From NCBI RefSeq assembly GCF_029889905.1, contig NZ_JARANZ010000005.1:1-64000 (forward strand): a stretch of DNA of 64,000 nt. The letters are read 5' to 3'. Positions within the stretch are counted from its first letter, which is position 1; the number at the start of each line of letters is the position of its first letter. This DNA is from Chromohalobacter sp. 11-W (GTDB lineage Bacteria > Pseudomonadota > Gammaproteobacteria > Pseudomonadales > Halomonadaceae). The position numbers and the translations under genes were made by a program. Positions 1-64,000 of the stretch are shown in pieces. Below the pieces are notes generated by a model. That model was given only the letters and a program-made list of their open reading frames with translations, ran no database searches and was not told the DNA's origin.

Positions 1-27
1 AAACGCCCACATGAATTACCTGATCGT

Positions 28-39
28 TTGTTAAAGAGC
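28..39 (-). promoter_or_regulatory. rRNA operon boxA antiterminator
   Basis: On the minus strand the sequence reads GCTCTTTAACAA, the boxA element of gammaproteobacterial rRNA leaders, which binds the NusB/NusE antitermination complex. It lies downstream of promoters at 111-138 and 214-241 in the same direction, so a 16S rRNA gene is expected just beyond the left edge. The rRNA itself is not in the window. Confidence 0.75.
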
Positions 40-110
40 GGCTCCGGGCTCGATATACAAGAGCGGAGCGGCTTGCGTTGGCCCGATGGGCCGCCTCGCA
101 AGGAAGGCGT

Positions 111-138
111 ATTCTACCGAAAGCGCCGTGATTGTCAA
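111..138 (-). promoter_or_regulatory. rRNA operon promoter, proximal
   Basis: Minus-strand -35 TTGACA (133-138) and -10 TAGAAT (111-116) are separated by 16 bases. Near-consensus boxes with a 16-base spacer and a GC-rich discriminator are typical of rRNA promoters under stringent control. boxA follows about 70 bases downstream. Confidence 0.75.
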
Positions 139-213
139 GGCGTTAGCCGAGGAGACAATCGCTGATATCGGCCGACATGCGGGCGTTATCAGAGGCCTTT
201 CGAGGTGCGGCGC

Positions 214-241
214 ATTTTACCGAAACCGGCGTCACTGTCAA
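214..241 (-). promoter_or_regulatory. rRNA operon promoter, middle
   Basis: Minus-strand -35 TTGACA (236-241) and -10 TAAAAT (214-219) with a 16-base spacer. The downstream GCGCC discriminator closely resembles that of the proximal promoter, so the two look like a duplicated pair. An AT-rich stretch upstream (about 263-276) could serve as an UP element. Confidence 0.72.
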
Positions 242-343
242 GCGAGAAAGCACCCCCGAAGGTTTGAATTTCTCAAGCACGTCAGTCACTTGCGCTACCT
301 CTCCACCGCTGGCCACGAGGTCCGTCGCCGGCAGCGGATGCGT

Positions 344-372
344 ACTTTACGGATCCGCCGTCGTGAACGCAA
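344..372 (-). promoter_or_regulatory. Possible third, distal rRNA promoter
   Basis: Minus-strand TTGCGT (367-372) and TAAAGT (344-349) with a 17-base spacer. The -10 flank (TAAAGTACGC) resembles the other two rRNA promoters. It starts only 11 bases after the prpD stop codon, with no terminator between. It is weaker than the other two and may not be active. Confidence 0.42.
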
Positions 373-383
373 GGGGTTTTTGC

Positions 384-1868
384 TCAGATTACGAAGCGAT
401 CGACGAAACGATGTACGGGGGTGCTTTCCAGGCGCGCCTGATCCGCGCACAGCGCCAGAATGTCATCACAGTGGCGTGCCGGGAAGCGTGTCGCGAGGTT
501 AGCGCTAAACTTCGCCTCTAGAAGGGGCATACCTTCTTCCCGGCGCCGACGATGGCCGATGGGGTATTCGACGGCCACTTGCTCGGTTTTGCTGCCATCC
601 TTGAAGAACACCTGAATCGCGTTGGCGATGGAGCGTTTGTCGGCCTCAAGATACTCACGGCTGTAACGCGCGTCTTCAACCACTTCCATCTTGTCACGCA
701 ATTGATCGATGACCGGGTTCGCCGCATGGAAGGCATCTTCGTAGTGCTCGGCGACCAAGTGTCCGAAGATCAAAGGGACGGCCGTCATGTACTGAAGGCA
801 ATGGTCGCGGTCGGCAGGATTGGCCAGATGCCCTTGCTTGGAGATGATGCGAATCGCCGATTCATGGGTGGTGATCACCACCCTGTCGATGTCTCTCAGG
901 CGGTCCTTGACCTGAGGATGCAGCGTCACGGCTGCCTCACAGGCGGTCTGGGCATGAAACTCTGCCGGAAAGCTGATTTTGAACAGCACGTTTTCCATGA
1001 CATAGGAGCCGTAGTTCTGACTGACTCGAAATTGGCGATCTTCTTCCGGCTTGAGTTGCTGGTCCTTATTGGTCTTGGAGAACAGCACATCATAGAAGCC
1101 CCATTGCGGCGCACTCAGCACACCGGGAATGCCCATTTCGCCACGCATGGCGATATCCGCCAGGCGCACGCCGCGCGAGGTTGCATCGCCCGCCGCCCAG
1201 GACTTACGTGACCCGGCGTTCGGCGCATGCCGATAAGTTCGCAGGCTCTGGCCGTCGACGAAGGCATGTGACAGCGCGGCAAGCAACTGCTCTCGATCCG
1301 CCCCCATCAGCTTGGCGACCACTGCCGTCGAGGCGACCTTTACCAAGGCAACGTGATCGAGCCCTACCCGATTGAATGAGTTCTCGAGTGCCAGCACGCC
1401 CTGAATCTCATGGGCCATGACCATCGCCTCGAGTACGTCACGCATGGTCAACGGCGCTTCACCTTCGGCCACGCGCTTTTGCGACAAATGATCGGCAACC
1501 GCCAGGATTCCTCCCAGATTGTCTGAGGGATGCCCCCACTCCGCCGCCAGCCAGGTGTCGTTGTAATCCAACCAACGAATGATGGCGCCGATGTCCCAGG
1601 CCGCCTTGACCGGATCGAGACGTAGCTGGGTGCCCGGCACCCGCGCACCGTGCGGCACCACTGTTCCCTCGACCAACGGCCCTAGATGCTTGGTGCACTC
1701 GGGAAAACGCAGTGCCAACAAGCCGCACCCCAGCGTATCCATCAAGCAATAACGGGCGGTCTTCAGGGCCTCCTGACCGGTGACGCGATAGTCCAGCACG
1801 TAATCGGCGATCGCCTGTAGCTCGGGATCGTAGTCGGGGCGCTGGTTCTGTTCGACGTTGGCACTCAT
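384..1868 (-). CDS. prpD: 2-methylcitrate dehydratase
   Basis: Dehydrates 2-methylcitrate to 2-methyl-cis-aconitate in the cytosolic methylcitrate cycle that oxidises propionyl-CoA. The 494-residue protein matches the MmgE/PrpD family in length (about 483 in E. coli) and has its landmarks: LDYNDTW near residue 100, [10 protein letters not shown] near 111 and [10 protein letters not shown] near 220. The ATG is preceded by AAGGA. It is the last gene of prpB-prpC-prpD. No acnD/prpF pair is present, so PrpD rather than AcnD should carry the dehydration, as in E. coli. A REPIN-like hairpin separates it from prpC. Confidence 0.96.
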
Positions 1869-1923
1869 GTTGATTCCTTGAACTTGTTACTAGACCGGCT
1901 TGGCCGAGACGGCTAACGGTCTT

Positions 1924-1984
1924 GTGGGAGGGAACTTGTTCCCGATGGATCAAGCCGCTTAATCGCGAATAAATTCGCTCCCAC
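1924..1984. repeat. REPIN-like inverted repeat between prpC and prpD
   Basis: The minus strand begins GTGGGAGCGAATTTATTCGC, then about 20 bases of spacer including AAGCGGCTTGAT, and ends GGGAACAAGTTCCCTCCCAC. The ends are imperfect inverted copies (GTGGGAG...CTCCCAC) and each carries its own small palindrome. This is the layout of the REP/REPIN elements described in Pseudomonas, whose consensus also begins GTGGGAGCG. It lies inside the prp operon and could fold in the mRNA. Confidence 0.7.
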
Positions 1985-1995
1985 GACCCCCGACA

Positions 1996-3123
1996 TCAAT
2001 GACGTCGCTCGATCGGCACCCACGCCTGTTTTTCCGGCCCGACATAGTCCGCGCTGGGCCGGATGATGCGGTTGTTTTCGCGCTGCTCGAACACATGGGC
2101 ACACCAGCCAGTGAGGCGCGAGCACACGAAGATCGGGGTGAACAGTTTGGTGGGAACGCCCATGAAGTGGTAGGCGCTGGCATGGAAAAAGTCGGCGTTG
2201 CAGAAGAGTTTTTTCTCCCGCCACATCACCGCCTCGACACGCTCGGAGACGGGATAGAGGCGCGTATCGCCAACGTCGTCCGCGAGACGTTTCGACCACT
2301 GCTTGATGATGGCGTTACGCGGATCGGATTCGCGATAGATCGCATGTCCGAAGCCCATGACCTTTTCCTTGCGCGCGAGCATGCCCAACAGCTCGCGCTC
2401 GGCCTCTTCCGGCGTTTGCCAATCCTCGATCATGGCCATCGCCGCTTCGTTGGCGCCACCATGCAGCGGACCGCGTAGCGAGCCAATGGCGCCAGTCACG
2501 CAGGAATGAATATCCGAAAGCGTCGAGGCGCACACGCGAGCGGTAAACGTCGAGGCATTGAACTCATGCTCGGCGTACAGGATCAACGAAACGTTCATCA
2601 CCCGCGCATGCAATTCAGAGGCCGGCTTACCATGCAGCAAGTGCAGGAAATGGCCACCCACCGAGTCATCGTCGGTTTCGGTATCGATGCGCACGCCGTC
2701 ATGGCTGAAGCGATACCAGTAATTGATGATCGAGGGAAATGCCGCCAGCATCCGATCGCTTTTATCCTGCTGCTCGGCGAAGCCCTCCTCCGTCTCGAGA
2801 TTGCCCAGCATCGACGCCCCGGTGCGCATCACATCCATCGGATGGGCCTCGGCGGGAATCTGTTCGAGCACAGCCTTCAGCGATGCGGGCAGGCCACGCA
2901 GCGATTTGAGTCGCGCCACGTAGGCCTCGAGCTCCGCCTGATTGGGCAATTTCCCCTTGAACAATAGATAGGCGACTTCCTCGAAGCGCGCATGCTCGGC
3001 GAGGTCGTGAATGTCATAGCCACGGTATGTCAGCCCCGAGCCTGACTGGCCAACGGTACATAACGCGGTGCTGCCCGCACTCATGCCGCGCAAGCCGGTA
3101 CTGGTGGGCGTTTTATCCGCCAT
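1996..3123 (-). CDS. prpC: 2-methylcitrate synthase
   Basis: Condenses propionyl-CoA with oxaloacetate to 2-methylcitrate. The 375-residue protein belongs to the short citrate synthase group. Catalytic residues are visible as His221 (HGGANEAAM), His260 (GFGHAIYRESDPR) and Asp311 (NADFF). AAGGAGG stands 6 bases before the ATG. Its place between prpB and prpD favours methylcitrate synthase over the housekeeping citrate synthase gltA, which is longer. Confidence 0.96.
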   Translation of the reverse strand: MADKTPTSTGLRGMSAGSTALCTVGQSGSGLTYRGYDIHDLAEHARFEEVAYLLFKGKLPNQAELEAYVARLKSLRGLPASLKAVLEQIPAEAHPMDVMRTGASMLGNLETEEGFAEQQDKSDRMLAAFPSIINYWYRFSHDGVRIDTETDDDSVGGHFLHLLHGKPASELHARVMNVSLILYAEHEFNASTFTARVCASTLSDIHSCVTGAIGSLRGPLHGGANEAAMAMIEDWQTPEEAERELLGMLARKEKVMGFGHAIYRESDPRNAIIKQWSKRLADDVGDTRLYPVSERVEAVMWREKKLFCNADFFHASAYHFMGVPTKLFTPIFVCSRLTGWCAHVFEQRENNRIIRPSADYVGPEKQAWVPIERRH

Positions 3124-3194
3124 GGCGAGCCTCCTTGTGCCAGATCGTTATCGTTGTTGCCTCACGCTAGATAGTGCACAGCCATGCCGCCCGT

Positions 3195-4076
3195 TCACTT
3201 GTCTTCGTCAAACAGGGCATCCAGCTTGCGCTCGAAGGCGTGATAATCGAGAAACTCGTAAAGCTCATCGCGCGTTTGCATCTTGTCGAGGACATCGCGC
3301 TGATGCCCATTGTCGTGAATGCTGCGATACACCTCGAGTGCCGCAGCATTCATGGCGCGAAAGGCCGACAGCGGATACAGCACCATGCGGCAACCCACAT
3401 CATGCAGCTCCTGCTGAGTAAACAACGGCGTGGCGCCGAACTCGGTGATATTGGCCAGGATCGGCGCATTGACGCGCGTGCAAAATGCGCGATAGTCCTC
3501 AAGGCTATGCACGGCCTCGGCGAAGATGGCATCGGCACCGGCCTCGAGACAGGCATTGGCGCGCTCGATAGCCGCTTCCAACCCTTCCTTCTGAAAGGCA
3601 TCGGTACGCGCGATCAGATAAAAATCGTCATCCAGACGCGCATCGGCTGCCGCCTTGATGCGATCGACCATTTCCGATTGGGAAACGATCTCCTTGTTGG
3701 GCCGGTGTCCGCAGCGCTTCTGCGCGACCTGATCTTCCAGGTGCACCGCTGCCACGTCAGCGCGCTGCATTTCCTTGATGGTACGCTCTATATTGAACGC
3801 CCCACCCCATCCCGTATCGATATCGACCAGCAGCGGCGTATCTGAGGCCGCCGTAATACGCCGAGCGTCCTCGGCGACATCGTTCATCGTGGTCATACCC
3901 AGGTCGGGCAAGCCGAAGGACGCATTGGCCACGCCGCCCCCGGAGAGATAAATCGCCGGGTGCCCAACCTTTTCGGCCATGAGAGCCGTATAGGCGTTGA
4001 TGGTACCGACGATCGGCAAGGGACGGTGCGCCTCGAGTGCCGCACGAAAACGCGCACCGGGAGTAGAATGGCTCAT
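3195..4076 (-). CDS. prpB: 2-methylisocitrate lyase
   Basis: Cleaves 2-methylisocitrate to pyruvate and succinate, the last step of the methylcitrate cycle. The 293-residue protein has the isocitrate lyase/PEP mutase fold. The signature KRCGH (residues 120-124) carries the catalytic Cys122, and DIDTGWGG near 85 contributes metal ligands. The start codon overlaps the stop of the upstream GntR gene by four bases (ATGA), so the two are translationally coupled. A GAGGAG ribosome site lies inside the GntR gene. Confidence 0.96.
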
Positions 4077-4849
4077 GACGTCGTATTCTCCTCGAAATGG
4101 GTATGGGACGACTGTTCATCGAGCGTCTCGGCATAGTGCTTGGCGACATTCTCGCGAGACGCACTGACGTGGCGACGCATCAAGAGTTCGGCCAGTTCCT
4201 CATCGCCCGCCTCGATGGCGTCGACGATACGGTGGTGCTCGACGAAAGCCCGCTGCGGGCGCGCGCCGCTGGCACTGAATTGCGTACGGTAAAGGCGCAC
4301 CAGGTAATAAAGGTCGTCACACAGCATGGTCATCAGCATGCGATTGTGACTGCCTTGTACGATGCAGTAGTGGAAGTCCAGGTCGCCCTCGCGCTGAAAA
4401 TAGGCCTCGTTGCGCTGCAGGTCCTCCTGTCGCTCGTGGACCGCCAGCACCTCGCGCAGCCCAGCGATTTCCGGCGCCGTCATGTGTCGCGCCGCCAGGC
4501 GCGCCGCCATGCTCTCCAGGGCTTCGCGCAGATCGAACAACTCCAGCAATTCACGCATGGAGAGTTTGACTACGCGTGCACCGACATGCGGGATACGCTC
4601 GATCAAGCGGTGGGCTTCCAGGCGACGCATCGCCTCGCGCAAAGGCCCGCGGGAGATGCCGTAAGCCTTGGCCAGGCCTGGCTCGGTGATCTTGGCACCG
4701 GGCGCCAGCTCACCCCGCACGATGGCGCTTTGCAGTTGGTGAAAGACGCGCTCGGCGAGTGTGCGCACTTCGGGAGCGTCGTCATGACCAGTCGCCGATT
4801 GCCAAGCATCATGAGAATCGGCGTTATGAGGTAAAGGAGGAAGCGTCAT
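4073..4849 (-). CDS. GntR-family (FCD) regulator of the prp operon
   Basis: The 258-residue regulator has an N-terminal winged helix (about 30-95, with [18 protein letters not shown]) and a C-terminal FCD ligand domain whose metal ligands are visible (DLDFH, EHH, RRHV). Equivalent GntR genes head the prp operon in Pseudomonas. It is first in the operon and overlaps prpB. The ATG has no clear Shine-Dalgarno, because the perfect operator ATTGTCGACAAT sits 3 bases upstream. Autorepression is likely. The effector (2-methylcitrate or propionyl-CoA) is not shown by the sequence. Confidence 0.9.
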
Positions 4850-4852
4850 GTA

Positions 4853-4864
4853 ATTGTCGACAAT
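4853..4864. promoter_or_regulatory. prp operator 1 (ATTGTCGACAAT)
   Basis: A perfect 12-base palindrome between the prp promoter and the GntR start codon, about +8 to +19 of the predicted transcript. GntR/FadR-type regulators bind such TTGTCGACAA sites. An identical copy is at 4969-4980. Bound repressor here would block initiation or elongation. Confidence 0.7.
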
Positions 4865-4878
4865 AAAGAATAAGCATT

Positions 4879-4907
4879 ACTTTAGTAATCTACCCCAAAA
4901 GGGTCAA
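4879..4907 (-). promoter_or_regulatory. prp operon sigma-70 promoter
   Basis: Minus-strand -35 TTGACC (4902-4907) and -10 TAAAGT (4879-4884) with a 17-base spacer. Transcription would start near 4872, giving a leader of about 22 bases that contains operator 1. It is the only good promoter match upstream of the GntR-prpB-prpC-prpD operon. Confidence 0.6.
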
Positions 4908-4968
4908 CTGCCTGAAGCCCGGCGCCCCTACACCTTTCGCCGCATGGGCAGCACTTACCGGTGCCCAT

Positions 4969-4980
4969 ATTGTCGACAAT
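4969..4980. promoter_or_regulatory. prp operator 2 (ATTGTCGACAAT)
   Basis: A second perfect copy of the 12-base palindrome at 4853-4864. The centres are 116 bases apart, close to 11 helical turns, so both sites face the same side of the DNA. It lies 62 bases upstream of the prp -35 box and 15 bases after the stop codon of the upstream hydrolase gene. Confidence 0.65.
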
Positions 4981-4995
4981 CAATCATCTTCATCC

Positions 4996-5856
4996 TTAAT
5001 TAAGCGAAGATGTTTCTTGCAACAGGCCGGCGAGCCGCCGGGGTTTTTGAAACGGCAGCGAATGGTCAGTGCCCGGCAGTTCGATGTAGCGCCAGTCGGA
5101 GCGTCGCTGCGCCAAGGTTGAGTGGTAGTCTTGCATGGCCGCGAGGCTCTTGCCTCCCACGACACTCGTCACATCCCGTTGCGCCTCGAGCAAGGCGTCG
5201 CGGTCGAGATGCCGGACGGCATCGGTCACGCAATCCAGCGCATTGGCGAATCCCAAGGGACGTTGCGCGAGGCGCCGTATCATCATGCGCTCGGCCCGTG
5301 GGTTGCGCGAGCGATGTGGCGCGATCAAATCCAGAAAGGCGACGACACCCGCTTCCGGCGTCGACGCCTCGCGAATGGCACGCGCCGCCTCGGCATAGCC
5401 ATCGCGCACGCGTACCATTGTCGCGCGGTCTTCGCGCTCCAGAAGTGCCGGCTCGAGCAACATCATACGCCCGATGCGGGTACCCAAGCGCTGCTTGAGA
5501 CGCATCGCCACCAGCCCACCAAACGAATAGCCAATGACATCGCAGTGCTCGATATCCTGGGCCTCGAGCACGGCTTCGACATCGTCGACGACTTCATCCA
5601 GCGAGAAAGGCCGCTCACGGCCATCTACCGCACGCGTCGCTCCCATGCCCCGCAAGTCGGGCATCAGGAACGTCCGCCAGGCATCGAGATACGTCACCAT
5701 CGGTCCCCAGGTCAGCTCGGCCGCTACCCCTGCCCCATGCAGCATGACCACATTGCCCGCGCCCTCGCGACGCTCGAGACGACGCCAATGGCACTGCTGA
5801 TCCGGGCGCGCCAGTGTGCCTTGCCGCATCTCGCCTTCGTCCAGCGACGTTGTCAT
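4996..5856 (-). CDS. Alpha/beta hydrolase
   Basis: Predicted cytosolic serine hydrolase. Visible elements are the oxyanion HG loop (MLHGAG), the nucleophile elbow GYSFGG and the late catalytic His in GTDHSLPF. The ATG at 5856 is chosen because AGAGG lies 9 bases upstream. Another ATG three codons earlier (5865) directly abuts that ribosome site. The substrate cannot be read from the sequence. It precedes the prp operon on the same strand but is separated by the prp promoter and operators, so a role in propionate metabolism is only possible. Confidence 0.85.
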   Translation of the reverse strand: MTTSLDEGEMRQGTLARPDQQCHWRRLERREGAGNVVMLHGAGVAAELTWGPMVTYLDAWRTFLMPDLRGMGATRAVDGRERPFSLDEVVDDVEAVLEAQDIEHCDVIGYSFGGLVAMRLKQRLGTRIGRMMLLEPALLEREDRATMVRVRDGYAEAARAIREASTPEAGVVAFLDLIAPHRSRNPRAERMMIRRLAQRPLGFANALDCVTDAVRHLDRDALLEAQRDVTSVVGGKSLAAMQDYHSTLAQRRSDWRYIELPGTDHSLPFQKPRRLAGLLQETSSLN

Positions 5857-5983
5857 ATTCGTCATCCTCTATGTGCCACGCCTCTGGGGCGTTGAATGGC
5901 CGTCATTATCCGCACACGCTCATGGGCGGACAAATCCGGCTAGCTTCCCTAAAATGAGTCGCCCGCGACAGGATGCTGCACCG

Positions 5984-7366
5984 ATGCCGACACTCGAATT
6001 GACGCCCCTGCCCTATCATGGCGATCCGCTGGCACGCTTCGAGCGCCTGCGCCGTCGCCCCGATGCCGTGCTGCTGGATAGCGGCTTCCCGGCGGCTCCC
6101 GGCGGACGTTACGACATTATCGCTAGCGACCCCATCGCATGGCTGGAAGTGAACCGAGACGGCCAGGTCACCAGTAACGTCGCGCATCTTCCCGACGATC
6201 CGCTCGCCGCTCAGCGTGCCTTGCTCGAGCGTCTTCCCTCCACCGACGTGACGAGTGAACTGCCGTTTCTGGGCGGTTTGATCGGCTACTGGAGCTACGA
6301 TTTCGGACGCCATTTGGAGGCTTTCTCAGGCCATGCTTGCGAGGCGGTCACGCTGCCCCACAGCCGTGTCGGCCTCTACGACTGGGCCCTCATCCACGAT
6401 CATCACGCCCGCCAAGCCTGGCTCGTGGCCACGCCGGCGCGCCGCGCCCAGGTGTTGGAATGGCTACAAGCAGCGCCATCACCAGCCTCGACGTTTCAAC
6501 TGCTTGCCCCCTTTCGAGGTGAACTCGACCGCGCCGCCTACGGCGAGCGCTTCCGTGCCGTGCAGCATTACATCCGCAGCGGCGACTGTTACCAAATCAA
6601 CCTGGCCCAGCGTTTCAGCACTCACTACCAAGGCGATTTATGGCACGCCTATCGGCGGCTGCGCCAAGCCACGCCGACGCCTTATGGCGCCTATCTCGCC
6701 TGGGACGACAAGGGCATTCTATCGCTGTCGCCGGAGCGCTTTCTCGAAGTCGTCGAGGGACGCGTGGAAACGCGCCCCATCAAGGGCACTCGGCCGCGCG
6801 GCAGCACCTCCATAGAGGATCGGCGCTACGCCCGCGAGCTGCGTGACAGCCTCAAGGATAGCGCCGAAAACGTCATGATCGTCGACTTACTGCGCAATGA
6901 CCTGGGGCGCGTCTGTCAGCCGGGAAGCGTACGCGTCCCACAGTTATGCGGCCTGGAGAGCTATGCCAACGTCCATCACCTGGTCAGCGTGGTCACCGGC
7001 GAACTCGACGCGACACGGCATGCGCTGGATCTGCTGGGAGCGGCGTTCCCCGGTGGCTCGATCACCGGCGCGCCCAAGGTCCGTGCCATGCAGCTCATCG
7101 ACAATCTCGAACCCAGTCGCCGCAGCGTGTATTGCGGGAGCATCGGCTACGTCGATACGCGCGGGCGAATGGATACCTCCATCGCCATCCGCACCGCCGT
7201 GGCGGATGCCGGCCAGCTCCACCTGTGGGGCGGCGGTGGCCTGGTCGCCGACTCCGACGAGGAGGCCGAATACCAGGAAACACTCGCCAAGATCTCGCGC
7301 CTTATGGAAGCGCTCGGCACCGATGGACCCCATGAGCGCGACGAATCGCGTATCCTGAGCGAATGA
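5984..7366 (+). CDS. pabB: Aminodeoxychorismate synthase component I
   Basis: Makes 4-amino-4-deoxychorismate from chorismate and ammonia for folate synthesis, with a glutaminase partner (PabA) encoded elsewhere. The protein is about 460 residues (453 in E. coli). It carries PIKGTRPRG, whose Lys distinguishes PabB from anthranilate synthase TrpE (PIAGT), plus DLLRNDLGR and GGSITGAPK of the chorismate-binding domain. The ATG at 5984 has AGGA 10 bases upstream. Upstream in-frame starts lack one. The stop overlaps the next gene by four bases (ATGA), tying it to an ABC permease of unrelated function. Confidence 0.93.
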   Translation: MPTLELTPLPYHGDPLARFERLRRRPDAVLLDSGFPAAPGGRYDIIASDPIAWLEVNRDGQVTSNVAHLPDDPLAAQRALLERLPSTDVTSELPFLGGLIGYWSYDFGRHLEAFSGHACEAVTLPHSRVGLYDWALIHDHHARQAWLVATPARRAQVLEWLQAAPSPASTFQLLAPFRGELDRAAYGERFRAVQHYIRSGDCYQINLAQRFSTHYQGDLWHAYRRLRQATPTPYGAYLAWDDKGILSLSPERFLEVVEGRVETRPIKGTRPRGSTSIEDRRYARELRDSLKDSAENVMIVDLLRNDLGRVCQPGSVRVPQLCGLESYANVHHLVSVVTGELDATRHALDLLGAAFPGGSITGAPKVRAMQLIDNLEPSRRSVYCGSIGYVDTRGRMDTSIAIRTAVADAGQLHLWGGGGLVADSDEEAEYQETLAKISRLMEALGTDGPHERDESRILSE

Positions 7367-8433
7367 CAACCGCAATGCCTGAGTCCTCCCCTGCCGACAG
7401 CGTCTCCCGGTATCGCACGCGGCGGCGGCGCCAGCGTCGTCTCATCGTCGGTGTTGCCTTGCTAACACTCGCCATGGTCATCGTCGACATCGCCACCGGT
7501 CCGGGTCACTACCCATTGCGCGATGTGCTCATGACCCTCGTCGCACCAAGTAGCGCTTCGGACGCGCTGCGCGTCATCGTGTGGGGCATTCGTCTGCCGG
7601 TGGCCTTGATGGCCATAGTCGTCGGGGTAAGCCTGGCGCTCGCCGGCGCTGAGATGCAGACCATCCTCAACAATCCCCTCGCCGATCCGTTCACGCTGGG
7701 CATTTCCTCGGCGGCGAGTGTCGGCGCAGCGCTCGCCATCACCCTTGGCGTTGGCATCGTCCCCTTCGCCGATACATTACTGGTCACCGGCAATGCCTTC
7801 CTGCTGGCCCTGGCCGCATCGCTGGTCATCTGGGGGGTGAGTCGTCTGCGCGGCGTCAGCGTGCAGACCCTGGTGCTGATGGGCATCGCCATCATGTTCT
7901 TCTTCAACGCCATGCTCGGTTTGATGCAGTACGTCGCCTCCGCCGAGGCCTTGCAGCAACTGGTGTTCTGGTCACTGGGCAGTCTCGGCAAGGCCAGTTG
8001 GGGCAAGGTCGGCCTGGCGACACTCGCGCTTTGCGTGACGCTGCCAGTATTTCTCCATGCCGGCTGGCGACTCACCGCGCTGCGCCTAGGCGATCTTCAC
8101 GCCCAGGCCATGGGCATCAATGTCGGGCGCTTACGACTGCGTATCCTGCTGTGCTGCTCGCTTTTGGCCGCCACCGCCGTAGCCTTCGTGGGGACGATCG
8201 GTTTCGTCGGCCTGGTGGGCCCGCATATCGCGCGTTTGCTGGTTGGCGAGGATCAGCGTGTCTTTCTGCCCATGTCCGCCCTCAGCGGGGCACTGATCAT
8301 GTCCGCCACCTCGATCCTCTCGAAAACCCTGGTGCCCGGCATTCTGCTGCCGATTGGTTTACTCACCGCACTCATCGGGTTGCCGTTTTTCGTCTCGCTG
8401 ATCCTGCGCAGCCGTAAGGAGATATGGGGATGA
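7363..8433 (+). CDS. FecCD-family ABC transporter permease
   Basis: Inner-membrane permease of the iron-siderophore/haem/cobalamin importer family (FecCD, BtuC). The 356-residue protein has a basic N-terminus (RRRRQRR), about nine hydrophobic segments, and family motifs NNPLADPFTLGISSAAS and GFVGLVGPHIARLLVG, the latter being the coupling region for the ATPase. It starts inside the pabB stop codon and overlaps the ATPase gene. No periplasmic binding protein or TonB receptor is adjacent, so the ligand is unknown. Confidence 0.92.
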   Translation: MTTAMPESSPADSVSRYRTRRRRQRRLIVGVALLTLAMVIVDIATGPGHYPLRDVLMTLVAPSSASDALRVIVWGIRLPVALMAIVVGVSLALAGAEMQTILNNPLADPFTLGISSAASVGAALAITLGVGIVPFADTLLVTGNAFLLALAASLVIWGVSRLRGVSVQTLVLMGIAIMFFFNAMLGLMQYVASAEALQQLVFWSLGSLGKASWGKVGLATLALCVTLPVFLHAGWRLTALRLGDLHAQAMGINVGRLRLRILLCCSLLAATAVAFVGTIGFVGLVGPHIARLLVGEDQRVFLPMSALSGALIMSATSILSKTLVPGILLPIGLLTALIGLPFFVSLILRSRKEIWG

Positions 8434-9230
8434 CACTCAGACTCGAACGTCTCGATTGCCGTTTGGGAGGCACGCCCGTCCTCGAGGGCATCGCCGGTCT
8501 GCAGGCACGTCCCGGCGAGGTCACCGCCCTGATCGGCCCCAATGGCGCCGGGAAATCGACACTGCTCAAGGCCATCGCTGGCCTCCAGCGTGCCGACGGC
8601 TCGCTCATATTGAATGACCAGGAATTGATAACGCTATCGCTCGAACGACGTGCCCGATACCTCTATTACTTGCCGCAAGAGCTCGGCTCACGCGCCGTGC
8701 TCAGCGTGTTCGAAGCGGTCTTGCTGGCACGCCGCACCTGCATTCACGAAGCGCATGAATGCGCGCTACGTAAGGTGCAGGAGACACTTCAGGCTTTGGA
8801 GCTGGAGCCACTGGCCGAGCGCGACTTGAGCCAGCTCTCGGGCGGTCAACGACAACGGGTCGCCATCGCGCAAGCCGTGACGCGTGAGCCGTCGCTGCTA
8901 CTGCTCGACGAACCGACCAGCGCGCTGGACCTTCATCATCAATTGCAAGTGCTCGACTGGCTGACTCGCCTCGCGGCGCAGCGCCACATCATCGTCGTCA
9001 TCGCCATTCATGACCTTAGCCTGGCGGCGCGCTTCGCCCATCATGTATGGATGCTCAAGGCAGGCCGCGTCGCTGCCAGCGGCACTCCCAGCGACGTCCT
9101 AACCCATGCGCGCCTGCGCGATGTCTATGCCATCGAGGCGCACATCGAATGGCCGGACGACGAGCCGCCGCGTATCACGCCCCTCACAGCGATTCACTCC
9201 CTAGGCAATGTTCATGCAGATAGGTTCTAA
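8430..9230 (+). CDS. FecE/BtuD-type ABC transporter ATPase
   Basis: ATP-binding subunit partnered with the preceding permease. It shows Walker A GPNGAGKST, the signature LSGGQRQR and Walker B LLLLDEPTSALD, followed by the switch His in AIHDLSLAARFAHH. The ATG at 8430 is preferred: AAGGAG lies 8 bases upstream and it overlaps the permease stop as ATGA. An ATG at 8424 is too close to that site. Metal chelate or cobalamin import is the family expectation. Confidence 0.92.
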   Translation: MTLRLERLDCRLGGTPVLEGIAGLQARPGEVTALIGPNGAGKSTLLKAIAGLQRADGSLILNDQELITLSLERRARYLYYLPQELGSRAVLSVFEAVLLARRTCIHEAHECALRKVQETLQALELEPLAERDLSQLSGGQRQRVAIAQAVTREPSLLLLDEPTSALDLHHQLQVLDWLTRLAAQRHIIVVIAIHDLSLAARFAHHVWMLKAGRVAASGTPSDVLTHARLRDVYAIEAHIEWPDDEPPRITPLTAIHSLGNVHADRF

Positions 9231-9367
9231 CAAGACAAGCACTGCCTTCGTTAAAGGCATATAAGCTTCGAACCAATCGATATTGGGGGATCGTTTCGGC
9301 GGTTTGCTAGGGTATGGCCATTCGTCGAAGTCGGCAGACTTCACGCCACCTTCCACAGGAGCTCATC

Positions 9368-9988
9368 ATGTCGCTCGATATCGATGCCATCAATCGCGAT
9401 CTTGGCCACGACCCGGAGGCCCTGGTGCGCTGGGCACTCTCGCTCGATGGCAAGGCAATCTGCACGACCAACTTCCGGCCTTTCGAGGCAGTGATCCTGC
9501 ATATGATCACGCAGGTGCAGCCGAACATTCCCGTGGTCTGGATGGACTCAGGCTATAACACCGAGGCCACTTATCGCTTCGCAGAAGAGATCAGCCGTCA
9601 GTTGGACCTCAACTTGACGATCTATCATCCGCGCCGCTCACGCGCGCATCGCGATGCCGTCGAGGGTGAGTTTCCGACCATCGACGATCCGCGCCACGCG
9701 GCGTTCACTGAGGAAGTCAAGCTAGAGCCATTCCAGCGGGCGCTGCGCGAGGCCGCGCCGCGTGTATGGCTCACCGCACTGCGCGCCGAAGACACCGCCG
9801 AACGTGCCCAGATGCAGCCGGTATCAATCAATCAGGATGGCTTGATCAAGGTCGCGCCCGTACTGCACTGGAGCGCCAAGGATATGTATCAGTACCTGCA
9901 GAAGCACGATCTGCCCAACAACTTCGATTACTTCGACCCGACCAAGGTGGAAGACAAGCGCGAGTGCGGGCTGCACCTTCAGCACTAG
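9368..9988 (+). CDS. cysH: Phosphoadenylyl-sulfate reductase, short divergent form
   Basis: Predicted to reduce PAPS to sulfite with thioredoxin in assimilatory sulfate reduction. The catalytic KRECGLH is at the C-terminus, and WMDSGYNTEATYRF and YQYLQKHDLP match the family. It lacks the Cys-Cys cluster ligands of APS reductases. At 206 residues it is shorter than E. coli CysH (244). Only about 18 residues separate YLQKH from ECGLH, so the usual GDTHTT-type loop is missing, and the nucleotide loop reads TTNFRP rather than SSSFG. AGGAG precedes the ATG. The cysB gene lies just downstream, convergent. Confidence 0.82.
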   Translation: MSLDIDAINRDLGHDPEALVRWALSLDGKAICTTNFRPFEAVILHMITQVQPNIPVVWMDSGYNTEATYRFAEEISRQLDLNLTIYHPRRSRAHRDAVEGEFPTIDDPRHAAFTEEVKLEPFQRALREAAPRVWLTALRAEDTAERAQMQPVSINQDGLIKVAPVLHWSAKDMYQYLQKHDLPNNFDYFDPTKVEDKRECGLHLQH

Positions 9989-10033
9989 GCGCCGAAACCC
10001 AGCATCCGCCGAACCGATGACACGACGCCTGCC

Positions 10034-10065
10034 ATGCCGATGCCGCCTTTATGGGGCATCGGCAT
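10034..10065. terminator. Bidirectional terminator between cysH and cysB
   Basis: An 11-base perfect stem (ATGCCGATGCC / GGCATCGGCAT) with a 10-base loop lies between two convergent genes. There is no strong T-run on either side, so efficiency is uncertain. Confidence 0.6.
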
Positions 10066-10086
10066 TCTCGTATTGCCAGGCCGTTC

Positions 10087-11100
<1,014 letters not shown>

Positions 11101-11317
11101 TTAAATTTGTGATTACTTTAAAGCATATGGTGCGAGAGTAGAAGAGCGTCGACACCCTGGCAATACCGCACCGTGGTGGTGCGTGGAAAAGCGCCGACAT
11201 GATAGGCTGATGCTATTGTCACCATACCGATGGGGCATTTGCCAGGGCCATGGTCAGCGGCTACCATCGCCTCATCTACGCTCGCAAAAGCGCAACGGAA
11301 TACTGGAGAGATTCGTA

Positions 11318-11641
11318 ATGGCTAATAATGTCGATGTCACCTCCGCTAACTTCGAGCAGGAAGTCGTCAACGCCGAACAGCCCGTACTGCTCAAGTTCTG
11401 GGCGCCGTGGTGCGGCCCTTGCAAGATGATGGCCCCTGTAGTCGATGAAGTCGCCGATGAGAAAGCCGGTGGTCTCAAGGTCGTCAGCATTAACGTCGAC
11501 GACGCACCGGAAATCGCCGCCGAGCAAGGCGTGCGCGGTGTTCCGACTGTGATGATGTTCAAGTCCGGCGCCAAGGTGGCTTCCTTGGTCGGCGCACAGT
11601 CCAAGTCGCAGCTGACACAGTTCATCGATCAGAACGCCTGA
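11318..11641 (+). CDS. trxA: Thioredoxin 1
   Basis: Small cytosolic dithiol reductant. It donates electrons to PAPS reductase, ribonucleotide reductase and others. The 107-residue protein has the WCGPCK active site (WAPWCGPCKMMAP) and the cis-proline motif GVPTVMMF. The ATG at 11318 follows TGGAGAG. Its position beside cysB and near cysH fits its role as electron donor for sulfate reduction. The 259-base region between trxA and cysB holds AT-rich sequence near 11093-11125 that probably carries the cysB promoter. Confidence 0.97.
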   Translation: MANNVDVTSANFEQEVVNAEQPVLLKFWAPWCGPCKMMAPVVDEVADEKAGGLKVVSINVDDAPEIAAEQGVRGVPTVMMFKSGAKVASLVGAQSKSQLTQFIDQNA

Positions 11642-11672
11642 TCGTCACGGCGTTAAGCCGTCGAAGGATGCT

Positions 11673-11704
11673 GACAATCGCCCCGCTCATGCGGGGCGAT
11701 TGTC
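11673..11704. terminator. Terminator after trxA
   Basis: A perfect 14-base stem (GACAATCGCCCCGC and its complement) around a TCAT tetraloop, 31 bases after the trxA stop. It also lies downstream of the convergent AI-2E permease gene and can serve both strands. The T-run is weak. Confidence 0.75.
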
Positions 11705-11729
11705 GTTACGGGGGACGTCGAGGCTTAGA

Positions 11730-12824
11730 CTACTCGGGAGGCGGTTCCGGGGATCTCATCTCGGCACGCCGGCGCCGCGCGCGTTCGGAAGGGCTCAGTA
11801 ATTTCGCTAACCAACGCGTTTCGGGATGACTATCCAGCGCAATCTTGAGCGTCATGGTCAACGGCACCGACAGCAACATGCCCACTGGCCCGAAGATCCA
11901 TCCCCATACCACCAGCGACAAGAACGCCACCAACGTGGAAAGTCCCATCGTGCGTCCCATGACCCGGGGCTCGATGATATTTCCCATGAGGAAATTGATC
12001 GCCAGATAGGCACCCGCCAGCAGCATCGCCTTGAAGGGGCCACCTTCCGGCATCGCCAAGGTCAAGAGCACGGCAGGCACGGCCGCCAAGGCCGAGCCGA
12101 TATTGGGAATGTAGTTGAGACAGAACGCCAAGGTTCCCCACAACAGCGCGAAGTCGACTCCGATCACCATGCACGTGCCCCACACCAGCACACCGGTCAC
12201 CAAACTGATCACCGTCTTGATGGCTAGGTAGCGCTTGAGATTGCGACTGAACTCGGTGAAACGCTTTAGGCTCGGCGCCGGGTTGAGCAACGCTTGCGAG
12301 ACCTTGTTGCGGAAATCCAATGTCTCGAACAGCATGAAGATCACCAACAGCATGATCACAACGCTCTGCGAGAGCAGGTTACCCACACTGCCAAGGAAAA
12401 CGGGAACCCAGTCGGTCGCCCGGGAGGCATCGAAAAGCTCGGAGACACCCTTGGGATCAATGGATATCCCCTGCCCCGCCAGCCATCGCAGCACGGTCAG
12501 ATAGTGCTCTTGCAGCTGGTCCTGAAGCTTGGGCAAGGCGTCCATGAAGGTCGTGAAACTGTTGCCGAGAAGTGCACCCAACAAGGTCATCAACACGCCG
12601 AGTATCAGCAACGTGGCCAATACCGAAAGCCGCATGCCCAAGCCGCGCTCATGCAGCCAATGCACCGGTGATGTGCAGATCACGGCGATGAACAGTGATA
12701 GCAGTATGGGAATCAGCAAGTCGGCGCCTGCCTGCATGCCGCCAACGATGATCACCAAAGACGCCAGGGTCAGCATCAAGTTGAGAGGTAGGTTCTGTGA
12801 ACCGGGGTCGTGTCCGGGGGGCAT
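11730..12824 (-). CDS. AI-2E family transporter (PerM/TqsA type)
   Basis: Polytopic inner-membrane protein of 364 residues with about seven to eight hydrophobic segments. The family mark is a C-terminal half containing NYIPNIGSALAAVPAVLL and GNIIEPRVMGRTMGLS. The family includes autoinducer-2 exporter TqsA and Na+/H+ antiporter-like members, and substrate cannot be assigned from sequence. AAGGA lies upstream of the ATG, with wide spacing. The C-terminal tail is charged (RARRRRAEMRSPEPPPE). Confidence 0.88.
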   Translation of the reverse strand: MPPGHDPGSQNLPLNLMLTLASLVIIVGGMQAGADLLIPILLSLFIAVICTSPVHWLHERGLGMRLSVLATLLILGVLMTLLGALLGNSFTTFMDALPKLQDQLQEHYLTVLRWLAGQGISIDPKGVSELFDASRATDWVPVFLGSVGNLLSQSVVIMLLVIFMLFETLDFRNKVSQALLNPAPSLKRFTEFSRNLKRYLAIKTVISLVTGVLVWGTCMVIGVDFALLWGTLAFCLNYIPNIGSALAAVPAVLLTLAMPEGGPFKAMLLAGAYLAINFLMGNIIEPRVMGRTMGLSTLVAFLSLVVWGWIFGPVGMLLSVPLTMTLKIALDSHPETRWLAKLLSPSERARRRRAEMRSPEPPPE

Positions 12825-12910
12825 GGGGCGTTCGCATCCTTGACGAAACCAAGGCCCTATTCTGCCTGGCAGGGGTTACTTGCACAAACGCCACTCCCCG
12901 CCACGAGAGA

Positions 12911-12943
12911 CTAAAAGGCGGACCCGACACGCTCCGGTCCGCC
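12911..12943 (-). terminator. Terminator after acyl-CoA dehydrogenase gene
   Basis: On the minus strand an 8-base stem GGCGGACC / GGTCCGCC is followed by TTTTAG. It lies 34 bases after the acyl-CoA dehydrogenase stop codon and before the AI-2E permease gene. Confidence 0.75.
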
Positions 12944-12977
12944 ACGCATCATTCAGTTGCGCAAGCTCAAGGCCCGA

Positions 12978-14789
12978 TCAAATGTCGAAACCGTGCCCAA
13001 AGTCCTCAGCCTGCATGGCCATCAACGTCTCACCACCGGCGCGTATCATCTCGGCATGCGCGCGGGTACGCGGCAACAGACGCTGGAAATAGAAGCGAGC
13101 GGTATCGAGCTTGGCACGGTAAAACGCCGCGTCGTCGGGGTTACCGGCCAGGGACTGATGCGCCGCCTGTGCCGCGCGGGCCCAGAAGAACGCCAGAGTG
13201 ACATAGCCGGCATACATCAGATAATCGACACTCGCGGCGCCCACTTCCTCACGGTCCTGCATGGCCTTCATGCCGACCGCCATGGTCAGATCACCCCACT
13301 CTGCGTTGAGCTTCGCCAAGGGGGTGACGAACTCCGCCATGGCGTCATCGCCCTCGTGAGCCTGACAGAACTTGTGGATCTGCTTGGTGAAGGGCTTGAG
13401 TGCTTCCCCTTGACTCATCAACACCTTACGCCCCAATAGATCCAGTGCCTGGATACCTGTGGTGCCTTCGTAAAGCCGCGTGATGCGGGCATCGCGCACA
13501 TACTGTTCCATGCCCCATTCGCGGATGTAGCCGTGCCCCCCAAAGACTTGCACGCCCTCATTGGTGGCCTCGAAACCTACCTCGGTCAAGAATGCCTTGA
13601 CGATGGGCGTCAGCAATCCCAATTCGGTTTCAGCCGCTTCGCGCTCGGCGGCGTCGGTCGCGCATTCCACGCGATCCGCTAGTTGCGCGGCATGCAGCAC
13701 CAGCATGCGACCACCCTCGGCAAACGCCTTCTGGGTCAACAACATGCGGCGCACATCGGGATGCGAGATGATGGGATCGGCTGGCTTGTCCGCTTCCCGC
13801 GTGCCGGACAATGCACGCATCTGTAGGCGATCGCGGGCGTAGGCCAAGGCATTCTGAAAGCTTACCTCTATCAGCCCCAGTCCCTGGATGCCAACACCGA
13901 TACGCGCCACGTTCATCATGGTGAACATGCAGGCCAGCCCCTTATGGGGTTTGCCGACGAGATATCCGCGCGCACCATCGAAGTTCATCACGCAAGTAGC
14001 GTTGCCGTGAATGCCCATCTTGTGCTCCAGGGCGCCGCAACTCACGGCATTGCGTTCACCGACTTCGCCCTCGGTATCGGGCAGGTACTTGGGCACCACG
14101 AATAGGGAGATCCCCTTGGTACCCTCCGGTGCGTCGGGCAGTTTGGCCAGAACCAGGTGCACGATGTTCTCGGCCAGGTCGTGCTCGCCCGCGGAGATGA
14201 ATATCTTGGTCCCGGTGATGAGATAACCACCCGCCTCGTCGGGACGCGCTCGGGTCTTGATCAGGCCCAGGTCGGTGCCGCATTGCGGCTCGGTCAGGCA
14301 CATGGAGCCCGTCCAGGTGCCGTCATTGAGCTTGGTCAGATACTGCGCCTTCTGCTCGTCGCTACCATGATGACGAAGCGCATCGGCGGCGCCCTGGGAA
14401 AGCCCTGGGTACATGCCCCACGCCAAATTGGTCGAACACACCATCTCCGAGAGCATCATGCCGAGTGACGTCGGCAATCCTTGACCGTGATACGCCGTAT
14501 CGCCTGATAGACTCGGCCAGCCGCCTGCCACGTACTGGGCATAGGCCTCTTTGAATCCCGCAGGCGTCAGCACCTCGCCACCTTCGAGTCGACAGCCCTG
14601 CTCGTCGCCGGTCTGGTTGAGCGGCAGTAACACCTCGCGTGTAAAGCGTGCGCCCTCTTCCAAGATCGCACTCACCACATCCGGGGTGATCTCTTCGGCC
14701 TGGGGCAACTGAGCATAATGACGCGGATAGTCGAGAACCTCGTCCATCACGAAACGAAAATCGCGTAGCGGCGCCTGGTAACTGGGCAT
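12978..14789 (-). CDS. Large acyl-CoA dehydrogenase (DmdC/AcdB-like)
   Basis: FAD enzyme that introduces an alpha,beta double bond into an acyl-CoA. At 603 residues it belongs to the long subgroup with an extra C-terminal domain, which includes medium/long-chain fatty acyl and 3-methylmercaptopropionyl-CoA dehydrogenases. Visible are the FAD-binding MCLTEPQCGTDLGLIKTRA region, VFGGHGYIREWGMEQYVRDARI and the catalytic Glu in YEGTTGIQALDL. AGGAG precedes the ATG. A PsrA-like operator overlaps its promoter, which favours a fatty acid role over DMSP breakdown. Confidence 0.93.
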   Translation of the reverse strand: MPSYQAPLRDFRFVMDEVLDYPRHYAQLPQAEEITPDVVSAILEEGARFTREVLLPLNQTGDEQGCRLEGGEVLTPAGFKEAYAQYVAGGWPSLSGDTAYHGQGLPTSLGMMLSEMVCSTNLAWGMYPGLSQGAADALRHHGSDEQKAQYLTKLNDGTWTGSMCLTEPQCGTDLGLIKTRARPDEAGGYLITGTKIFISAGEHDLAENIVHLVLAKLPDAPEGTKGISLFVVPKYLPDTEGEVGERNAVSCGALEHKMGIHGNATCVMNFDGARGYLVGKPHKGLACMFTMMNVARIGVGIQGLGLIEVSFQNALAYARDRLQMRALSGTREADKPADPIISHPDVRRMLLTQKAFAEGGRMLVLHAAQLADRVECATDAAEREAAETELGLLTPIVKAFLTEVGFEATNEGVQVFGGHGYIREWGMEQYVRDARITRLYEGTTGIQALDLLGRKVLMSQGEALKPFTKQIHKFCQAHEGDDAMAEFVTPLAKLNAEWGDLTMAVGMKAMQDREEVGAASVDYLMYAGYVTLAFFWARAAQAAHQSLAGNPDDAAFYRAKLDTARFYFQRLLPRTRAHAEMIRAGGETLMAMQAEDFGHGFDI

Positions 14790-14832
14790 CTTGAAGCTCC
14801 TGAACGGTACGGGGCAGGTGTCCCGAGGACAT

Positions 14833-14846
14833 CAAACATGCGTTTG
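14833..14846. promoter_or_regulatory. PsrA-like operator 1 (CAAACATGCGTTTG)
   Basis: A perfect CAAAC-N4-GTTTG inverted repeat, extended to TCAAAC-N4-GTTTGA, immediately downstream of the acyl-CoA dehydrogenase -10 box. It matches the published PsrA consensus (G/C)AAAC N2-4 GTTT(G/C). PsrA is a TetR-family sensor of long-chain fatty acids. Binding here would repress. Confidence 0.6.
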
Positions 14847-14875
14847 AAATTAAGCGCCGACAATGACCAAGTCAA
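14847..14875 (-). promoter_or_regulatory. Promoter of the acyl-CoA dehydrogenase gene
   Basis: Minus-strand -35 TTGACT (14870-14875) and -10 TAATTT (14847-14852) with a 17-base spacer. Operator copies flank it on both sides. It gives a leader of about 50 bases. Confidence 0.6.
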
Positions 14876-14886
14876 GCGTTCGTTTG
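14873..14886. promoter_or_regulatory. Imperfect PsrA-like operator 2
   Basis: CAAGCGTTCGTTTG is a CAAAC-N4-GTTTG repeat with one mismatch. It overlaps the -35 box at 14870-14875. Together with the perfect copy 40 bases away it brackets the promoter. Confidence 0.4.
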
Positions 14887-14915
14887 AATCTTATGGGATG
14901 ACATTGGTAGCAAGC

Positions 14916-15527
14916 TCAGGCAGCTCCCAATGGCGCCGTGGCCAGTTGCCATGCCACTAATAGCAGTATGACGCAGATGCCGCCCTCAATGATCTGCCAA
15001 GCACGCGGGTTGGCCAGACGCGGTGCCAACCAGCTCGCGCCCCCCACGAGCCCGAAGAACCATCCCAACGAAGCCATGGCCGCGCCACCCACGAAGGCTT
15101 CGGGCACGGCTTGTTGGGCGCCGATGGCGCCGAGCATGATCACCGTATCCAGATACACATGCGGATTGAGCAGGGTCACGGCCAGCGTTGCCATCAACAC
15201 ACCCCACAGGCGAGGTCGTGTCTCACCGCCGGCCTTTAGCGAGGAAGGACGACGCACACGACGCCAGGCCTGCCACGCCTGCCAACATAAGAACGCTACT
15301 CCGCCCCAGCGCGCTACTTGCATGAGCACCGAATGCGACGTTAGCAAAGCCCCCAGCCCTAGCACGCCCGCACCGATTAGCATCAGATCGCACAATGCAC
15401 AGACGGTCGCCACCCACCAGGGGTATTCATGCGTTAGCCCGCGTTGAAGTACGAACGCATTCTGCGCGCCGATGGCAATGATCAACCCCGCCCCCACGAA
15501 CAGACCATTGAGCCAAGAACCCCACAT
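14916..15527 (-). CDS. argO: LysE/ArgO-family basic amino acid exporter
   Basis: Inner-membrane exporter of arginine and possibly lysine or canavanine. The 203-residue protein has six hydrophobic segments and the LysE family start GAGLIIAIGAQNAFVLQRGL, plus NPHVYLDTVIMLGAIGAQ. GAGGGG lies upstream of the ATG. A LysR gene of the ArgP type diverges from it, the same arrangement as argP-argO and lysG-lysE, so lysine/arginine-dependent activation through the 106-base intergenic region is expected. Confidence 0.92.
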   Translation of the reverse strand: MWGSWLNGLFVGAGLIIAIGAQNAFVLQRGLTHEYPWWVATVCALCDLMLIGAGVLGLGALLTSHSVLMQVARWGGVAFLCWQAWQAWRRVRRPSSLKAGGETRPRLWGVLMATLAVTLLNPHVYLDTVIMLGAIGAQQAVPEAFVGGAAMASLGWFFGLVGGASWLAPRLANPRAWQIIEGGICVILLLVAWQLATAPLGAA

Positions 15528-15633
15528 ATCCGTCCCCTCTTTTCACCCGGGATACATTGATAAGTGACGCAGAATACGCTTGACTACAAGAATAAGTTAA
15601 ATTAATTCAAGGAATGGGTGATAACGTTTACTG

Positions 15634-16542
15634 ATGCTTGATTACAAACTGCTCGAAGCACTGGCCGTCGTGGTCGACCAAGGAGGATTCGAACGCGGGG
15701 CGCATTATCTGGGGCTCACTCAGTCGGCTGTCTCGCAACGCATCAAATTGTTGGAAGCGCGCCTCGGCCAACCGGTGCTAGTACGCACGCCCAAGCTTGC
15801 TCCGACACCGCTGGGTCGGCGGCTTCTCAATCACGTGCAACAGGTTCGGCTGCTCGAGCATGACCTGCTCGACCAGATCCCGGCATTGGGAGAGCGCGAG
15901 CAACGCCTGCGCCTGGCCATCAATGCCGACAGCCTGGCCACCTGGTGGTCGCCGACCACCGGCGACTTCTGCCGACGCCAAGGCGTTTTATTGGACTTGA
16001 TCGTCGAGGATCAGGATGTCGCGCTCAAGCGCATGCGCGATGGCGAGGTCGCTGGCTGCATCTGCGCCACGCCGCGCCCCGTTCAAGGGGCCCGCGCGCA
16101 CGCCCTGGGCAGCATGCGCTACCGTGCCATCGCCAGCCCCGGCTACGTGTCACGCCATTTCAGCGAAGGGCTGACGCACGATGCCTTGCGCAAGGCGCCG
16201 GCCATCGTATTCGGGCCTGATGATCGCCTTCAGCATCGTTACCTGGAGATGCGAGGCTATAAGGAATCATTTCCACACCATCTATGCCCGTCCTCGGAAG
16301 GCTTCGTGCATCTGGCCCTGGCCGGTATGGGCTACGGATTGATTCCCGAACGACAGGTGGAACGCGAACGACGTGAGGGGCGTCTGGTCGACCTCGACGC
16401 GAACAGCTACATCGATGTGCCGCTGTACTGGCATCATTGGCGCCACGGTGGCGACACATTGGACGCCTTGACCACTCATTTGCTCGCTATGAGCAGCGCT
16501 TGGCTCATGCCGCCCTCACCGCAGTCTCAACCCCTACTCTAG
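15634..16542 (+). CDS. argP: ArgP/LysG-type LysR regulator
   Basis: Activator of the divergent exporter gene. The 302-residue protein has the ArgP-like N-terminus MLDYKLLEALAVVVDQGGFE and helix-turn-helix TQSAVSQRIKLLEARLG, followed by a periplasmic-binding-like effector domain. The ribosome site is weak (AAGGAATGGG, far from the ATG). The 106-base region shared with argO is AT-rich (15585-15615) and probably contains both promoters. Confidence 0.9.
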   Translation: MLDYKLLEALAVVVDQGGFERGAHYLGLTQSAVSQRIKLLEARLGQPVLVRTPKLAPTPLGRRLLNHVQQVRLLEHDLLDQIPALGEREQRLRLAINADSLATWWSPTTGDFCRRQGVLLDLIVEDQDVALKRMRDGEVAGCICATPRPVQGARAHALGSMRYRAIASPGYVSRHFSEGLTHDALRKAPAIVFGPDDRLQHRYLEMRGYKESFPHHLCPSSEGFVHLALAGMGYGLIPERQVERERREGRLVDLDANSYIDVPLYWHHWRHGGDTLDALTTHLLAMSSAWLMPPSPQSQPLL

Positions 16543-16560
16543 ACGGCCTAATGGTCGCAA

Positions 16561-16866
16561 TCAGGGCGACTGTAGGTGCCGCTCGACGCTGGCGACCTTG
16601 TCATCCATGTGCTGCTCGCGATCTGTGCGCGTGCCCATCTTCAGCGTCGTGGTAATGCGTGGCGCGCCCATTTCGTGCACGCGCTGATGGCACGCCTTGA
16701 CCACCGCCATGACGTCGTCCCACGGGCCCTCGATGTTGGTGCCGTAGGCATGCATGCGGTACTCAAGCCCCGAGGCCTCGATAACGCGCTGACAGGCCGC
16801 GACGTGCTCCCCCACCGAAACGCCCACGCCCAACGGCACGACGCATAGATCGACGATGACATGCAT
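16561..16866 (-). CDS. MTH1187-family thiamine-binding protein
   Basis: Small cytosolic protein of 101 residues with a ferredoxin-like fold (formerly DUF77/YqgV). The family pattern is clear: VDLCVVPLGVGVSVGEHVAACQ at the start, GLEYRMHAYGTNIEGPWDDV in the middle and a C-terminal TTTLKMGTR. Some members bind thiamine or related compounds, but the physiological role is not settled. GAGGAGG precedes the ATG. It is convergent with argP, 18 bases away. The lolA terminator lies upstream, so it has its own promoter or reads through. Confidence 0.85.
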   Translation of the reverse strand: MHVIVDLCVVPLGVGVSVGEHVAACQRVIEASGLEYRMHAYGTNIEGPWDDVMAVVKACHQRVHEMGAPRITTTLKMGTRTDREQHMDDKVASVERHLQSP

Positions 16867-16925
16867 AGCACTTCCTCCTCGTCTTGACGCTCGCCTCGGT
16901 AACTCTCGGCAAGCCTGCTCTGAAA

Positions 16926-16955
16926 CGCAAAACGCCAGGCCACGTGGGCCTGGCG
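16926..16955 (-). terminator. Rho-independent terminator after lolA
   Basis: On the minus strand a 9-base stem CGCCAGGCC / GGCCTGGCG with a 5-base loop is followed by TTTTGCGTTT. It lies about 20 bases after the lolA stop. Confidence 0.82.
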
Positions 16956-16974
16956 CATCAGTAGACGGCGCCGA

Positions 16975-17601
16975 TCAACCGCCTTCGCGGATGACGTCGG
17001 CCCCGTCGGGAATCTCGAATTCGAAACGCGAGTCCGAAATGTCGTCGTTGACGTCGATGTCATCGAAGTTGATCGCGGTACGCTGTCCGGTGCTGTCTTC
17101 CATCTGCAACCCCTCCAGGCGATCATCCTCGAAGGTAAGCTCGAGGCTCTCGAACAACGTGTCGGGCGACTTGGGTATGAGCGTGAAGGTTTCGATGCCG
17201 GATTCTTGGCGGCTCGTTACCTCATAGTTTTCGGTCAATGCCTCGGCGCTTCCCGAAAGCAACAATGCTGGCGTATGTGTCACCCGCGTATCGAGCGGGC
17301 GAACACTGACCTGTTGCAGATCGGGGTCGTAGAGGTACACCTTGTCACCGTCGGAGACCACGACCTGCTGATACGGCGCGTCGACTTCCCAGTGGAACTT
17401 GCCGGGACGGGACAACCACATATGGCCTTCGACCTTCTGCAGGCGCTGGCCGCTACCATCGAGGATCTGCTGTTCGAAATCCGCCGAATAGCTGTCCAGC
17501 GGCTCCAACAAGTTCGTCAAACGTTCCACACCATCCGCTTGCGCCATACTCGGAAACGCCAATGCCGCGCCCAGGGCCAAGGCCAGCTTGAATGTTTTCA
17601 T
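16975..17601 (-). CDS. lolA: Outer-membrane lipoprotein carrier protein
   Basis: Periplasmic chaperone that carries lipoproteins from LolCDE to LolB. The 208-residue protein has a signal peptide (MKTFKLALALGAALAFPSMA, cleavage after AQA). The mature start LTNLLEPLDSYSADFEQQI and GHMWLSRPGKFHWEV are typical of LolA. The ATG at 17601 has AAGGAG 5 bases upstream. An ATG seven codons earlier would give a poor signal peptide. It follows ftsK as in Pseudomonas. A terminator follows it. Confidence 0.94.
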   Translation of the reverse strand: MKTFKLALALGAALAFPSMAQADGVERLTNLLEPLDSYSADFEQQILDGSGQRLQKVEGHMWLSRPGKFHWEVDAPYQQVVVSDGDKVYLYDPDLQQVSVRPLDTRVTHTPALLLSGSAEALTENYEVTSRQESGIETFTLIPKSPDTLFESLELTFEDDRLEGLQMEDSTGQRTAINFDDIDVNDDISDSRFEFEIPDGADVIREGG

Positions 17602-17728
17602 TACCACTCCTTGTTTCCTCATCCTGCGTTACACGGTGTGACGCCACCTCGGACGAAAAAGTTGCAACGCCCGAGGCAACGTTCACCGTCTTTGCACTTT
17701 TTACTGGCCTCTAGGAGCGCTTGTGCGC

Positions 17729-20700
17729 TCAATGATCGGCGGCAGGTGGCGATGCCAGCACTTCGCGGGACCCATTGGTACCCATCGACGACACGACACC
17801 CGCCGACTCCATGGCCTCGACCAGGCGTGCGGCCCGGTTGTAGCCGATCTTGAAACGACGCTGCACCGCCGAGATCGAAGCGCGACGTGACTCAGTGACG
17901 AACTGCACGGCTTCATCGTAGAGCGCGTCCCGCTCGGGATCGTTGCTTTCAGCACCTTCCGACTCGAGCCCCGTCAAGGCATCCGCCGAGACACCTCCCG
18001 AGAGGATCTCATCGACGTATTCAGGCTCGCCGCGCCGCTTCCAGTCCTCAACGATACGATGCACTTCATCGTCGTCGACGAAGGCGCCGTGCACACGCGT
18101 CGGCATGCCGGCACCAGCGGGCAGATACAGCATGTCGCCGTGGCCGAGCAAGTTCTCTGCTCCGCCCTGATCGAGAATGGTGCGCGAATCGACCTTGGAG
18201 GACACCTGAAACGCCATGCGCGTCGGAATATTCGCCTTGATGAGACCCGTGACCACGTCGACCGAAGGACGCTGAGTGGCAAGGATCAAATGGATCCCTG
18301 CGGCGCGGGCCTTTTGCGCCAAGCGTGCGATCAACTCTTCGACCTTCTTGCCGACGATCATGAACATGTCGGCAAATTCATCGATCACGACCACGATGTA
18401 TGGCAACTTCTCGAGTACCGGGGGTTGCTGATGCATCTCCCACGGCTGAGGCTCCCATAGCGGATCGGCAACCTGGGCGCCATGCCGTTCGGCCTCGTCG
18501 AGCTTGGCGTTGAAGCCGGCCAGGTTGCGCACGCCCATCGCCGCCATCAGCTTGTAGCGTCGCTCCATCTCGGCCACACACCAGCGCAATGCGTTGGCGG
18601 CTTCCTTCATGTCGGTGACTACCGGCGCCAGCAGATGCGGAATGCCGTCGTAGACCGACAGTTCCAGCATCTTGGGATCGACCATGATCATGCGTACTTC
18701 ATCCGGCGTCGCCTTGAGCAACATCGAGATGAGCATGGCATTGACGCCCACCGACTTGCCCGACCCCGTGGTCCCGGCCACCAGCAGGTGTGGCATCTTA
18801 TTGAGATTGGTGACCACGGGATTACCACCGATATCCTGCCCCAGTCCCATAGTGACCGGCGAATCGGCCTGCTGGTAGACATCCGAGTCCAGTACTTCGC
18901 GCAGCCGAATCATGGCGCGGTTAGGGTTGGGGATTTCGATCCCTACCGTGGGACGCCCAGGGATGATCTCCACCACGCGTACGCTCTTGACCATCAGCGA
19001 ACGCGCCAAGTCCTTCGATAGATTGCTGATCTTGGAGACTTTGACCCCAGCGGCGGGCTTGATCTCGAAACGGGTGATGACCGGGCCCGGCCAGGTGTCG
19101 ACGACCTCTGCCTTGACACCATACTCACGCAGCCGCGTTTCCAGCAGCTCGGCCATGTCCGCCAACTGCTCATCGGTATAGTTGGGTTTTTGCTCACCGG
19201 TCGGCGTCAACAGCCGCAACGTGGGCAACGCCCCCTCGGGCTCGGTCGATGGCACGGTCTCGGGACGCTGATTCTGCAGATGCTCCACCGTCCACAATGC
19301 CGGAGCCTCATCATCGCCTTCCGGCTCGCTCGCCGACGGCTCGGCCGTGCGCACGTCGGGCGCTTCCCCGGGGGCGCTTTCTACCTGGCCACGCGGCGCT
19401 GACCGTGACATATCCTCCGAAGGCGCATCCGGCACCTCGGGCTCGGGCGGCGCCGAGGCCGGTGCCGATGAGCGTGCTTCCGGGGCTTCGTCGTCCCAGC
19501 TGATGCGGGGGCGTGGCGGCTCCGACGGCGCCTCGGGCGCGGGTTCCGGCGACGTGGCATCCTCGGACGCCGTCGTCGAAGCGTCATCCGGCTCGCGTGC
19601 TGACGTGGCGGGGGGCGCCGTTCCGACGTCATCATCGTCGCGGCGGGCCTGGATGCCCCAATCACCGAGCGGAACGTCGTCATCGTCGTCAGCGGTCAGC
19701 GGCTCCGGGATGGGTTCAGGAACACGCCGTCGGGTAACATCGGCGCGCATCGAGGCCGCAGAGCTCGTATCCGCTTGGGACGGCGTCTGAGACGACACGT
19801 CAGGCTCATCGGAGGCATGCGCCGTGGGGCGAGATTCCTCGCTCTCGCCACGCGCGTTGCGAGCCCGGTCATGCGACGCTGAGGCAGTGGCCGCGTGGTG
19901 CTGTGGCGCGTCAGAGTTGGTGGAGCCGCTTCGCTCGTCATCGGCTCGTTGGCGGGCCGTATAGGCAGCATCCGGGCGCTTGGCGGAGGGCGTGTGCTCG
20001 GGAACATCCCAGGGGATATCGGTCTTGCCATCATTGCGCCACGCCGAGGTTCCAAGCGTGGGCTCGGTAGTCTCGAAAGAGGGTTCCACACGACGTTCGC
20101 TAGCAGTCGCATATGATGGCGCCGCGGCCGCACTCGCCAATTGCGGGGCCCGCCGTGACGCCCGCCAGCGCTGCCACCATGAGGGGCGTTTTCCCTCATT
20201 CGCCGGCGCCTCATCCTCCTCCAATGCCGCATCGGCCTCGGCGGCATCCATGTCGTCCTCGTCGTAGGCATCACGTCGCTGGGCTGAACGCTGCCGACTA
20301 CCGCGCCACTTGGCGATGCTCCACGCCAGCAGGCGATACATGCCACGCCCCAGTTCATCCATGACCGCCAGCCAGGTCATGCCGGTGAACAGGGTAAAGC
20401 CGCACATGAAAGCGACCAGTGATACCAGTGTGGTGCCTTGCACATTGAGCAGCGGCTGTAACGCACCGACCAGCCCTTCGCCGAGAATACCGCCCGCCGC
20501 GTAAGGCAGCTCGCTATCGGGATGATAGAAATGCAGCGCCCCCAGGGTAGTCGTGCTCAGCAGCAGCAGTACCAGACCACTGGTACGTACCGAAAGCGCC
20601 GTCGGGTCCCAAGCGATATTCACTTCCCGCGCACGCAGCATCCGCCAGGCCGCGAAGCCGAACATGCCCGGCCACCACAGGGCACTGGCACCGAACAGCG

Positions 20701-20959
20701 AATACAGCACATCCGACAGCCACGCCCCGGCGGGGCCCATCCAGTTATTGATCGTTTGATTGGGGCCACTGTGTGACCAGCCCGGGTCGCCAGGCACATA
20801 ACTGAAAAGCGACAACAGGAGAAAGACACAGATAGCCAGCAGCACGATGGCCGCGCCTTCGCGCGTCACCCCCTGCAAATGCATCACGACCCGACGTGCC
20901 TGCTCCTTGGCGTGGGACGCCGTTTGTCCGCGCTCGTTGCGTTTTCCATTGACACTCAA
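17729..20959 (-). CDS. ftsK: DNA translocase FtsK
   Basis: Couples chromosome dimer resolution to division at the septum. The 1076 residues contain four N-terminal membrane segments (about 35-205), an acidic, Pro/Glu/Asp-rich linker (about 240-580), an alpha/beta motor with Walker A GTTGSGKS near 730 and Walker [12 protein letters not shown] near 858, and a C-terminal gamma winged helix (about 1010-1070) that reads KOPS and activates XerD. It begins with TTG at 20959, with GGGGGAT upstream. No ATG fits. It is shorter than E. coli FtsK (1329) because of the linker. Confidence 0.96.
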
Positions 20960-21252
20960 GTGGCCATCCCCCTTGCGCCACGTATGGCGATACCTAATGT
21001 TGCCGACACTGCCCGACGCGTGCCGTCCCTGTCTTTCACGTGCGAGAGAACGGCTCGCATCTCATCCGATGGGCTTTTCTGGTTTGCCATCATACCCACC
21101 CCATGCGCTGCGTCACAGGGGAAAAGCCATACCTCTCGTTGTCGCGGAAGGGCGACGCCACGCGGCCGGGAGGCGAAGCGGGTAGTTATCGATGCCGCAC
21201 CTGGCGTACGCTGAAGCTCCCTCTTGGACGATATCAGCAGAGACGCGTACCC
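20960..21252. other. 293-base region between ftsK and aat
   Basis: No convincing gene seen. Pseudomonas carries trxB here, but no FAD- or CxxC-type coding remnant is recognisable in any frame. It must hold the divergent ftsK and aat promoters. No strong consensus boxes stand out. Confidence 0.6.
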
Positions 21253-21978
21253 ATGTTGCCTTGGCTACCTCCCCACCGGGTCGGCTTCCCGCCCGTCGAA
21301 CAAGCATTACGCGAGCCCGACGGATTGCTTGCCGCCGGCGGCGGGCTGTCGCCGGACTGGCTGCGCTGCGCCTATCGACGCGGCATATTCCCATGGTTCG
21401 CACCGGGTGAACCCATCCTGTGGTGGAGCCCCGACCCGCGCCTGGTGTTGTTTCCCGACGAGATCCACGTGCGCCGCAGCCTCGCCAAGCGCCTACGCAA
21501 CGCGGGCTTCACGGTGACCTTCGACCACGCTTTCAGCGCTGTCATCGACGCCTGCACCACGCCTCGCGAAGACTATGCAGGCACCTGGATTACCCCAGAG
21601 ATGCGCCATGCCTACTGCCGTTTACATGCCGAAGGCGTTGCCCATTCAGTGGAGGTATGGCGCGGTGGTGAACTGGTCGGCGGGCTCTACGGCATCGGCC
21701 TGGGCGGCGTGTTCTTCGGCGAATCGATGTTCAGTCGCGTCGCCGATGCTTCGAAAGTGGCGCTGGTGCATCTTGCCCGGTATCTGGCGGCACACGGCGG
21801 ACGACTGATCGATTGCCAGGTGCATACGCCTCATCTGGCCAGTCTTGGCGCACGCAGCATCGCCCGCTCAACGTTCATCGACTATCTTGACCAATATGTG
21901 GAGGGCCACGGATCACCGATGCTGTGGTCTTCTGCTACGCCCGATCATTTCCCAGTCGAAGAGCCGAAGCCAACGTGA
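21253..21978 (+). CDS. aat: Leucyl/phenylalanyl-tRNA-protein transferase
   Basis: Adds Leu or Phe from aminoacyl-tRNA to proteins with N-terminal Arg or Lys, creating a ClpS/ClpAP degron. The 241-residue protein shows FPPVEQALREPDGLLAAGG, RRGIFPWF, WWSPDPRLVL and GGLYGIGLGGVFFGESMFS, all family signatures. The ATG at 21253 is chosen by homology, and the long upstream in-frame extension has none. The ribosome site is weak. Its stop overlaps the GTG of the next gene. clpS and clpA, which act on its products, lie 2-5 kb downstream. Confidence 0.95.
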   Translation: MLPWLPPHRVGFPPVEQALREPDGLLAAGGGLSPDWLRCAYRRGIFPWFAPGEPILWWSPDPRLVLFPDEIHVRRSLAKRLRNAGFTVTFDHAFSAVIDACTTPREDYAGTWITPEMRHAYCRLHAEGVAHSVEVWRGGELVGGLYGIGLGGVFFGESMFSRVADASKVALVHLARYLAAHGGRLIDCQVHTPHLASLGARSIARSTFIDYLDQYVEGHGSPMLWSSATPDHFPVEEPKPT

Positions 21979-22730
21979 GCAGCAACACGCCATCCCAACT
22001 CACGCGAGATCTGCGTTTCTTCCTCACGGTCCCGCATGGATGCAGCTATCTACCGGACCGTGAGGCGACTACGCTATTTCTGGATCCTCAGGAACAGCCC
22101 GGTCAAGGCGTCTACGACGCGCTGTCGTTGCTGGGCTTTCGGCGCAGCGGCCGACATCTCTATCGCCCACACTGCGAGGGGTGCCGGGCTTGTATTTCGG
22201 TACGTATCCCGGTGCAAGACTTCGCGGCCTCTCGCACGCAGCGCAAGCTGATGTCACGCAATGCCGACCTCGAAACACGCATACGGCCGGCGGCTTTTCA
22301 CGAAGAACATTATGCGCTTTACGCACGCTACATTCGCACCCGCCACGCCGATGGCGACATGTTCCCGCCCAGCCACGAGCAATACCGCACCTTCCTGACC
22401 CTGGATCACCCCTACGCACGCTTGATCGAATTTCGTCTGGAAGGCCAACTGCTCGCGGTCGCGGCGACGGATCTGCTGAGCCATGGCGTGTCGGCCATTT
22501 ACACCTTCTTCGACCCGGGACTGGAATTCGAGCGCCGCTCTCTCGGCACCTACTCGATCCTCCATCAGATAGAGCTGGCACGCCGGCTCGAGCTCCCCCA
22601 CGTCTACCTCGGCTACTGGATTCGTCAGTGCCGCAAGATGCGCTACAAACAGGATTTTCAGCCTCTAGAATACCTCGATGGCCGATATTGGCGGCGTCGA
22701 ATCCCCCTAGCCGACACGCCCTTATCATGA
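21975..22730 (+). CDS. bpt: Aspartate/glutamate leucyltransferase
   Basis: Transfers Leu to proteins with N-terminal Asp or Glu (older name arginyl-tRNA-protein transferase, ate), feeding the N-degron pathway. The 251-residue protein has the N-terminal CxxC-type cluster HCEGCRACISVRI and the C-terminal domain with GYWIRQCRKMRYK. The GTG start at 21975 overlaps the aat stop as GTGA, indicating coupling. Upstream in-frame ATG codons lie inside aat and are rejected. Confidence 0.93.
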   Translation: MSSNTPSQLTRDLRFFLTVPHGCSYLPDREATTLFLDPQEQPGQGVYDALSLLGFRRSGRHLYRPHCEGCRACISVRIPVQDFAASRTQRKLMSRNADLETRIRPAAFHEEHYALYARYIRTRHADGDMFPPSHEQYRTFLTLDHPYARLIEFRLEGQLLAVAATDLLSHGVSAIYTFFDPGLEFERRSLGTYSILHQIELARRLELPHVYLGYWIRQCRKMRYKQDFQPLEYLDGRYWRRRIPLADTPLS

Positions 22731-22758
22731 CGCTAGCGCAACATCATGCACATGATTT

Positions 22759-22787
22759 TTGCCTTAACCCTCGGCATGCGGCAGAAT
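22759..22787 (+). promoter_or_regulatory. Possible infA promoter
   Basis: TTGCCT (22759-22764) and CAGAAT (22782-22787) are separated by 17 bases in the 173-base gap between bpt and infA. It would give a leader of about 110 bases. This is a moderate match only. Confidence 0.35.
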
Positions 22788-22903
22788 ATCGGGCTATCTT
22801 CAAAACCGATGCTGGCCACGGTCGGTAATTAGCGCTGGCAACGGCCGCAAACCGTGGCGCACTTTCGAAGAAGCTTTCAACGCAATACGAGGAAACGCCT
22901 AAT

Positions 22904-23122
22904 ATGGCACGTGAAGACCATATTGAAATGGAAGGTGTCGTGGTCGATACCCTTCCCAACACCATGTTCCGAGTCGAACTGGAAAACGGCCACGTCGTGA
23001 CGGCCCATATCTCCGGCAAGATGCGCAAGAACTACATCCGCATATTGACCGGCGACAAGGTCAAGGTCGAGCTGACTCCGTACGATCTTTCCAAGGGTCG
23101 CATCGTCTACCGCGCCCGCTGA
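22904..23122 (+). CDS. infA: Translation initiation factor IF-1
   Basis: 72-residue OB-fold protein that binds the 30S A site during initiation. The sequence is nearly canonical: [38 protein letters not shown] and [24 protein letters not shown] lies upstream of the ATG. It sits between bpt and the convergent clpA, as in other gammaproteobacteria. Confidence 0.98.
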
Positions 23123-23170
23123 GCCACCACCACGGCGCACTCGCGCTGTCGGCTTGCTACTGCGCCCACG

Positions 23171-23199
23171 AAAAACGCCCCGTCATGACGACAGGGCGT
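23171..23199 (-). terminator. Rho-independent terminator after clpA
   Basis: Minus-strand stem ACGCCC...GGGCGT (23175-23199, extended by GTC/GAC) followed by TTTTTCG. It lies 38 bases after the clpA stop. No T-run exists in the infA direction. Confidence 0.82.
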
Positions 23200-23236
23200 G
23201 AAGCGTGCGGCGTTACGGCGTGAGTTGAGGAGTCGC

Positions 23237-25498
23237 TCAGGCCACGGCCGCCTCCGTCTCCATGTGTAGCTCGCCTTCCTCGAGGGTGACATACACTACG
23301 CCACCGTGCTCGGCGAGATCGCCGAACAGAATCATCTCGGCAAGCGGCTTCTTGAGCTTCTCCTGGATGACACGTGCCATGGGGCGCGCCCCCATTTCCG
23401 GATCGTAACCCTCCTCGGCCAGCCAGGCTCGTGCCGATTCGTCGACATCCAGTTGCACGCGTTTCTCGTCGAGTTGCGCCTGTAGCTCGACCAGGAACTT
23501 GTCGACCACATTGCGCACCACCGAAGGTGCCAGGCCGTGGAATTGGATGATGCCATCCAGGCGATTGCGGAACTCGGGCGAGAAGGTCTTGCGCAGCACC
23601 TCCATGCCGTCCGTGGAATGATCCTGGGTCTGGAAACCGATGGAGCGACGCGCGATCTGCTCGGCCCCGGCATTCGAGGTCATGATCACGATCACGTGGC
23701 GGAAATCGGCCTCACGACCGTTATTGTCCGTCAGGCGGCCATGGTCCATGACCTGCAGCAGCAGGTTGAAGACCTCGGGGTGTGCCTTCTCGATCTCGTC
23801 GAGCAACAGCACGCAATGTGGCTGCTTGGTGATCGCCTCGGTCAGCAAGCCACCTTGGTCGTATCCCACATAGCCAGGAGGCGCGCCGATCAGACGCGAC
23901 ACCGTGTGGCGTTCCATGTACTCGGACATGTCGAAGCGCACCAGCTCGATGCCCATCAACTGCGACAGCTGGCGCGCCACTTCGGTCTTGCCGACCCCGG
24001 TCGGCCCCGAGAACAGGAAGCTGCCCACCGGCTTGTCGGGCGATTTAAGGCCCGCTCGCGATAGCTTGATCGCCGCCGAGAGGCTGGTAATGGCTTCATC
24101 CTGGCCGAATACCAACATCTTGAGATCGCGCTCGAGATTCGACAGCAGCGTACGGTCCGAGCTGGAGACGCTCTTCGGCGGAATCCGCGCGATGGACGCC
24201 ACCACCGCCTCGACCTGATCGACATCGATGGTCGAGACGCGCATTTCCGGCGGCAACAACCGCTGATGCGCCCCTGCCTCGTCGATCACATCGATGGCTT
24301 TGTCCGGCAGGAAGCGATCGTTGATGTAGCGATCCGCCAGACGTACCGCGCTGTCCAGCGCGCCATCGGTGTACTTGAGCGCGTGATGCTCTTCGAAGCG
24401 TCCACGCAGCCCCTTGAGGATACGGATGGTGTCGTCCACCGTCGGCTCGGGCACGTCGACTTTCTGGAAGCGCCGTGCCAGGGCACGATCCTTTTCGAAG
24501 ATGCCACGGTATTCCTGGAAGGTGGTCGAGCCGATGCAGCGCAACTCGCCCGAGGACAACAACGGCTTGAGCAGGTTGGAGGCATCCATGACGCCGCCCG
24601 ATGCTGCGCCGGCACCGATCACGGTATGAATCTCGTCGATGAACAAGATCGAGTTAGGCTGTTTGCGCAACTCGGCCAGCAGCCCCTTGAGCCGCTTCTC
24701 GAAGTCACCTCGGTACTTGGTGCCGGCCAGCAAGGTCCCCATGTCCAGTGAATAAACGACACCATCGCTGATGACATCGGGGACATCTTCCTCGACGATC
24801 CGCTTGGCCAGGCCTTCGGCAATGGCGGTCTTGCCGACACCTGCCTCGCCCACCAGCAGCGGGTTGTTCTTGCGCCGCCGCGCAAGGATCTGAATCACGC
24901 GCTCAAGCTCATGGTCGCGACCGATCAACGGATCGATCTTGCCAAGGCGCGCCTGTTCGTTGAGGTTGGTGGCATAGCCCGTCAGCGGATGGGGGCTACC
25001 CTCCGACACGCCCTCCTCGGCCTCTTCACTTTCATGCGAAGAGGGAGACTGGCCATGTCCGGCAACCTTGGAAATGCCATGCGCGATGTAATTAACCGCA
25101 TCAACGCGCGCAACATTCTGTTGTTTGAGGAAGTAAACGGCCTGGCTTTCCTGCTCTGAGAAGATCGCGACCAGGACGTTGGCCCCCGTGACTTCCGATT
25201 TCCCCGAGGATTGCACATGGAAGACGGCACGCTGCAGTACGCGCTGGAAGCCCAGCGTGGGCTGCGTTTCACGATCTTCCTGATCGTCGGGGATCAAAGG
25301 GGTGGTGGAATTGATGAAGTCCTGCAGATCGGCGCGCAGTTTTTCGAGATTGGCGCCGCAGGCTCGCAACACATCGGCCGCGGAGGCATTGTCCAACAAC
25401 GCCAGCAGCAGGTGTTCCACGGTCATGAACTCATGGCGCTTGGAGCGCGCCACGGTGAAGGCCGTGTTCAGGGTGAGTTCAAGTTCTTTGCTCAACAT
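23237..25498 (-). CDS. clpA: ATP-dependent Clp protease ATP-binding subunit ClpA
   Basis: AAA+ unfoldase that feeds ClpP. The 753 residues comprise an N-domain that docks ClpS (1-145), a first ATPase domain with GEAGVGKT near 219 and a second with GPTGVGKT near 499. The hinge lacks the long coiled middle domain of ClpB, which separates ClpA from ClpB. AAAGGGGA precedes the ATG. It is downstream of clpS on the same strand, so the adaptor is made with its enzyme. clpP is not in the window. Confidence 0.97.
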
Positions 25499-25609
25499 GG
25501 CAATCCCCTTTTAGCCGCCTATGGCGTCTGTCGGCACTTTCACAATCGGGCACAAACAGAGGTTATGCAAGTGCTACCTTGGACCACGATTTAACGCAGC
25601 AGTGCCGTC

Positions 25610-26005
25610 TCAGTCCGCCTCGTCGATATCGCACAGTAACGGATGCTGGCATTCGCGTGCGTACTCGTTGACTTGATGACATTTGGTTTCCGCGATATCA
25701 CGGGTGAAGATGCCACATGTCGCTTTGCCATGGGTATGCACGACAAGCATGATCTGCACGGCTTTCTCCCGCTCCAACGCAAAGAAGGTTTGCAACACCT
25801 CGACGACGAACTCCATGGGAGTGAAGTCATCATTGTGCAGCACGACCTTGTACATCGGCGGTTTGGCCAGCTCCGGGTCCGCCGACTGGACCGATACGTC
25901 GCCCTCCGGGTCTTCGTGGGGATCCTCACCGGGCGGTCGCGTCATGCCAAGGGTGACCGCCGCGTCAGGCGCTCGAGATGCGAATGGGCTTTCTAATTCA
26001 AACAT
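25610..26005 (-). CDS. clpS: ATP-dependent Clp protease adaptor ClpS
   Basis: Delivers N-degron substrates to ClpA. The 131-residue protein has a disordered acidic N-terminal tail and a core with [41 protein letters not shown] and the C-terminal [17 protein letters not shown]. The HNDD motif includes the N-degron-binding Asn/Asp pair. The ATG at 26005 gives a family-like length but has no clear Shine-Dalgarno. An ATG at 25945 is possible. It works with aat and bpt encoded nearby. Confidence 0.92.
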
Positions 26006-26231
26006 AGATGGAAATGTCCGTAAGTGCGCGCCGGATAGGCAAGACGAAGCGCCCAAGGGCCAACACCGCCGCCTATCTCCGGTTTCTTCAATGTGCGGCC
26101 GGCTGGGCGTGGATGCAAGGTAGGCGCCATGAAAAAGCCCACTCCTGGCAGGCGCAAGTATGGCATCGCGCCCCGAGTGCGGAGTAGGCTTTGCCCATCG
26201 CCGCTGCTTGTCGAAAGATCCGAGACCGCCC

Positions 26232-26825
26232 ATGAGTTCGCTTTACCTGCTGCATAAACCTTATCAAATGCTCTCGCAGTTTACCGATACGCAAGGCAGG
26301 GCAACGCTCGCCAACGTCATCGATGTCCCCGAGGTCTACCCCGCCGGGCGTCTCGATTACGACTCGGAGGGCCTGCTCCTGCTGACCGACGATGGCGCCC
26401 TGGCGCACCGCATCAGCCATCCGCGTCACAAGCAGCCCAAAACCTACTGGGTGCAGGTCGAAGGCGACCCCGGAGAAACGACCCTAAAGGCGCTGCGCAG
26501 CGGCGTCACGCTAAAAGACGGCCCGACGCGGCCCGCCCAGGTGCGGCGCCTCGAGGCGCCCGGTATCGCACCACGCCAGCCGCCGGTACGCTACCGCGAG
26601 GCCATTCCCACCGCCTGGCTCGAAATCGTCCTCAGCGAAGGTCGAAACCGCCAGGTACGCCGTATGACGGCACATGTCGGTCATCCTACGCTGCGCCTGA
26701 TCCGCGTCGCCATCGGCCCCTGGCGCCTCGATGATCTAGCGCCGGGCGCCTGGCGCAAGGAAACACTGCATGCGCCGCGCAGCAAGGCCTCTACGCCGGC
26801 CAAGCGCCACCGGAGTCGTCGATGA
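26232..26825 (+). CDS. rluE: 23S rRNA pseudouridine synthase RluE
   Basis: Isomerises a uridine of 23S rRNA (position 2457 in E. coli). The 197-residue protein belongs to the RsuA/RluB/RluE family with no S4 domain. The catalytic [17 protein letters not shown] is near residue 40 and [12 protein letters not shown] near 140. The basic C-terminal tail ([13 protein letters not shown]) is common in the family. The ATG at 26232 is chosen by homology, since the preceding frame is not conserved. The stop overlaps nudJ as ATGA. Confidence 0.92.
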
Positions 26826-27271
26826 GCCGCTGGACGCCCCACGTCACTGTTGCCAGCGTCGTCGAGCGCGCCGGCCGTTACCTACTCGTCGAGGAAGACA
26901 AGGGCGGCCCGTTCAGCCTCTTCAACCAGCCCGCCGGCCATCTCGAACCCGGCGAGCGCCTGACCCAGGCTGCCGAACGCGAAACCCGCGAGGAAGCCGC
27001 CTGGCACATCACGTTGACCGGCTATCTGGGGCTTTATGTGTATACCGCCCCCGATGAGGTGACGTTTCACAGCCACGCCTTCGTGGGGATTCCCCTGGCG
27101 CATCTGGGTAATGCGCTGGACAGTGGCATCGTCGCCGCGCATTGGCTCACGCTCGACGAAATCGAGGCACTGGAGCGCGCGCACCGCCTGCGCAGCCCGC
27201 TGGTGCTCAAGCGCATACGCGCCGCCATCGCCGGACGCCAGTTTCCGCTCGATGTGATTCACGAGCGCTGA
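26822..27271 (+). CDS. nudJ: Nudix phosphatase NudJ
   Basis: Predicted HMP-PP/nucleoside di- and triphosphate phosphatase. The 149-residue protein starts PHVTVASVVERAGRYLLVEE and has a Nudix box GHLEPGERLTQAAERE followed by TREEAAW. The usual Gly near the end of the box is Ala, while the metal-binding Glu residues are kept. It is coupled to rluE by a 4-base overlap and precedes mnmA, as in E. coli and Pseudomonas. Its stop codon lies inside the first unit of a 22-base tandem repeat. Confidence 0.9.
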   Translation: MSRWTPHVTVASVVERAGRYLLVEEDKGGPFSLFNQPAGHLEPGERLTQAAERETREEAAWHITLTGYLGLYVYTAPDEVTFHSHAFVGIPLAHLGNALDSGIVAAHWLTLDEIEALERAHRLRSPLVLKRIRAAIAGRQFPLDVIHER

Positions 27272-27326
27272 TGGCTCAATTCACGAGCTCTGATGGCTCA
27301 ATTTACGAGCGCTGATGGCTCAAGCT
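27261..27326. repeat. 22-base tandem repeat, three units
   Basis: Three near-identical units (27261-27282, 27283-27304, 27305-27326) begin ACGAGCGCTGATGGCTCA. They start inside the last codons of nudJ, so each unit repeats the HER-stop context and a TGATGG overlap of a stop and an ATG. They lie 75 bases before the mnmA start. Confidence 0.85.
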
Positions 27327-27349
27327 CGAAGCACGAAGCCGGTTTCAGG

Positions 27350-27355
27350 TATAAT
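27350..27355 (+). promoter_or_regulatory. Possible mnmA -10 box
   Basis: Perfect TATAAT, 45 bases before the mnmA ATG. The -35 region falls at the end of the 22-base repeat and has no consensus hexamer. Confidence 0.4.
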
Positions 27356-27400
27356 ATCGCCCCGAACATCAATCCATCCTCAACCCATTCGAGAGTGACC

Positions 27401-28551
27401 ATGTCTCACGCCACGGAATCCTCCACCGCGGGGGCCGCTACCGCGTGCAAAGTCATCGTCGGCATGTCCGGCGGCGTCGATTCGTCCGTGACCGCCCTCG
27501 TCCTGCTGGAGCAGGGCTACGAGGTCGAAGGCCTGTTCATGAAGAACTGGGACGAGGACGACGGCACCGAGTACTGCACCGCCAAGGACGATCTTGCCGA
27601 TGCCCAGGCCGTGTGCGACAAGCTCGGCATTCGGCTGCATACCGCGAACTTCGCCGCCGAGTACTGGGATAACGTCTTCGAACATTTCCTCGCCGAGTAC
27701 AAGGCCGGCCGGACGCCCAATCCGGATATCCTTTGCAACCGCGAGATCAAGTTCAAGGTCTTCCTCGAATACGCCGAAATGCTCGGCGCCGAACGCATCG
27801 CTACCGGGCATTACGTGCGCAATGGTGAGCGTGACGGTCGCGTGCGCCTGCTCAAGGGTCTGGATGCCAACAAGGACCAGAGCTACTTCCTGCACGCCGT
27901 GCCGGAAGTCGCCATCGCGCGTACGCTATTCCCGGTCGGCGAGATGGAGAAAAGCGAGGTCCGCGCCATCGCCGAGCGCCATGGCCTGGCCACCGCGCGC
28001 AAAAAGGATTCTACCGGCATCTGCTTCATCGGCGAGCGGCGCTTCGGCGACTTCCTGAAGCAGTACCTGCCCGCACAGCCAGGTACGATCGAAACGCCCG
28101 AGGGCGAGGTCATCGGCGAGCACATGGGGCTGATGTATTACACCCTCGGTCAGCGCCAGGGGCTGGGCATCGGCGGCCTGCCCAACCACCCCGACGCGCC
28201 CTGGTACGTGGCCGCCAAGGACCTCGAACGCAACGTCCTGGTCGCCGTGCAAGGCAAACACCATCCGCTTTTGTACACCGACAGTCTGAGCACCGAGCCT
28301 GTGGAATGGGTCGCCGGTCAACCGCCGGCACCGCAGGCACGCCTCCAGGCCAAGACCCGCTATCGCCAACAAGATGTCGCCTGCCAAGTTCGCGTGCTCG
28401 AGGACGGCGGTGTCGAAGCATTCTTCGACGACCCCCAACGCGCGGTCACGCCGGGCCAGTCGCTGGTGCTCTACGAAGATGATATCTGCCTGGGCGGCGG
28501 CGTCATTCGCGAGACATGGAACCGACACGCGCGCCAAGGAGACAACGCCGC

Positions 28552-28555
<4 letters not shown>
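27401..28555 (+). CDS. mnmA: tRNA-specific 2-thiouridylase
   Basis: Thiolates U34 of Glu, Lys and Gln tRNAs with sulfur from the Tus relay. The 384-residue protein has the PP-loop [10 protein letters not shown] (21-30), catalytic Cys112 (LCNREIKF) and persulfide Cys208 ([13 protein letters not shown]). The ATG at 27401 gives a short N-terminal tail before KVIVGMSGG. An earlier ATG at 27293 lies in the repeat and is rejected. Its stop overlaps hflD as ATGA. Confidence 0.95.
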
Positions 28556-30607
<2,052 letters not shown>

Positions 30608-30609
30608 GT

Positions 30610-30637
30610 AGCTGGAAGCTGGAAGCTGGAAGCTGGA
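30610..30637. repeat. AGCTGGA microsatellite, four units
   Basis: Four perfect copies of AGCTGGA start 2 bases after the purB stop codon. An inverted, degenerate counterpart (CTTCCGGCTTCCAG) lies near 30678-30691, so a loose hairpin is possible. It separates purB from the roxA-like gene. Confidence 0.8.
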
Positions 30638-30765
30638 AGGAAGCATGAACTCGCCATCAACGGTGCCAAGCCGTTTCTTCCGGCTTCCAGGCGCGCAGCG
30701 CCGCTCTTCAAGCTTCACACATGGTCGCGGTTGCCCACTCATCCCTTTCGAATCCCGAGATTCTT

Positions 30766-31974
30766 ATGTCGAGCGACACTCCCCTATCGATACTCGGCGG
30801 TTTGACCGCCGAGACTTTCCTGCGTGACTACTGGCAGAAAAAACCGCTGCTGATTCGTGGCGCCTTCGCCGACTTCGAGTCGCCGCTCGCGCCGGAGGAA
30901 CTCGCCGGCCTGGCCTGCGAAGACGGCATCGAGGCCCGGCTTGTCGAGGCCAACGGCCCCGACAAGCCGTGGCAGGTCAGCCATGGGCCTTTCGATGACG
31001 CCACCTTCGCGCGCCTGCCCGACCGAGAATGGTCTCTGCTGGTCCAGGCCGTCGATCATTACGTGCCCGAAGTCGCCACCTTGCTCGACGCCTTCGATTT
31101 CCTGCCGCGCTGGCGCCTCGACGACGTCATGGTCAGCTACGCGCCCCCCGAGGGCAGCGTCGGCCCCCACGTCGACAGCTACGATGTCTTCCTGCTTCAG
31201 GGCAGCGGCCAGCGCCGCTGGCAGCTCGGTGGCGAGCAGCCCGACGACGCCCCCATCGTCTCCGGCGTCGACCTGCGCATGCTCGAACGCTTCGAGGTCA
31301 CCCCCGGCGAGGACTGGGTGCTCGAGCCCGGCGACATGCTGTATCTGCCGCCGCGCATCGCCCATCACGGCGTCAGCCAAAGTGCCGACTGCATGACCTA
31401 TTCGATCGGCTTTCGCGCACCGTCTACTGACGAGATCATCACCTCGTTCGCCGACTACCTCGGTGAAATGCAGTCCGAGACCTCCCGTTACACCGACCCT
31501 GATCTGCGCCCCATCGAACACGCCGGCCGCCTCGATGACGACGCCATCGCGCGCCTGCGCACCTTGATGCTCTCGGTAATCGACGATCCCGCGCAGATGA
31601 CGCAATGGTTTGGGCGCGTCATGACCCAGCCCAAGTATGCCGACCAGCTCGCGCCTCTCGAGGCGCCAACCGACAGCGATGCCATCGCCGAGGCATTGTC
31701 GAAGGGGCACTACTTGGAACGTGCGCTGGGCTCGCGCTTCGCGTTTCACGAGGAGAACGGCCACACCACGTTGTTCGCGGATGGCGACGGTCATGCCTGC
31801 CCGCCAGGGCTCGCGCGTCTGCTGGCCGATACCACGCCACTGCATGCCGCCACGCTGGCCTCACACTTGGACGATCAGGCCCTGACGCTGCTCGCCGAGC
31901 TGCTCAATCACGGCAGCCTCCACTGGCAAGACGAGACGCAAGAAGACGAAACTCAGGAAGACGGCGATGCGTGA
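30766..31974 (+). CDS. roxA: Ribosomal protein uL16 arginine hydroxylase (RoxA/YcfD-like)
   Basis: JmjC-type Fe(II)/2-oxoglutarate oxygenase expected to hydroxylate an arginine of ribosomal protein uL16. The 402-residue protein begins LGGLTAETFLRDYWQKKPLLIRGA, typical of YcfD. The iron ligands are His and Asp in GPHVDSYDVF and His in PPRIAHHGVS. A winged-helix C-terminal part follows. It is longer than E. coli YcfD (373) because of an acidic tail ending in a duplicated DETQE. The ATG at 30766 has no strong ribosome site. Confidence 0.9.
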   Translation: MSSDTPLSILGGLTAETFLRDYWQKKPLLIRGAFADFESPLAPEELAGLACEDGIEARLVEANGPDKPWQVSHGPFDDATFARLPDREWSLLVQAVDHYVPEVATLLDAFDFLPRWRLDDVMVSYAPPEGSVGPHVDSYDVFLLQGSGQRRWQLGGEQPDDAPIVSGVDLRMLERFEVTPGEDWVLEPGDMLYLPPRIAHHGVSQSADCMTYSIGFRAPSTDEIITSFADYLGEMQSETSRYTDPDLRPIEHAGRLDDDAIARLRTLMLSVIDDPAQMTQWFGRVMTQPKYADQLAPLEAPTDSDAIAEALSKGHYLERALGSRFAFHEENGHTTLFADGDGHACPPGLARLLADTTPLHAATLASHLDDQALTLLAELLNHGSLHWQDETQEDETQEDGDA

Positions 31975-32392
31975 GTGGCATATCACCAGCGGCGACTGGG
32001 AAACGCTGGGCGCGGCGTGCAGCGCGATCCGTAAGGTCGTATTCATCGAAGAGCAAAACGTCCCCCAGGCGGAAGAATGGGATGGCCGCGACCCACAGTG
32101 TCTGCATTTTTTGCTGCACGTCGATGACCGCCCAGTGGGCACGGCACGCCTCTTGCCGGACGGCCATATCGGACGCGTGGCGATTCTCGAGGAAGTGCGC
32201 GGCCAAGGACTTGGCCTGCATCTGATGGAAGCGACGCTGGTGGCGGCCCGCGAAGCCGGCCACCACGCCGTGCATTTGGATGCACAGACCTACGCCATCC
32301 CCTTCTACGAACGTCTGGGCTTTACCGCGCATGGCGACGAGTTTCTCGATGCCAATATCCCCCATTACCATATGAGCCTGCATTTTCAATAA
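31967..32392 (+). CDS. GNAT-family N-acetyltransferase
   Basis: 141-residue single-domain acetyltransferase of the YjcF/ElaA-like group. IRKVVFIEEQNVP at the start, RVAILEEVRGQGLGLHLM (acetyl-CoA pyrophosphate loop) and AIPFYERLGFTAHGDEFLDANI at the end define the fold. It overlaps the roxA-like gene by 8 bases, so the two are co-translated. The substrate is unknown. Confidence 0.88.
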   Translation: MREWHITSGDWETLGAACSAIRKVVFIEEQNVPQAEEWDGRDPQCLHFLLHVDDRPVGTARLLPDGHIGRVAILEEVRGQGLGLHLMEATLVAAREAGHHAVHLDAQTYAIPFYERLGFTAHGDEFLDANIPHYHMSLHFQ

Positions 32393-32472
32393 CCTGCTTT
32401 TTCAATAAGTTGTCTCGGGCCTTTCTTACCTCTCGGAAAAACACTACATGACGCTGCGCCATTCGGGCGTTA

Positions 32473-32487
32473 TGTAGTCAAACTACA
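32473..32487. promoter_or_regulatory. Palindromic operator-like site upstream of aceA
   Basis: TGTAGTCAAACTACA is a perfect TGTAGT-N3-ACTACA inverted repeat, with a third half-site 30 bases away. Such sites resemble those of RpiR-family carbon regulators (HexR/RccR), of which RccR controls aceA in Pseudomonas. The regulator assignment is inference. Confidence 0.45.
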
Positions 32488-32511
32488 ACGTTTCCTGCGC
32501 CTAACTAGGCA

Positions 32512-32540
32512 TTGTTCGTCTCGCTTGAGTGCGTCATATT
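32512..32540 (+). promoter_or_regulatory. Possible aceA promoter
   Basis: TTGTTC (32512-32517) and CATATT (32535-32540), 17-base spacer. It begins 25 bases downstream of the palindrome and would give a leader of about 145 bases. Confidence 0.35.
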
Positions 32541-32693
32541 TTTCGTAAAGCCGAATTTAAAACGGTTGTTTTACTGCAGCGCAATATCCGCGTCATCACG
32601 CGTACTGCAGCGGAAAAGAACCTACTTCGGCTGAACGTGAAATGCCCTATTGGGCACGCTCTGAACGCTCACGACGACCAAGAGGCAAGCGAC

Positions 32694-34004
32694 ATGTCCC
32701 AGACACGCGAACAGCAAATCGCCGCATTGGAAAAGGATTGGAATGAGAATCCGCGCTGGAAGGACGTCATGCGTCCGTATAGTGCCGAGGAAGTGGTAAG
32801 GCTTCGCGGTAGCGTCAATGAAGCGCATACACTCGCCACGATAGGTGCCGAAAAGCTCTGGCGCCTGGTCAACGGCGAGGCTCGCAAGGGCTACGTCAAC
32901 TGTCTCGGCGCGCTGACCGGCGGCCAGGCCATGCAACAGGTCAAGGCGGGTATCGAGGCGATCTATCTCTCGGGCTGGCAAGTCGCAGCCGACAACAACA
33001 GCTACCTCTCGATGTACCCCGACCAGTCGCTCTACCCGGTGGACTCGGTGCCCAAGGTCGTCGAGCGCATCAACAACAGCTTCCGCCGTGCGGATCAGAT
33101 TCAGTGGCAGAAAGGCGCCAACCCCGGCGATGACGACTTCGTCGATTACTTCGCGCCCATCGTCGCCGACGCCGAGGCGGGATTCGGCGGCGTGCTCAAC
33201 GCTTTTGAGCTGATGACGGCGATGATTCGCGCCGGCGCCAGCGGCGTGCATTTCGAGGATCAGCTCGCCGCCGTCAAGAAATGCGGCCATATGGGTGGCA
33301 AGGTGCTGGTTCCCACCCAGGAAGCCGTGCAGAAGCTGGTCGCCGCGCGACTGGCCGCCGATGTGGCGGGCACTTCCACCTTGGTCATCGCACGCACCGA
33401 TGCCAACGCCGCCGACCTGATCACCGCCGACGTGGATGACTACGACAAGCCCTTCATCACCGGCGAGCGCACCGCCGAAGGTTTCTACCGGGTCAACGCC
33501 GGGCTCGATCAGGCCATCGCCCGAGGCCTGGCTTACGCGCCCTTCGCGGATGTGATCTGGTGCGAAACCGCCAAGCCGGATCTCGATGAGGCCAAGCGTT
33601 TCGCCGATGCGATCCACCGCGAATATCCCGATCAGTTGCTGGCCTACAACTGCTCGCCGTCGTTCAACTGGAAGAAGAATCTAGACGACGCCGAGATCGC
33701 CGGCTTCCAGAAAGCCCTGGCCGAAATGGGCTACACCTACCAGTTCATCACCTTAGCCGGCATTCATAACATGTGGTACAACATGTTCGACCTCGCCCAC
33801 GCCTACGCCCAAGGCGAAGGCATGAAGCATTATGTCGAGAAGGTCCAGCAGCCGGAATTCGAAGCGGCCGAGCGTGGCTACACCTTCGTCGCCCACCAGC
33901 AGGAAGTCGGTACCGGCTACTTCGATGACATGACCAACATCATCCAAGGTGGCGTATCGTCGGTGACCGCGCTCAAGGGCTCCACCGAGGAATCACAGTT
34001 CTAG
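32694..34004 (+). CDS. aceA: Isocitrate lyase
   Basis: Splits isocitrate to glyoxylate and succinate in the glyoxylate shunt, allowing growth on acetate and fatty acids. The 436-residue protein is the short bacterial form (434 in E. coli). The active-site KKCGH is at 195-199, followed by MGGKVLVP, and WCETAKPD and [10 protein letters not shown] match the family. AGAGG lies upstream of the ATG at 32694. It stands alone, with its own terminator, and malate synthase is not adjacent. Confidence 0.97.
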
Positions 34005-34035
34005 TGCCGGCTCCATGACTCAACGTCCACACACA

Positions 34036-34062
34036 CGAAGGGCGCCCATGCGGCGCCCTTCG
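34036..34062. terminator. Terminator between aceA and asd
   Basis: An 11-base perfect stem CGAAGGGCGCC / GGCGCCCTTCG with a 5-base loop, followed on the plus strand by TCTTGCTTTTC. It lies between convergent genes and probably serves both. Confidence 0.82.
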
Positions 34063-34115
34063 TCTTGCTTTTCTATGCGTGTCGTTTCAAGACCTACAGT
34101 TGCAAGGCGTACGGT

Positions 34116-35231
34116 TCAGCGCTGCTCGCGCAGGATGCCCAGCATCCGCTTGAGCGGCTCCGCCGCCCCCCACAACAGCTGATCGCCCACCGAAAAGGCA
34201 GAGAGATATTCACCGCCCATGGCCAGTTTGCGCAGGCGCCCCACCGGGACATCCAGCGTGCCGGTCGCGGCCGCCGGCGTCAGGCTTTGCAAGGTAGCGT
34301 CCTTGTCGTTGGGAATCACCTTCGCCCACTGGTTGTGCTTGGCCAGACGGTCTTCGATCTCGTCGAGCGGCACATCCTGCTTGAGCTTGATGGTGAATGC
34401 CTGGCTATGCGAACGCATCGCACCTATACGTACGCACAAACCGTCGATGGGGATCGGAGAATCGCCGGTAGCGAGAATCTTGTTGCTCTCGACACCGCCT
34501 TTCCACTCTTCCTTGCTCTGGCCGTTGTCCATCGCCTTGTCGATCCACGGCAACAGGCTGCCGGCCAGCGGCTCGCCGAACTGCTCGGTGGGGAAATCAC
34601 CGCCGCGCATGGCCTGCGTCACCTGGCGGTCGATATCCAGGATCGCACTGCCGGGATCGGCCAGCGCCGACGACGCCGCACCATGCAGGGCGCCCATCTG
34701 GGAGAGCAGCTCGCGCATGTGCTTGGCCCCCGAGCCCGACGCGGCCTGGTAGGTCATGGAGGTCATCCACTCCACCATGTTGGCCTCGAACAAACCGCCC
34801 AGGCCCAGCAGCATCAGGCTGACGGTGCAATTGCCGCCGACGAATGTCTTGCCGCCGTTGGCGAGACTGCGCTCGATGACATGGCGGTTGACCGGGTCGA
34901 GCACGATGGTCGCCTCGTCCGCCATGCGCAGCGTGCTGGCAGCGTCGATCCAATAGCCCTGCCAGCCGGCCTCGCGCAGCGGACGGTAGACACTTTCCGT
35001 GTAATCGCCGCCCTGCGCAGTTACCACCACGTCGAGACTCTTGAGGGCCTCCAGATCGCGGGCATCCTTGAGGGGCGGTACCTCGACCCCGATGTCAGGG
35101 CCCGGCTGACCTACCTGGGAGGTGGTGAAGAACACCGGTTCGAGGCCGGCGAAATCGCCATCCTCGCGCATGCGTTGCATGAGGACGGACCCCACCATTC
35201 CCCGCCAACCGACAAAACCGACTCTAAGCAT
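34116..35231 (-). CDS. asd: Aspartate-semialdehyde dehydrogenase
   Basis: NADPH reduction of aspartyl phosphate to the semialdehyde, the branch point to lysine, DAP, threonine and methionine. In a halophile it also feeds ectoine synthesis. The 371-residue protein has the nucleotide loop [14 protein letters not shown], catalytic Cys135 ([10 protein letters not shown]) and the acid-base His in [16 protein letters not shown] precedes the ATG. It follows leuB by 56 bases on the same strand, the leuCDB-asd order of Pseudomonas. Confidence 0.96.
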
Positions 35232-35287
35232 GTGTCGTCCTCCTGAAATCTACGAATGGGCGTATGGCCATGATACGTGAGCCGCGC

Positions 35288-36367
35288 TCACTGCGCCTGG
35301 AATGCCGCCAACACGGCATCGCCCATCGCCTGAGTCGAGACGGGGGCCGTGCCCTCGAAGGCGATATCGGCGGTACGTAGTCCCTGGTCGAGCACCGAAC
35401 CTACGGCGCGTTCGATGCGCTCGGCGAGCGCCGGCGCCTCAAGGGAATAACGCAGCATCATGGCCACCGACAAGATCGTCGCCAACGGGTTGGCGATGCC
35501 TTGCCCGGCGATATCCGGCGCGCTGCCATGGCAGGGTTCGTACATGCCCTGACGTTGTTCGTTGAGCGATGCCGAGGGCAGCATCCCGATCGAGCCCGTC
35601 AGCATCGCCGCCGCATCGGAGAGGATATCACCGAACATGTTGCCGGTAACGATGACGTCGAACTGCTTGGGCGCACGCACCAGTTGCATGGCGGCGTTAT
35701 CGACGTACATATGCGACAGCTCGACGTCGGGATACTCCGGCGCCAGGCGCTCCATGACCTCGCGCCACAGAATGGTGACCTCGAGCACGTTGGCTTTGTC
35801 CACCGAGCAGAGCTTGCCGCCCCGCGCGCGCGCCATCTCGAAGGCCACCCGCCCGATGCGTTCGATCTCGTGCTCGGCGTAGACGTAGGTATTGAAACCG
35901 ACTTTCTCACCATCACGCTCTTCGATGCCGCGCGGCTGGCCGAAGTAGATACCGCCGGTCAATTCGCGCACGATCATGATATCCAGCCCGGCAACGATCT
36001 CGGGCTTGAGGCTCGAGGCCGAGGCCAGCTGCGGATAAAGCAGTGCCGGGCGCAGATTACCGAACAAGTTGAGGTTCTTGCGCAAGCCCAGCAAGCCTTT
36101 CTCGGGCCGCTTGGCCAGGTCCTCGATCTTGTCCCATTTGGGGCCACCCACGGCGCCCAGCAATACGGCATCGGCGGCCTTGGCGCTCGCGAGTGTCTCA
36201 TCGGGCAGCGGTACACCATGGGCGTCGATACCCGCCCCGCCGACGAGACCTTCCTCGAGGTCGACGTCTAGCCCGGTCTCGCGGCACGCGTTGAGAATCT
36301 TGACGGCCTCGCGGGTAATTTCCGGGCCGATGCCGTCGCCCGGTAGAACGAGAATCTTGCGACTCAT
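35288..36367 (-). CDS. leuB: 3-isopropylmalate dehydrogenase
   Basis: NAD-dependent oxidative decarboxylation of 3-isopropylmalate in leucine synthesis. The 359-residue protein has [14 protein letters not shown] at the N-terminus, the substrate loop [17 protein letters not shown] and the metal/NAD segment [20 protein letters not shown]. The ATG at 36367 gives [12 protein letters not shown]. The 36 codons of open frame before it lack conservation. It is separated from leuD by 177 bases that carry two hairpins. Confidence 0.97.
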
Positions 36368-36475
36368 GGCGTACTCTCTCACTACTCGACACATCATCGT
36401 GGATGACGTGACTGATGGTTCGTGGGTGGCCGGCGCCGCGACGCCGACCACGAGAAGGTGGGCACTCCCTGCCAT

Positions 36476-36560
36476 CCCGGCTCATTGAGCCGGGCCTCCC
36501 TATCGGTTGTGTCCAGCGTTGTTATTATTCAAAGGCCGCCAGCGTCATCCAGCCTGGCGG
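36476..36560. other. Two hairpins in the leuD-leuB gap
   Basis: The first is CCCGGCTCA pairing with TGAGCCGGG (36476-36494). The second is CCGCCAG / CTGGCGG (36536-36560), which overlaps the leuD stop codon. Neither has a T-run. They may tune transcript stability or leuD/leuB balance. Confidence 0.4.
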
Positions 36561-37192
36561 AAAAGCCACGGCCGCGCCTGACGATGGCGCTGCTCGAAAT
36601 CCGCAATGGCATCGGCATCCTTGAGCGTCAAGCCGATATCGTCCAGCCCTTCGAGCAGGCATTGCTTGCGAAATGAATCGACCTCGAAGGCCAGTGTCTC
36701 GCCGCTGGGCGTGGTGATCTGCTGGCTCTCGAGATCGACATCCAGACGATAGCCTTCCTCGGCCTCGGCTTCCTGAAAAAGGCGATCCACCGTGGCTTCG
36801 TCAAAGGTGATCAGCAACAAGCCATTCTTGAAGGCGTTGTTGAAGAAGATATCGGCAAAGCTCGGCGCGATGATCACGCGAAACCCGAAATCTTCCAGCG
36901 CCCAGGGCGCATGCTCGCGCGAACTGCCGCAACCGAAGTTGCGGCGCGCCAGCAGCACGCTGGCGCCCTGATAGCGCAACTGGTTGAGCACGAAATCCGG
37001 ATTGAGCGGACGATTGGCGACATCTTGCCCTGGATAGCCTTCATCCAGATAGCGCAGCTCGTCGAACAGATTGGGGCCGAAGCCGGTACGCTTGATCGAC
37101 TTCAGAAACTGCTTGGGAATGATCAGGTCCGTGTCCACGTTGGCGCGATCCATGGGCGCCACGAGGCCCTGATGGCGGTCGAACTTGCGCAT
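36545..37192 (-). CDS. leuD: 3-isopropylmalate dehydratase small subunit
   Basis: Partner of LeuC in isomerising 2- to 3-isopropylmalate. The 215-residue protein has the swivel-domain motifs [19 protein letters not shown] and [16 protein letters not shown]. The ATG at 37192 lies 2 bases after the leuC stop, with GGAGG 7 bases upstream, within the end of leuC. The open frame before it overlaps leuC and is discarded. Confidence 0.97.
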
Positions 37193-37194
37193 GC

Positions 37195-38658
37195 TCACGC
37201 CTCCTGTACTTGGCTGTCGTCGTTGGCGGCGCGCTCGGCACCGAAGTCGCGCACATCGACGAAATGACCGGCGATGGCCGCCGCCGCCGCCATGGCGGGG
37301 CTCACCAGATGCGTGCGGCCACCATAGCCCTGGCGCCCCTCGAAGTTGCGATTCGAGGTCGAGGCGCAATGCTCACCGGCACCCAGCTTATCGGCGTTCA
37401 TCGCCAGGCACATGGAGCATCCCGGCTCACGCCATTCGAAGCCCGCCTCGAGGAAGATCTTGTCCAGCCCTTCCTCCTCGGCCTGGCGCTTGACCAGTCC
37501 GGAGCCGGGCACGACCATCGCCAGTTGGATGGTATCCGCCACCTTGCGGCCTTTGGCGACCTTGGCCGCCTCACGCAGATCTTCGATGCGCGAGTTGGTG
37601 CACGAGCCGATGAAGACCTTGTCGAGCTGGATATCGGTGATCTGCTGCCCCGCCTGGAGCCCCATGTACTCGAGCGCGCGCGACACGCCCTGCTGCACGG
37701 TCTCGTCGCCGGCAGCGGCCGGATCCGGCACCTGTGCACCGACGCCCGCGACCATTTCCGGACTGGTGCCCCAGGTGACCTGCGGTTCGATCGCAGCGGC
37801 ATCGAGCTCGATGACCTTGTCGAACGGCGCATCGTCATCGGAGACCAGCTCGCGCCAATCGGTGACCGCCGCGTCCCAGTATTCCTCACTGGGGGCGAAG
37901 GGGCGCCGACGCAGGTATTCGACCGTGGTCTCGTCGACCGCCACCAACCCCACGCGTGCGCCGGCTTCGATGGCCATGTTGCAGATGGTCATGCGACCTT
38001 CCATGGACAAATCGCGAATCGCGCTACCGGCGAACTCGATGGCATAGCCGGTGCCTCCGGCGGTGCCGATCTGGCCGATCACCGCCAGCACGATGTCCTT
38101 CGCCGTCACGCCGAGACCAAGCTCACCCTCGACACGCACCTGCATGTTCTTCATCTTGCGCTGAATCAGGCACTGGGTCGCCAAGACATGCTCGACCTCG
38201 GAGGTGCCGATGCCGTGCGCCAAGGCTCCGAAGGCGCCGTGCGTGGCGGTGTGAGAATCGCCGCAGACGACCGTCATACCCGGCTGCGTGGCGCCTTGCT
38301 CCGGCCCGACCACGTGCACGATGCCCTGGCGCGCGTCGTTGATGCGGAATTCCTCGATGCCGAAGCTGGTGCAGTTGTCGTCTAGCGTCTCGACCTGAAT
38401 GCGCGAGACCGGATCGACGATGCCCGCGTTGCCCTCGGCACGCTCCTTGAGCGTGGTCGGCACGTTATGGTCCGGCGTGGCGAGGTTGGTATCCAACCGC
38501 CATGGCTTGCGCCCAGCGAGACGCAACCCCTCGAAGGCCTGGGGCGAGGTCACCTCATGCAGCAGGTGACGGTCGATATAGATCAACGCCGTGCCATCGT
38601 CGCGTTCCTTTACCAGGTGCCGCGACCAGAGCTTGTCGTAAAGAGTCTGGCCTGCCAT
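37195..38658 (-). CDS. leuC: 3-isopropylmalate dehydratase large subunit
   Basis: Aconitase-family 4Fe-4S enzyme of leucine synthesis. The 487 residues include [34 protein letters not shown] and [11 protein letters not shown], which supply the three cluster cysteines. GGAGGAG precedes the ATG at 38658. It is the first gene of leuC-leuD-leuB-asd. The upstream region carries a 15-base tandem repeat and is shared with a divergent LysR gene. No Leu-rich leader peptide was found. Confidence 0.97.
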
Positions 38659-38712
38659 GGAATCTCCTCCACTCGTGCCTCCCCGACCGGGAAGGTTGGG
38701 CGATGACGCTCT

Positions 38713-38757
38713 ATGTCGTCTTGAAGCATGTCGTCTTGCAACATGCCGCCTTGCAAC
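38713..38757. repeat. 15-base tandem repeat upstream of leuC
   Basis: Three units (38713-38727, 38728-38742, 38743-38757) of the form ATGTCGTCTTGCAAC with few mismatches. They lie between the leuC ribosome site and the divergent promoter region, in the leuC mRNA leader. Confidence 0.75.
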
Positions 38758-38880
38758 GCGCCGCGATAACCGGCGCAACCTTTGATATCCCCGAGCCTAA
38801 GGGGGCTTATGGATAAAAGCAATTCATGTTATTTATGCTTTGCATTCCTTAATAGAATACATGGCCACTAGAGCGCGTTC

Positions 38881-39777
38881 ATGGATACACAAAGTCTGCA
38901 AGCCTTCCTCGCCGTGGCCGACAATGGCTCATTTTCGCTCGCCGCGGAACAGCTCCACTTGACCCAGCCTGCGGTCAGCAAGCGTATCGCAGGACTCGAA
39001 ACTCAAGTCGACGCGCAGTTATTCGACCGTATCAACCGCCGCGTGACGCTCACCGAGGCAGGACGCACCTTATTGCCTCGCGCCCGCGAGATTCTGGTGA
39101 TGTTCGACGATAGCCGTCGCGCGCTTTCCAACCTCGCCGGCGACGTCAGCGGCAGCTTGACCATGGCGACCAGCCATCATGTCGGCCTGCATCGCCTGCC
39201 GCCGCTGCTTAAGGCCTACACCCAGGCGCATCCCGAGGTGCGCATGGACATGCGCTTTATGGATTCCGAGCAAGCCTATCAGGGTGTACTGGACGGCGAA
39301 CTGGAACTCGCCGTGGTCACGCTAGCGCCAGTGCCCGACCCAGCGCTGACGGTCGTACCGGTGTGGATCGACCAGTTGCGTTTCGTGTGCGGGCGCGAGC
39401 ATGCCCTCGCCGGGCGCGAGGAACTCGCCTTATCGGCGCTGTCCGATTACGACGCCGTACTACCGGGGCACTTGACCTTCACACGCGGCATCGTGGTGGA
39501 TACCTTCGCCCGCGACGGACTCAAGGTAAACGTCTCGCTATCCACCAACTACCTCGAGACACTCAAGATGATGGTCGCCATCGGGCTAGGCTGGAGCGTG
39601 CTGCCTGAAACCATGATCGACGACGACATCGAGATCCTGCCCATCGACCACCGCCCCATCCAGCGTCCGCTGGGCTATCTGTTTCACAAGAGCCGCACCC
39701 TCTCCAATGCTGCACGCGCCATGCTCGGCATGCTCGATGATGCCCAGGATAAGACCGCTCAAGGTTGGTCGTCATGA
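38881..39777 (+). CDS. LysR-type regulator divergent from leuC
   Basis: 298-residue LysR protein. The helix-turn-helix LTQPAVSKRIAGLETQVDAQ is followed by an effector domain that includes TMATSHHVGLHRLPPLL. Pseudomonas has a related LysR gene divergent from leuC, so regulation of leucine synthesis is the likely job. The ribosome site is weak (AGAG). The 222-base divergent region is AT-rich near 38815-38865 and should hold both promoters. Confidence 0.88.
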   Translation: MDTQSLQAFLAVADNGSFSLAAEQLHLTQPAVSKRIAGLETQVDAQLFDRINRRVTLTEAGRTLLPRAREILVMFDDSRRALSNLAGDVSGSLTMATSHHVGLHRLPPLLKAYTQAHPEVRMDMRFMDSEQAYQGVLDGELELAVVTLAPVPDPALTVVPVWIDQLRFVCGREHALAGREELALSALSDYDAVLPGHLTFTRGIVVDTFARDGLKVNVSLSTNYLETLKMMVAIGLGWSVLPETMIDDDIEILPIDHRPIQRPLGYLFHKSRTLSNAARAMLGMLDDAQDKTAQGWSS

Positions 39778-39818
39778 TGAAAATGTCGTTAAAGATCAAC
39801 AGGAATCAATAGACAGCC

Positions 39819-39836
39819 AAGGCTTTCGCCTTTTTT
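39819..39836 (+). terminator. Rho-independent terminator after the LysR gene
   Basis: A 5-base stem AAGGC / GCCTT with a TTTC loop runs into TTTT. It is short but canonical, 42 bases after the stop. Confidence 0.65.
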
Positions 39837-39986
39837 CGTCATCCATATTTGATCTATAGCGACACAAAAACGCCGTTTACTATCAACTCGACGGATACGT
39901 CATGTCAGAAAACATCATGTAGCCTTCTCGGTACCGCCTTAGCCTTGTGCCAGACCAACGACACAAACGCTTGCATGAGGCAGGAC

Positions 39987-41153
39987 ATGACTAATACGAC
40001 TTTCCAAGCGTGGGCGGACCAGCCTGCGGAAAAGGCGCTAACGCTTCCTTCACGCTACTTCTTCGACCCGCAACTCTTCGCCGCCGAACGCGATCGCATT
40101 TTCATGGGCGCTTGGCACTTCGCCTGCCATGTCAATGAGGTGGCCGAGCCCGGTGCTTTCGTGGTGCGTGAGATCTTCGATCAGAGCGTGATCGTGATAC
40201 GTGATCGCCAAGGCGACTTGCACGCATTTCATAATGTCTGTCAGCACCGTGGCAACCGTCTGCTCAACGAGACGCGAGGCGTTCAGAAAGGTGTTATTCG
40301 TTGTGCCTACCACTCCTGGTGCTACGGGCTGGACGGCAGCCTGCGCGCCGCGCCGCGCAGTGACCGGATTGCAGCCTTCAATGTTGATGATTATCACATC
40401 CCGCCAGTACGCCTGGAAGTCTTCGCCGGGTGCGTCTACTTCAATCTCGATCCCAATGCCGCCGACATGCAGACACTCTTCCCTGGCGCAGAGACTGCCA
40501 TTCGCGAGGCAATTCCGGACCTGGACGACATGCAGCTGATCCAGGAAGACGACGTCATCATCCCCGCCAACTGGAAAGTGATCATGGATAACTCCATTGA
40601 GGGCTATCACTTCCAGCTTTCTGGGCCCCATCACGTCGATCTAGCTGCCTTAATCGATTTCGATGGCTACCGCCTGACCCATCATGACAACTGGTGGACC
40701 TATGGCGCACCACCTAATGCCAGCGCCGAGGAAGCTTACGGCGTGCCGCTGGACCGCCCGGTCGGCAACGGCGACGGTTTTTTCAACATCGGCATCTGGC
40801 CGCATAACACCTTCTACCAGTTTCCGTTCTCGCAGTGCATGGGCACTTTCATGATCATCCCGCTGGATGCCGAGCGTTCGATTCTGCGCTTCGGGTATTA
40901 CACCCCGCACGACACGCTGCCAGAGGTGACCAAGGCCAGCATGCGTTGGATGAACGAAGAGCTCGGCCCCGAGGATATCGAACTCAATATCAGCGTGCAG
41001 AAAGGCCTCCACTCCCTGGGCTACGACCAGGGGCGCTACATGATCGATGCCGCGCGCAGCAATGAAAGCGAGCATCTGGTGCTTCACTTCCATCGTTTGG
41101 TGTTCCAGGCCTTGCACGGCGATGCCACCGCACGTCAGGAGACGCCAGCATGA
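39987..41153 (+). CDS. Rieske non-heme iron oxygenase, alpha subunit
   Basis: 388-residue oxygenase of the choline monooxygenase/GbcA/CntA-like ring-hydroxylating family. The Rieske cluster ligands are Cys85 and His87 (NVCQHRGN) and Cys106 and His109 (RCAYHSW). The catalytic iron site is in MDNSIEGYHFQLSGPHH (about 200-216). Members demethylate or cleave C-N bonds of quaternary amines such as glycine betaine or carnitine. The ATG at 39987 follows GAGGCAGG. Its reductase is probably the gene at 44646. It heads an eight-gene plus-strand cluster. The exact substrate is unknown. Confidence 0.9.
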   Translation: MTNTTFQAWADQPAEKALTLPSRYFFDPQLFAAERDRIFMGAWHFACHVNEVAEPGAFVVREIFDQSVIVIRDRQGDLHAFHNVCQHRGNRLLNETRGVQKGVIRCAYHSWCYGLDGSLRAAPRSDRIAAFNVDDYHIPPVRLEVFAGCVYFNLDPNAADMQTLFPGAETAIREAIPDLDDMQLIQEDDVIIPANWKVIMDNSIEGYHFQLSGPHHVDLAALIDFDGYRLTHHDNWWTYGAPPNASAEEAYGVPLDRPVGNGDGFFNIGIWPHNTFYQFPFSQCMGTFMIIPLDAERSILRFGYYTPHDTLPEVTKASMRWMNEELGPEDIELNISVQKGLHSLGYDQGRYMIDAARSNESEHLVLHFHRLVFQALHGDATARQETPA

Positions 41154-41917
41154 CATTCACCGGTCAACGCGTGCTGGTGACCGGCGGTGCCCGTGGCATC
41201 GGCGCCGCCACCGCACGACGCTTCCTGGAACAGGGCGCGAACGTCGCCATCGGCGCCCGTCACCAATCGTCCATCGACGCATTTCGCGACGCGCTGACGG
41301 ATACCGAACTTGCCACGTCCACAGTGGAAGCCGCCGTCGGCGAGATCGGCACCCAGGCCGAATGCCAGGCAGTCGTAGAGACTGCCGTCGAGCGCCTTGG
41401 AGGGCTCGACATCCTGGTCAATTGCGCCGGCGTCTTCGAAGAGGTGCCTTTCGAGGCGGTTACCCAGGCGCATTGGGATACCACCTTCCGCGTCAACGTC
41501 GGCGGCACGTTCTTCTGCATCCAAGCAGCGCTACCGCACCTCGAGTCCAGTGGCGGCAATGTCGTCAATCTGGGCTCGGATGCCGGGCTGATTGGCTTTC
41601 CGCCAAGCAGCGTCTATTCCGGTGCCAAGGCCGCCGTGGTCAACCTGACCCGCGCCCTGGCCTTGGAGCTCGCTGGTCGCATACGCCTTAACTGCGTATG
41701 CCCGGGCAATGTCGAGACCGACATGATCCAACACGCCGCCGAGACTAGCGACGACCCACGCGCCTACCGAGACGCCGCCCATCGACGTGCACCCTTGAAG
41801 CGCATGGGGCAACCGCAAGAGATCGCCGATGCCGTGCTTTATCTCGCCTCCCCCCAAGCCGGCTTCACACATGGCGCCATTCTGTCCGTGGACGGTGGTG
41901 GCGTATGCGGCTTTTAA
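41150..41917 (+). CDS. Short-chain dehydrogenase/reductase
   Basis: 255-residue classical SDR. It has the NAD(P) loop TGGARGIG, NCAG, and catalytic Tyr and Lys in YSGAKAAVVNLTR, and ends with HGAILSVDGGGVCGF. The ATG overlaps the Rieske gene stop (ATGA), showing tight coupling. It probably oxidises a hydroxyl group of the substrate or an intermediate. The specific reaction cannot be deduced. Confidence 0.9.
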   Translation: MTFTGQRVLVTGGARGIGAATARRFLEQGANVAIGARHQSSIDAFRDALTDTELATSTVEAAVGEIGTQAECQAVVETAVERLGGLDILVNCAGVFEEVPFEAVTQAHWDTTFRVNVGGTFFCIQAALPHLESSGGNVVNLGSDAGLIGFPPSSVYSGAKAAVVNLTRALALELAGRIRLNCVCPGNVETDMIQHAAETSDDPRAYRDAAHRRAPLKRMGQPQEIADAVLYLASPQAGFTHGAILSVDGGGVCGF

Positions 41918-41979
41918 GCACTACGTATCGCGCCCTCCGCACGCACAACGACAACATCAGACTTAACGAGGATATTCCC

Positions 41980-42939
41980 ATGACCGATACGCTCCCACAC
42001 CGTGCCCGGAATGGCCGCCTGATGAGTGCTCTCATCGGCGGTGCCATGGGCGCGTTGCTGCTCACGCCCTTCAGCCTCGCCCAAGCCGAGACCGACGTGG
42101 TTCGCTTCGGCACACCACAGTGGCCCGGCGCCACCGTCAAGTCGGAAGTGGCACGGCAGCTCCTGGACACGCTGGGTTATAACACCACGCTGAGGGAAGC
42201 CAGTTCGTCGATCATTTTGGAAGGCATGTCGAGTGGCGATCTCGACATCAACATGGCGCTCTGGCGGCCTTCACAAAGCGGCATGCTCGACCCCCGCCTG
42301 GCAGCTGGTGAGCTGGTCGAAGTCGTCAAGAATATCGACGGCGCACGCTTTAAGCTCGCGGTACCCGAATATGTGTGGGATGCCGGCGTGCACTCGATGG
42401 CCGATCTCGCCGAACACGCGGAACGCTTCGATCACACCTTCTACGGCATTGAGCCGGGCAATGTCGGCAACGAATTGATGCAAAAGGCCATCGACGACGG
42501 CACCTACGACCTGAGCGACTGGCGAGTCGCTGCCTCTAGCGAGACCGGCATGATGTCGCAGGTCGAAAGCGATATTCGCAATGACCAATGGATCGCCTTC
42601 CTGGGCTGGGAACCACACTGGATGAATGTCGACTTCGACATTCGCTATCTCAAGGACCCCGAAAACCTCTGGGGCGACGCCAGCTCGGTCTCCTCAGTAG
42701 TCGCCAGCGATTTCGCCGAGCACCATCCCAACGTCATCACCTTTCTCGAAAACATGATCGTGCCCATCGAGGTGCAGGACCAATGGGTCTACGCCTACAG
42801 CCGTGAGGATCAATCACTGGAAGATGTCGCCGCTGACTGGATCCAGTCGCATCCCGAGCGGGTCAACGCCTGGCTCGAAGGTGTCACCACAGCGGATGGC
42901 GACACGCGTGCGCAAGACGCCTATCAGGCCACGCGTTGA
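41980..42939 (+). CDS. OpuAC-type betaine/choline/carnitine-binding protein
   Basis: 319-residue periplasmic protein with a signal peptide (basic ARNGRL, hydrophobic LIGGAMGALLLTPF, cleavage after AQA). Aromatic residues that form the cation box for quaternary amines are likely in GTPQWPG, MALWRPS and FLGWEPHWMN. No permease or ATPase gene is nearby. In Pseudomonas the similar stand-alone proteins CaiX and BetX share a common transporter core. GAGGATA precedes the ATG. This supports a quaternary ammonium substrate for the cluster. Confidence 0.9.
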   Translation: MTDTLPHRARNGRLMSALIGGAMGALLLTPFSLAQAETDVVRFGTPQWPGATVKSEVARQLLDTLGYNTTLREASSSIILEGMSSGDLDINMALWRPSQSGMLDPRLAAGELVEVVKNIDGARFKLAVPEYVWDAGVHSMADLAEHAERFDHTFYGIEPGNVGNELMQKAIDDGTYDLSDWRVAASSETGMMSQVESDIRNDQWIAFLGWEPHWMNVDFDIRYLKDPENLWGDASSVSSVVASDFAEHHPNVITFLENMIVPIEVQDQWVYAYSREDQSLEDVAADWIQSHPERVNAWLEGVTTADGDTRAQDAYQATR

Positions 42940-42968
42940 CCTTTCGACCTTCGCCTCAGGATGCTTGC

Positions 42969-44633
42969 ATGACGGCTAACCAAGATTACGATTACATCAT
43001 CGTCGGGGCAGGCTCGGCCGGCTGCGTGCTGGCAGACCGACTCACCGCCGATGGCGAATCACGCGTATTACTGCTCGAAGCCGGGCCTCGCGATCGCTCG
43101 TGGACCATCGACATGCCCGCTGCCATGGGGGCAGCCATCGACGGCCCGCACTTCAACTGGCATTACTGGTCGGGCCCCGAACCCTATCTCGACGCACGCC
43201 GCATCGCTACACCTCGCGGGCGTACACTGGGCGGCTCGTCATCGATCAATGGCATGGTGTACATCCGTGGCCACGCCCGCGATTACAATGCCTGGGAAGA
43301 CGCCGGCTGCCACGGCTGGGGCTACCGGCACGTTTTGCCCTACTTTCGCCGCGCCGAAACCCACGAACTGGGCGCCGATGCCTATCATGGCGACACGGGA
43401 CCTCTGCATGTCAGTGCCGGTCGCCCCGAGGATCCTCTGGCGAAAGCCTTCCTGGCCGCCGGTGAAGAGGCTGGTTATGCCGCCAGCGACGATCTCAACG
43501 GCTATCGTCAGGAAGGCTTCGGTCGCGTCGACCGCACGACCCGTGCGGGTAAGCGTTGGAGTACGGCGCGCGGCTATCTGGCGCGTGCCGAAAAGCGCGC
43601 CAACCTGACGGTCATCACCCACGCGCTGGCGCACCGCGTGCTCGTCGGCGAAACCGGCGCCGAGGGCATCGAATATCACCACGCCGGGGCGCTGCAACAG
43701 GCAATGGCGACCCGAGAGGTCATCCTCGCAGGTGGCGCCATCAACAGTCCCCAGTTGTTGATGCTCTCCGGCATCGGCCCCGACGACGAACTATCTCGCT
43801 GGGGCATTCATCGGGTACACACGCTCGATGGCGTGGGCCGTCGCCTCAGCGATCATCCCGACACAGTCGTGGCATACCGTTGCCGCCGGCCGGTCTCGCA
43901 TGCGCTATGGACCCACGCTCCCCGCAAGTGGTGGCTGGGCATGCGCTGGTTCCTCGACCGGCGCGGCCTCGCGGCGAGCAACCAGTTCGACGCCGGCGCC
44001 TTCATCCGCTCGCGGGCGGGGGTAGAGCATCCCGACATCCAGTTGACGTTCATGTCTCTGGCCATCGCGCCCGGCACCACCGAAAGCCTGCGCGAGCATG
44101 CGTTCCAGGTGCACATCGACTTGATGCGCCCCACGAGCATGGGCCGCTTACGCCTCGGGAGCGCGGACCCCGCACAGGCGCCGGAGATCGTCTTCAACTA
44201 CCTGGCCACCGAGCGCGATCGCGCCGACATGCGCGCGGCCGTGCGTCGGGTCAGGGAACTGGTCGAACAGCCGGCATTCGCGGAGTTGCGGGGCGAGGAA
44301 ATCTCCCCCGGTGCCGACTGCCAGAGCGATGAGGCGCTAGATGCCTGGGCGCGCGCCACCACCGAAACCGGCTATCACGCCGCCGGCACCTGCAAGATGG
44401 GCCCGGCCGACGATCCAGAGGCTGTGGTCGATCCTGAGCTTCGCGTGCATGGCCTCGACGGCTTGCGCGTGGTCGATGCTTCGATCATGCCCCGCGTGGT
44501 CAGCGGCAATACCAATGCGCCGACCGTCATGATCGCCGAAAAGGCCAGCGACATGATCCTCGGCCACGCGCCGCCGGCTCCCTCGGATGCTCCCTTCTGG
44601 CTGCATGACGACTGGCAACACCAGCAACGTTGA
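42969..44633 (+). CDS. GMC-family flavin alcohol dehydrogenase (BetA-like)
   Basis: 554-residue FAD enzyme the size of choline dehydrogenase (556 in E. coli). The FAD loop YIIVGAGSAGCVLADRL is at the N-terminus, and GGSSSINGMVYIRGHARDYNAW is GMC signature 1. The catalytic His is in TGYHAAGTCKMG near 470. It oxidises a primary alcohol to the aldehyde, passing electrons to the chain or oxygen. AGGA precedes the ATG. It is probably not the true betA, because no betI or betB with the usual order is present. Confidence 0.91.
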   Translation: MTANQDYDYIIVGAGSAGCVLADRLTADGESRVLLLEAGPRDRSWTIDMPAAMGAAIDGPHFNWHYWSGPEPYLDARRIATPRGRTLGGSSSINGMVYIRGHARDYNAWEDAGCHGWGYRHVLPYFRRAETHELGADAYHGDTGPLHVSAGRPEDPLAKAFLAAGEEAGYAASDDLNGYRQEGFGRVDRTTRAGKRWSTARGYLARAEKRANLTVITHALAHRVLVGETGAEGIEYHHAGALQQAMATREVILAGGAINSPQLLMLSGIGPDDELSRWGIHRVHTLDGVGRRLSDHPDTVVAYRCRRPVSHALWTHAPRKWWLGMRWFLDRRGLAASNQFDAGAFIRSRAGVEHPDIQLTFMSLAIAPGTTESLREHAFQVHIDLMRPTSMGRLRLGSADPAQAPEIVFNYLATERDRADMRAAVRRVRELVEQPAFAELRGEEISPGADCQSDEALDAWARATTETGYHAAGTCKMGPADDPEAVVDPELRVHGLDGLRVVDASIMPRVVSGNTNAPTVMIAEKASDMILGHAPPAPSDAPFWLHDDWQHQQR

Positions 44634-44645
44634 GGAGGACATGCC

Positions 44646-45599
44646 ATGACCGCGACACCATTCGACGTCGTGATCGAGAGCCACCAGCGGCTATCGAGCG
44701 CTATCTACCAGATCGACTTGGTCGCCGCCGATGGCGCCGTCCTGCCACCTGCTCCGGCGGGCGCTCATCTCGAGGTGCACCTCCTCAATGGTCTGATACG
44801 TCACTACTCGCTGCTGGACGACGCGCGTCACGGCCGCTATCGCATCGGCGTGCTGCATGACCCAGTGTCCCGCGGGGGATCCGCCTTTCTGGCCGAGCAG
44901 GCAAGCGTCGGCACGCGGCTAAGCGTTTCCCCGCCCCAGGATCGCTTTCCCCTCGCCGACGACCGGCAGCACTACCGACTGATCGGGGGCGGGATCGGTA
45001 TCACGCCGCTCGTCGCCATGGCGCGCCGACTCGTCGAGCGGGGCGATACGGTCGAGGTCCATTATCTGGTGCGCCACCGGGACGAGGCGGCATTCCTCGA
45101 CGAACTCCGCGCGTTCCTGCCCGCATCGCAGTTGCACCTGCACGCCTCCGCCACGCAGGGAAGACTCGCCCCGCATGCGCTACTGGGCGACTACACGCCG
45201 GACACCGGCGTCTATGCCTGCGGCCCCGAAAGCCTGCTGGACGCCTTGACCGAAGCAACTCAAGAGTGGCCTCAGGGAGCGCTACAGATGGAACGCTTCC
45301 GGGGCGCATCGCAAGCACCAGCAGCGCGCACCACGCCTTGCCGAATCGAGCTCGCGCGCAGCGACAAGCAGTTCACGCTCGCCGAGGACGAAACCCTGCT
45401 CGATGGCTTGGCACGCGCCGGGGCGGCGCCGGACAGCCTATGCTGCGAAGGCGCCTGCGGCACTTGTGGTATTCCCGTGCTCGAAGGCGAAGTCGAGCAT
45501 CGCGACGTTCTCCAGTCCGATGCCGAAAAAGCTGCCAACGACATCATTTACGTCTGCGTTTCGCGTCCCCAGGGAGAGCGGCTGGTGCTCGACCTGTGA
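44646..45599 (+). CDS. Ferredoxin-NAD(P)H reductase component of the Rieske oxygenase
   Basis: 317-residue phthalate dioxygenase reductase-type protein: FMN/FAD beta-barrel (RHYSLLDD), NAD domain (LIGGGIGITPLVAMARRL, YACGPESLLDAL) and a C-terminal 2Fe-2S ferredoxin with cysteines in CCEGACGTCG and IYVCVS. It resembles GbcB and CntB, which serve GbcA and CntA. GAGGAGG precedes the ATG. An ATG five bases earlier opens only a two-codon frame. Confidence 0.91.
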   Translation: MTATPFDVVIESHQRLSSAIYQIDLVAADGAVLPPAPAGAHLEVHLLNGLIRHYSLLDDARHGRYRIGVLHDPVSRGGSAFLAEQASVGTRLSVSPPQDRFPLADDRQHYRLIGGGIGITPLVAMARRLVERGDTVEVHYLVRHRDEAAFLDELRAFLPASQLHLHASATQGRLAPHALLGDYTPDTGVYACGPESLLDALTEATQEWPQGALQMERFRGASQAPAARTTPCRIELARSDKQFTLAEDETLLDGLARAGAAPDSLCCEGACGTCGIPVLEGEVEHRDVLQSDAEKAANDIIYVCVSRPQGERLVLDL

Positions 45600-45658
45600 A
45601 AACAGCGCGCCAGCGCGAGCGCTTTCTACACTCATTCGACAATCACCAAGGTATGGTT

Positions 45659-47158
45659 ATGTCTTCCTCTCCTATGCCCACCGCCCACGCCGACTGGCAA
45701 CACCGTGCCGCCACCCTCTCGCTGGATGGCGCCGCCTATATCGACGGTCACCGCTACGCGACACGTCAGGGCGAGTCGTTCGAATCGATCAACCCCATGA
45801 CGGGCGCTTCACTGACGACGATCGCGGCTTGCAACACGTCGGATATCGATGACGCTGTCGATGCAGCGCGCCGGGCATTCGACACCGGCGACTGGTCACA
45901 TGCCGAGCCGACGACGCGTCGCCGGTGCTTGCAGGCGCTCGCCGCTCAGGTTCGCGATCACGCCGAGGAATTGGCCCTGCTCGACAGTCTGGAGGTCGGT
46001 AAGTGCATCCACGAAGCCCTGGACGATGTCGAGGAAGCGGCCTTGCTCTTCGACTGGTTCGGCGAGCTACAGGACAAATGCTACGACCAGCTCGCGCCCA
46101 GCCCCAATCACGTACAGGCCACGGTGGCCCACGAGCCTCTCGGCGTCGCCGCCGCCGTAGTACCGTGGAACTTTCCCTTGCACAACGCGGCGGTGAAACT
46201 GGCGCCCGCGCTGGCCGCCGGCAATAGCGTGGTGCTCAAGCCTGCCGAGGAATCGTCGCTCTCCGCGCTGCGCCTGGCAGAACTCGCGACCCAGGCCGGC
46301 CTCCCGCCCGGTGTGCTCAATGTCGTGCCGGGATACGGGCATATCGCCGGCGAAGCGCTGGGCCGTCATGAGGATGTCGACGCGCTCGGCTTCACCGGCT
46401 CCACCGAGATCGGCAAGCGCTTTCTGGTCTACTCGGGCGAATCCAACATGAAACCCGTGTGGCTGGAATGCGGCGGCAAGAGCCCGCATCTGGTGTTCGA
46501 CGATTGCCCCGACCTGGATGCCGCCGTGGACAACGCCGTGGCCGGCATCTTCACCAATGCCGGCCAGGTATGCTCGGCGCATTCGCGCCTGTTGCTGCAA
46601 GACGGTATCGCCGAGCGTTTTCTCGAGGCCTTGCAGGCACGCATCGCGACACTCGTGCCGGGAGATCCGCTTGACCCGGCGACGACGCTCGGCCCGCTCG
46701 TCAGCCAGGCGCAGTTCGACAAGGTCCGCGACTACCTGGCGGTTGGCAAGCGCGAAGCCACGCTGTTAAGCGGCGGCGAGACGCTGCAGGCAGCAGGCGG
46801 CGCCTTGTTCGTCGCCCCTACGGTGTTCACCGATGTCGAACCGCATCACCGGCTCTTCCAGGAAGAAATTTTCGGCCCCGTGCTCAGCGTGACGCGCTTC
46901 AACGACGAGCGCCAGGGCGTGACATTGGCCAATGCCAGCCAGTATGGTTTAGCAGCGTCTCTCTGGACCGCCGACCTGGGACGCGCCCATCGCCTTTGCG
47001 ATGCTCTGCAGGCTGGCACCGTGACGGTCAATGGCGTCGATGCCGTCAGCCCGCAGACGCCTTTCGGCGGCATGAAGCAATCCGGCATAGGCCGCGACTA
47101 CGCACTGGCCGGCATGCACAAGTACATGGCGCTCAAGACGCGCTGGATCCACTATTGA
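45659..47158 (+). CDS. NAD(P)-dependent aldehyde dehydrogenase
   Basis: 499-residue class I/II ALDH, similar to gamma-glutamyl-aminobutyraldehyde and betaine aldehyde dehydrogenases. It has VVPWNFPLHNAAVKLAPALA, GFTGSTEIGKRF, the general base Glu in LECGGKSPHLV (usual LELGGKSP), and catalytic Cys near 304 (NAGQVCSAHS). AAGG lies 7 bases before the ATG at 45659. It would oxidise the aldehyde made by the GMC enzyme. Confidence 0.92.
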   Translation: MSSSPMPTAHADWQHRAATLSLDGAAYIDGHRYATRQGESFESINPMTGASLTTIAACNTSDIDDAVDAARRAFDTGDWSHAEPTTRRRCLQALAAQVRDHAEELALLDSLEVGKCIHEALDDVEEAALLFDWFGELQDKCYDQLAPSPNHVQATVAHEPLGVAAAVVPWNFPLHNAAVKLAPALAAGNSVVLKPAEESSLSALRLAELATQAGLPPGVLNVVPGYGHIAGEALGRHEDVDALGFTGSTEIGKRFLVYSGESNMKPVWLECGGKSPHLVFDDCPDLDAAVDNAVAGIFTNAGQVCSAHSRLLLQDGIAERFLEALQARIATLVPGDPLDPATTLGPLVSQAQFDKVRDYLAVGKREATLLSGGETLQAAGGALFVAPTVFTDVEPHHRLFQEEIFGPVLSVTRFNDERQGVTLANASQYGLAASLWTADLGRAHRLCDALQAGTVTVNGVDAVSPQTPFGGMKQSGIGRDYALAGMHKYMALKTRWIHY

Positions 47159-47193
47159 TGGCCTCGGTTTCGCCATCGCCACAGGAGCGTTAC

Positions 47194-47928
47194 ATGACGA
47201 CCGCTACCGAGCTTCCCGGCACTCCCCGCGAACAACTGGCTTGCGCGTTCCGCTGGCTGGCCCGCCTCGACATGCACGAAGGGGTCGCCAATCATTGCAG
47301 CCTGGCCACCCAGGCGGATGGCAAGCGCTTTCTGGTCAATCCCGAAGGACGCCATTTCGCGGAAATGCGTGCCAGCGATCTCGTCGAGGTGGATGCCAGC
47401 GCCGCGCAACGCCCCGAGTCCATCGACCCCACCGCCTGGGCAATCCATGGCGCCATGCATCGTCAGGGCCGCGGCGTGGGATGCGTGATGCATGCCCACT
47501 CGCTCTACGCCACCGCCCTGGCCTGTCTGGAGATGCCGGAGCTACCCCCGGTGGAACAGAACGCCATGCGCTTCTTCGAGCGGGTGCATGTCGATGCCGG
47601 ATTCGATGGCATGGGGCTCGACGAGGAAGCGGAACGCCTCGGTAAGCTGGCCGGCACGGCACCGATCCTCCTGCTCGGCAATCATGGCGTGGTCGCCACC
47701 GGCCGGGACGTCGCCGAAGCCTTCGACCACCTCTACTACTTCGAGCGTGCCTGCCGCTCCTATCTGGTGGCCCGTGCCAGCGGCCTTCCCGTGCGTCCCG
47801 TCGCGCCCGAGATCGCGCGCAAGACCGCCCAGCAATGGGAGGACTATCTGGCGCAAGGCTCGGCGCACATGCATCTTGCCGCCTTGATGCGCCTACTCGA
47901 CCGCGATGCCCCCGATTACCGTGATTGA
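47194..47928 (+). CDS. Class II aldolase/adducin family protein
   Basis: 244-residue protein of the fuculose-phosphate aldolase/ribulose-phosphate epimerase fold. The zinc ligands are likely the His residues in HAHSLYATAL and LGNHGVVATG; ANHCSLA is also conserved. Non-phosphorylated members include decarboxylases and carbon-carbon lyases. It could cleave the carbon skeleton left after oxidation. AGGAG precedes the ATG. It overlaps the regulator gene by 23 bases. Confidence 0.85.
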   Translation: MTTATELPGTPREQLACAFRWLARLDMHEGVANHCSLATQADGKRFLVNPEGRHFAEMRASDLVEVDASAAQRPESIDPTAWAIHGAMHRQGRGVGCVMHAHSLYATALACLEMPELPPVEQNAMRFFERVHVDAGFDGMGLDEEAERLGKLAGTAPILLLGNHGVVATGRDVAEAFDHLYYFERACRSYLVARASGLPVRPVAPEIARKTAQQWEDYLAQGSAHMHLAALMRLLDRDAPDYRD

Positions 47929-48934
47929 CACACGGCGTCCGACGCACGGGCCGGAGCGCATCGCGATCCTGCTGATGCCGCAGTTTTCCTTTGCCGGCCT
48001 GGGGGCGATGCTGGATCCGCTGTTCATCGTCAACTGGCTGACCCAGGAGTCGCGCTTCAAGTGGCAGTTGCTGGGCAGCGATGCCACGGTCGCCGCCTCC
48101 AACGGCGTCCCCCTAAACGTGGACACCGAGTGGCCGGAACCGACCGACCTGGATAGCGTGTTCGTCCTCGCCAGTTTCGAAACGAAGACGTATACCGGCG
48201 ACAAACGCATCGCCACGTGGCTTCGCCAGTGTGCGGCGGCCGGCGTGGCGTTGGGCGGCATCGAGATGGGCAGCGAAGTGCTGGCCGCGGCGGGTGTGTT
48301 CGACGATCATCAGGTGGCTGTGCACTGGGATAACCTGGAAGGCTTTCGCGAGCTTTATCCGCGCATCCAGGCCACCAGCGATCTCTATCGCATCGCGGGC
48401 CAGCGGCTGAGCTGCGCCGGCGGTACCGCCGTGCTCGACATGATGTTCGCCTGGCTCACTCCGCGCGTGGAACCTCCCTACATGGAAGAGTTGCGCAATC
48501 ACTTGCTGGAACGCCGCCAACGGCGCGATGACAGCGAACAGTTGTCGGCGGCGCCCGAACACCATGTCGAGACCTCGGCGCAGTTACGCAAGGTGATTCG
48601 CACCATGCGCCGCACCCTGGAGACGCCGCTCTCGGCACCGGCGCTGGCCGCCCTCGTCGGGCTCTCGCCGCGTCAGCTGGAGCGGCGCTTCAAGGCCGAA
48701 CTCGGTGTCACGCCAATTCGTTACTATCTATGGCTGCGCATCAATCGCGCGCATCGACTACTGCAGCAAACTGACCTGAGCGTGGCAGAGGTCGCCAGTT
48801 GCGCCGGTTTCGGCTCCCTGGAGCATTTCTCCCGTGCCTACCGTCGCTTCTTCGGCTGCGCGCCCAGCGACGACCGCCTGCAATCGCGAGACGCACCGGT
48901 GGTTCCTGTGCGCCTTTTTCCCGTCAAGCGCTGA
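47906..48934 (+). CDS. GlxA/GbdR-type AraC-family regulator
   Basis: 342 residues: an N-terminal DJ-1/PfpI-like amidotransferase domain (about 18-185) with no evident catalytic function, and a C-terminal double helix-turn-helix AraC domain (about 235-330, SAPALAALVGLSPRQLERRF and EVASCAGFGSLEHFSRAYRRFFG). GbdR, CdhR and SouR, sensors of glycine betaine, carnitine and sarcosine, have this layout. It is the last gene of the cluster and probably its activator. The start has no clear ribosome site. Confidence 0.9.
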   Translation: MPPITVIDTRRPTHGPERIAILLMPQFSFAGLGAMLDPLFIVNWLTQESRFKWQLLGSDATVAASNGVPLNVDTEWPEPTDLDSVFVLASFETKTYTGDKRIATWLRQCAAAGVALGGIEMGSEVLAAAGVFDDHQVAVHWDNLEGFRELYPRIQATSDLYRIAGQRLSCAGGTAVLDMMFAWLTPRVEPPYMEELRNHLLERRQRRDDSEQLSAAPEHHVETSAQLRKVIRTMRRTLETPLSAPALAALVGLSPRQLERRFKAELGVTPIRYYLWLRINRAHRLLQQTDLSVAEVASCAGFGSLEHFSRAYRRFFGCAPSDDRLQSRDAPVVPVRLFPVKR

Positions 48935-48946
48935 GGCAATTCGCGA

Positions 48947-50803
48947 TCATGACGACGAGTTGTCGTCATCAACAGGGTGGGTACCCAGCACCTCGGGGAT
49001 GGTTTGACGCACGTAGCGGCCGGGAGCGGGTTCGATGGGCTTTAGTTCGCCCTCTCCCGGATGACGCGCCGCGACTGTTTTATCGGGATCGGCGTAGCGA
49101 TTGTCGGTCATCCAGGCCTGCCAATGCGGCCACCAGGAGCCCTCTTGAAACGTCGCCGACTCGAGCCAGGCATCGGGGTCGTCGGGGATCTCATCATGGG
49201 TCCAGTAGCCGTACTTGCGTTTCGCTGGTGGATTGACGATTCCCGCGATATGCCCGGCGCCCCCCAGCACGAAGGTCACGGGGCCCTTAGGCAGTCGAGC
49301 TCCCAAATAGCTGCCGCGCCATTTGGCGATGTGGTCATCGCGCGTGGAGACGAAATAGCTCGGTGTCGAGACCTTGCGTAGGTCGATCTTGACGCCATCG
49401 AGCTCGATGCCGCCGGGCTGGACGAGACGATTCTCGCGATACATGTGGCGCAGGTACCAGCCGTGGGTGCCCGCCGGCAGGTTGGTGCCGTCGCTGTTCC
49501 AATACAGCAGATCGAACGCCGCCGGCGCCTCGCCCTTGAGATAATTGCTGATATAGAACGACCAGAAAAGATCGTTCTCGCGCAGCATGTTGAAGGAAAA
49601 CGCCATGGCACGACCATCGAGGTAGCCGTCACGCGCAAGCTGACGCTCGATGCCAGCCAGCACCGGCTCACTGAGAAACACGCCGATTTCGCCGGGGTCA
49701 CTGAAATCCTGCAGCGTCGCCATGTAGGTGACAGAACGTACCTTGCGACCACGCAGACTACTGGTCAGATACGCCACCGTGGTCGCCGCCAGCGTGCCAC
49801 CGATGCAGTAACTCAACAGGTTGACGGATTTCTCGCCACAGGCCTGCTCGATGGCTCCCATGGCGGCGATCGGTCCCAACTGCATGTAATCGGCCCAGGT
49901 CAGGTGACGCTGCTCGGGCCCGGGGTTACGCCAGGAGATCATGAACACCGTATGCCCTTGCGCCACTAGCCATTTCACCAGCGAGTTATCCGGGCGCAAG
50001 TCGAGCACGTAATACTTGTTGATCCAGGGCGGCACGATCAGAAGCGGCGTCTTGAAGACCTCGTCGGTGCTCGGATGGTACTGAATCAGTTGCATCAAAT
50101 CGTTTTCGAAGACCACCTCGCCCGGCGTGATGGCAAGGTTCTCGCCCAATCGAAAGGCACTGCGATCGCTCATCGCGACGTTGAGTCCCTCGGCGGAATT
50201 GGCCAGGTCCTCGCGCAAACGCTTGAGGCCCTCTACAAGATTTTGCCCGCGGGTTTCGAGTGTCTTGCGGACCACTTCCGGATTGGTGGACACGAAGTTG
50301 CTCGGCGCGAGCGCATTGACGTACTGCCGCGCATAGAATTCCAGTTGATGGCGTGTCTGCGGCGTCAATCCGCCGAGATTCGCCAACAACTCGTCGACGG
50401 CACGCACGAAGAGCAAATACTGCTGAAGGATATAGCGATAGAAGGGATGCGAGTGCCAGGCATCATCGCGAAAGCGTCGATCCTCGGGACTCGGCTCGAT
50501 CACTGCAGGCACATTCTCGCCCATGAGCTCCCGCAGAGCATTCTGCCAGACACGCAGTTGATCCTGCGCCAGACGCATCTGCACGGTATAGACCGCCGGC
50601 GCATTGAAGACCATGGCCTCGGCGCCGATACGCAGACTCTCCTGCATGTCGGCATACACCGAAGCACCCGCATCGCTGGGCCACAACCGATTGAAGGCTT
50701 CCTGCATGAGGGATTGGTATTGCTCACCGAACTCGCTCACCTGACGTTGCCAGGCGTGCGGGTCACCGAAGGCGTCATAGCCTTCCTCGGGCCCTTGCCA
50801 CAT
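48947..50803 (-). CDS. phaC: Class I poly(3-hydroxyalkanoate) synthase
   Basis: Polymerises 3-hydroxyacyl-CoA into PHA on granules. The 618-residue protein has the lipase-like box LSYCIGGTLA with catalytic Cys near 330, Asp in STRDDHIAKW near 488 and His in GGAGHIAGIVNPP near 516. Size and absence of phaE suggest class I (short-chain monomers). GGGAGA precedes the ATG. It follows the phasin gene by 101 bases on the same strand. Only 12 bases separate it from the convergent regulator gene, with no terminator. Confidence 0.95.
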   Translation of the reverse strand: MWQGPEEGYDAFGDPHAWQRQVSEFGEQYQSLMQEAFNRLWPSDAGASVYADMQESLRIGAEAMVFNAPAVYTVQMRLAQDQLRVWQNALRELMGENVPAVIEPSPEDRRFRDDAWHSHPFYRYILQQYLLFVRAVDELLANLGGLTPQTRHQLEFYARQYVNALAPSNFVSTNPEVVRKTLETRGQNLVEGLKRLREDLANSAEGLNVAMSDRSAFRLGENLAITPGEVVFENDLMQLIQYHPSTDEVFKTPLLIVPPWINKYYVLDLRPDNSLVKWLVAQGHTVFMISWRNPGPEQRHLTWADYMQLGPIAAMGAIEQACGEKSVNLLSYCIGGTLAATTVAYLTSSLRGRKVRSVTYMATLQDFSDPGEIGVFLSEPVLAGIERQLARDGYLDGRAMAFSFNMLRENDLFWSFYISNYLKGEAPAAFDLLYWNSDGTNLPAGTHGWYLRHMYRENRLVQPGGIELDGVKIDLRKVSTPSYFVSTRDDHIAKWRGSYLGARLPKGPVTFVLGGAGHIAGIVNPPAKRKYGYWTHDEIPDDPDAWLESATFQEGSWWPHWQAWMTDNRYADPDKTVAARHPGEGELKPIEPAPGRYVRQTIPEVLGTHPVDDDNSSS

Positions 50804-50904
50804 ACGTCATCTCCCGCATCGCAAAACGGTTCACGCGCATACGCGCCGTCGGCAGCCGCCTGTCTTCGCGACTGCCGGGGACACGTCACGTGGTGCCTGC
50901 TGTT

Positions 50905-51354
50905 CTACTCTTTGTTTTTGCTGGTACTGCTACTGCGTGAAGAAGACGATTGGCTATTGCTGCTCGCCGCCTTGGCGGGTTCGGACGCCGCCTTCATGTT
51001 CTCAGAGGCTTGATCGGCAGCCTGCTGCCCCGTTTCGGACATCATCTCTTCCAGATCAGCCTTGAACTTGAGGCTAATATCGGCCATTGCGCGGGCGTCT
51101 TCCAGCATTTGCTTGGACAGCGAGTTCAGCATATCGGCCTGCTGGGTGGTGAAATCGCGTGCGTCCTCGGCGTCCTTGACCTCGGAGGCCGCCCGCATAC
51201 GCTCCACGCCCAGTTGGCTATAGCGCTTCATGGCATCGAGCTGGTATTCGGTCATCCGCTCCATATTGTCCAGCATCAGACCGTTGAACTTGCGCATCGG
51301 CTCGAAAAAGCCGCGCGTCTGTTCGGAAAAGGCACTAAACATTTTGTCCTGCAT
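50905..51354 (-). CDS. phaP: Phasin
   Basis: 149-residue amphipathic, helical granule-coating protein. The first 110 residues match the phasin pattern (FFEPMRKFNGLMLDNMERMT, YSQLGVERMRAASEVKD, FTTQQADMLNSLSKQMLEDA). The C-terminal 35 residues are a low-complexity Ala/Ser/Lys tail, common in phasins. AGGAGGA precedes the ATG. It is placed upstream of phaC, so granule protein and synthase are likely co-expressed. Confidence 0.9.
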   Translation of the reverse strand: MQDKMFSAFSEQTRGFFEPMRKFNGLMLDNMERMTEYQLDAMKRYSQLGVERMRAASEVKDAEDARDFTTQQADMLNSLSKQMLEDARAMADISLKFKADLEEMMSETGQQAADQASENMKAASEPAKAASSNSQSSSSRSSSTSKNKE

Positions 51355-51460
51355 GACGGATTCCTCCTGGAGGATCTAAGGCAAGGCCAGTGCATTTATG
51401 CTGCACTGCACAAATAATAGCCCTACCCCTTTGAGCTTGCAATTGCCATATGTCAAGACC

Positions 51461-51751
51461 CTAGGACTTTTTTCGTTTCGAACTGTGAGTCTCTCCGTCA
51501 CTTTGTGTATCGGCCTGGCGCAGCATATCCATCAACATCTGCTGGTAGTGGCCGAAACTGGCGACGCCCTGCGCCATGCCCTGCTGCAGGAAAGGCTGCA
51601 TGAGACTCCAGGGGTCATAGCCCTCCACCCCGGCTTCCATCTGCTGGCGGATATGGGCCATCAGTTCCTGTTGAAAGACTTCGACATCCGGTAGCCCCAT
51701 CGCCTGACGGAATTCTGCGGGGGTGAGGTCGAACTCGACATGGACTTTCAT
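51461..51751 (-). CDS. DUF6489-like protein linked to PHA genes
   Basis: 96-residue, Gln/Met-rich soluble protein (MKVHVEFDLTPAEFRQAMGLP at the start, charged SSKRKKS at the end). It resembles a small family of unknown function found near phasin genes in halophilic and marine gammaproteobacteria. GGGAG precedes the ATG. It is upstream of the phasin gene on the same strand, with a gap of 106 bases. A role at PHA granules is inferred only from position. Confidence 0.72.
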   Translation of the reverse strand: MKVHVEFDLTPAEFRQAMGLPDVEVFQQELMAHIRQQMEAGVEGYDPWSLMQPFLQQGMAQGVASFGHYQQMLMDMLRQADTQSDGETHSSKRKKS

Positions 51752-51818
51752 GAGACGCTCCCATTGCTAGCTCCTTTCAGTGTAGCGAGCCTTGCCTAAA
51801 ATGAGAGCCGCCCCTACG

Positions 51819-51852
51819 AAAAAGCCCGCCTAGATAATAATAAGGCGGGCTT
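51819..51852 (-). terminator. Rho-independent terminator after aroC
   Basis: Minus-strand 10-base stem AAGCCCGCCT / AGGCGGGCTT with an AT-rich 11-base loop, followed by TTTCG. It lies 58 bases after the aroC stop and upstream of the DUF6489-like gene. Confidence 0.85.
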
Positions 51853-51910
51853 CGTCATGCATGACGCTGATCAGGCAACTTTCGATACAACGACGCTTAA
51901 AAGAAAACGC

Positions 51911-52996
51911 CTACCTCAAGCGGGGCGTGTCGACCTCGACATCGGCGTTCTGGGCGCGCTGGCGCAGGAAGTGATCCATCAGAGTAAGCGCCATCATCGC
52001 CTCGGCAATGGGCGTGGCCCGAATGCCCACGCAAGGGTCATGACGCCCCCGGGTGATGACCTCCACGGCTTCGCCATGGATATCGATCGAACGCCCCGGC
52101 TGGGTGATGCTCGAGGTCGGCTTGAGCGCCAGGTGCGCCACCAGTGTCTGACCGGAGCTGATGCCACCCAGCACGCCACCGGCATGATTGGAGAGGAAAC
52201 CCTCGGGCGTCATCTCATCACGGTGCTCGCTGCCACGGCTTGCCACGGCGGCAAAACCGTCGCCGATCTCCACGCCCTTGACGGCGTTGATGCTCATCAA
52301 ACCGTGGGCCAGTTCGGCATCCAGACGATCGAAGACCGGCTCACCAAGCCCCACCGGCACGCCCTCGGCGACGACGGTGATCCGCGCACCGACACTGTCC
52401 TGGTCGCGGCGCAGCTGATCCATGAAGGCCTCGAGCTCAGGGACCTTGTCCGGATCGGGGCAAAAGAACGGGTTGCTATCGACCGCTTCCCACTGCTTGA
52501 AGTCGATGCCGATGGGGCCCAGCTGACTCATATAGCCGCGCACGCGGATGCCCTGCGACGCCAAGTACTTGCGCGCAATAGCCCCGGCAGCGACGCGCAT
52601 GGCCGTCTCGCGGGCGCTCGAACGCCCACCGCCGCGATAATCACGAATCCCGTACTTGTGATGATAGGTGTAGTCGGCATGCGCGGGACGGAACTGATCC
52701 TTGATCTTCGAATAGTCCTTGGAGCGCTGGTCGGTATTCTCGATCAACAGACCAATCGGCGTGCCGGTGGTCACGCCCTCGAAAACTCCCGAGAGGATGC
52801 GCACCTGATCGGGTTCGCGGCGCTGCGTGGTATGCCGCGAGGTGCCCGGCCGCCGCCGATCCAGATCATGCTGCAAATCCAAGGCATCGAGCTCGAGCCC
52901 CGGTGGGCATCCATCGACGATGGCGCCTAGCGCTTCGCCGTGGCTCTCGCCGAAGGTCGTGACGGTGAACAACTTGCCAAAAGTATTGCCGGACAT
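51911..52996 (-). CDS. aroC: Chorismate synthase
   Basis: Last step of the shikimate pathway, EPSP to chorismate with reduced FMN. The 361-residue protein has all three signatures: GESHG near 16, [20 protein letters not shown] near 120 and [19 protein letters not shown] near 320. GAGGAG precedes the ATG at 52996. It follows prmB by 17 bases, as in E. coli. Its product is the substrate of PabB encoded at 5984. Confidence 0.97.
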
Positions 52997-53013
52997 TCCG
53001 CGCTCCTCAACGA

Positions 53014-53967
53014 TCAGGCGAACGATGCCGCATATTGGTCGAGCTCGGCGGCGGTCAGCGCGAATACGCCCTCGCCGCCCCGCTCGAACTCGAGCCACAA
53101 GAACGGAACTTCGGGAAACGCCGCGTCGAGATGCCGCGCGGAATTGCCCACTTCGACGATCAACACGCCATCGTCGGTCAAATGCTCACGCGCCTCGCGC
53201 AGCATGCGGCGCACGATATCCAGCCCATCGTCGCCCGCTGCCAGGGCCAGGCTCGGCTCATGGCGGAACTCGGCCGGCATGCCCGCCAGGTCACGCGCGT
53301 CTACATAGGGCGGATTGGAAACGATGATGTCATAGCGCTGGCCGGCAACGCCGGCGAACAGATCCGAGGTCACCGCGCGTACGCGCTTACCCACATCGTG
53401 ATGCACGATGTTGGCCTTGGCCACCGCCAACGCTTCGGGACTGATATCGACCAGATCGACCTCGGCCGTGGGCAGGTACAGCGCCGTGGCGATGCCGATA
53501 CAGCCGGAACCGGCGCACAAGTCCAGCACCCGCGTCGGCGACCACTGGGGGAACCAGGCCGCGAAGCCGTCCTCGACCAGCTCCGCGATCGGTGAGCGCG
53601 GGATCAGTACCCGCTCGTCGACCTCGAAGGGATGGCCGGCGAAGAAGGCTTCGCCCAGCAAATAAGGCAGTGGCGTGCGCTGCTCGATGCGCTGGCGCAC
53701 CAGGCTCACGACCCGGCGACGCTCGATCGGCAACAAGCGAGCGTCGAGCACCGCCGGATCGACATCCCAGGGCAGATGCAGTGCGCCCAGCACCAGTGCC
53801 ACTGCCTCGTCCCACGCACTGGCCGTGCCATGCCCGAAATGCAGGCGATGCGCATTGAATTCACTGGTCGCCCAGCGCAGGCAATCACGCAACGACACCA
53901 GCCCTTCGGCCAGTGATGCGTCGTCGAGGGTCAGCGTGGAAACGTCGGTCGGTCGGGAAGCAGGCAC
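53014..53967 (-). CDS. prmB: Ribosomal protein uL3 glutamine methyltransferase
   Basis: SAM-dependent N5-glutamine methylation of ribosomal protein uL3. The 317-residue protein (310 in E. coli) has an N-terminal helical domain with [27 protein letters not shown], the SAM loop [14 protein letters not shown] and catalytic NPPY. The GTG start at 53967 has AGGA 6 bases upstream. The 25 codons of open frame before it are not conserved. It is co-oriented with aroC. Confidence 0.94.
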
Positions 53968-54095
53968 GAAGCATCCTGTTAAGCGGTTCCATGGAATCGG
54001 CGATTGTACCCGGAGCGCGCGCCGGTTCACAGCCGTGGGCAAGTCGCTATACTGGGTGACCTTTCAACCGACCGTGCCGCCTGGGGAGTTTCGTC

Positions 54096-54686
54096 ATGAG
54101 CCGACGCCGTGACCAGCCCGACGACGCCGATATCAACGTGTTTCGTCAAGCGCTGGAAGACGCCGGTGTGCATCGCCTGCATACCAACCGCGCCGATACC
54201 GGACGCCCGCGTCGCCGCGACGACGAGGCCGTGGCGGAGCGCCGTGCCGCCGCCACCAGCGCCGACACCCAAGCCCCCACCAGCCGCACCAGTGATGGGC
54301 GCGTCGAGCCGGTGCGCCCCAGCGAGGCGCTGGAATTCGCGGTCCCTGACCTCCCCTACCGAACGCGGACACAGCTCAAGCGCGGCAATATCGAATGGGA
54401 AGCCGGCCTGGATCTTCACGGCTACACCGTCAGCGAAGCACGTGAGCAACTCGAAACCTTCCTTCAAGACGCCCACGGGCAACGCTGGCGTTGCGTGCTG
54501 GTGATACACGGCAAGGCTCGCGCATCGCTACTGGGCAAGGACGACGATTACCCCGTCATCAAGAGCCACGTCAATGCTTGGCTACGCGAATGGCCCGCAG
54601 TGCTCGCCTTCTGCTCGGCACGCGATGCGGATGGTGGTACCGGAGCGGTCTATATCCTGCTCCGTCGGCGCGGCGATGCCGTCTAA
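54096..54686 (+). CDS. Smr-domain protein (SmrA/SmrB-like)
   Basis: 196 residues: a disordered, basic and Ala/Thr-rich N-terminal half, then an Smr domain with DLHGYTVSEAREQLETFL, VIHGKA and GGTGAVYILLRR. SmrB proteins are endonucleases that cut mRNA at collided ribosomes, and the DLHG and HGK motifs needed for that are present. GGGAG precedes the ATG. It diverges from prmB with 128 bases between. A tandem repeat follows it. Confidence 0.88.
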   Translation: MSRRRDQPDDADINVFRQALEDAGVHRLHTNRADTGRPRRRDDEAVAERRAAATSADTQAPTSRTSDGRVEPVRPSEALEFAVPDLPYRTRTQLKRGNIEWEAGLDLHGYTVSEAREQLETFLQDAHGQRWRCVLVIHGKARASLLGKDDDYPVIKSHVNAWLREWPAVLAFCSARDADGGTGAVYILLRRRGDAV

Positions 54687-54708
54687 TCAACCGCTATCGG
54701 CCACGAGC

Positions 54709-54832
54709 ATCCAGGTGCCAACTACTATCCAGGTTCCAACTTATATCCAGGTTCCAACTTATATCCAGGTTCCAACTTATATCCAAGTTCCAACTTATAT
54801 CTAAGTTTTAACGTATCCAAGTTTCAACTCGG
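54709..54832. repeat. 18-base minisatellite, about seven units
   Basis: Units of ATCCAGGTTCCAACTTAT repeat at 54709, 54727, 54745, 54763 and 54781. Two degraded copies follow at 54799 (16 bases) and 54815. The three central copies are identical. The block fills the gap between smrA-like and patatin genes, and the last copy overlaps the patatin stop codon. The lengths being multiples of three gives open frames that are not genes. Confidence 0.92.
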
Positions 54833-55864
54833 CTTGCGCCTGGCGGGTGTCATCAGCGGATGATGCTTGGCTTCAGTCACGTCCCCTCCGGTCACGGTCA
54901 TGTCGCGATCCCCCTCGTAACGATCGATGGCCTGCGCGGCCAGATGATGCCCCAATTGAATCAGCGCTTCGGCCCGGTGAAACTCATAGGCACCGCACAC
55001 GCTCTTGGGTACCTCGATCAAGATATCGGGGGGATACCCGGCCACTTTGTATTTGGCCAATGCCGCCTGGGTGATATCGAACGACGCCAGCATCATATCG
55101 AGCTTGCCCCAGGCACGTTCGGTCGCCGCTTGTTCGGAGGACTCGCTGTCCTCACCGTCTTCCTGGCCGTTGCCGAACATGTGCTGCACACGCTCGCGCA
55201 CACCGCCTAGCCAGCCGCCGAATCCTTGCCCGCGCGATTCGCGTTCACGCTCGCGTGCCACTTCCTGGGCCGCTTCCTCGGGCGGCAGCATTTCCTCGAG
55301 CGTCACCTGCCGGGAGGTCTGCGCGGTGGAGTTGACCGCCACCACCAGATCGGCGTGAACCGCCACGGTGGGGATGATCGGCAGCGGGTTGAGCAAACCA
55401 CCATCGACGAGAACATGCCCGTCCAGATGCACCGGTGTGATGATGCCAGGCACTGCGATGGAGGCACGGATCGCGCGCAAGAGCGGACCACTCTGGAACC
55501 AGATTTCCTTCTGCCGATTGAGGTCGGTGGCCACGGTCGTCAACGGAATGCTCAAGTCCTCGATGCGGATATCCCCGATCAGGCTCTCGAGCTTGTTCAT
55601 CACCTTGCTGGCGCGCATCGCACCCATCGGGCTCCAGGTGACGTCGACCAGCTTGAGCACATCGAAATAATCTAGCTGGCAGACCCAGTCACGGTAGGCA
55701 TCGAGCTGGCCGGCCGCATAGATACCGCCCACCAGGGCCCCCATCGAGCAGCCCGAAATGGCGGCGATCTCATAGCCACGAGCGACCAATTCCTCGATCA
55801 CGCCGATATGCGTGTAACCTCTCGCGCCACCGCTGCCCAGTACCAACGCCACTCGCTTGCCCAT
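54824..55864 (-). CDS. Patatin-like phospholipase (RssA/NTE-like)
   Basis: 346-residue serine acyl hydrolase. The oxyanion loop GSGGARG is near 8-14, nucleophile Ser in GCSMG near 38, and catalytic Asp in VDGGLLNPLP near 155. An acidic, low-complexity insertion (GNGQEDGEDSESSEQ) lies near 235-250. The ATG at 55864 is preferred: AAGGAG lies 9 bases upstream and is inside the six codons of the alternative GTG start. It follows another hydrolase gene by 14 bases, probably co-transcribed. Confidence 0.9.
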   Translation of the reverse strand: MGKRVALVLGSGGARGYTHIGVIEELVARGYEIAAISGCSMGALVGGIYAAGQLDAYRDWVCQLDYFDVLKLVDVTWSPMGAMRASKVMNKLESLIGDIRIEDLSIPLTTVATDLNRQKEIWFQSGPLLRAIRASIAVPGIITPVHLDGHVLVDGGLLNPLPIIPTVAVHADLVVAVNSTAQTSRQVTLEEMLPPEEAAQEVARERERESRGQGFGGWLGGVRERVQHMFGNGQEDGEDSESSEQAATERAWGKLDMMLASFDITQAALAKYKVAGYPPDILIEVPKSVCGAYEFHRAEALIQLGHHLAAQAIDRYEGDRDMTVTGGDVTEAKHHPLMTPARRKPS

Positions 55865-55878
55865 GTCAGCGTTCTCCT

Positions 55879-56760
55879 TCACGCATGACGTCTCGTCGGC
55901 TCATCCGAGTCGGCGATGATCGCCTCGGCCACAGCGTCGACGGCGGGCGCTTCGAGATGCAGATGATGTCCTCCAGGCAGCATCACGCGCGTTAACCGAG
56001 CGATGGCGTCACGGGCTCGCTGGGCGTAGGCACGCTCGGCGAGAATGCCCTGCTCACCCTCGATCAACAGCACCGGAGCTTCGATAGTGCGCAGTAGCGA
56101 CAGCATCTGCTCGGTGGTAAAGCGCACTAACGAGGGACGCAGCAAGCGACCGTCAGAGCGCAAGCGCACGTGGCCATCGTCTTCCACATCCAGATTACGG
56201 CGTACCAGGGGGGTAGCCGTATCGGTATCGATGGGTGTCACGCCACCCGCCACGCGCGCTGCAATAGCGGTGGCCTCGTCGGGATAGCGCGGTACCGTGG
56301 AACGCGAGCGACGACGCTGGATCAAGCCCATGCGCAGTTGCTTGGCGGTGTCGTCGACCTCGGTGGTCAAGGTGCCCAAGCCGTCTATCAGCACCAACCG
56401 AGCGACACGCTCCGGCATCGCAGCCGCCACCAGACACGAGACAGCCGCACCCATCGAATGCGCGAGTAGCGGCGCGCGATCGAGTCCCAATGCATCGAGT
56501 GCGTCCAACACGTCCAGCGTATATTCCCAGATCGGATAGTCGCCGCCTTCGGCGCGCGGCTGCGAGCGCCCATGGCCGGGGAAGTCGATCGCGACGATGC
56601 GAATTCCCAGACGCTCGACCAGCAACGGTGCCAAGCGCGAAAAGCTCTCGGCGTTATCCAGCCAGCCATGCAGCGCCAACCACACGGGCGCGTCGGCATC
56701 GCCCCAAGCCAGGGCCGCGAGTCGCCCATGGGCCAGATTCAGAGATTCGGGTTCGCGCAT
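55879..56760 (-). CDS. Alpha/beta hydrolase
   Basis: 293-residue serine hydrolase of the SERHL/epoxide hydrolase-like group. It has ALHGWLDNAESF, FPGHGRS, the nucleophile in AHSMGAAV and His in PGGHHLHLE. The ATG at 56760 has GGGAG 5 bases upstream, so an earlier in-frame GTG is rejected. It lies directly upstream of the patatin gene. The substrate is unknown. Confidence 0.88.
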   Translation of the reverse strand: MREPESLNLAHGRLAALAWGDADAPVWLALHGWLDNAESFSRLAPLLVERLGIRIVAIDFPGHGRSQPRAEGGDYPIWEYTLDVLDALDALGLDRAPLLAHSMGAAVSCLVAAAMPERVARLVLIDGLGTLTTEVDDTAKQLRMGLIQRRRSRSTVPRYPDEATAIAARVAGGVTPIDTDTATPLVRRNLDVEDDGHVRLRSDGRLLRPSLVRFTTEQMLSLLRTIEAPVLLIEGEQGILAERAYAQRARDAIARLTRVMLPGGHHLHLEAPAVDAVAEAIIADSDEPTRRHA

Positions 56761-56918
56761 GAAGACTCCCACAGTTGATCGATCGAGGGCCCGCTCGCCA
56801 CGCCGCCGCCCTCATGGATCATGGGTCGGTTTGAAGCGCGGCACTGGGCCTAGCAGGCTAACGGGTTTACCATAAACCTTTTCGTTTCCCAAGCCGACCA
56901 AGGAACAAGGAATCCTGC

Positions 56919-57029
56919 GTGCCAAGATCTCGACCGCCCCGCCCCACTCGTCTGCGCAACACCCTATTCTGGCTCGTCGTGGCCGCCGCCATCATCGTGG
57001 GCTTCGTCCTCGCCAGACAAGGAAACTGA
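56919..57029 (+). CDS. 36-residue single-span membrane peptide upstream of AEC gene
   Basis: A GTG-initiated frame with AAGGA 8 bases upstream. The peptide begins with an Arg/Pro-rich segment (MPRSRPPRPTRLRN), continues with a hydrophobic helix (TLFWLVVAAAIIVGFVLA) and ends RQGN. The positive-inside layout predicts a cytosolic N-terminus. The stop is 6 bases before the AEC transporter ATG, and the transporter's AGGAAA ribosome site lies within its last codons, so the two look coupled. No family is recognised. It could be a transporter accessory peptide or a leader. Confidence 0.55.
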   Translation: MPRSRPPRPTRLRNTLFWLVVAAAIIVGFVLARQGN

Positions 57030-57035
57030 TCGCGC

Positions 57036-57983
57036 ATGGACCTGCTGGCCGTTTTCTCGCATACGCTGCAAGTCACGCTGCCCGTCTTCGCCATGGTGTT
57101 TCTGGGGATCGTCTTCAAACGCATCGGCTGGATCGATGCGCATTTCATTTCCATGGCCTCGGCATTGGTGTTTCGCGCCACCATGCCGACACTGATTTTC
57201 CTGAGTATCGTTCGCGCCGATCTGGACGTCGCCCTGCAGCCGGGACTGATCGTCTATTTCCTGGGCTTTTCGGTACTGAGCTTCTTCCTCGCCTGGGGCT
57301 GGGCCATCTGGCGCTGCCCCCATGCCGAGCGCGGCGTCTTCACGCAAGGGGCTTTTCGCGGCAATTGCGGGATCGTCGGCTTGGCGCTTGCCGCCAACCA
57401 ATACGGTGACTACGGACTCTCTCTAGGCAGCATCCTGGTCGGCGGTATCATCATCGTTTACAACGTGCTGGCGGCGATCATCCTTGCCTATTACAGCGCT
57501 GGTGCGCGTTCGGGCATCGGTGCGATTCTCAAGCATATTGCCAAGAATCCGCTCATCTTGGGTGTCTTGTTGGCGATTCCCTTTGCGTATTTCCATATCG
57601 ACTTGCCCGCATGGCTGCTCACCTCGGGCGACTATTTCGGCGCCATGTCGCTACCGCTGGCCCTGGTCTGCATTGGTGGTACGCTATCGTTCACGTCCGT
57701 TAAGCAGAGTAGCAGCCTGGCACTGGATGCCAGCCTCTGGAAGGTCGTATGGCTTCCCCTTCTCGGCGTGCTGGGTGCCTTCGCACTAGGTTATCGTGGG
57801 CGCGAGTTGGGCATTCTCTTTCTCTTCTTCGGTAGCCCCGGCGCTGCGGCGAGTTTCGTCATGGCCAAGGCCGTGCATGCCAACGCCAAACTCGCCGCCA
57901 ATATCATCGTCATCACCACCGTCGCCTCGCTGTTCACCCTCAGCGCGGGGGTATTCATACTGAAACTAGTGGGCTGGATCTAG
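57036..57983 (+). CDS. AEC-family transporter
   Basis: 315-residue inner-membrane carrier of the auxin efflux carrier family (malonate, malate or amino acid derivatives in bacteria). About ten hydrophobic segments are visible. Family marks are the N-terminal LPVFAMVFLGIVFKRIGWID, the crossover RGNCGIVGLALAANQYGD and the C-terminal FLFFGSPGAAASFVMAKAV. It starts 6 bases after the small membrane peptide. The substrate is unknown. Confidence 0.9.
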   Translation: MDLLAVFSHTLQVTLPVFAMVFLGIVFKRIGWIDAHFISMASALVFRATMPTLIFLSIVRADLDVALQPGLIVYFLGFSVLSFFLAWGWAIWRCPHAERGVFTQGAFRGNCGIVGLALAANQYGDYGLSLGSILVGGIIIVYNVLAAIILAYYSAGARSGIGAILKHIAKNPLILGVLLAIPFAYFHIDLPAWLLTSGDYFGAMSLPLALVCIGGTLSFTSVKQSSSLALDASLWKVVWLPLLGVLGAFALGYRGRELGILFLFFGSPGAAASFVMAKAVHANAKLAANIIVITTVASLFTLSAGVFILKLVGWI

Positions 57984-58013
57984 GGCTCGACACGACAAGG
58001 AGTCAGCCGCCGC

Positions 58014-58541
58014 ATGCTTGACAGTTATAGCGCACTCGCCGGGCAATTCTTTGGCGTGATCTCTTTGATACTCTGCTTGCTGGCCTTCGCCAGCAAGCGG
58101 GATGAGCGGCTGATGGGCCTATTGCTCTCCGCGAACGTGGCTTTCGCGCTTCAGTTCGTCCTCTTCGAGAGCTGGACGGCGGCGGCGCTGACGGTGCTGG
58201 TGATCGTTCGCATTGCGCTGGCGCGTCGTTACCCAGGTAGTAAGGGCGTCATGGCTGGCGTGCTGGTCGCCAGCGGTGTGGCAGCGCTGTTGACCTGGCA
58301 AGGTTGGGCGGATTTCCCAGCCATCGTGGCGATGACGGTGGGCACGGTGGGTATGTTTCTATTTCACGGCATATCCATGCGCATCTGCTTGGGGCTCGCA
58401 GCATTGTCCTGGTTTCTTAGCCATGCCTTGGTGGGCTCAGTGGGCGGCATGCTCGCCGAGGCGCTGGTATTCGTTACCAACGCCATCACCATCTATCGAC
58501 TGGAGCGTGCCAGACGTCGCTACCCACAAGCGTTCGAATGA
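58014..58541 (+). CDS. YgjV-family inner-membrane protein
   Basis: 175-residue protein with about six short hydrophobic segments. The pattern GVISLILCLLAFASKRDERLMGLLLSAN at the start and AEALVFVTNAITIYRLERAR at the end match the YgjV family, whose function is unknown. AAGGAG lies 10 bases before the ATG. It follows the AEC gene by 30 bases on the same strand and may share its mRNA. It is convergent with the GntR gene. Confidence 0.82.
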   Translation: MLDSYSALAGQFFGVISLILCLLAFASKRDERLMGLLLSANVAFALQFVLFESWTAAALTVLVIVRIALARRYPGSKGVMAGVLVASGVAALLTWQGWADFPAIVAMTVGTVGMFLFHGISMRICLGLAALSWFLSHALVGSVGGMLAEALVFVTNAITIYRLERARRRYPQAFE

Positions 58542-58613
58542 ACATGTCGACCCGGGCCTCATCCGAGACTCCCAGGTCATCGAACAAGGGTCGCCATGTG
58601 CCCACGTACGGTG

Positions 58614-59336
58614 TCACGCCCGATAAGAAGCATAGGTATTACTCGCACGGCTCAGATGGTGACGCATCGCGTCGCGGGCCGCGTCCGAGTCGCCGGCGAG
58701 AATCGCCTCGAGAATATCGGCATGCTCCTCGGCGACACGCTCCAGGTAACGATGCGTCGCCGCCGTGTCGAGTTCGACGGACAGCAGCTTGGCGCGCGGA
58801 ATAGCGCCCAGGTTCAACTGCTCGTACACCGTGGTGAATGCCGGATTATGCGTGGCCTGGGCCACCGCGAAATGGAAGGCGAAGTCTTCTTCCCGCGCCT
58901 GTGACTGATGCTGGAACGCCTCGATGAAGCGCCCATGCGCCTGACGCAGCCGCTCGATATCCGCATCGTCGCGCCGTACTGCGGCCAGGGCGGCGGCTTC
59001 CGGTTCCAAGGTCAAACGCAACTCGAGAATGCCCAGAATATCCTCGACCGTGGTCAGGCTGATGCGCTTGGCGGGATACGCTTCTTCCGGTGCCGCGCGC
59101 AGCACCCGCGTGCCGATCCCGCGACGCGTCTCGACCAAACCCAACGACTTGAGATGGGTAATCGCCTCCCGAACGACCGTGCGACTAACGCCAAACATCT
59201 CGCACAAGCCATTCTCTGGGGGCAGCTTATCCCCCACGGCGATATTGCCCTTCGAAATGATCTCCTCGAGCTGCTGAGAAACCTGCTGGGAAAGGCTTCC
59301 CTGCTGGGAGACACGTTTAACGTCAAGTGAGTTCAT
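58614..59336 (-). CDS. GntR/FadR-family regulator of the uronate operon
   Basis: 240-residue FadR-subfamily regulator: winged helix (about 12-80, GDKLPPENGLCEMFGVSRTVVREAITHL) and an all-helical FCD domain with metal ligands in FAFHFAVAQATHNP, EEHADILEAI and RHHLSRA. It is the last gene of the TRAP-gci-gli-udh-dehydrogenase series, and related regulators control uronate genes. The effector is probably a uronate or aldarate. The 117-base gap upstream may carry its own promoter. No clear palindrome was found there. Confidence 0.87.
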   Translation of the reverse strand: MNSLDVKRVSQQGSLSQQVSQQLEEIISKGNIAVGDKLPPENGLCEMFGVSRTVVREAITHLKSLGLVETRRGIGTRVLRAAPEEAYPAKRISLTTVEDILGILELRLTLEPEAAALAAVRRDDADIERLRQAHGRFIEAFQHQSQAREEDFAFHFAVAQATHNPAFTTVYEQLNLGAIPRAKLLSVELDTAATHRYLERVAEEHADILEAILAGDSDAARDAMRHHLSRASNTYASYRA

Positions 59337-59453
59337 AGTGCATATTTCGCATAATGGTTGTTTACTCTTTATTCATTCGGCTTACCCACACCAAGCGCTT
59401 GCGGTCGATTCCCACCCCCGGAATCAAATACTGCATCGCTATGGCATCACTGC

Positions 59454-60482
59454 TCACGCTTGAGCTTCACTATCTTTCAACTGCAACAGTTCCGCATACA
59501 ACGCAGCAGGAATTGTCACACCCACGCTCTGACTACGTACCCTGGCCGCATGTCGTCGCTGCGATGGTAAGCGAGCTCCTTGGGCGGTGATACCCTCGAA
59601 CAAGACCTCAGCCTGTTGTAAACGCGTTTCAGCATCCGTACCCAGGAAAGCATGAGGGTCCATAGCCAGGATGAATTCGCCATGCTGCGGTGCCCCCTCT
59701 CCGCCATCATCGGCCGGACGCGTCTGATGTCCCAAACGGTCACCGATGAGAGGCCCTGCCAGAAGCTCAATCATGATCGACAAGGCGGCTCCCTTGTGGC
59801 CACCGAAAGGGAGCAGCGCCCCAGCCAACGCGGCCGTCGGATCAGTCGTCGACTGCCCCGCTCCATCGATCGCCCAACCTTCCGGAATCGACTCCCCCGC
59901 TCGACGATGGAGCTCAATCTCACCGCGTGCCACCACGCTCGTGGCGAAATCGAAGACGAAGGGCCCGCCCTCAGGCCGCGGCCAGGCAAACGCGATGGGG
60001 TTAGTCCCCAATAATGGCGAATGACCACCCGCTGGAGCGACGTAGGCATGGCTCGGCGTCATCGCCAAAGCGACCAAACCCTGTTCGGCCAAGGATTCCA
60101 CCTCGGGCCACAACGCCGAGAAGTGAAAGGCATTGTTGACAGCAAGAGCCGCCACGCCGGTGGCACGCGCCTTATCTATCAGGGCTTGCCGAGCGGTCTC
60201 GAAAGCCAGTAGCGAACAGCCGCCGCGCGCATCGACACTCACCACGCCCGGCGCCTGGTCAGCCACCTCGGGGACAGCATGCGGATCGACGCCGCCAAGG
60301 CGAACGGTGCGTACGCAGTCAAGAAGCCGGTACAAACCGTGCGAATGGCACTCATCGCGCTGCGCCGCCACCACACTACGAGCAATGGCGGCCGCATGGT
60401 CCTTGGAGAAGCCATTTTGCTCAAGAACATCGACACTCAGCGTCCATGCTTCCTCGAGCGATAGCCTTGCCTGATCATTCAT
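59454..60482 (-). CDS. Malate/L-lactate dehydrogenase (LDH2)-family oxidoreductase
   Basis: 342-residue NAD(P)-dependent enzyme of the LDH2/MDH2 family, which covers malate, lactate, ureidoglycolate, 2,3-diketogulonate and delta-piperideine-carboxylate substrates. It has HSHGLYRL with the catalytic His, NNAFHFSALWPEVE and LGTNPIAFAWP. The ATG at 60482 is chosen because GGGGG lies upstream. It lies 39 bases after udh on the same strand. The known uronate-galactarate route has no step for it, so the substrate is unclear: a keto-acid intermediate is possible. Confidence 0.87.
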   Translation of the reverse strand: MNDQARLSLEEAWTLSVDVLEQNGFSKDHAAAIARSVVAAQRDECHSHGLYRLLDCVRTVRLGGVDPHAVPEVADQAPGVVSVDARGGCSLLAFETARQALIDKARATGVAALAVNNAFHFSALWPEVESLAEQGLVALAMTPSHAYVAPAGGHSPLLGTNPIAFAWPRPEGGPFVFDFATSVVARGEIELHRRAGESIPEGWAIDGAGQSTTDPTAALAGALLPFGGHKGAALSIMIELLAGPLIGDRLGHQTRPADDGGEGAPQHGEFILAMDPHAFLGTDAETRLQQAEVLFEGITAQGARLPSQRRHAARVRSQSVGVTIPAALYAELLQLKDSEAQA

Positions 60483-60521
60483 AAGTGCCCCCAACGACTG
60501 ACACATCACCATGGGTGTTTT

Positions 60522-61322
60522 TCAGTTGTCATCCGGATGGCCGGCCGTAACGAACTTGCCACCTTGATAGACGATCGCCGGATCATGAGGATCGAGCTCA
60601 CCGGCGTCTTCCTCGACCTCGACTCGCCAAGGTTCCGAACTATCCTGCGGAGCCCAGCCGAGAAACGCTGATTTGCTGTTATCCCACCATGCTTCGGTGT
60701 TCGCCGATGCGCCATAGACAACGGTACACCCCAGCTTGGGAGCCACGAAGGCGCGCTTCATCAGACGCATGAAATCCTCGACGCTCAACCAGGTAGCCAT
60801 CATTCGCGTGTCTTTCGGCTTGGGGAAACAAGAACCGATACGCACGCTGAGGGTCTCGATATCGAATTTGTGGTAATACAAGCTTGCCAGGTCCTCGCCG
60901 AAGCACTTGGACAAACCATACAGCGAGTCGGGACGACGCGGCACCTCGGTATCGATGCGTGTAGTACGTGGATAGAAGCCGATGGTGTGGTTGGAGCTGG
61001 CAAACACGATGCGCGGCTTTCCGAGGTTTCGAGCCGCTTCGTAAAGATTGTAAGCCCCGATGATGTTGGCCTGGAGAATAGCGTTCCAGGGTTGTTCCAC
61101 CGAGACACCGCCAAGGTGAATGATCCCATCACAACCGGCGACCAGATTTCTCACAGCCTCGGCATCGGCGAGATCACAGGGCACCAACTCTTCATGCGGC
61201 TGGGCCTCGCCCAATTCAGCGATATCGGACAGGCGTACTTGTTCTGCCAGTTGATCCAGGTACGGTCGGATCGCTTTACCTACACCACCGGCCGCGCCTG
61301 TCACCAAAATTCGATTCAACAT
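60522..61322 (-). CDS. udh: Uronate dehydrogenase
   Basis: NAD-dependent oxidation of D-galacturonate or D-glucuronate to the aldaro-1,5-lactone. The 266-residue extended SDR has the loop TGAAGGVGKAI, FASSNHTIGFYP, and catalytic Tyr135 and Lys139 in LYGLSKCFGEDL. Length and motifs match the structurally characterised enzyme of C. salexigens. GAAGGAG lies upstream of the ATG. Neighbouring isomerase and cycloisomerase genes complete the pathway. Confidence 0.93.
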   Translation of the reverse strand: MLNRILVTGAAGGVGKAIRPYLDQLAEQVRLSDIAELGEAQPHEELVPCDLADAEAVRNLVAGCDGIIHLGGVSVEQPWNAILQANIIGAYNLYEAARNLGKPRIVFASSNHTIGFYPRTTRIDTEVPRRPDSLYGLSKCFGEDLASLYYHKFDIETLSVRIGSCFPKPKDTRMMATWLSVEDFMRLMKRAFVAPKLGCTVVYGASANTEAWWDNSKSAFLGWAPQDSSEPWRVEVEEDAGELDPHDPAIVYQGGKFVTAGHPDDN

Positions 61323-61414
61323 GCCCTACACTCCTTCAATATTCAGTACGCGCGATATCAACACACATGATCGTCATCGCGTTCATGCGCGCTCATTCAA
61401 CAAGATAGCGACAT

Positions 61415-62284
61415 CTAGAAGCCGTAAAGTCGCGCCGGATTGTCGACGAGAATCCGCTGGCGCTGCTCGGCCGAGGCCCACTCGAGTAACACGTCGAGTT
61501 GCTCGGCATCGTCGGGGTACTGCTCGCGCGGCACGCCGACATGCGGCCAGTTAGAGCCCCAGATGATGCGCTCGGGCGCATGCGCGATGACCCGCTTGGC
61601 GATGGCGCCGATATCCGTATAGTCGGGACCGCCAGTCTGGCTGGCTTCGTAGCCCGCGCAAATCTTGAACCAGGCGTTGCCACGGTCCAGCAACCGCAGG
61701 ATTTCGTCGATCCGGGGATCGTCCGGCGCGACCGGGGGCATGAACTTGCCGATATGGTCGATGATGTACTCACCTTCGATACGTCGCAGGTCGTCGACGT
61801 AGTCGTTCAGATTGCAGCCGTTGAACTGCACCATCAGGTGCCAGCCCAACGGGCGAATACGCTTCTCGACGTCGAGCATCTCATCGTTGGTGACCGCGCC
61901 CCCCGACAGATTCATGATCCGCGCCCCGCGCACGCCCTTGTCATGCCAGACCTTAAGGTCGCTGTCCGGCGTATCGGGCGTTACCGCGGCCACACCGCGG
62001 GCAGCTTGCGTGCCCAACTGATCGAGCGCCGTGAGTAGAGCGCGATTGTCACGCTGATACGCATTGGGCTGGGTGACGACGACACGCTCGAGCGACAGCC
62101 ACCGCTGGAGCTTGCGATAATCCTCGACCGTTGCCAGCTCGGGAATCTTCGGACCGCCGGGTTGGGCATCGAAGCCCGGCGGATACAGGTGAATATGACA
62201 GTCGGTCGCCCCGGCCGGCGCCGTGAGCTTGGGGGCCGGACCGTCGAGCGGACGAGTGTTGGCAGGGATCTCTGACACGCTCAT
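61415..62284 (-). CDS. gli: D-galactarolactone isomerase (amidohydrolase family)
   Basis: Predicted to convert D-galactaro-1,5-lactone to the 1,4-lactone, as the Agrobacterium enzyme does. The 289-residue TIM-barrel protein has DCHIHLY near 28-34, YIIDHIGKF, and IIWGSNWPHVGVP near the end, the amidohydrolase/PMDC-like pattern. The ATG overlaps the gci stop (ATGA). A GTG two codons later (62278) has better spacing from AAGGAGG and could be the true start. It lies between gci and udh, as expected for the pathway. Confidence 0.88.
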   Translation of the reverse strand: MSVSEIPANTRPLDGPAPKLTAPAGATDCHIHLYPPGFDAQPGGPKIPELATVEDYRKLQRWLSLERVVVTQPNAYQRDNRALLTALDQLGTQAARGVAAVTPDTPDSDLKVWHDKGVRGARIMNLSGGAVTNDEMLDVEKRIRPLGWHLMVQFNGCNLNDYVDDLRRIEGEYIIDHIGKFMPPVAPDDPRIDEILRLLDRGNAWFKICAGYEASQTGGPDYTDIGAIAKRVIAHAPERIIWGSNWPHVGVPREQYPDDAEQLDVLLEWASAEQRQRILVDNPARLYGF

Positions 62285-63417
62285 GCCTCCTTCAAAGCGA
62301 ATTGGCGCAATGCATCACGATCGATCTCGATGCCCAGACCAGGTCCATCGGGGATCTGCATGACACCGCCGGCATGTTCCAACGGCGTTTTGACGACCGC
62401 CTGGCGGAAAGGGTTATGCGTCCGGTCGAACTCCATGATGGGTTCCCGAGGGCGACGACGAGGCGGATTCGGTGGCAACGCCGCCATGCTCTGCAGGCTC
62501 GCAGCCAGGCACACTGCCGTTCCCCACACATGCGGCACCAGGCGAACGCCGAACATGGCCGCCATATCGACGACACGGCGCATTTCCGAAAACCCTCCCA
62601 CGCTACAGACATCCGGCTGCACAATATCCACCGCACGAGTTTGCAGCGGTTCCAACATGGCATAACGACCATGCCAATTTTCACCACTCGCCACGGGAAT
62701 CGGCTGCCCATCACGCACCGCGTGATAGGTGGAAATCTGCTCCGGCAACACCGGCTCCTCGAACCAATCCACCCCGAAGGCCGAGGCACGCTTGCCCACA
62801 TCCAACGCCTCAAGCAGATCGTACCCATGGTTGGCATCGATCATCAGGCGCCCCTCGGGACCCAGCGACTCGCGCGCGGCAGCAATCACTTCCAGATCTT
62901 CTTCGACGTCGAACCCAATCTTGATCTTCACGCCGTGAAAGCCTTCCCGGACATAGCCGGCAACTTCCTCGGCCGTATCCTGGATACGATCGACCCCATC
63001 ACGTTTGAACGAGCCAGTGGCATAAGCCCGCACGGATTCACGAAAACGTCCACCCAGCAGCTCGGATACTGGCGCGTCATAGCGCTTACCCTTGATATCC
63101 CAGAGTGCGATATCGATACCGCTTAGCGCCGTTACAGTCAGACCACGTTGCCCCTGATCGCGCAGGCGGTTATAGAGCTCGAGCCACAGCTTTTCCGTTT
63201 CCAGCGGGTTACATCCGATGAGTGCCGCCGAATACGCACTGACCACGGCGGCATTGGGCTTGGCGGGTCCCAAGCATTCACCCCAGCCGATGGTGCCATC
63301 ATCACAGACGATTTCGACCAGGCAATGTTGGCGCCTATCGAAACGCATGGACGCGCTTTCGAAGGCCTGTTCGAGCTTATAGTCGAGAATATGTGTATAT
63401 ACTTTTTCGATCTTCAT
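62281..63417 (-). CDS. gci: D-galactarolactone cycloisomerase (enolase superfamily)
   Basis: Opens the galactaro-1,4-lactone to 3-deoxy-2-keto-hexarate. The 378-residue mandelate racemase-group protein has the substrate cap loop ESASMRFDRRQH, base KIK (164-166), metal ligands Asp194 (IDANHGY), Glu220 (WFEEPV) and Glu246 (SGENWHG), and VPHVWGTAV near 297. These agree with the Agrobacterium Gci. The ribosome site is weak. It lies between the TRAP permease and gli. Confidence 0.92.
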   Translation of the reverse strand: MKIEKVYTHILDYKLEQAFESASMRFDRRQHCLVEIVCDDGTIGWGECLGPAKPNAAVVSAYSAALIGCNPLETEKLWLELYNRLRDQGQRGLTVTALSGIDIALWDIKGKRYDAPVSELLGGRFRESVRAYATGSFKRDGVDRIQDTAEEVAGYVREGFHGVKIKIGFDVEEDLEVIAAARESLGPEGRLMIDANHGYDLLEALDVGKRASAFGVDWFEEPVLPEQISTYHAVRDGQPIPVASGENWHGRYAMLEPLQTRAVDIVQPDVCSVGGFSEMRRVVDMAAMFGVRLVPHVWGTAVCLAASLQSMAALPPNPPRRRPREPIMEFDRTHNPFRQAVVKTPLEHAGGVMQIPDGPGLGIEIDRDALRQFALKEA

Positions 63418-63462
63418 ATCGAATAACTCATAAGCGGATAGAAGAAACTCATTGCTGACTCA

Positions 63463-64000
63463 TTACTGAAAGAAACTAGGCAATGTCAGCGATATTGCCG
63501 GCACATAGGTCACTAGCATCAGCACTATGAAAAGCGCCAGATAGAATGGCCAAATGGTGCGTACCGCGTGCTCGATCTTGATCTTGCCAATCACGCTGCC
63601 AACAAAGAGACACGCCCCAACGGGAGGCGTACAAAGCCCCAACCCTAGGTTCATCATCATCATGATGCCGAATTGAATCGGGTCCATCCCGAACTGCTGA
63701 GCAACTGGCAGGAAAATGGGGGTACAAATCAAGATCAGCGCCGCCATGTCCATGATCATTCCGAGCCCGAGCAGGAGCAGGTTGAGCATCAGCAGGATGA
63801 CGTAAGGGTTGTCGGAAATCCCCAGCAACGCATCGGTCAGCAATTGCGGCACACTGTACAGCGCCAGTAAGTAGGAAAAGGCCGAGGCACATCCCACTAG
63901 AATCATGACGAGTGAGGTCGTACGCACGGCCTGATAAACAGCCTGCTTGAAGGGCTCCCAACGCAGCTCGCGGTAGACTAACCCCGTCACGACAATGGCA
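63463..64000 (-). CDS. TRAP transporter large permease (DctM), partial
   Basis: The C-terminal 179 residues of a DctM/SiaM-type membrane protein, cut by the right edge. The reading frame is open to position 64000. It has several hydrophobic helices and the family segment GLGMIMDMAALILICTPIFLPVAQQFGMDPIQFGIMM, then LGLCTPPVGACLFVG. It lies 45 bases upstream of gci, so it probably imports uronates with a DctP binding protein and DctQ encoded outside the window. Confidence 0.93.
   Translation of the reverse strand, partial: AIVVTGLVYRELRWEPFKQAVYQAVRTTSLVMILVGCASAFSYLLALYSVPQLLTDALLGISDNPYVILLMLNLLLLGLGMIMDMAALILICTPIFLPVAQQFGMDPIQFGIMMMMNLGLGLCTPPVGACLFVGSVIGKIKIEHAVRTIWPFYLALFIVLMLVTYVPAISLTLPSFFQ

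Follow-up and report, generated by a model that had tools for sequence, protein, structure and literature searches.

A conserved gene cluster with a distinct Rieske oxygenase in Chromohalobacter sp. 11-W, a candidate module for catabolism of a choline-like quaternary-ammonium alcohol

The window analysed is a stretch of 64,000 nucleotides of Chromohalobacter sp. 11-W (contig NZ_JARANZ010000005.1). At positions 39987–48934 it contains eight open reading frames, all open, read in the same direction and tightly packed, with gaps of −4, 62, 29, 12, 59, 35 and −23 bp from gene 1 to gene 8. The original prediction had described eight close or overlapping genes here; all were found at their places, and profile searches agree with the families assigned to them (Rieske with Ring_hydroxyl_A, SDR, OpuAC, GMC, PDR-type, ALDH, Aldolase_II and GbdR-like AraC). 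The features are the following, with stop codons included in the gene coordinates:

39849–39886, no strand: 38-bp imperfect inverted repeat, putative operator
39987–41153, plus strand: Rieske mononuclear-iron oxygenase, CntA-like, of its own clade, with Ser at CntA position 203
41150–41917, plus strand: SDR-family dehydrogenase, accessory, assigned by domain profiles
41980–42939, plus strand: OpuAC/ChoX-like substrate-binding protein
42969–44633, plus strand: GMC flavoprotein of the choline-dehydrogenase subfamily, 47% identical to E. coli BetA
44646–45599, plus strand: reductase of the phthalate-dioxygenase-reductase (PDR) type with a C-terminal [2Fe-2S] domain
45659–47158, plus strand: aldehyde dehydrogenase (ALDH), PuuC/KauB-like
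47194–47928, plus strand: class-II-aldolase-fold protein (PRK07490) with a three-His metal site, lacking the catalytic Glu
47906–48934, plus strand: AraC-family regulator, GbdR-like

The sequence GAGG lies six bases ahead of the Rieske ATG at 39987. A LysR gene at 38881–39777 was considered as a further member and rejected: it is kept in all 10 genus genomes searched and is placed outside the cluster, since three of these genomes have no Rieske gene. Searches of open-access papers for the cluster and for candidate substrates, judged by titles and abstract openings, gave no paper recognised as an account of it; a proteomics paper on homocholine might name these genes.

Versions of the cluster are found in Halomonadaceae, Pseudomonas and Burkholderiaceae. 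Within its own family it is scattered, with 19 of 250 genomes carrying it. It is also carried by a P. aeruginosa plasmid. Analysis of the gene neighbourhood of the Rieske protein, which had been proposed as a check, demonstrated that partners recur across 79 loci from other records. Counting relatives at 70% query coverage or more, the GMC protein is present in 77, the regulator in 74 and the aldolase-fold protein in 73 of these loci, and the association of the genes is thus beyond chance. ALDH, binding protein, reductase and SDR differ by lineage. The full set of eight genes is lineage-specific.

In distant metagenome-assembled genomes (MAGs) the cluster is reduced to Rieske, GMC, "class II aldolase" and GbdR-like regulator genes, which are still together in two loci (L074, L075) with a Rieske identity of 52–53%. 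At another locus (Rieske 57% identical) GMC and regulator are present, and an aldolase-fold gene was not found within 16 kb. Two Thiotrichaceae/Leucothrix MAG contigs carry the Rieske gene without a cluster partner in the 5.5 kb upstream (L069) or the 8.6 kb downstream (L070). The aldolase-fold gene outlasts the others in three halomonads: it is intact and alone in one genome, intact next to scraps of Rieske, ALDH and regulator genes in the second, and interrupted in the third. The gene may serve a separate function, or it may merely degenerate last. One genome of the same order holds both a CntA-type operon and the present cluster, which speaks against orthology of its Rieske protein to the carnitine enzyme. 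Overall, the cluster is taken to be a conserved catabolic module that carries a new Rieske subgroup, and the reading given in the original prediction is partly supported.

Among known enzymes, carnitine monooxygenase comes nearest to the Rieske protein, at about 35% identity, and CntA is its nearest structure both by sequence and by fold, yet it belongs to a separate clade. The CxH...CxxH [2Fe-2S] motif and the 2-His-1-Asp site (C85, H87, C106, H109, H208, H216 and D330) are invariant in a 22-row alignment; in a larger one, the iron ligands and the bridging glutamate (CntA Glu205) are kept in 75/75 rows. Group Va enzymes (CntA, choline and benzalkonium type) have Tyr or Phe at CntA position 203, according to the excerpted part of PMC7948474. 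Asparagine, the residue of group Vb (GbcA/BmoA, Stc2), occupies this position in the organism's own GbcA, in Stc2 and in an R. etli relative. Neither type was found in the cluster protein, where all 75 aligned members carry Ser (five further loci, removed by a filter, share the same motif). A Cys-x-x-Cys pair by the iron, reported for "some" group V oxygenases in passages of PMC10952381, is replaced by Gly and by a second residue that reads as Ser or Phe according to the alignment used. Tyr203 and Tyr295 of CntA are substituted as well. The cluster proteins also have a three-residue insertion. In the AlphaFold model of the Rieske protein the active-site loop (residues 197–211) is poor, with pLDDT <50. 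Orthology to GbcA or CntA was ruled out by model scores, the separate clade and the altered pocket; the predicted substrate class, which was to be judged against orthology to a glycine-betaine or carnitine enzyme, withstood this comparison. Lacking the ammonium-recognising aromatic residue of group Va, the enzyme might act on a substrate with no trimethylammonium near the iron. The PDR-type reductase is its probable partner.

The catalytic His and Asn of the GMC protein are found in 78/78 orthologues (the window and 77 loci) and in BetA. All 78 also have E or D as the cation-facing carboxylate, which we take to correspond to Glu312 in choline oxidase. The protein scores 662 bits against a cut-off of 732 on the BetA equivalog TIGR01810 and passes the broader PRK02106 subfamily (759 vs 605). 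The ALDH of the window is 41–43% identical to four cluster ALDHs of Pseudomonas/Paraburkholderia, as if the lineages had recruited different enzymes for one and the same step. The enzyme of a Pseudomonas locus (L055) has its best score on the betaine-aldehyde-dehydrogenase model, yet under the cut-off.

The binding protein has no permease or ATPase gene of its own in the cluster. Residues W43/W90/N156/W205, presumably the cation cage, are kept in 48/48 rows. D45 and Y119, which we assume to be choline contacts, are kept in 31/31 Pseudomonas/Burkholderia-group rows and are G and F in 17/17 halomonad rows; with these two contacts lost in halomonads, the ligand need not match across genera. On the ChoX model TIGR03414 (cut-off 379) the window protein remains below with 272 bits, and the only two other versions tested, from Pseudomonas L055 (473) and Burkholderia L065 (457), pass.

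The features of the GMC protein, the binding protein and the Pseudomonas ALDH point to a choline-like quaternary-ammonium alcohol. Of the hydroxylated quaternary compound envisaged in the original prediction, the quaternary-ammonium alcohol is retained. The extra hydroxyl groups, which leaned on the SDR, are not borne out: this gene was found at 70% length in only 22/79 loci and is lost from one halomonad.

The choline-type binding protein and BADH-like ALDH of Pseudomonas L055, the BetA-like GMC protein and the GbdR-like regulator could also belong to a second choline/glycine-betaine pathway, in which choline is the substrate and the Rieske protein serves as an alternative betaine demethylase. 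This is improbable, as the genome already encodes a GbcA-like Rieske enzyme, the cluster protein (141 bits vs a cut-off of 670 on the GbcA model NF058607) lies outside the GbcA/Stc2 clade without Asn203, and the known choline pathway has no role for an aldolase-fold enzyme. A substrate without nitrogen, such as a dimethylsulfonium or other onium alcohol, handled by a binding protein and a GMC enzyme borrowed from choline metabolism, would be compatible with the absence of an aromatic residue at position 203 and with the altered halomonad binding pocket. Retention of the cage residues and of the GMC carboxylate, together with the use of quaternary amines by the nearest Rieske relatives, makes it very improbable.

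The aldolase-fold protein was expected to cleave the carbon chain. Its three histidines (H100, H102, H164) form a FucA-type metal site kept in 74/74 rows, and the residue at the position of the catalytic Glu73 of FucA, verified against the E. coli protein, is Ala in all 74. In PDB profiles the scores are 128 for 3ocr, 123 for NovR, 100 for 4xxf, 85–89 for TqaM and about 44 for E. coli FucA. The top match, 3ocr, has no assigned function; 4xxf, which ranks between NovR and TqaM, is annotated as an aldolase. Foldseek places NovR first for the predicted fold, with identities of 20–27% in the alignments to the NovR/TqaM branch, and by fold and profile together the closest characterised structures are NovR and TqaM. 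Retro-aldol cleavage was rejected as the default reading on the profile ranking and the Ala residue, and the expected aldolase-type cleavage is not supported. Oxidative decarboxylation is likelier, because the catalytic Glu is absent and both profile and predicted fold are NovR/TqaM-like; the protein is more probably an iron oxygenase/decarboxylase of this branch than a retro-aldolase. If this is right, "class II aldolase" annotations without the catalytic Glu can conceal oxygenases and call for caution.

The regulator remains below the cut-off of the GbdR model NF052371 (236 vs 480 bits). Its relatives carry a GlxA family annotation. The 38-bp repeat at 39849–39886 has TTGAT...ATCAA arms and a GCGAC/CGCC core. 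Direct repeats had been sought upstream of the Rieske gene, with nothing clear, and the inverted repeat emerged from inspection of the sequences. A cored repeat precedes the Rieske gene by <300 bp both in the window and in 36/79 loci of several genera; 43 cored sites occur in 1.59 Mb, against none in one mononucleotide shuffle. Nine sites of the outer pattern are present in the own genome, and the core, judged by eye, only in that at 39849–39886. The half-site CGC-N4-6-ATCAA occurs in 53/78 upstream regions (on average 1.25 and at most 5 in 200 shuffles) and in 167/4993 other pieces of the same loci. The upstream region of the window has no match to it but fits the longer 38-bp pattern. Loose half-sites are also present in 24/26 aldolase/ALDH regions (background 132/1982 pieces). 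As the patterns were picked after inspection and the loci are akin, the counts were not made blind and do not represent independent observations. Judged from the sequence, the repeat is probably the operator of the cluster regulator.

With little more than even confidence, the cluster is proposed to encode an inducible module that breaks down a choline-like quaternary-ammonium alcohol. The orphan binding protein would capture the alcohol and deliver it to an ABC permease of the betaine type that is shared with other systems, in the manner of CaiX and CbcWV. GMC enzyme and ALDH could then oxidise it to the ammonio-acid, as BetA and BetB do. The Rieske protein and its reductase would perform chain hydroxylation or C–N cleavage. 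The aldolase-fold protein, as an Fe(II) oxygenase/decarboxylase of the NovR/TqaM kind, may take off the carboxyl carbon, and what is left would join the metabolism of glycine betaine or central metabolism. Transcription could be switched on at the 38-bp site by the GbdR-like regulator in response to substrate or product.

A more detailed version is aerobic alpha-oxidation by two successive oxygenases, which is speculative and rather unlikely as a whole. A C3 choline homologue would be oxidised to the ammonio-acid by GMC enzyme and ALDH and hydroxylated by the Rieske enzyme beside the carboxylate (or the hydroxyl would pre-exist). Oxidative decarboxylation of this 2-hydroxy acid by the iron-dependent aldolase-fold enzyme would then yield glycine betaine and CO2, the former passing to GbcAB with no release of trimethylamine.

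Alternatively, the substrate could be homocholine or 2,3-dihydroxypropyl-trimethylammonium, C3 quaternary alcohols that GMC enzyme and ALDH would oxidise to the acid. The Rieske enzyme would then split off trimethylamine and leave malonate or tartronate semialdehyde, a beta-aldehydo acid for the aldolase-fold protein to decarboxylate. We consider this possible, though doubtful. CntA, the nearest characterised relative, splits the C–N bond and frees trimethylamine, as described in excerpts of PMC10952381; the residues substituted in the cluster protein include its Tyr203, Tyr295 and Cys pair. The aldolase fold includes known decarboxylases, and the match to the profile of one of them, OtnC (3-oxo-tetronate 4-phosphate decarboxylase), is weak (40–53 bits vs a cut-off of 250). 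Dihydroxypropyl compounds were sought in an esterquat review and did not occur in the portion available. The dimethylamine monooxygenase marker PF22290 (DmmA) has no match above cut-off in the own genome, the sole match being the cluster reductase, and trimethylamine would therefore probably be waste. The marker exceeds the cut-off in 4/19 cluster-bearing vs 8/18 cluster-free halomonads searched and is strong (>120 bits) in 2/3 other genomes searched, with no association with the cluster.

If the proposed module is right, the Rieske oxygenases of quaternary amines gain a third subgroup, and the NovR/TqaM iron-oxygenase fold enters the breakdown of an osmolyte-like compound, for which we know of no earlier case. 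Many bacteria of soil and saline habitats have the cluster, as does the P. aeruginosa plasmid, so some choline analogue that has escaped notice may then be a common nutrient there.

Among known systems, the cntAB loci (Acinetobacter, Klebsiella, Psychrobacter, Burkholderia) resemble the cluster in a Rieske protein (35–37% identity), a PDR-type reductase and an ALDH. Their ALDH is of the SSADH type, and they have a tartrate dehydrogenase and, in the stretches compared, neither a GMC nor an aldolase-fold protein. L102, L104 and L106 combine a BCCT transporter with the SSADH-type (malic-semialdehyde) dehydrogenase, and L103 has the dehydrogenase without BCCT, whereas the eight genes of the cluster include no transporter gene and its ALDH is PuuC-like. 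Tyr203 and Cys206/Cys209 of the cntAB Rieske proteins are all absent from that of the cluster.

The gbcAB and stc systems also use Rieske enzymes with the bridging Glu on quaternary ammonium substrates, and presumably share GbdR-type regulation with the cluster. GbcA and Stc2 differ by Asn at position 203, the Cys pair and their separate clade, and the stc stretches compared have no GMC or aldolase-fold partner. E. coli betIBA-betT has a GMC choline dehydrogenase (47% identity) and an ALDH, with no adjoining Rieske, aldolase-fold or binding protein and no AraC-type regulator. The caiX-cdhCAB-hocS operon of P. aeruginosa converts carnitine to glycine betaine and, unlike the cluster, is not known to include an oxygenase; CdhR is, as we assume, of the same AraC/GlxA type as the cluster regulator. 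This operon likewise has an orphan binding protein and a dedicated regulator, and CaiX is served by the CbcWV permease (excerpts of PMC5806209).

The aldolase-fold protein is similar in fold and profile to NovR/CloR, TqaM and pyruvic oxime dioxygenase. NovR/CloR and TqaM act in the biosynthesis of antibiotics or fungal products, and the dioxygenase acts on pyruvic oxime; we know of none of this branch in quaternary-amine catabolism. Opposite Glu73 of FucA the alignments place an Ala for NovR and a Gly for one TqaM, and a three-His iron site is reported for CloR/NovR in the excerpted text of PMC13111500. Taken together, the combination of genes differs from cntAB, stc, the bet loci and caiX-cdhCAB-hocS, in keeping with the original prediction, which had called it unlike the known betaine, choline, carnitine and stachydrine operons.

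The eight co-directional genes of the cluster (39987-48934, forward strand) are flanked by a LysR gene and an opposite-strand phaC gene in the window, which covers the first 64 kb of a 318,640-bp contig (C34) of the 3.66-Mb source genome. Start codons were picked by eye and by script. Family searches agreed with the original prediction on all eight products: Rieske oxygenase, SDR, binding protein, GMC enzyme, reductase, ALDH, class-II-aldolase-fold protein and regulator. Most likely, the cluster handles a choline-like quaternary alcohol by binding, oxidation, oxygenation and shortening. The binding protein would capture the alcohol, oxidation would yield the acid, the Rieske system would oxygenate this acid, and the aldolase-fold enzyme would shorten the oxygenated product. 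The extra hydroxyl groups earlier proposed for the substrate leaned on the reading of the SDR and the aldolase, both of which are weakened. No recognised description of the cluster was found among open-access titles and abstracts, either directly or via the candidate substrates. A proteomic study of homocholine breakdown in Pseudomonas sp. A9 exists (Ahmed et al. 2015, Process Biochem 50:1735) and could overlap with the cluster genes.

Searching public genomes with the Rieske protein gave 77 distinct loci, drawn from the 80 best of 102 confirmed stretches; the nearest named ones are five Chromohalobacter records (Rieske identity 91-96%). Two plasmid loci (L081 and L082) were added, and in the resulting 79 loci a partner was scored as present at a query coverage of at least 70% in an aligned stretch without a stop. 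Relatives of the GMC enzyme (77), the Rieske protein (74), the regulator (74) and the aldolase-fold protein (73) are nearly constant. Those of the binding protein (47), ALDH (42), reductase (23) and SDR (22) are variable and LysR relatives occur in 19 loci, part of the SDR, ALDH and LysR rows being distant matches (25-40%) that may not be cluster partners. Since in L074 and L075 (53% and 52% Rieske identity) the Rieske, GMC, aldolase-fold and regulator genes alone were found within 21 kb, these four are regarded as the core. The aldolase-fold gene is absent within 16 kb in L117 (57%), where GMC and regulator genes are present, and within 11.3 kb in L072 (54%). Two Thiotrichaceae/Leucothrix MAG contigs carry the same Rieske subgroup (63% each), apparently without GMC, aldolase-fold or regulator neighbours: no cluster partner was found in 5.5 kb upstream of the Rieske gene of L069 (5549-6661) or in 8.6 kb downstream of that of L070 (216-1328). 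One of the added plasmid loci carries a version composed of Rieske, GMC, regulator, aldolase-fold, ALDH and binding-protein genes:

L082, 11959-19302: six-gene cluster version on Pseudomonas aeruginosa plasmid pF045_1 (NZ_CP115240.1).

The isolate comes from cystic fibrosis, and a Tn3-family transposase and mercury-resistance genes lie a few kb from the cluster.

In the family, a Rieske orthologue (at least 73% identity) was found in 19 of 250 genomes, the next matches reaching at most 36% over about half the length; in the genus it occurs in seven of ten genomes. All 19 Rieske-bearing genomes possess the aldolase-fold gene (at least 71%), which is also found without a Rieske gene in three more (G025, G040 and G041). 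In G025 and G041 it stands alone between LysR and phaC genes, with a stop at codon 13 in G041; in G040 it is intact next to Rieske scraps, ALDH scraps and a broken regulator. A 25-residue aldolase scrap is the sole cluster remnant in G075, and G021 (locus L146) has lost the SDR and retains residues 189-318 of the binding protein together with the other genes. This halomonad pattern is read as an older cluster lost repeatedly. Across the decayed halomonad copies (L131, L132, L133 and L145) the aldolase-fold gene is intact in two, interrupted in one and a scrap in one. Being the gene most often left in such copies, it hints at a separate use of its own. In a phylum scan of 398 genomes, four, the source genome included, have a Rieske orthologue of at least 55% identity; the remaining 15 matches listed share 29-39% identity, and the 13 of them that were fetched have no GMC or aldolase-fold neighbour in the 10-14 kb covered.

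Oxidation of the alcohol could be performed by the GMC enzyme and ALDH. The former shares 47% identity with E. coli BetA; it passes the model of the choline-dehydrogenase subfamily and fails the BetA equivalog model. The His and Asn of its catalytic site occur in 78 of 78 orthologues and in BetA. At the carboxylate position, which we equate with choline oxidase Glu312, BetA and all 59 non-halomonad rows have Glu; the 19 halomonad-group rows have Asp (17) or Glu (2). The top model for the window ALDH is PuuC (569 bits, under the 850 cut-off), and for the ALDH of the Pseudomonas locus L055 it is betaine-aldehyde dehydrogenase (599 bits, under 669). The two enzymes are only 41% identical, which suggests separate ALDH recruitment per lineage.

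The predicted shortening step concerns the 'aldolase' gene (47194-47928). Its product retains the three metal His in 74 of 74 rows, and the position of Glu73 of FucA is occupied by Ala. In a profile search of PDB the top matches were 3ocr, without known function (128 bits), and NovR (123 bits), followed by 4xxf, annotated as fuculose-phosphate aldolase (100 bits), TqaM (85-89 bits), adducins (79-86 bits), a FucA (63 bits), pyruvic oxime dioxygenases (53-61 bits) and E. coli FucA (about 44 bits). The AlphaFold model (pLDDT 92) matched NovR, 3ocr, TqaM, 4xxf and pyruvic oxime dioxygenase in this order, canonical FucA coming later. NovR and CloR are described as three-His iron enzymes performing O2-dependent oxidative decarboxylation of 2-oxo and 2-hydroxy acids (PMC13111500). 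On these grounds, a candidate iron oxygenase or decarboxylase is preferred over a retro-aldolase.

The regulator resembles GbdR, scoring 236 bits against a cut-off of 480. A repeat precedes the cluster:

39849-39886: imperfect 38-bp inverted repeat, 9 of 19 positions pairing, ending 100 bases before the Rieske ATG.

The pattern TTGAT-N24-30-ATCAA occurs at 70 sites, 43 of them with a GC core, in 1.59 Mb (79 loci and the window), and one mononucleotide shuffle gave one outer-pattern site and none with the core. Within 300 bp before a Rieske gene lie 37 of the 43 cored sites, spread over 37 sequences; in the other 43 of 80 sequences the exact cored site is absent from this interval. The source genome has nine outer-pattern sites versus one for a control pattern, and by eye the GC core is present at the cluster site alone. 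A loose half-site precedes the aldolase/ALDH pair in 24 of 26 loci versus 132 of 1982 background pieces. With related loci and patterns selected after inspection, none of these counts is independent.

The nearest solved structure to the Rieske protein, by sequence (224 bits) and by fold, is carnitine monooxygenase (CntA). In a 34-row tree the 12 rows of cluster type form one clade (support 100/100), separate from the CntA-type clade (seven rows, 100/100) and from GbcA/Stc2 (three rows, 100/99); the branching order between the clades is uncertain, because the program flags long branches. Position 203 (CntA numbering), for which Tyr or Phe in group Va and Asn in group Vb are described (PMC7948474), is Ser in 75 of 75 rows (the window and 74 of the 79 loci); the five remaining loci, left out due to a stop in the aligned stretch, have an identical motif. 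The Cys206 position is Gly in all rows, the two alignments differ at Cys209 (Ser in one, Phe in the other), Tyr295 (a carnitine contact in CntA) is replaced by Phe, and an insertion of three residues comes after the first iron-binding His. No change is seen in the bridging Glu or in the ligands of the iron. The cluster protein represents a distinct subgroup, and its reaction cannot be deduced from CntA or GbcA. One genome of the same order (G309) carries this cluster (L115) alongside a CntA-type operon (L118), and the source genome encodes two additional Rieske proteins, read here as GbcA-like and BenA-like. More Rieske oxygenases (L121-L130), 29-35% identical, have Tyr or Phe at position 203, with the Cys pair present or absent. 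Another Rieske cluster was also found:

L105, 4827-13068: Rieske cluster on a plasmid of Ruegeria sp. THAF33, with Phe at position 203.

Its partners are a GlxA-type regulator, a choline-sulfatase, two SDRs, a 3-keto-5-aminohexanoate-cleavage-type protein and an aminobutyraldehyde dehydrogenase. The main rival to the proposed scheme is the release of trimethylamine (TMA). The source genome has no dimethylamine-monooxygenase marker over the cut-off, which makes use of TMA for nitrogen slightly less likely and is compatible with TMA as waste.

The binding protein can be aligned with ChoX, and four residues, which we assign to the choline cage, are retained in 48 of 48 rows. All 31 rows of the Pseudomonas/Burkholderia group retain D45 and Y119; in all 17 halomonad rows they are replaced by Gly and Phe, with Trp at 209. 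According to TIGR03414, the binding proteins of L055 and L065 are choline-type and that of the window is not. None of the eight cluster genes encodes a permease. The source genome has 19 OpuAC matches, part of them pieces of one frame, and a complete binding-protein/permease/ATPase operon on contig C12. Only one ChoW-like permease of this genome scores high (313 bits), with four others at 79-99 bits. So many OpuAC matches against one high-scoring ChoW-like permease make permease sharing likely. An orphan binding protein using a shared permease has a precedent in CaiX/CbcWV (PMC5806209), and by analogy the cluster binding protein would be served by a shared permease in the manner of CaiX with CbcWV.
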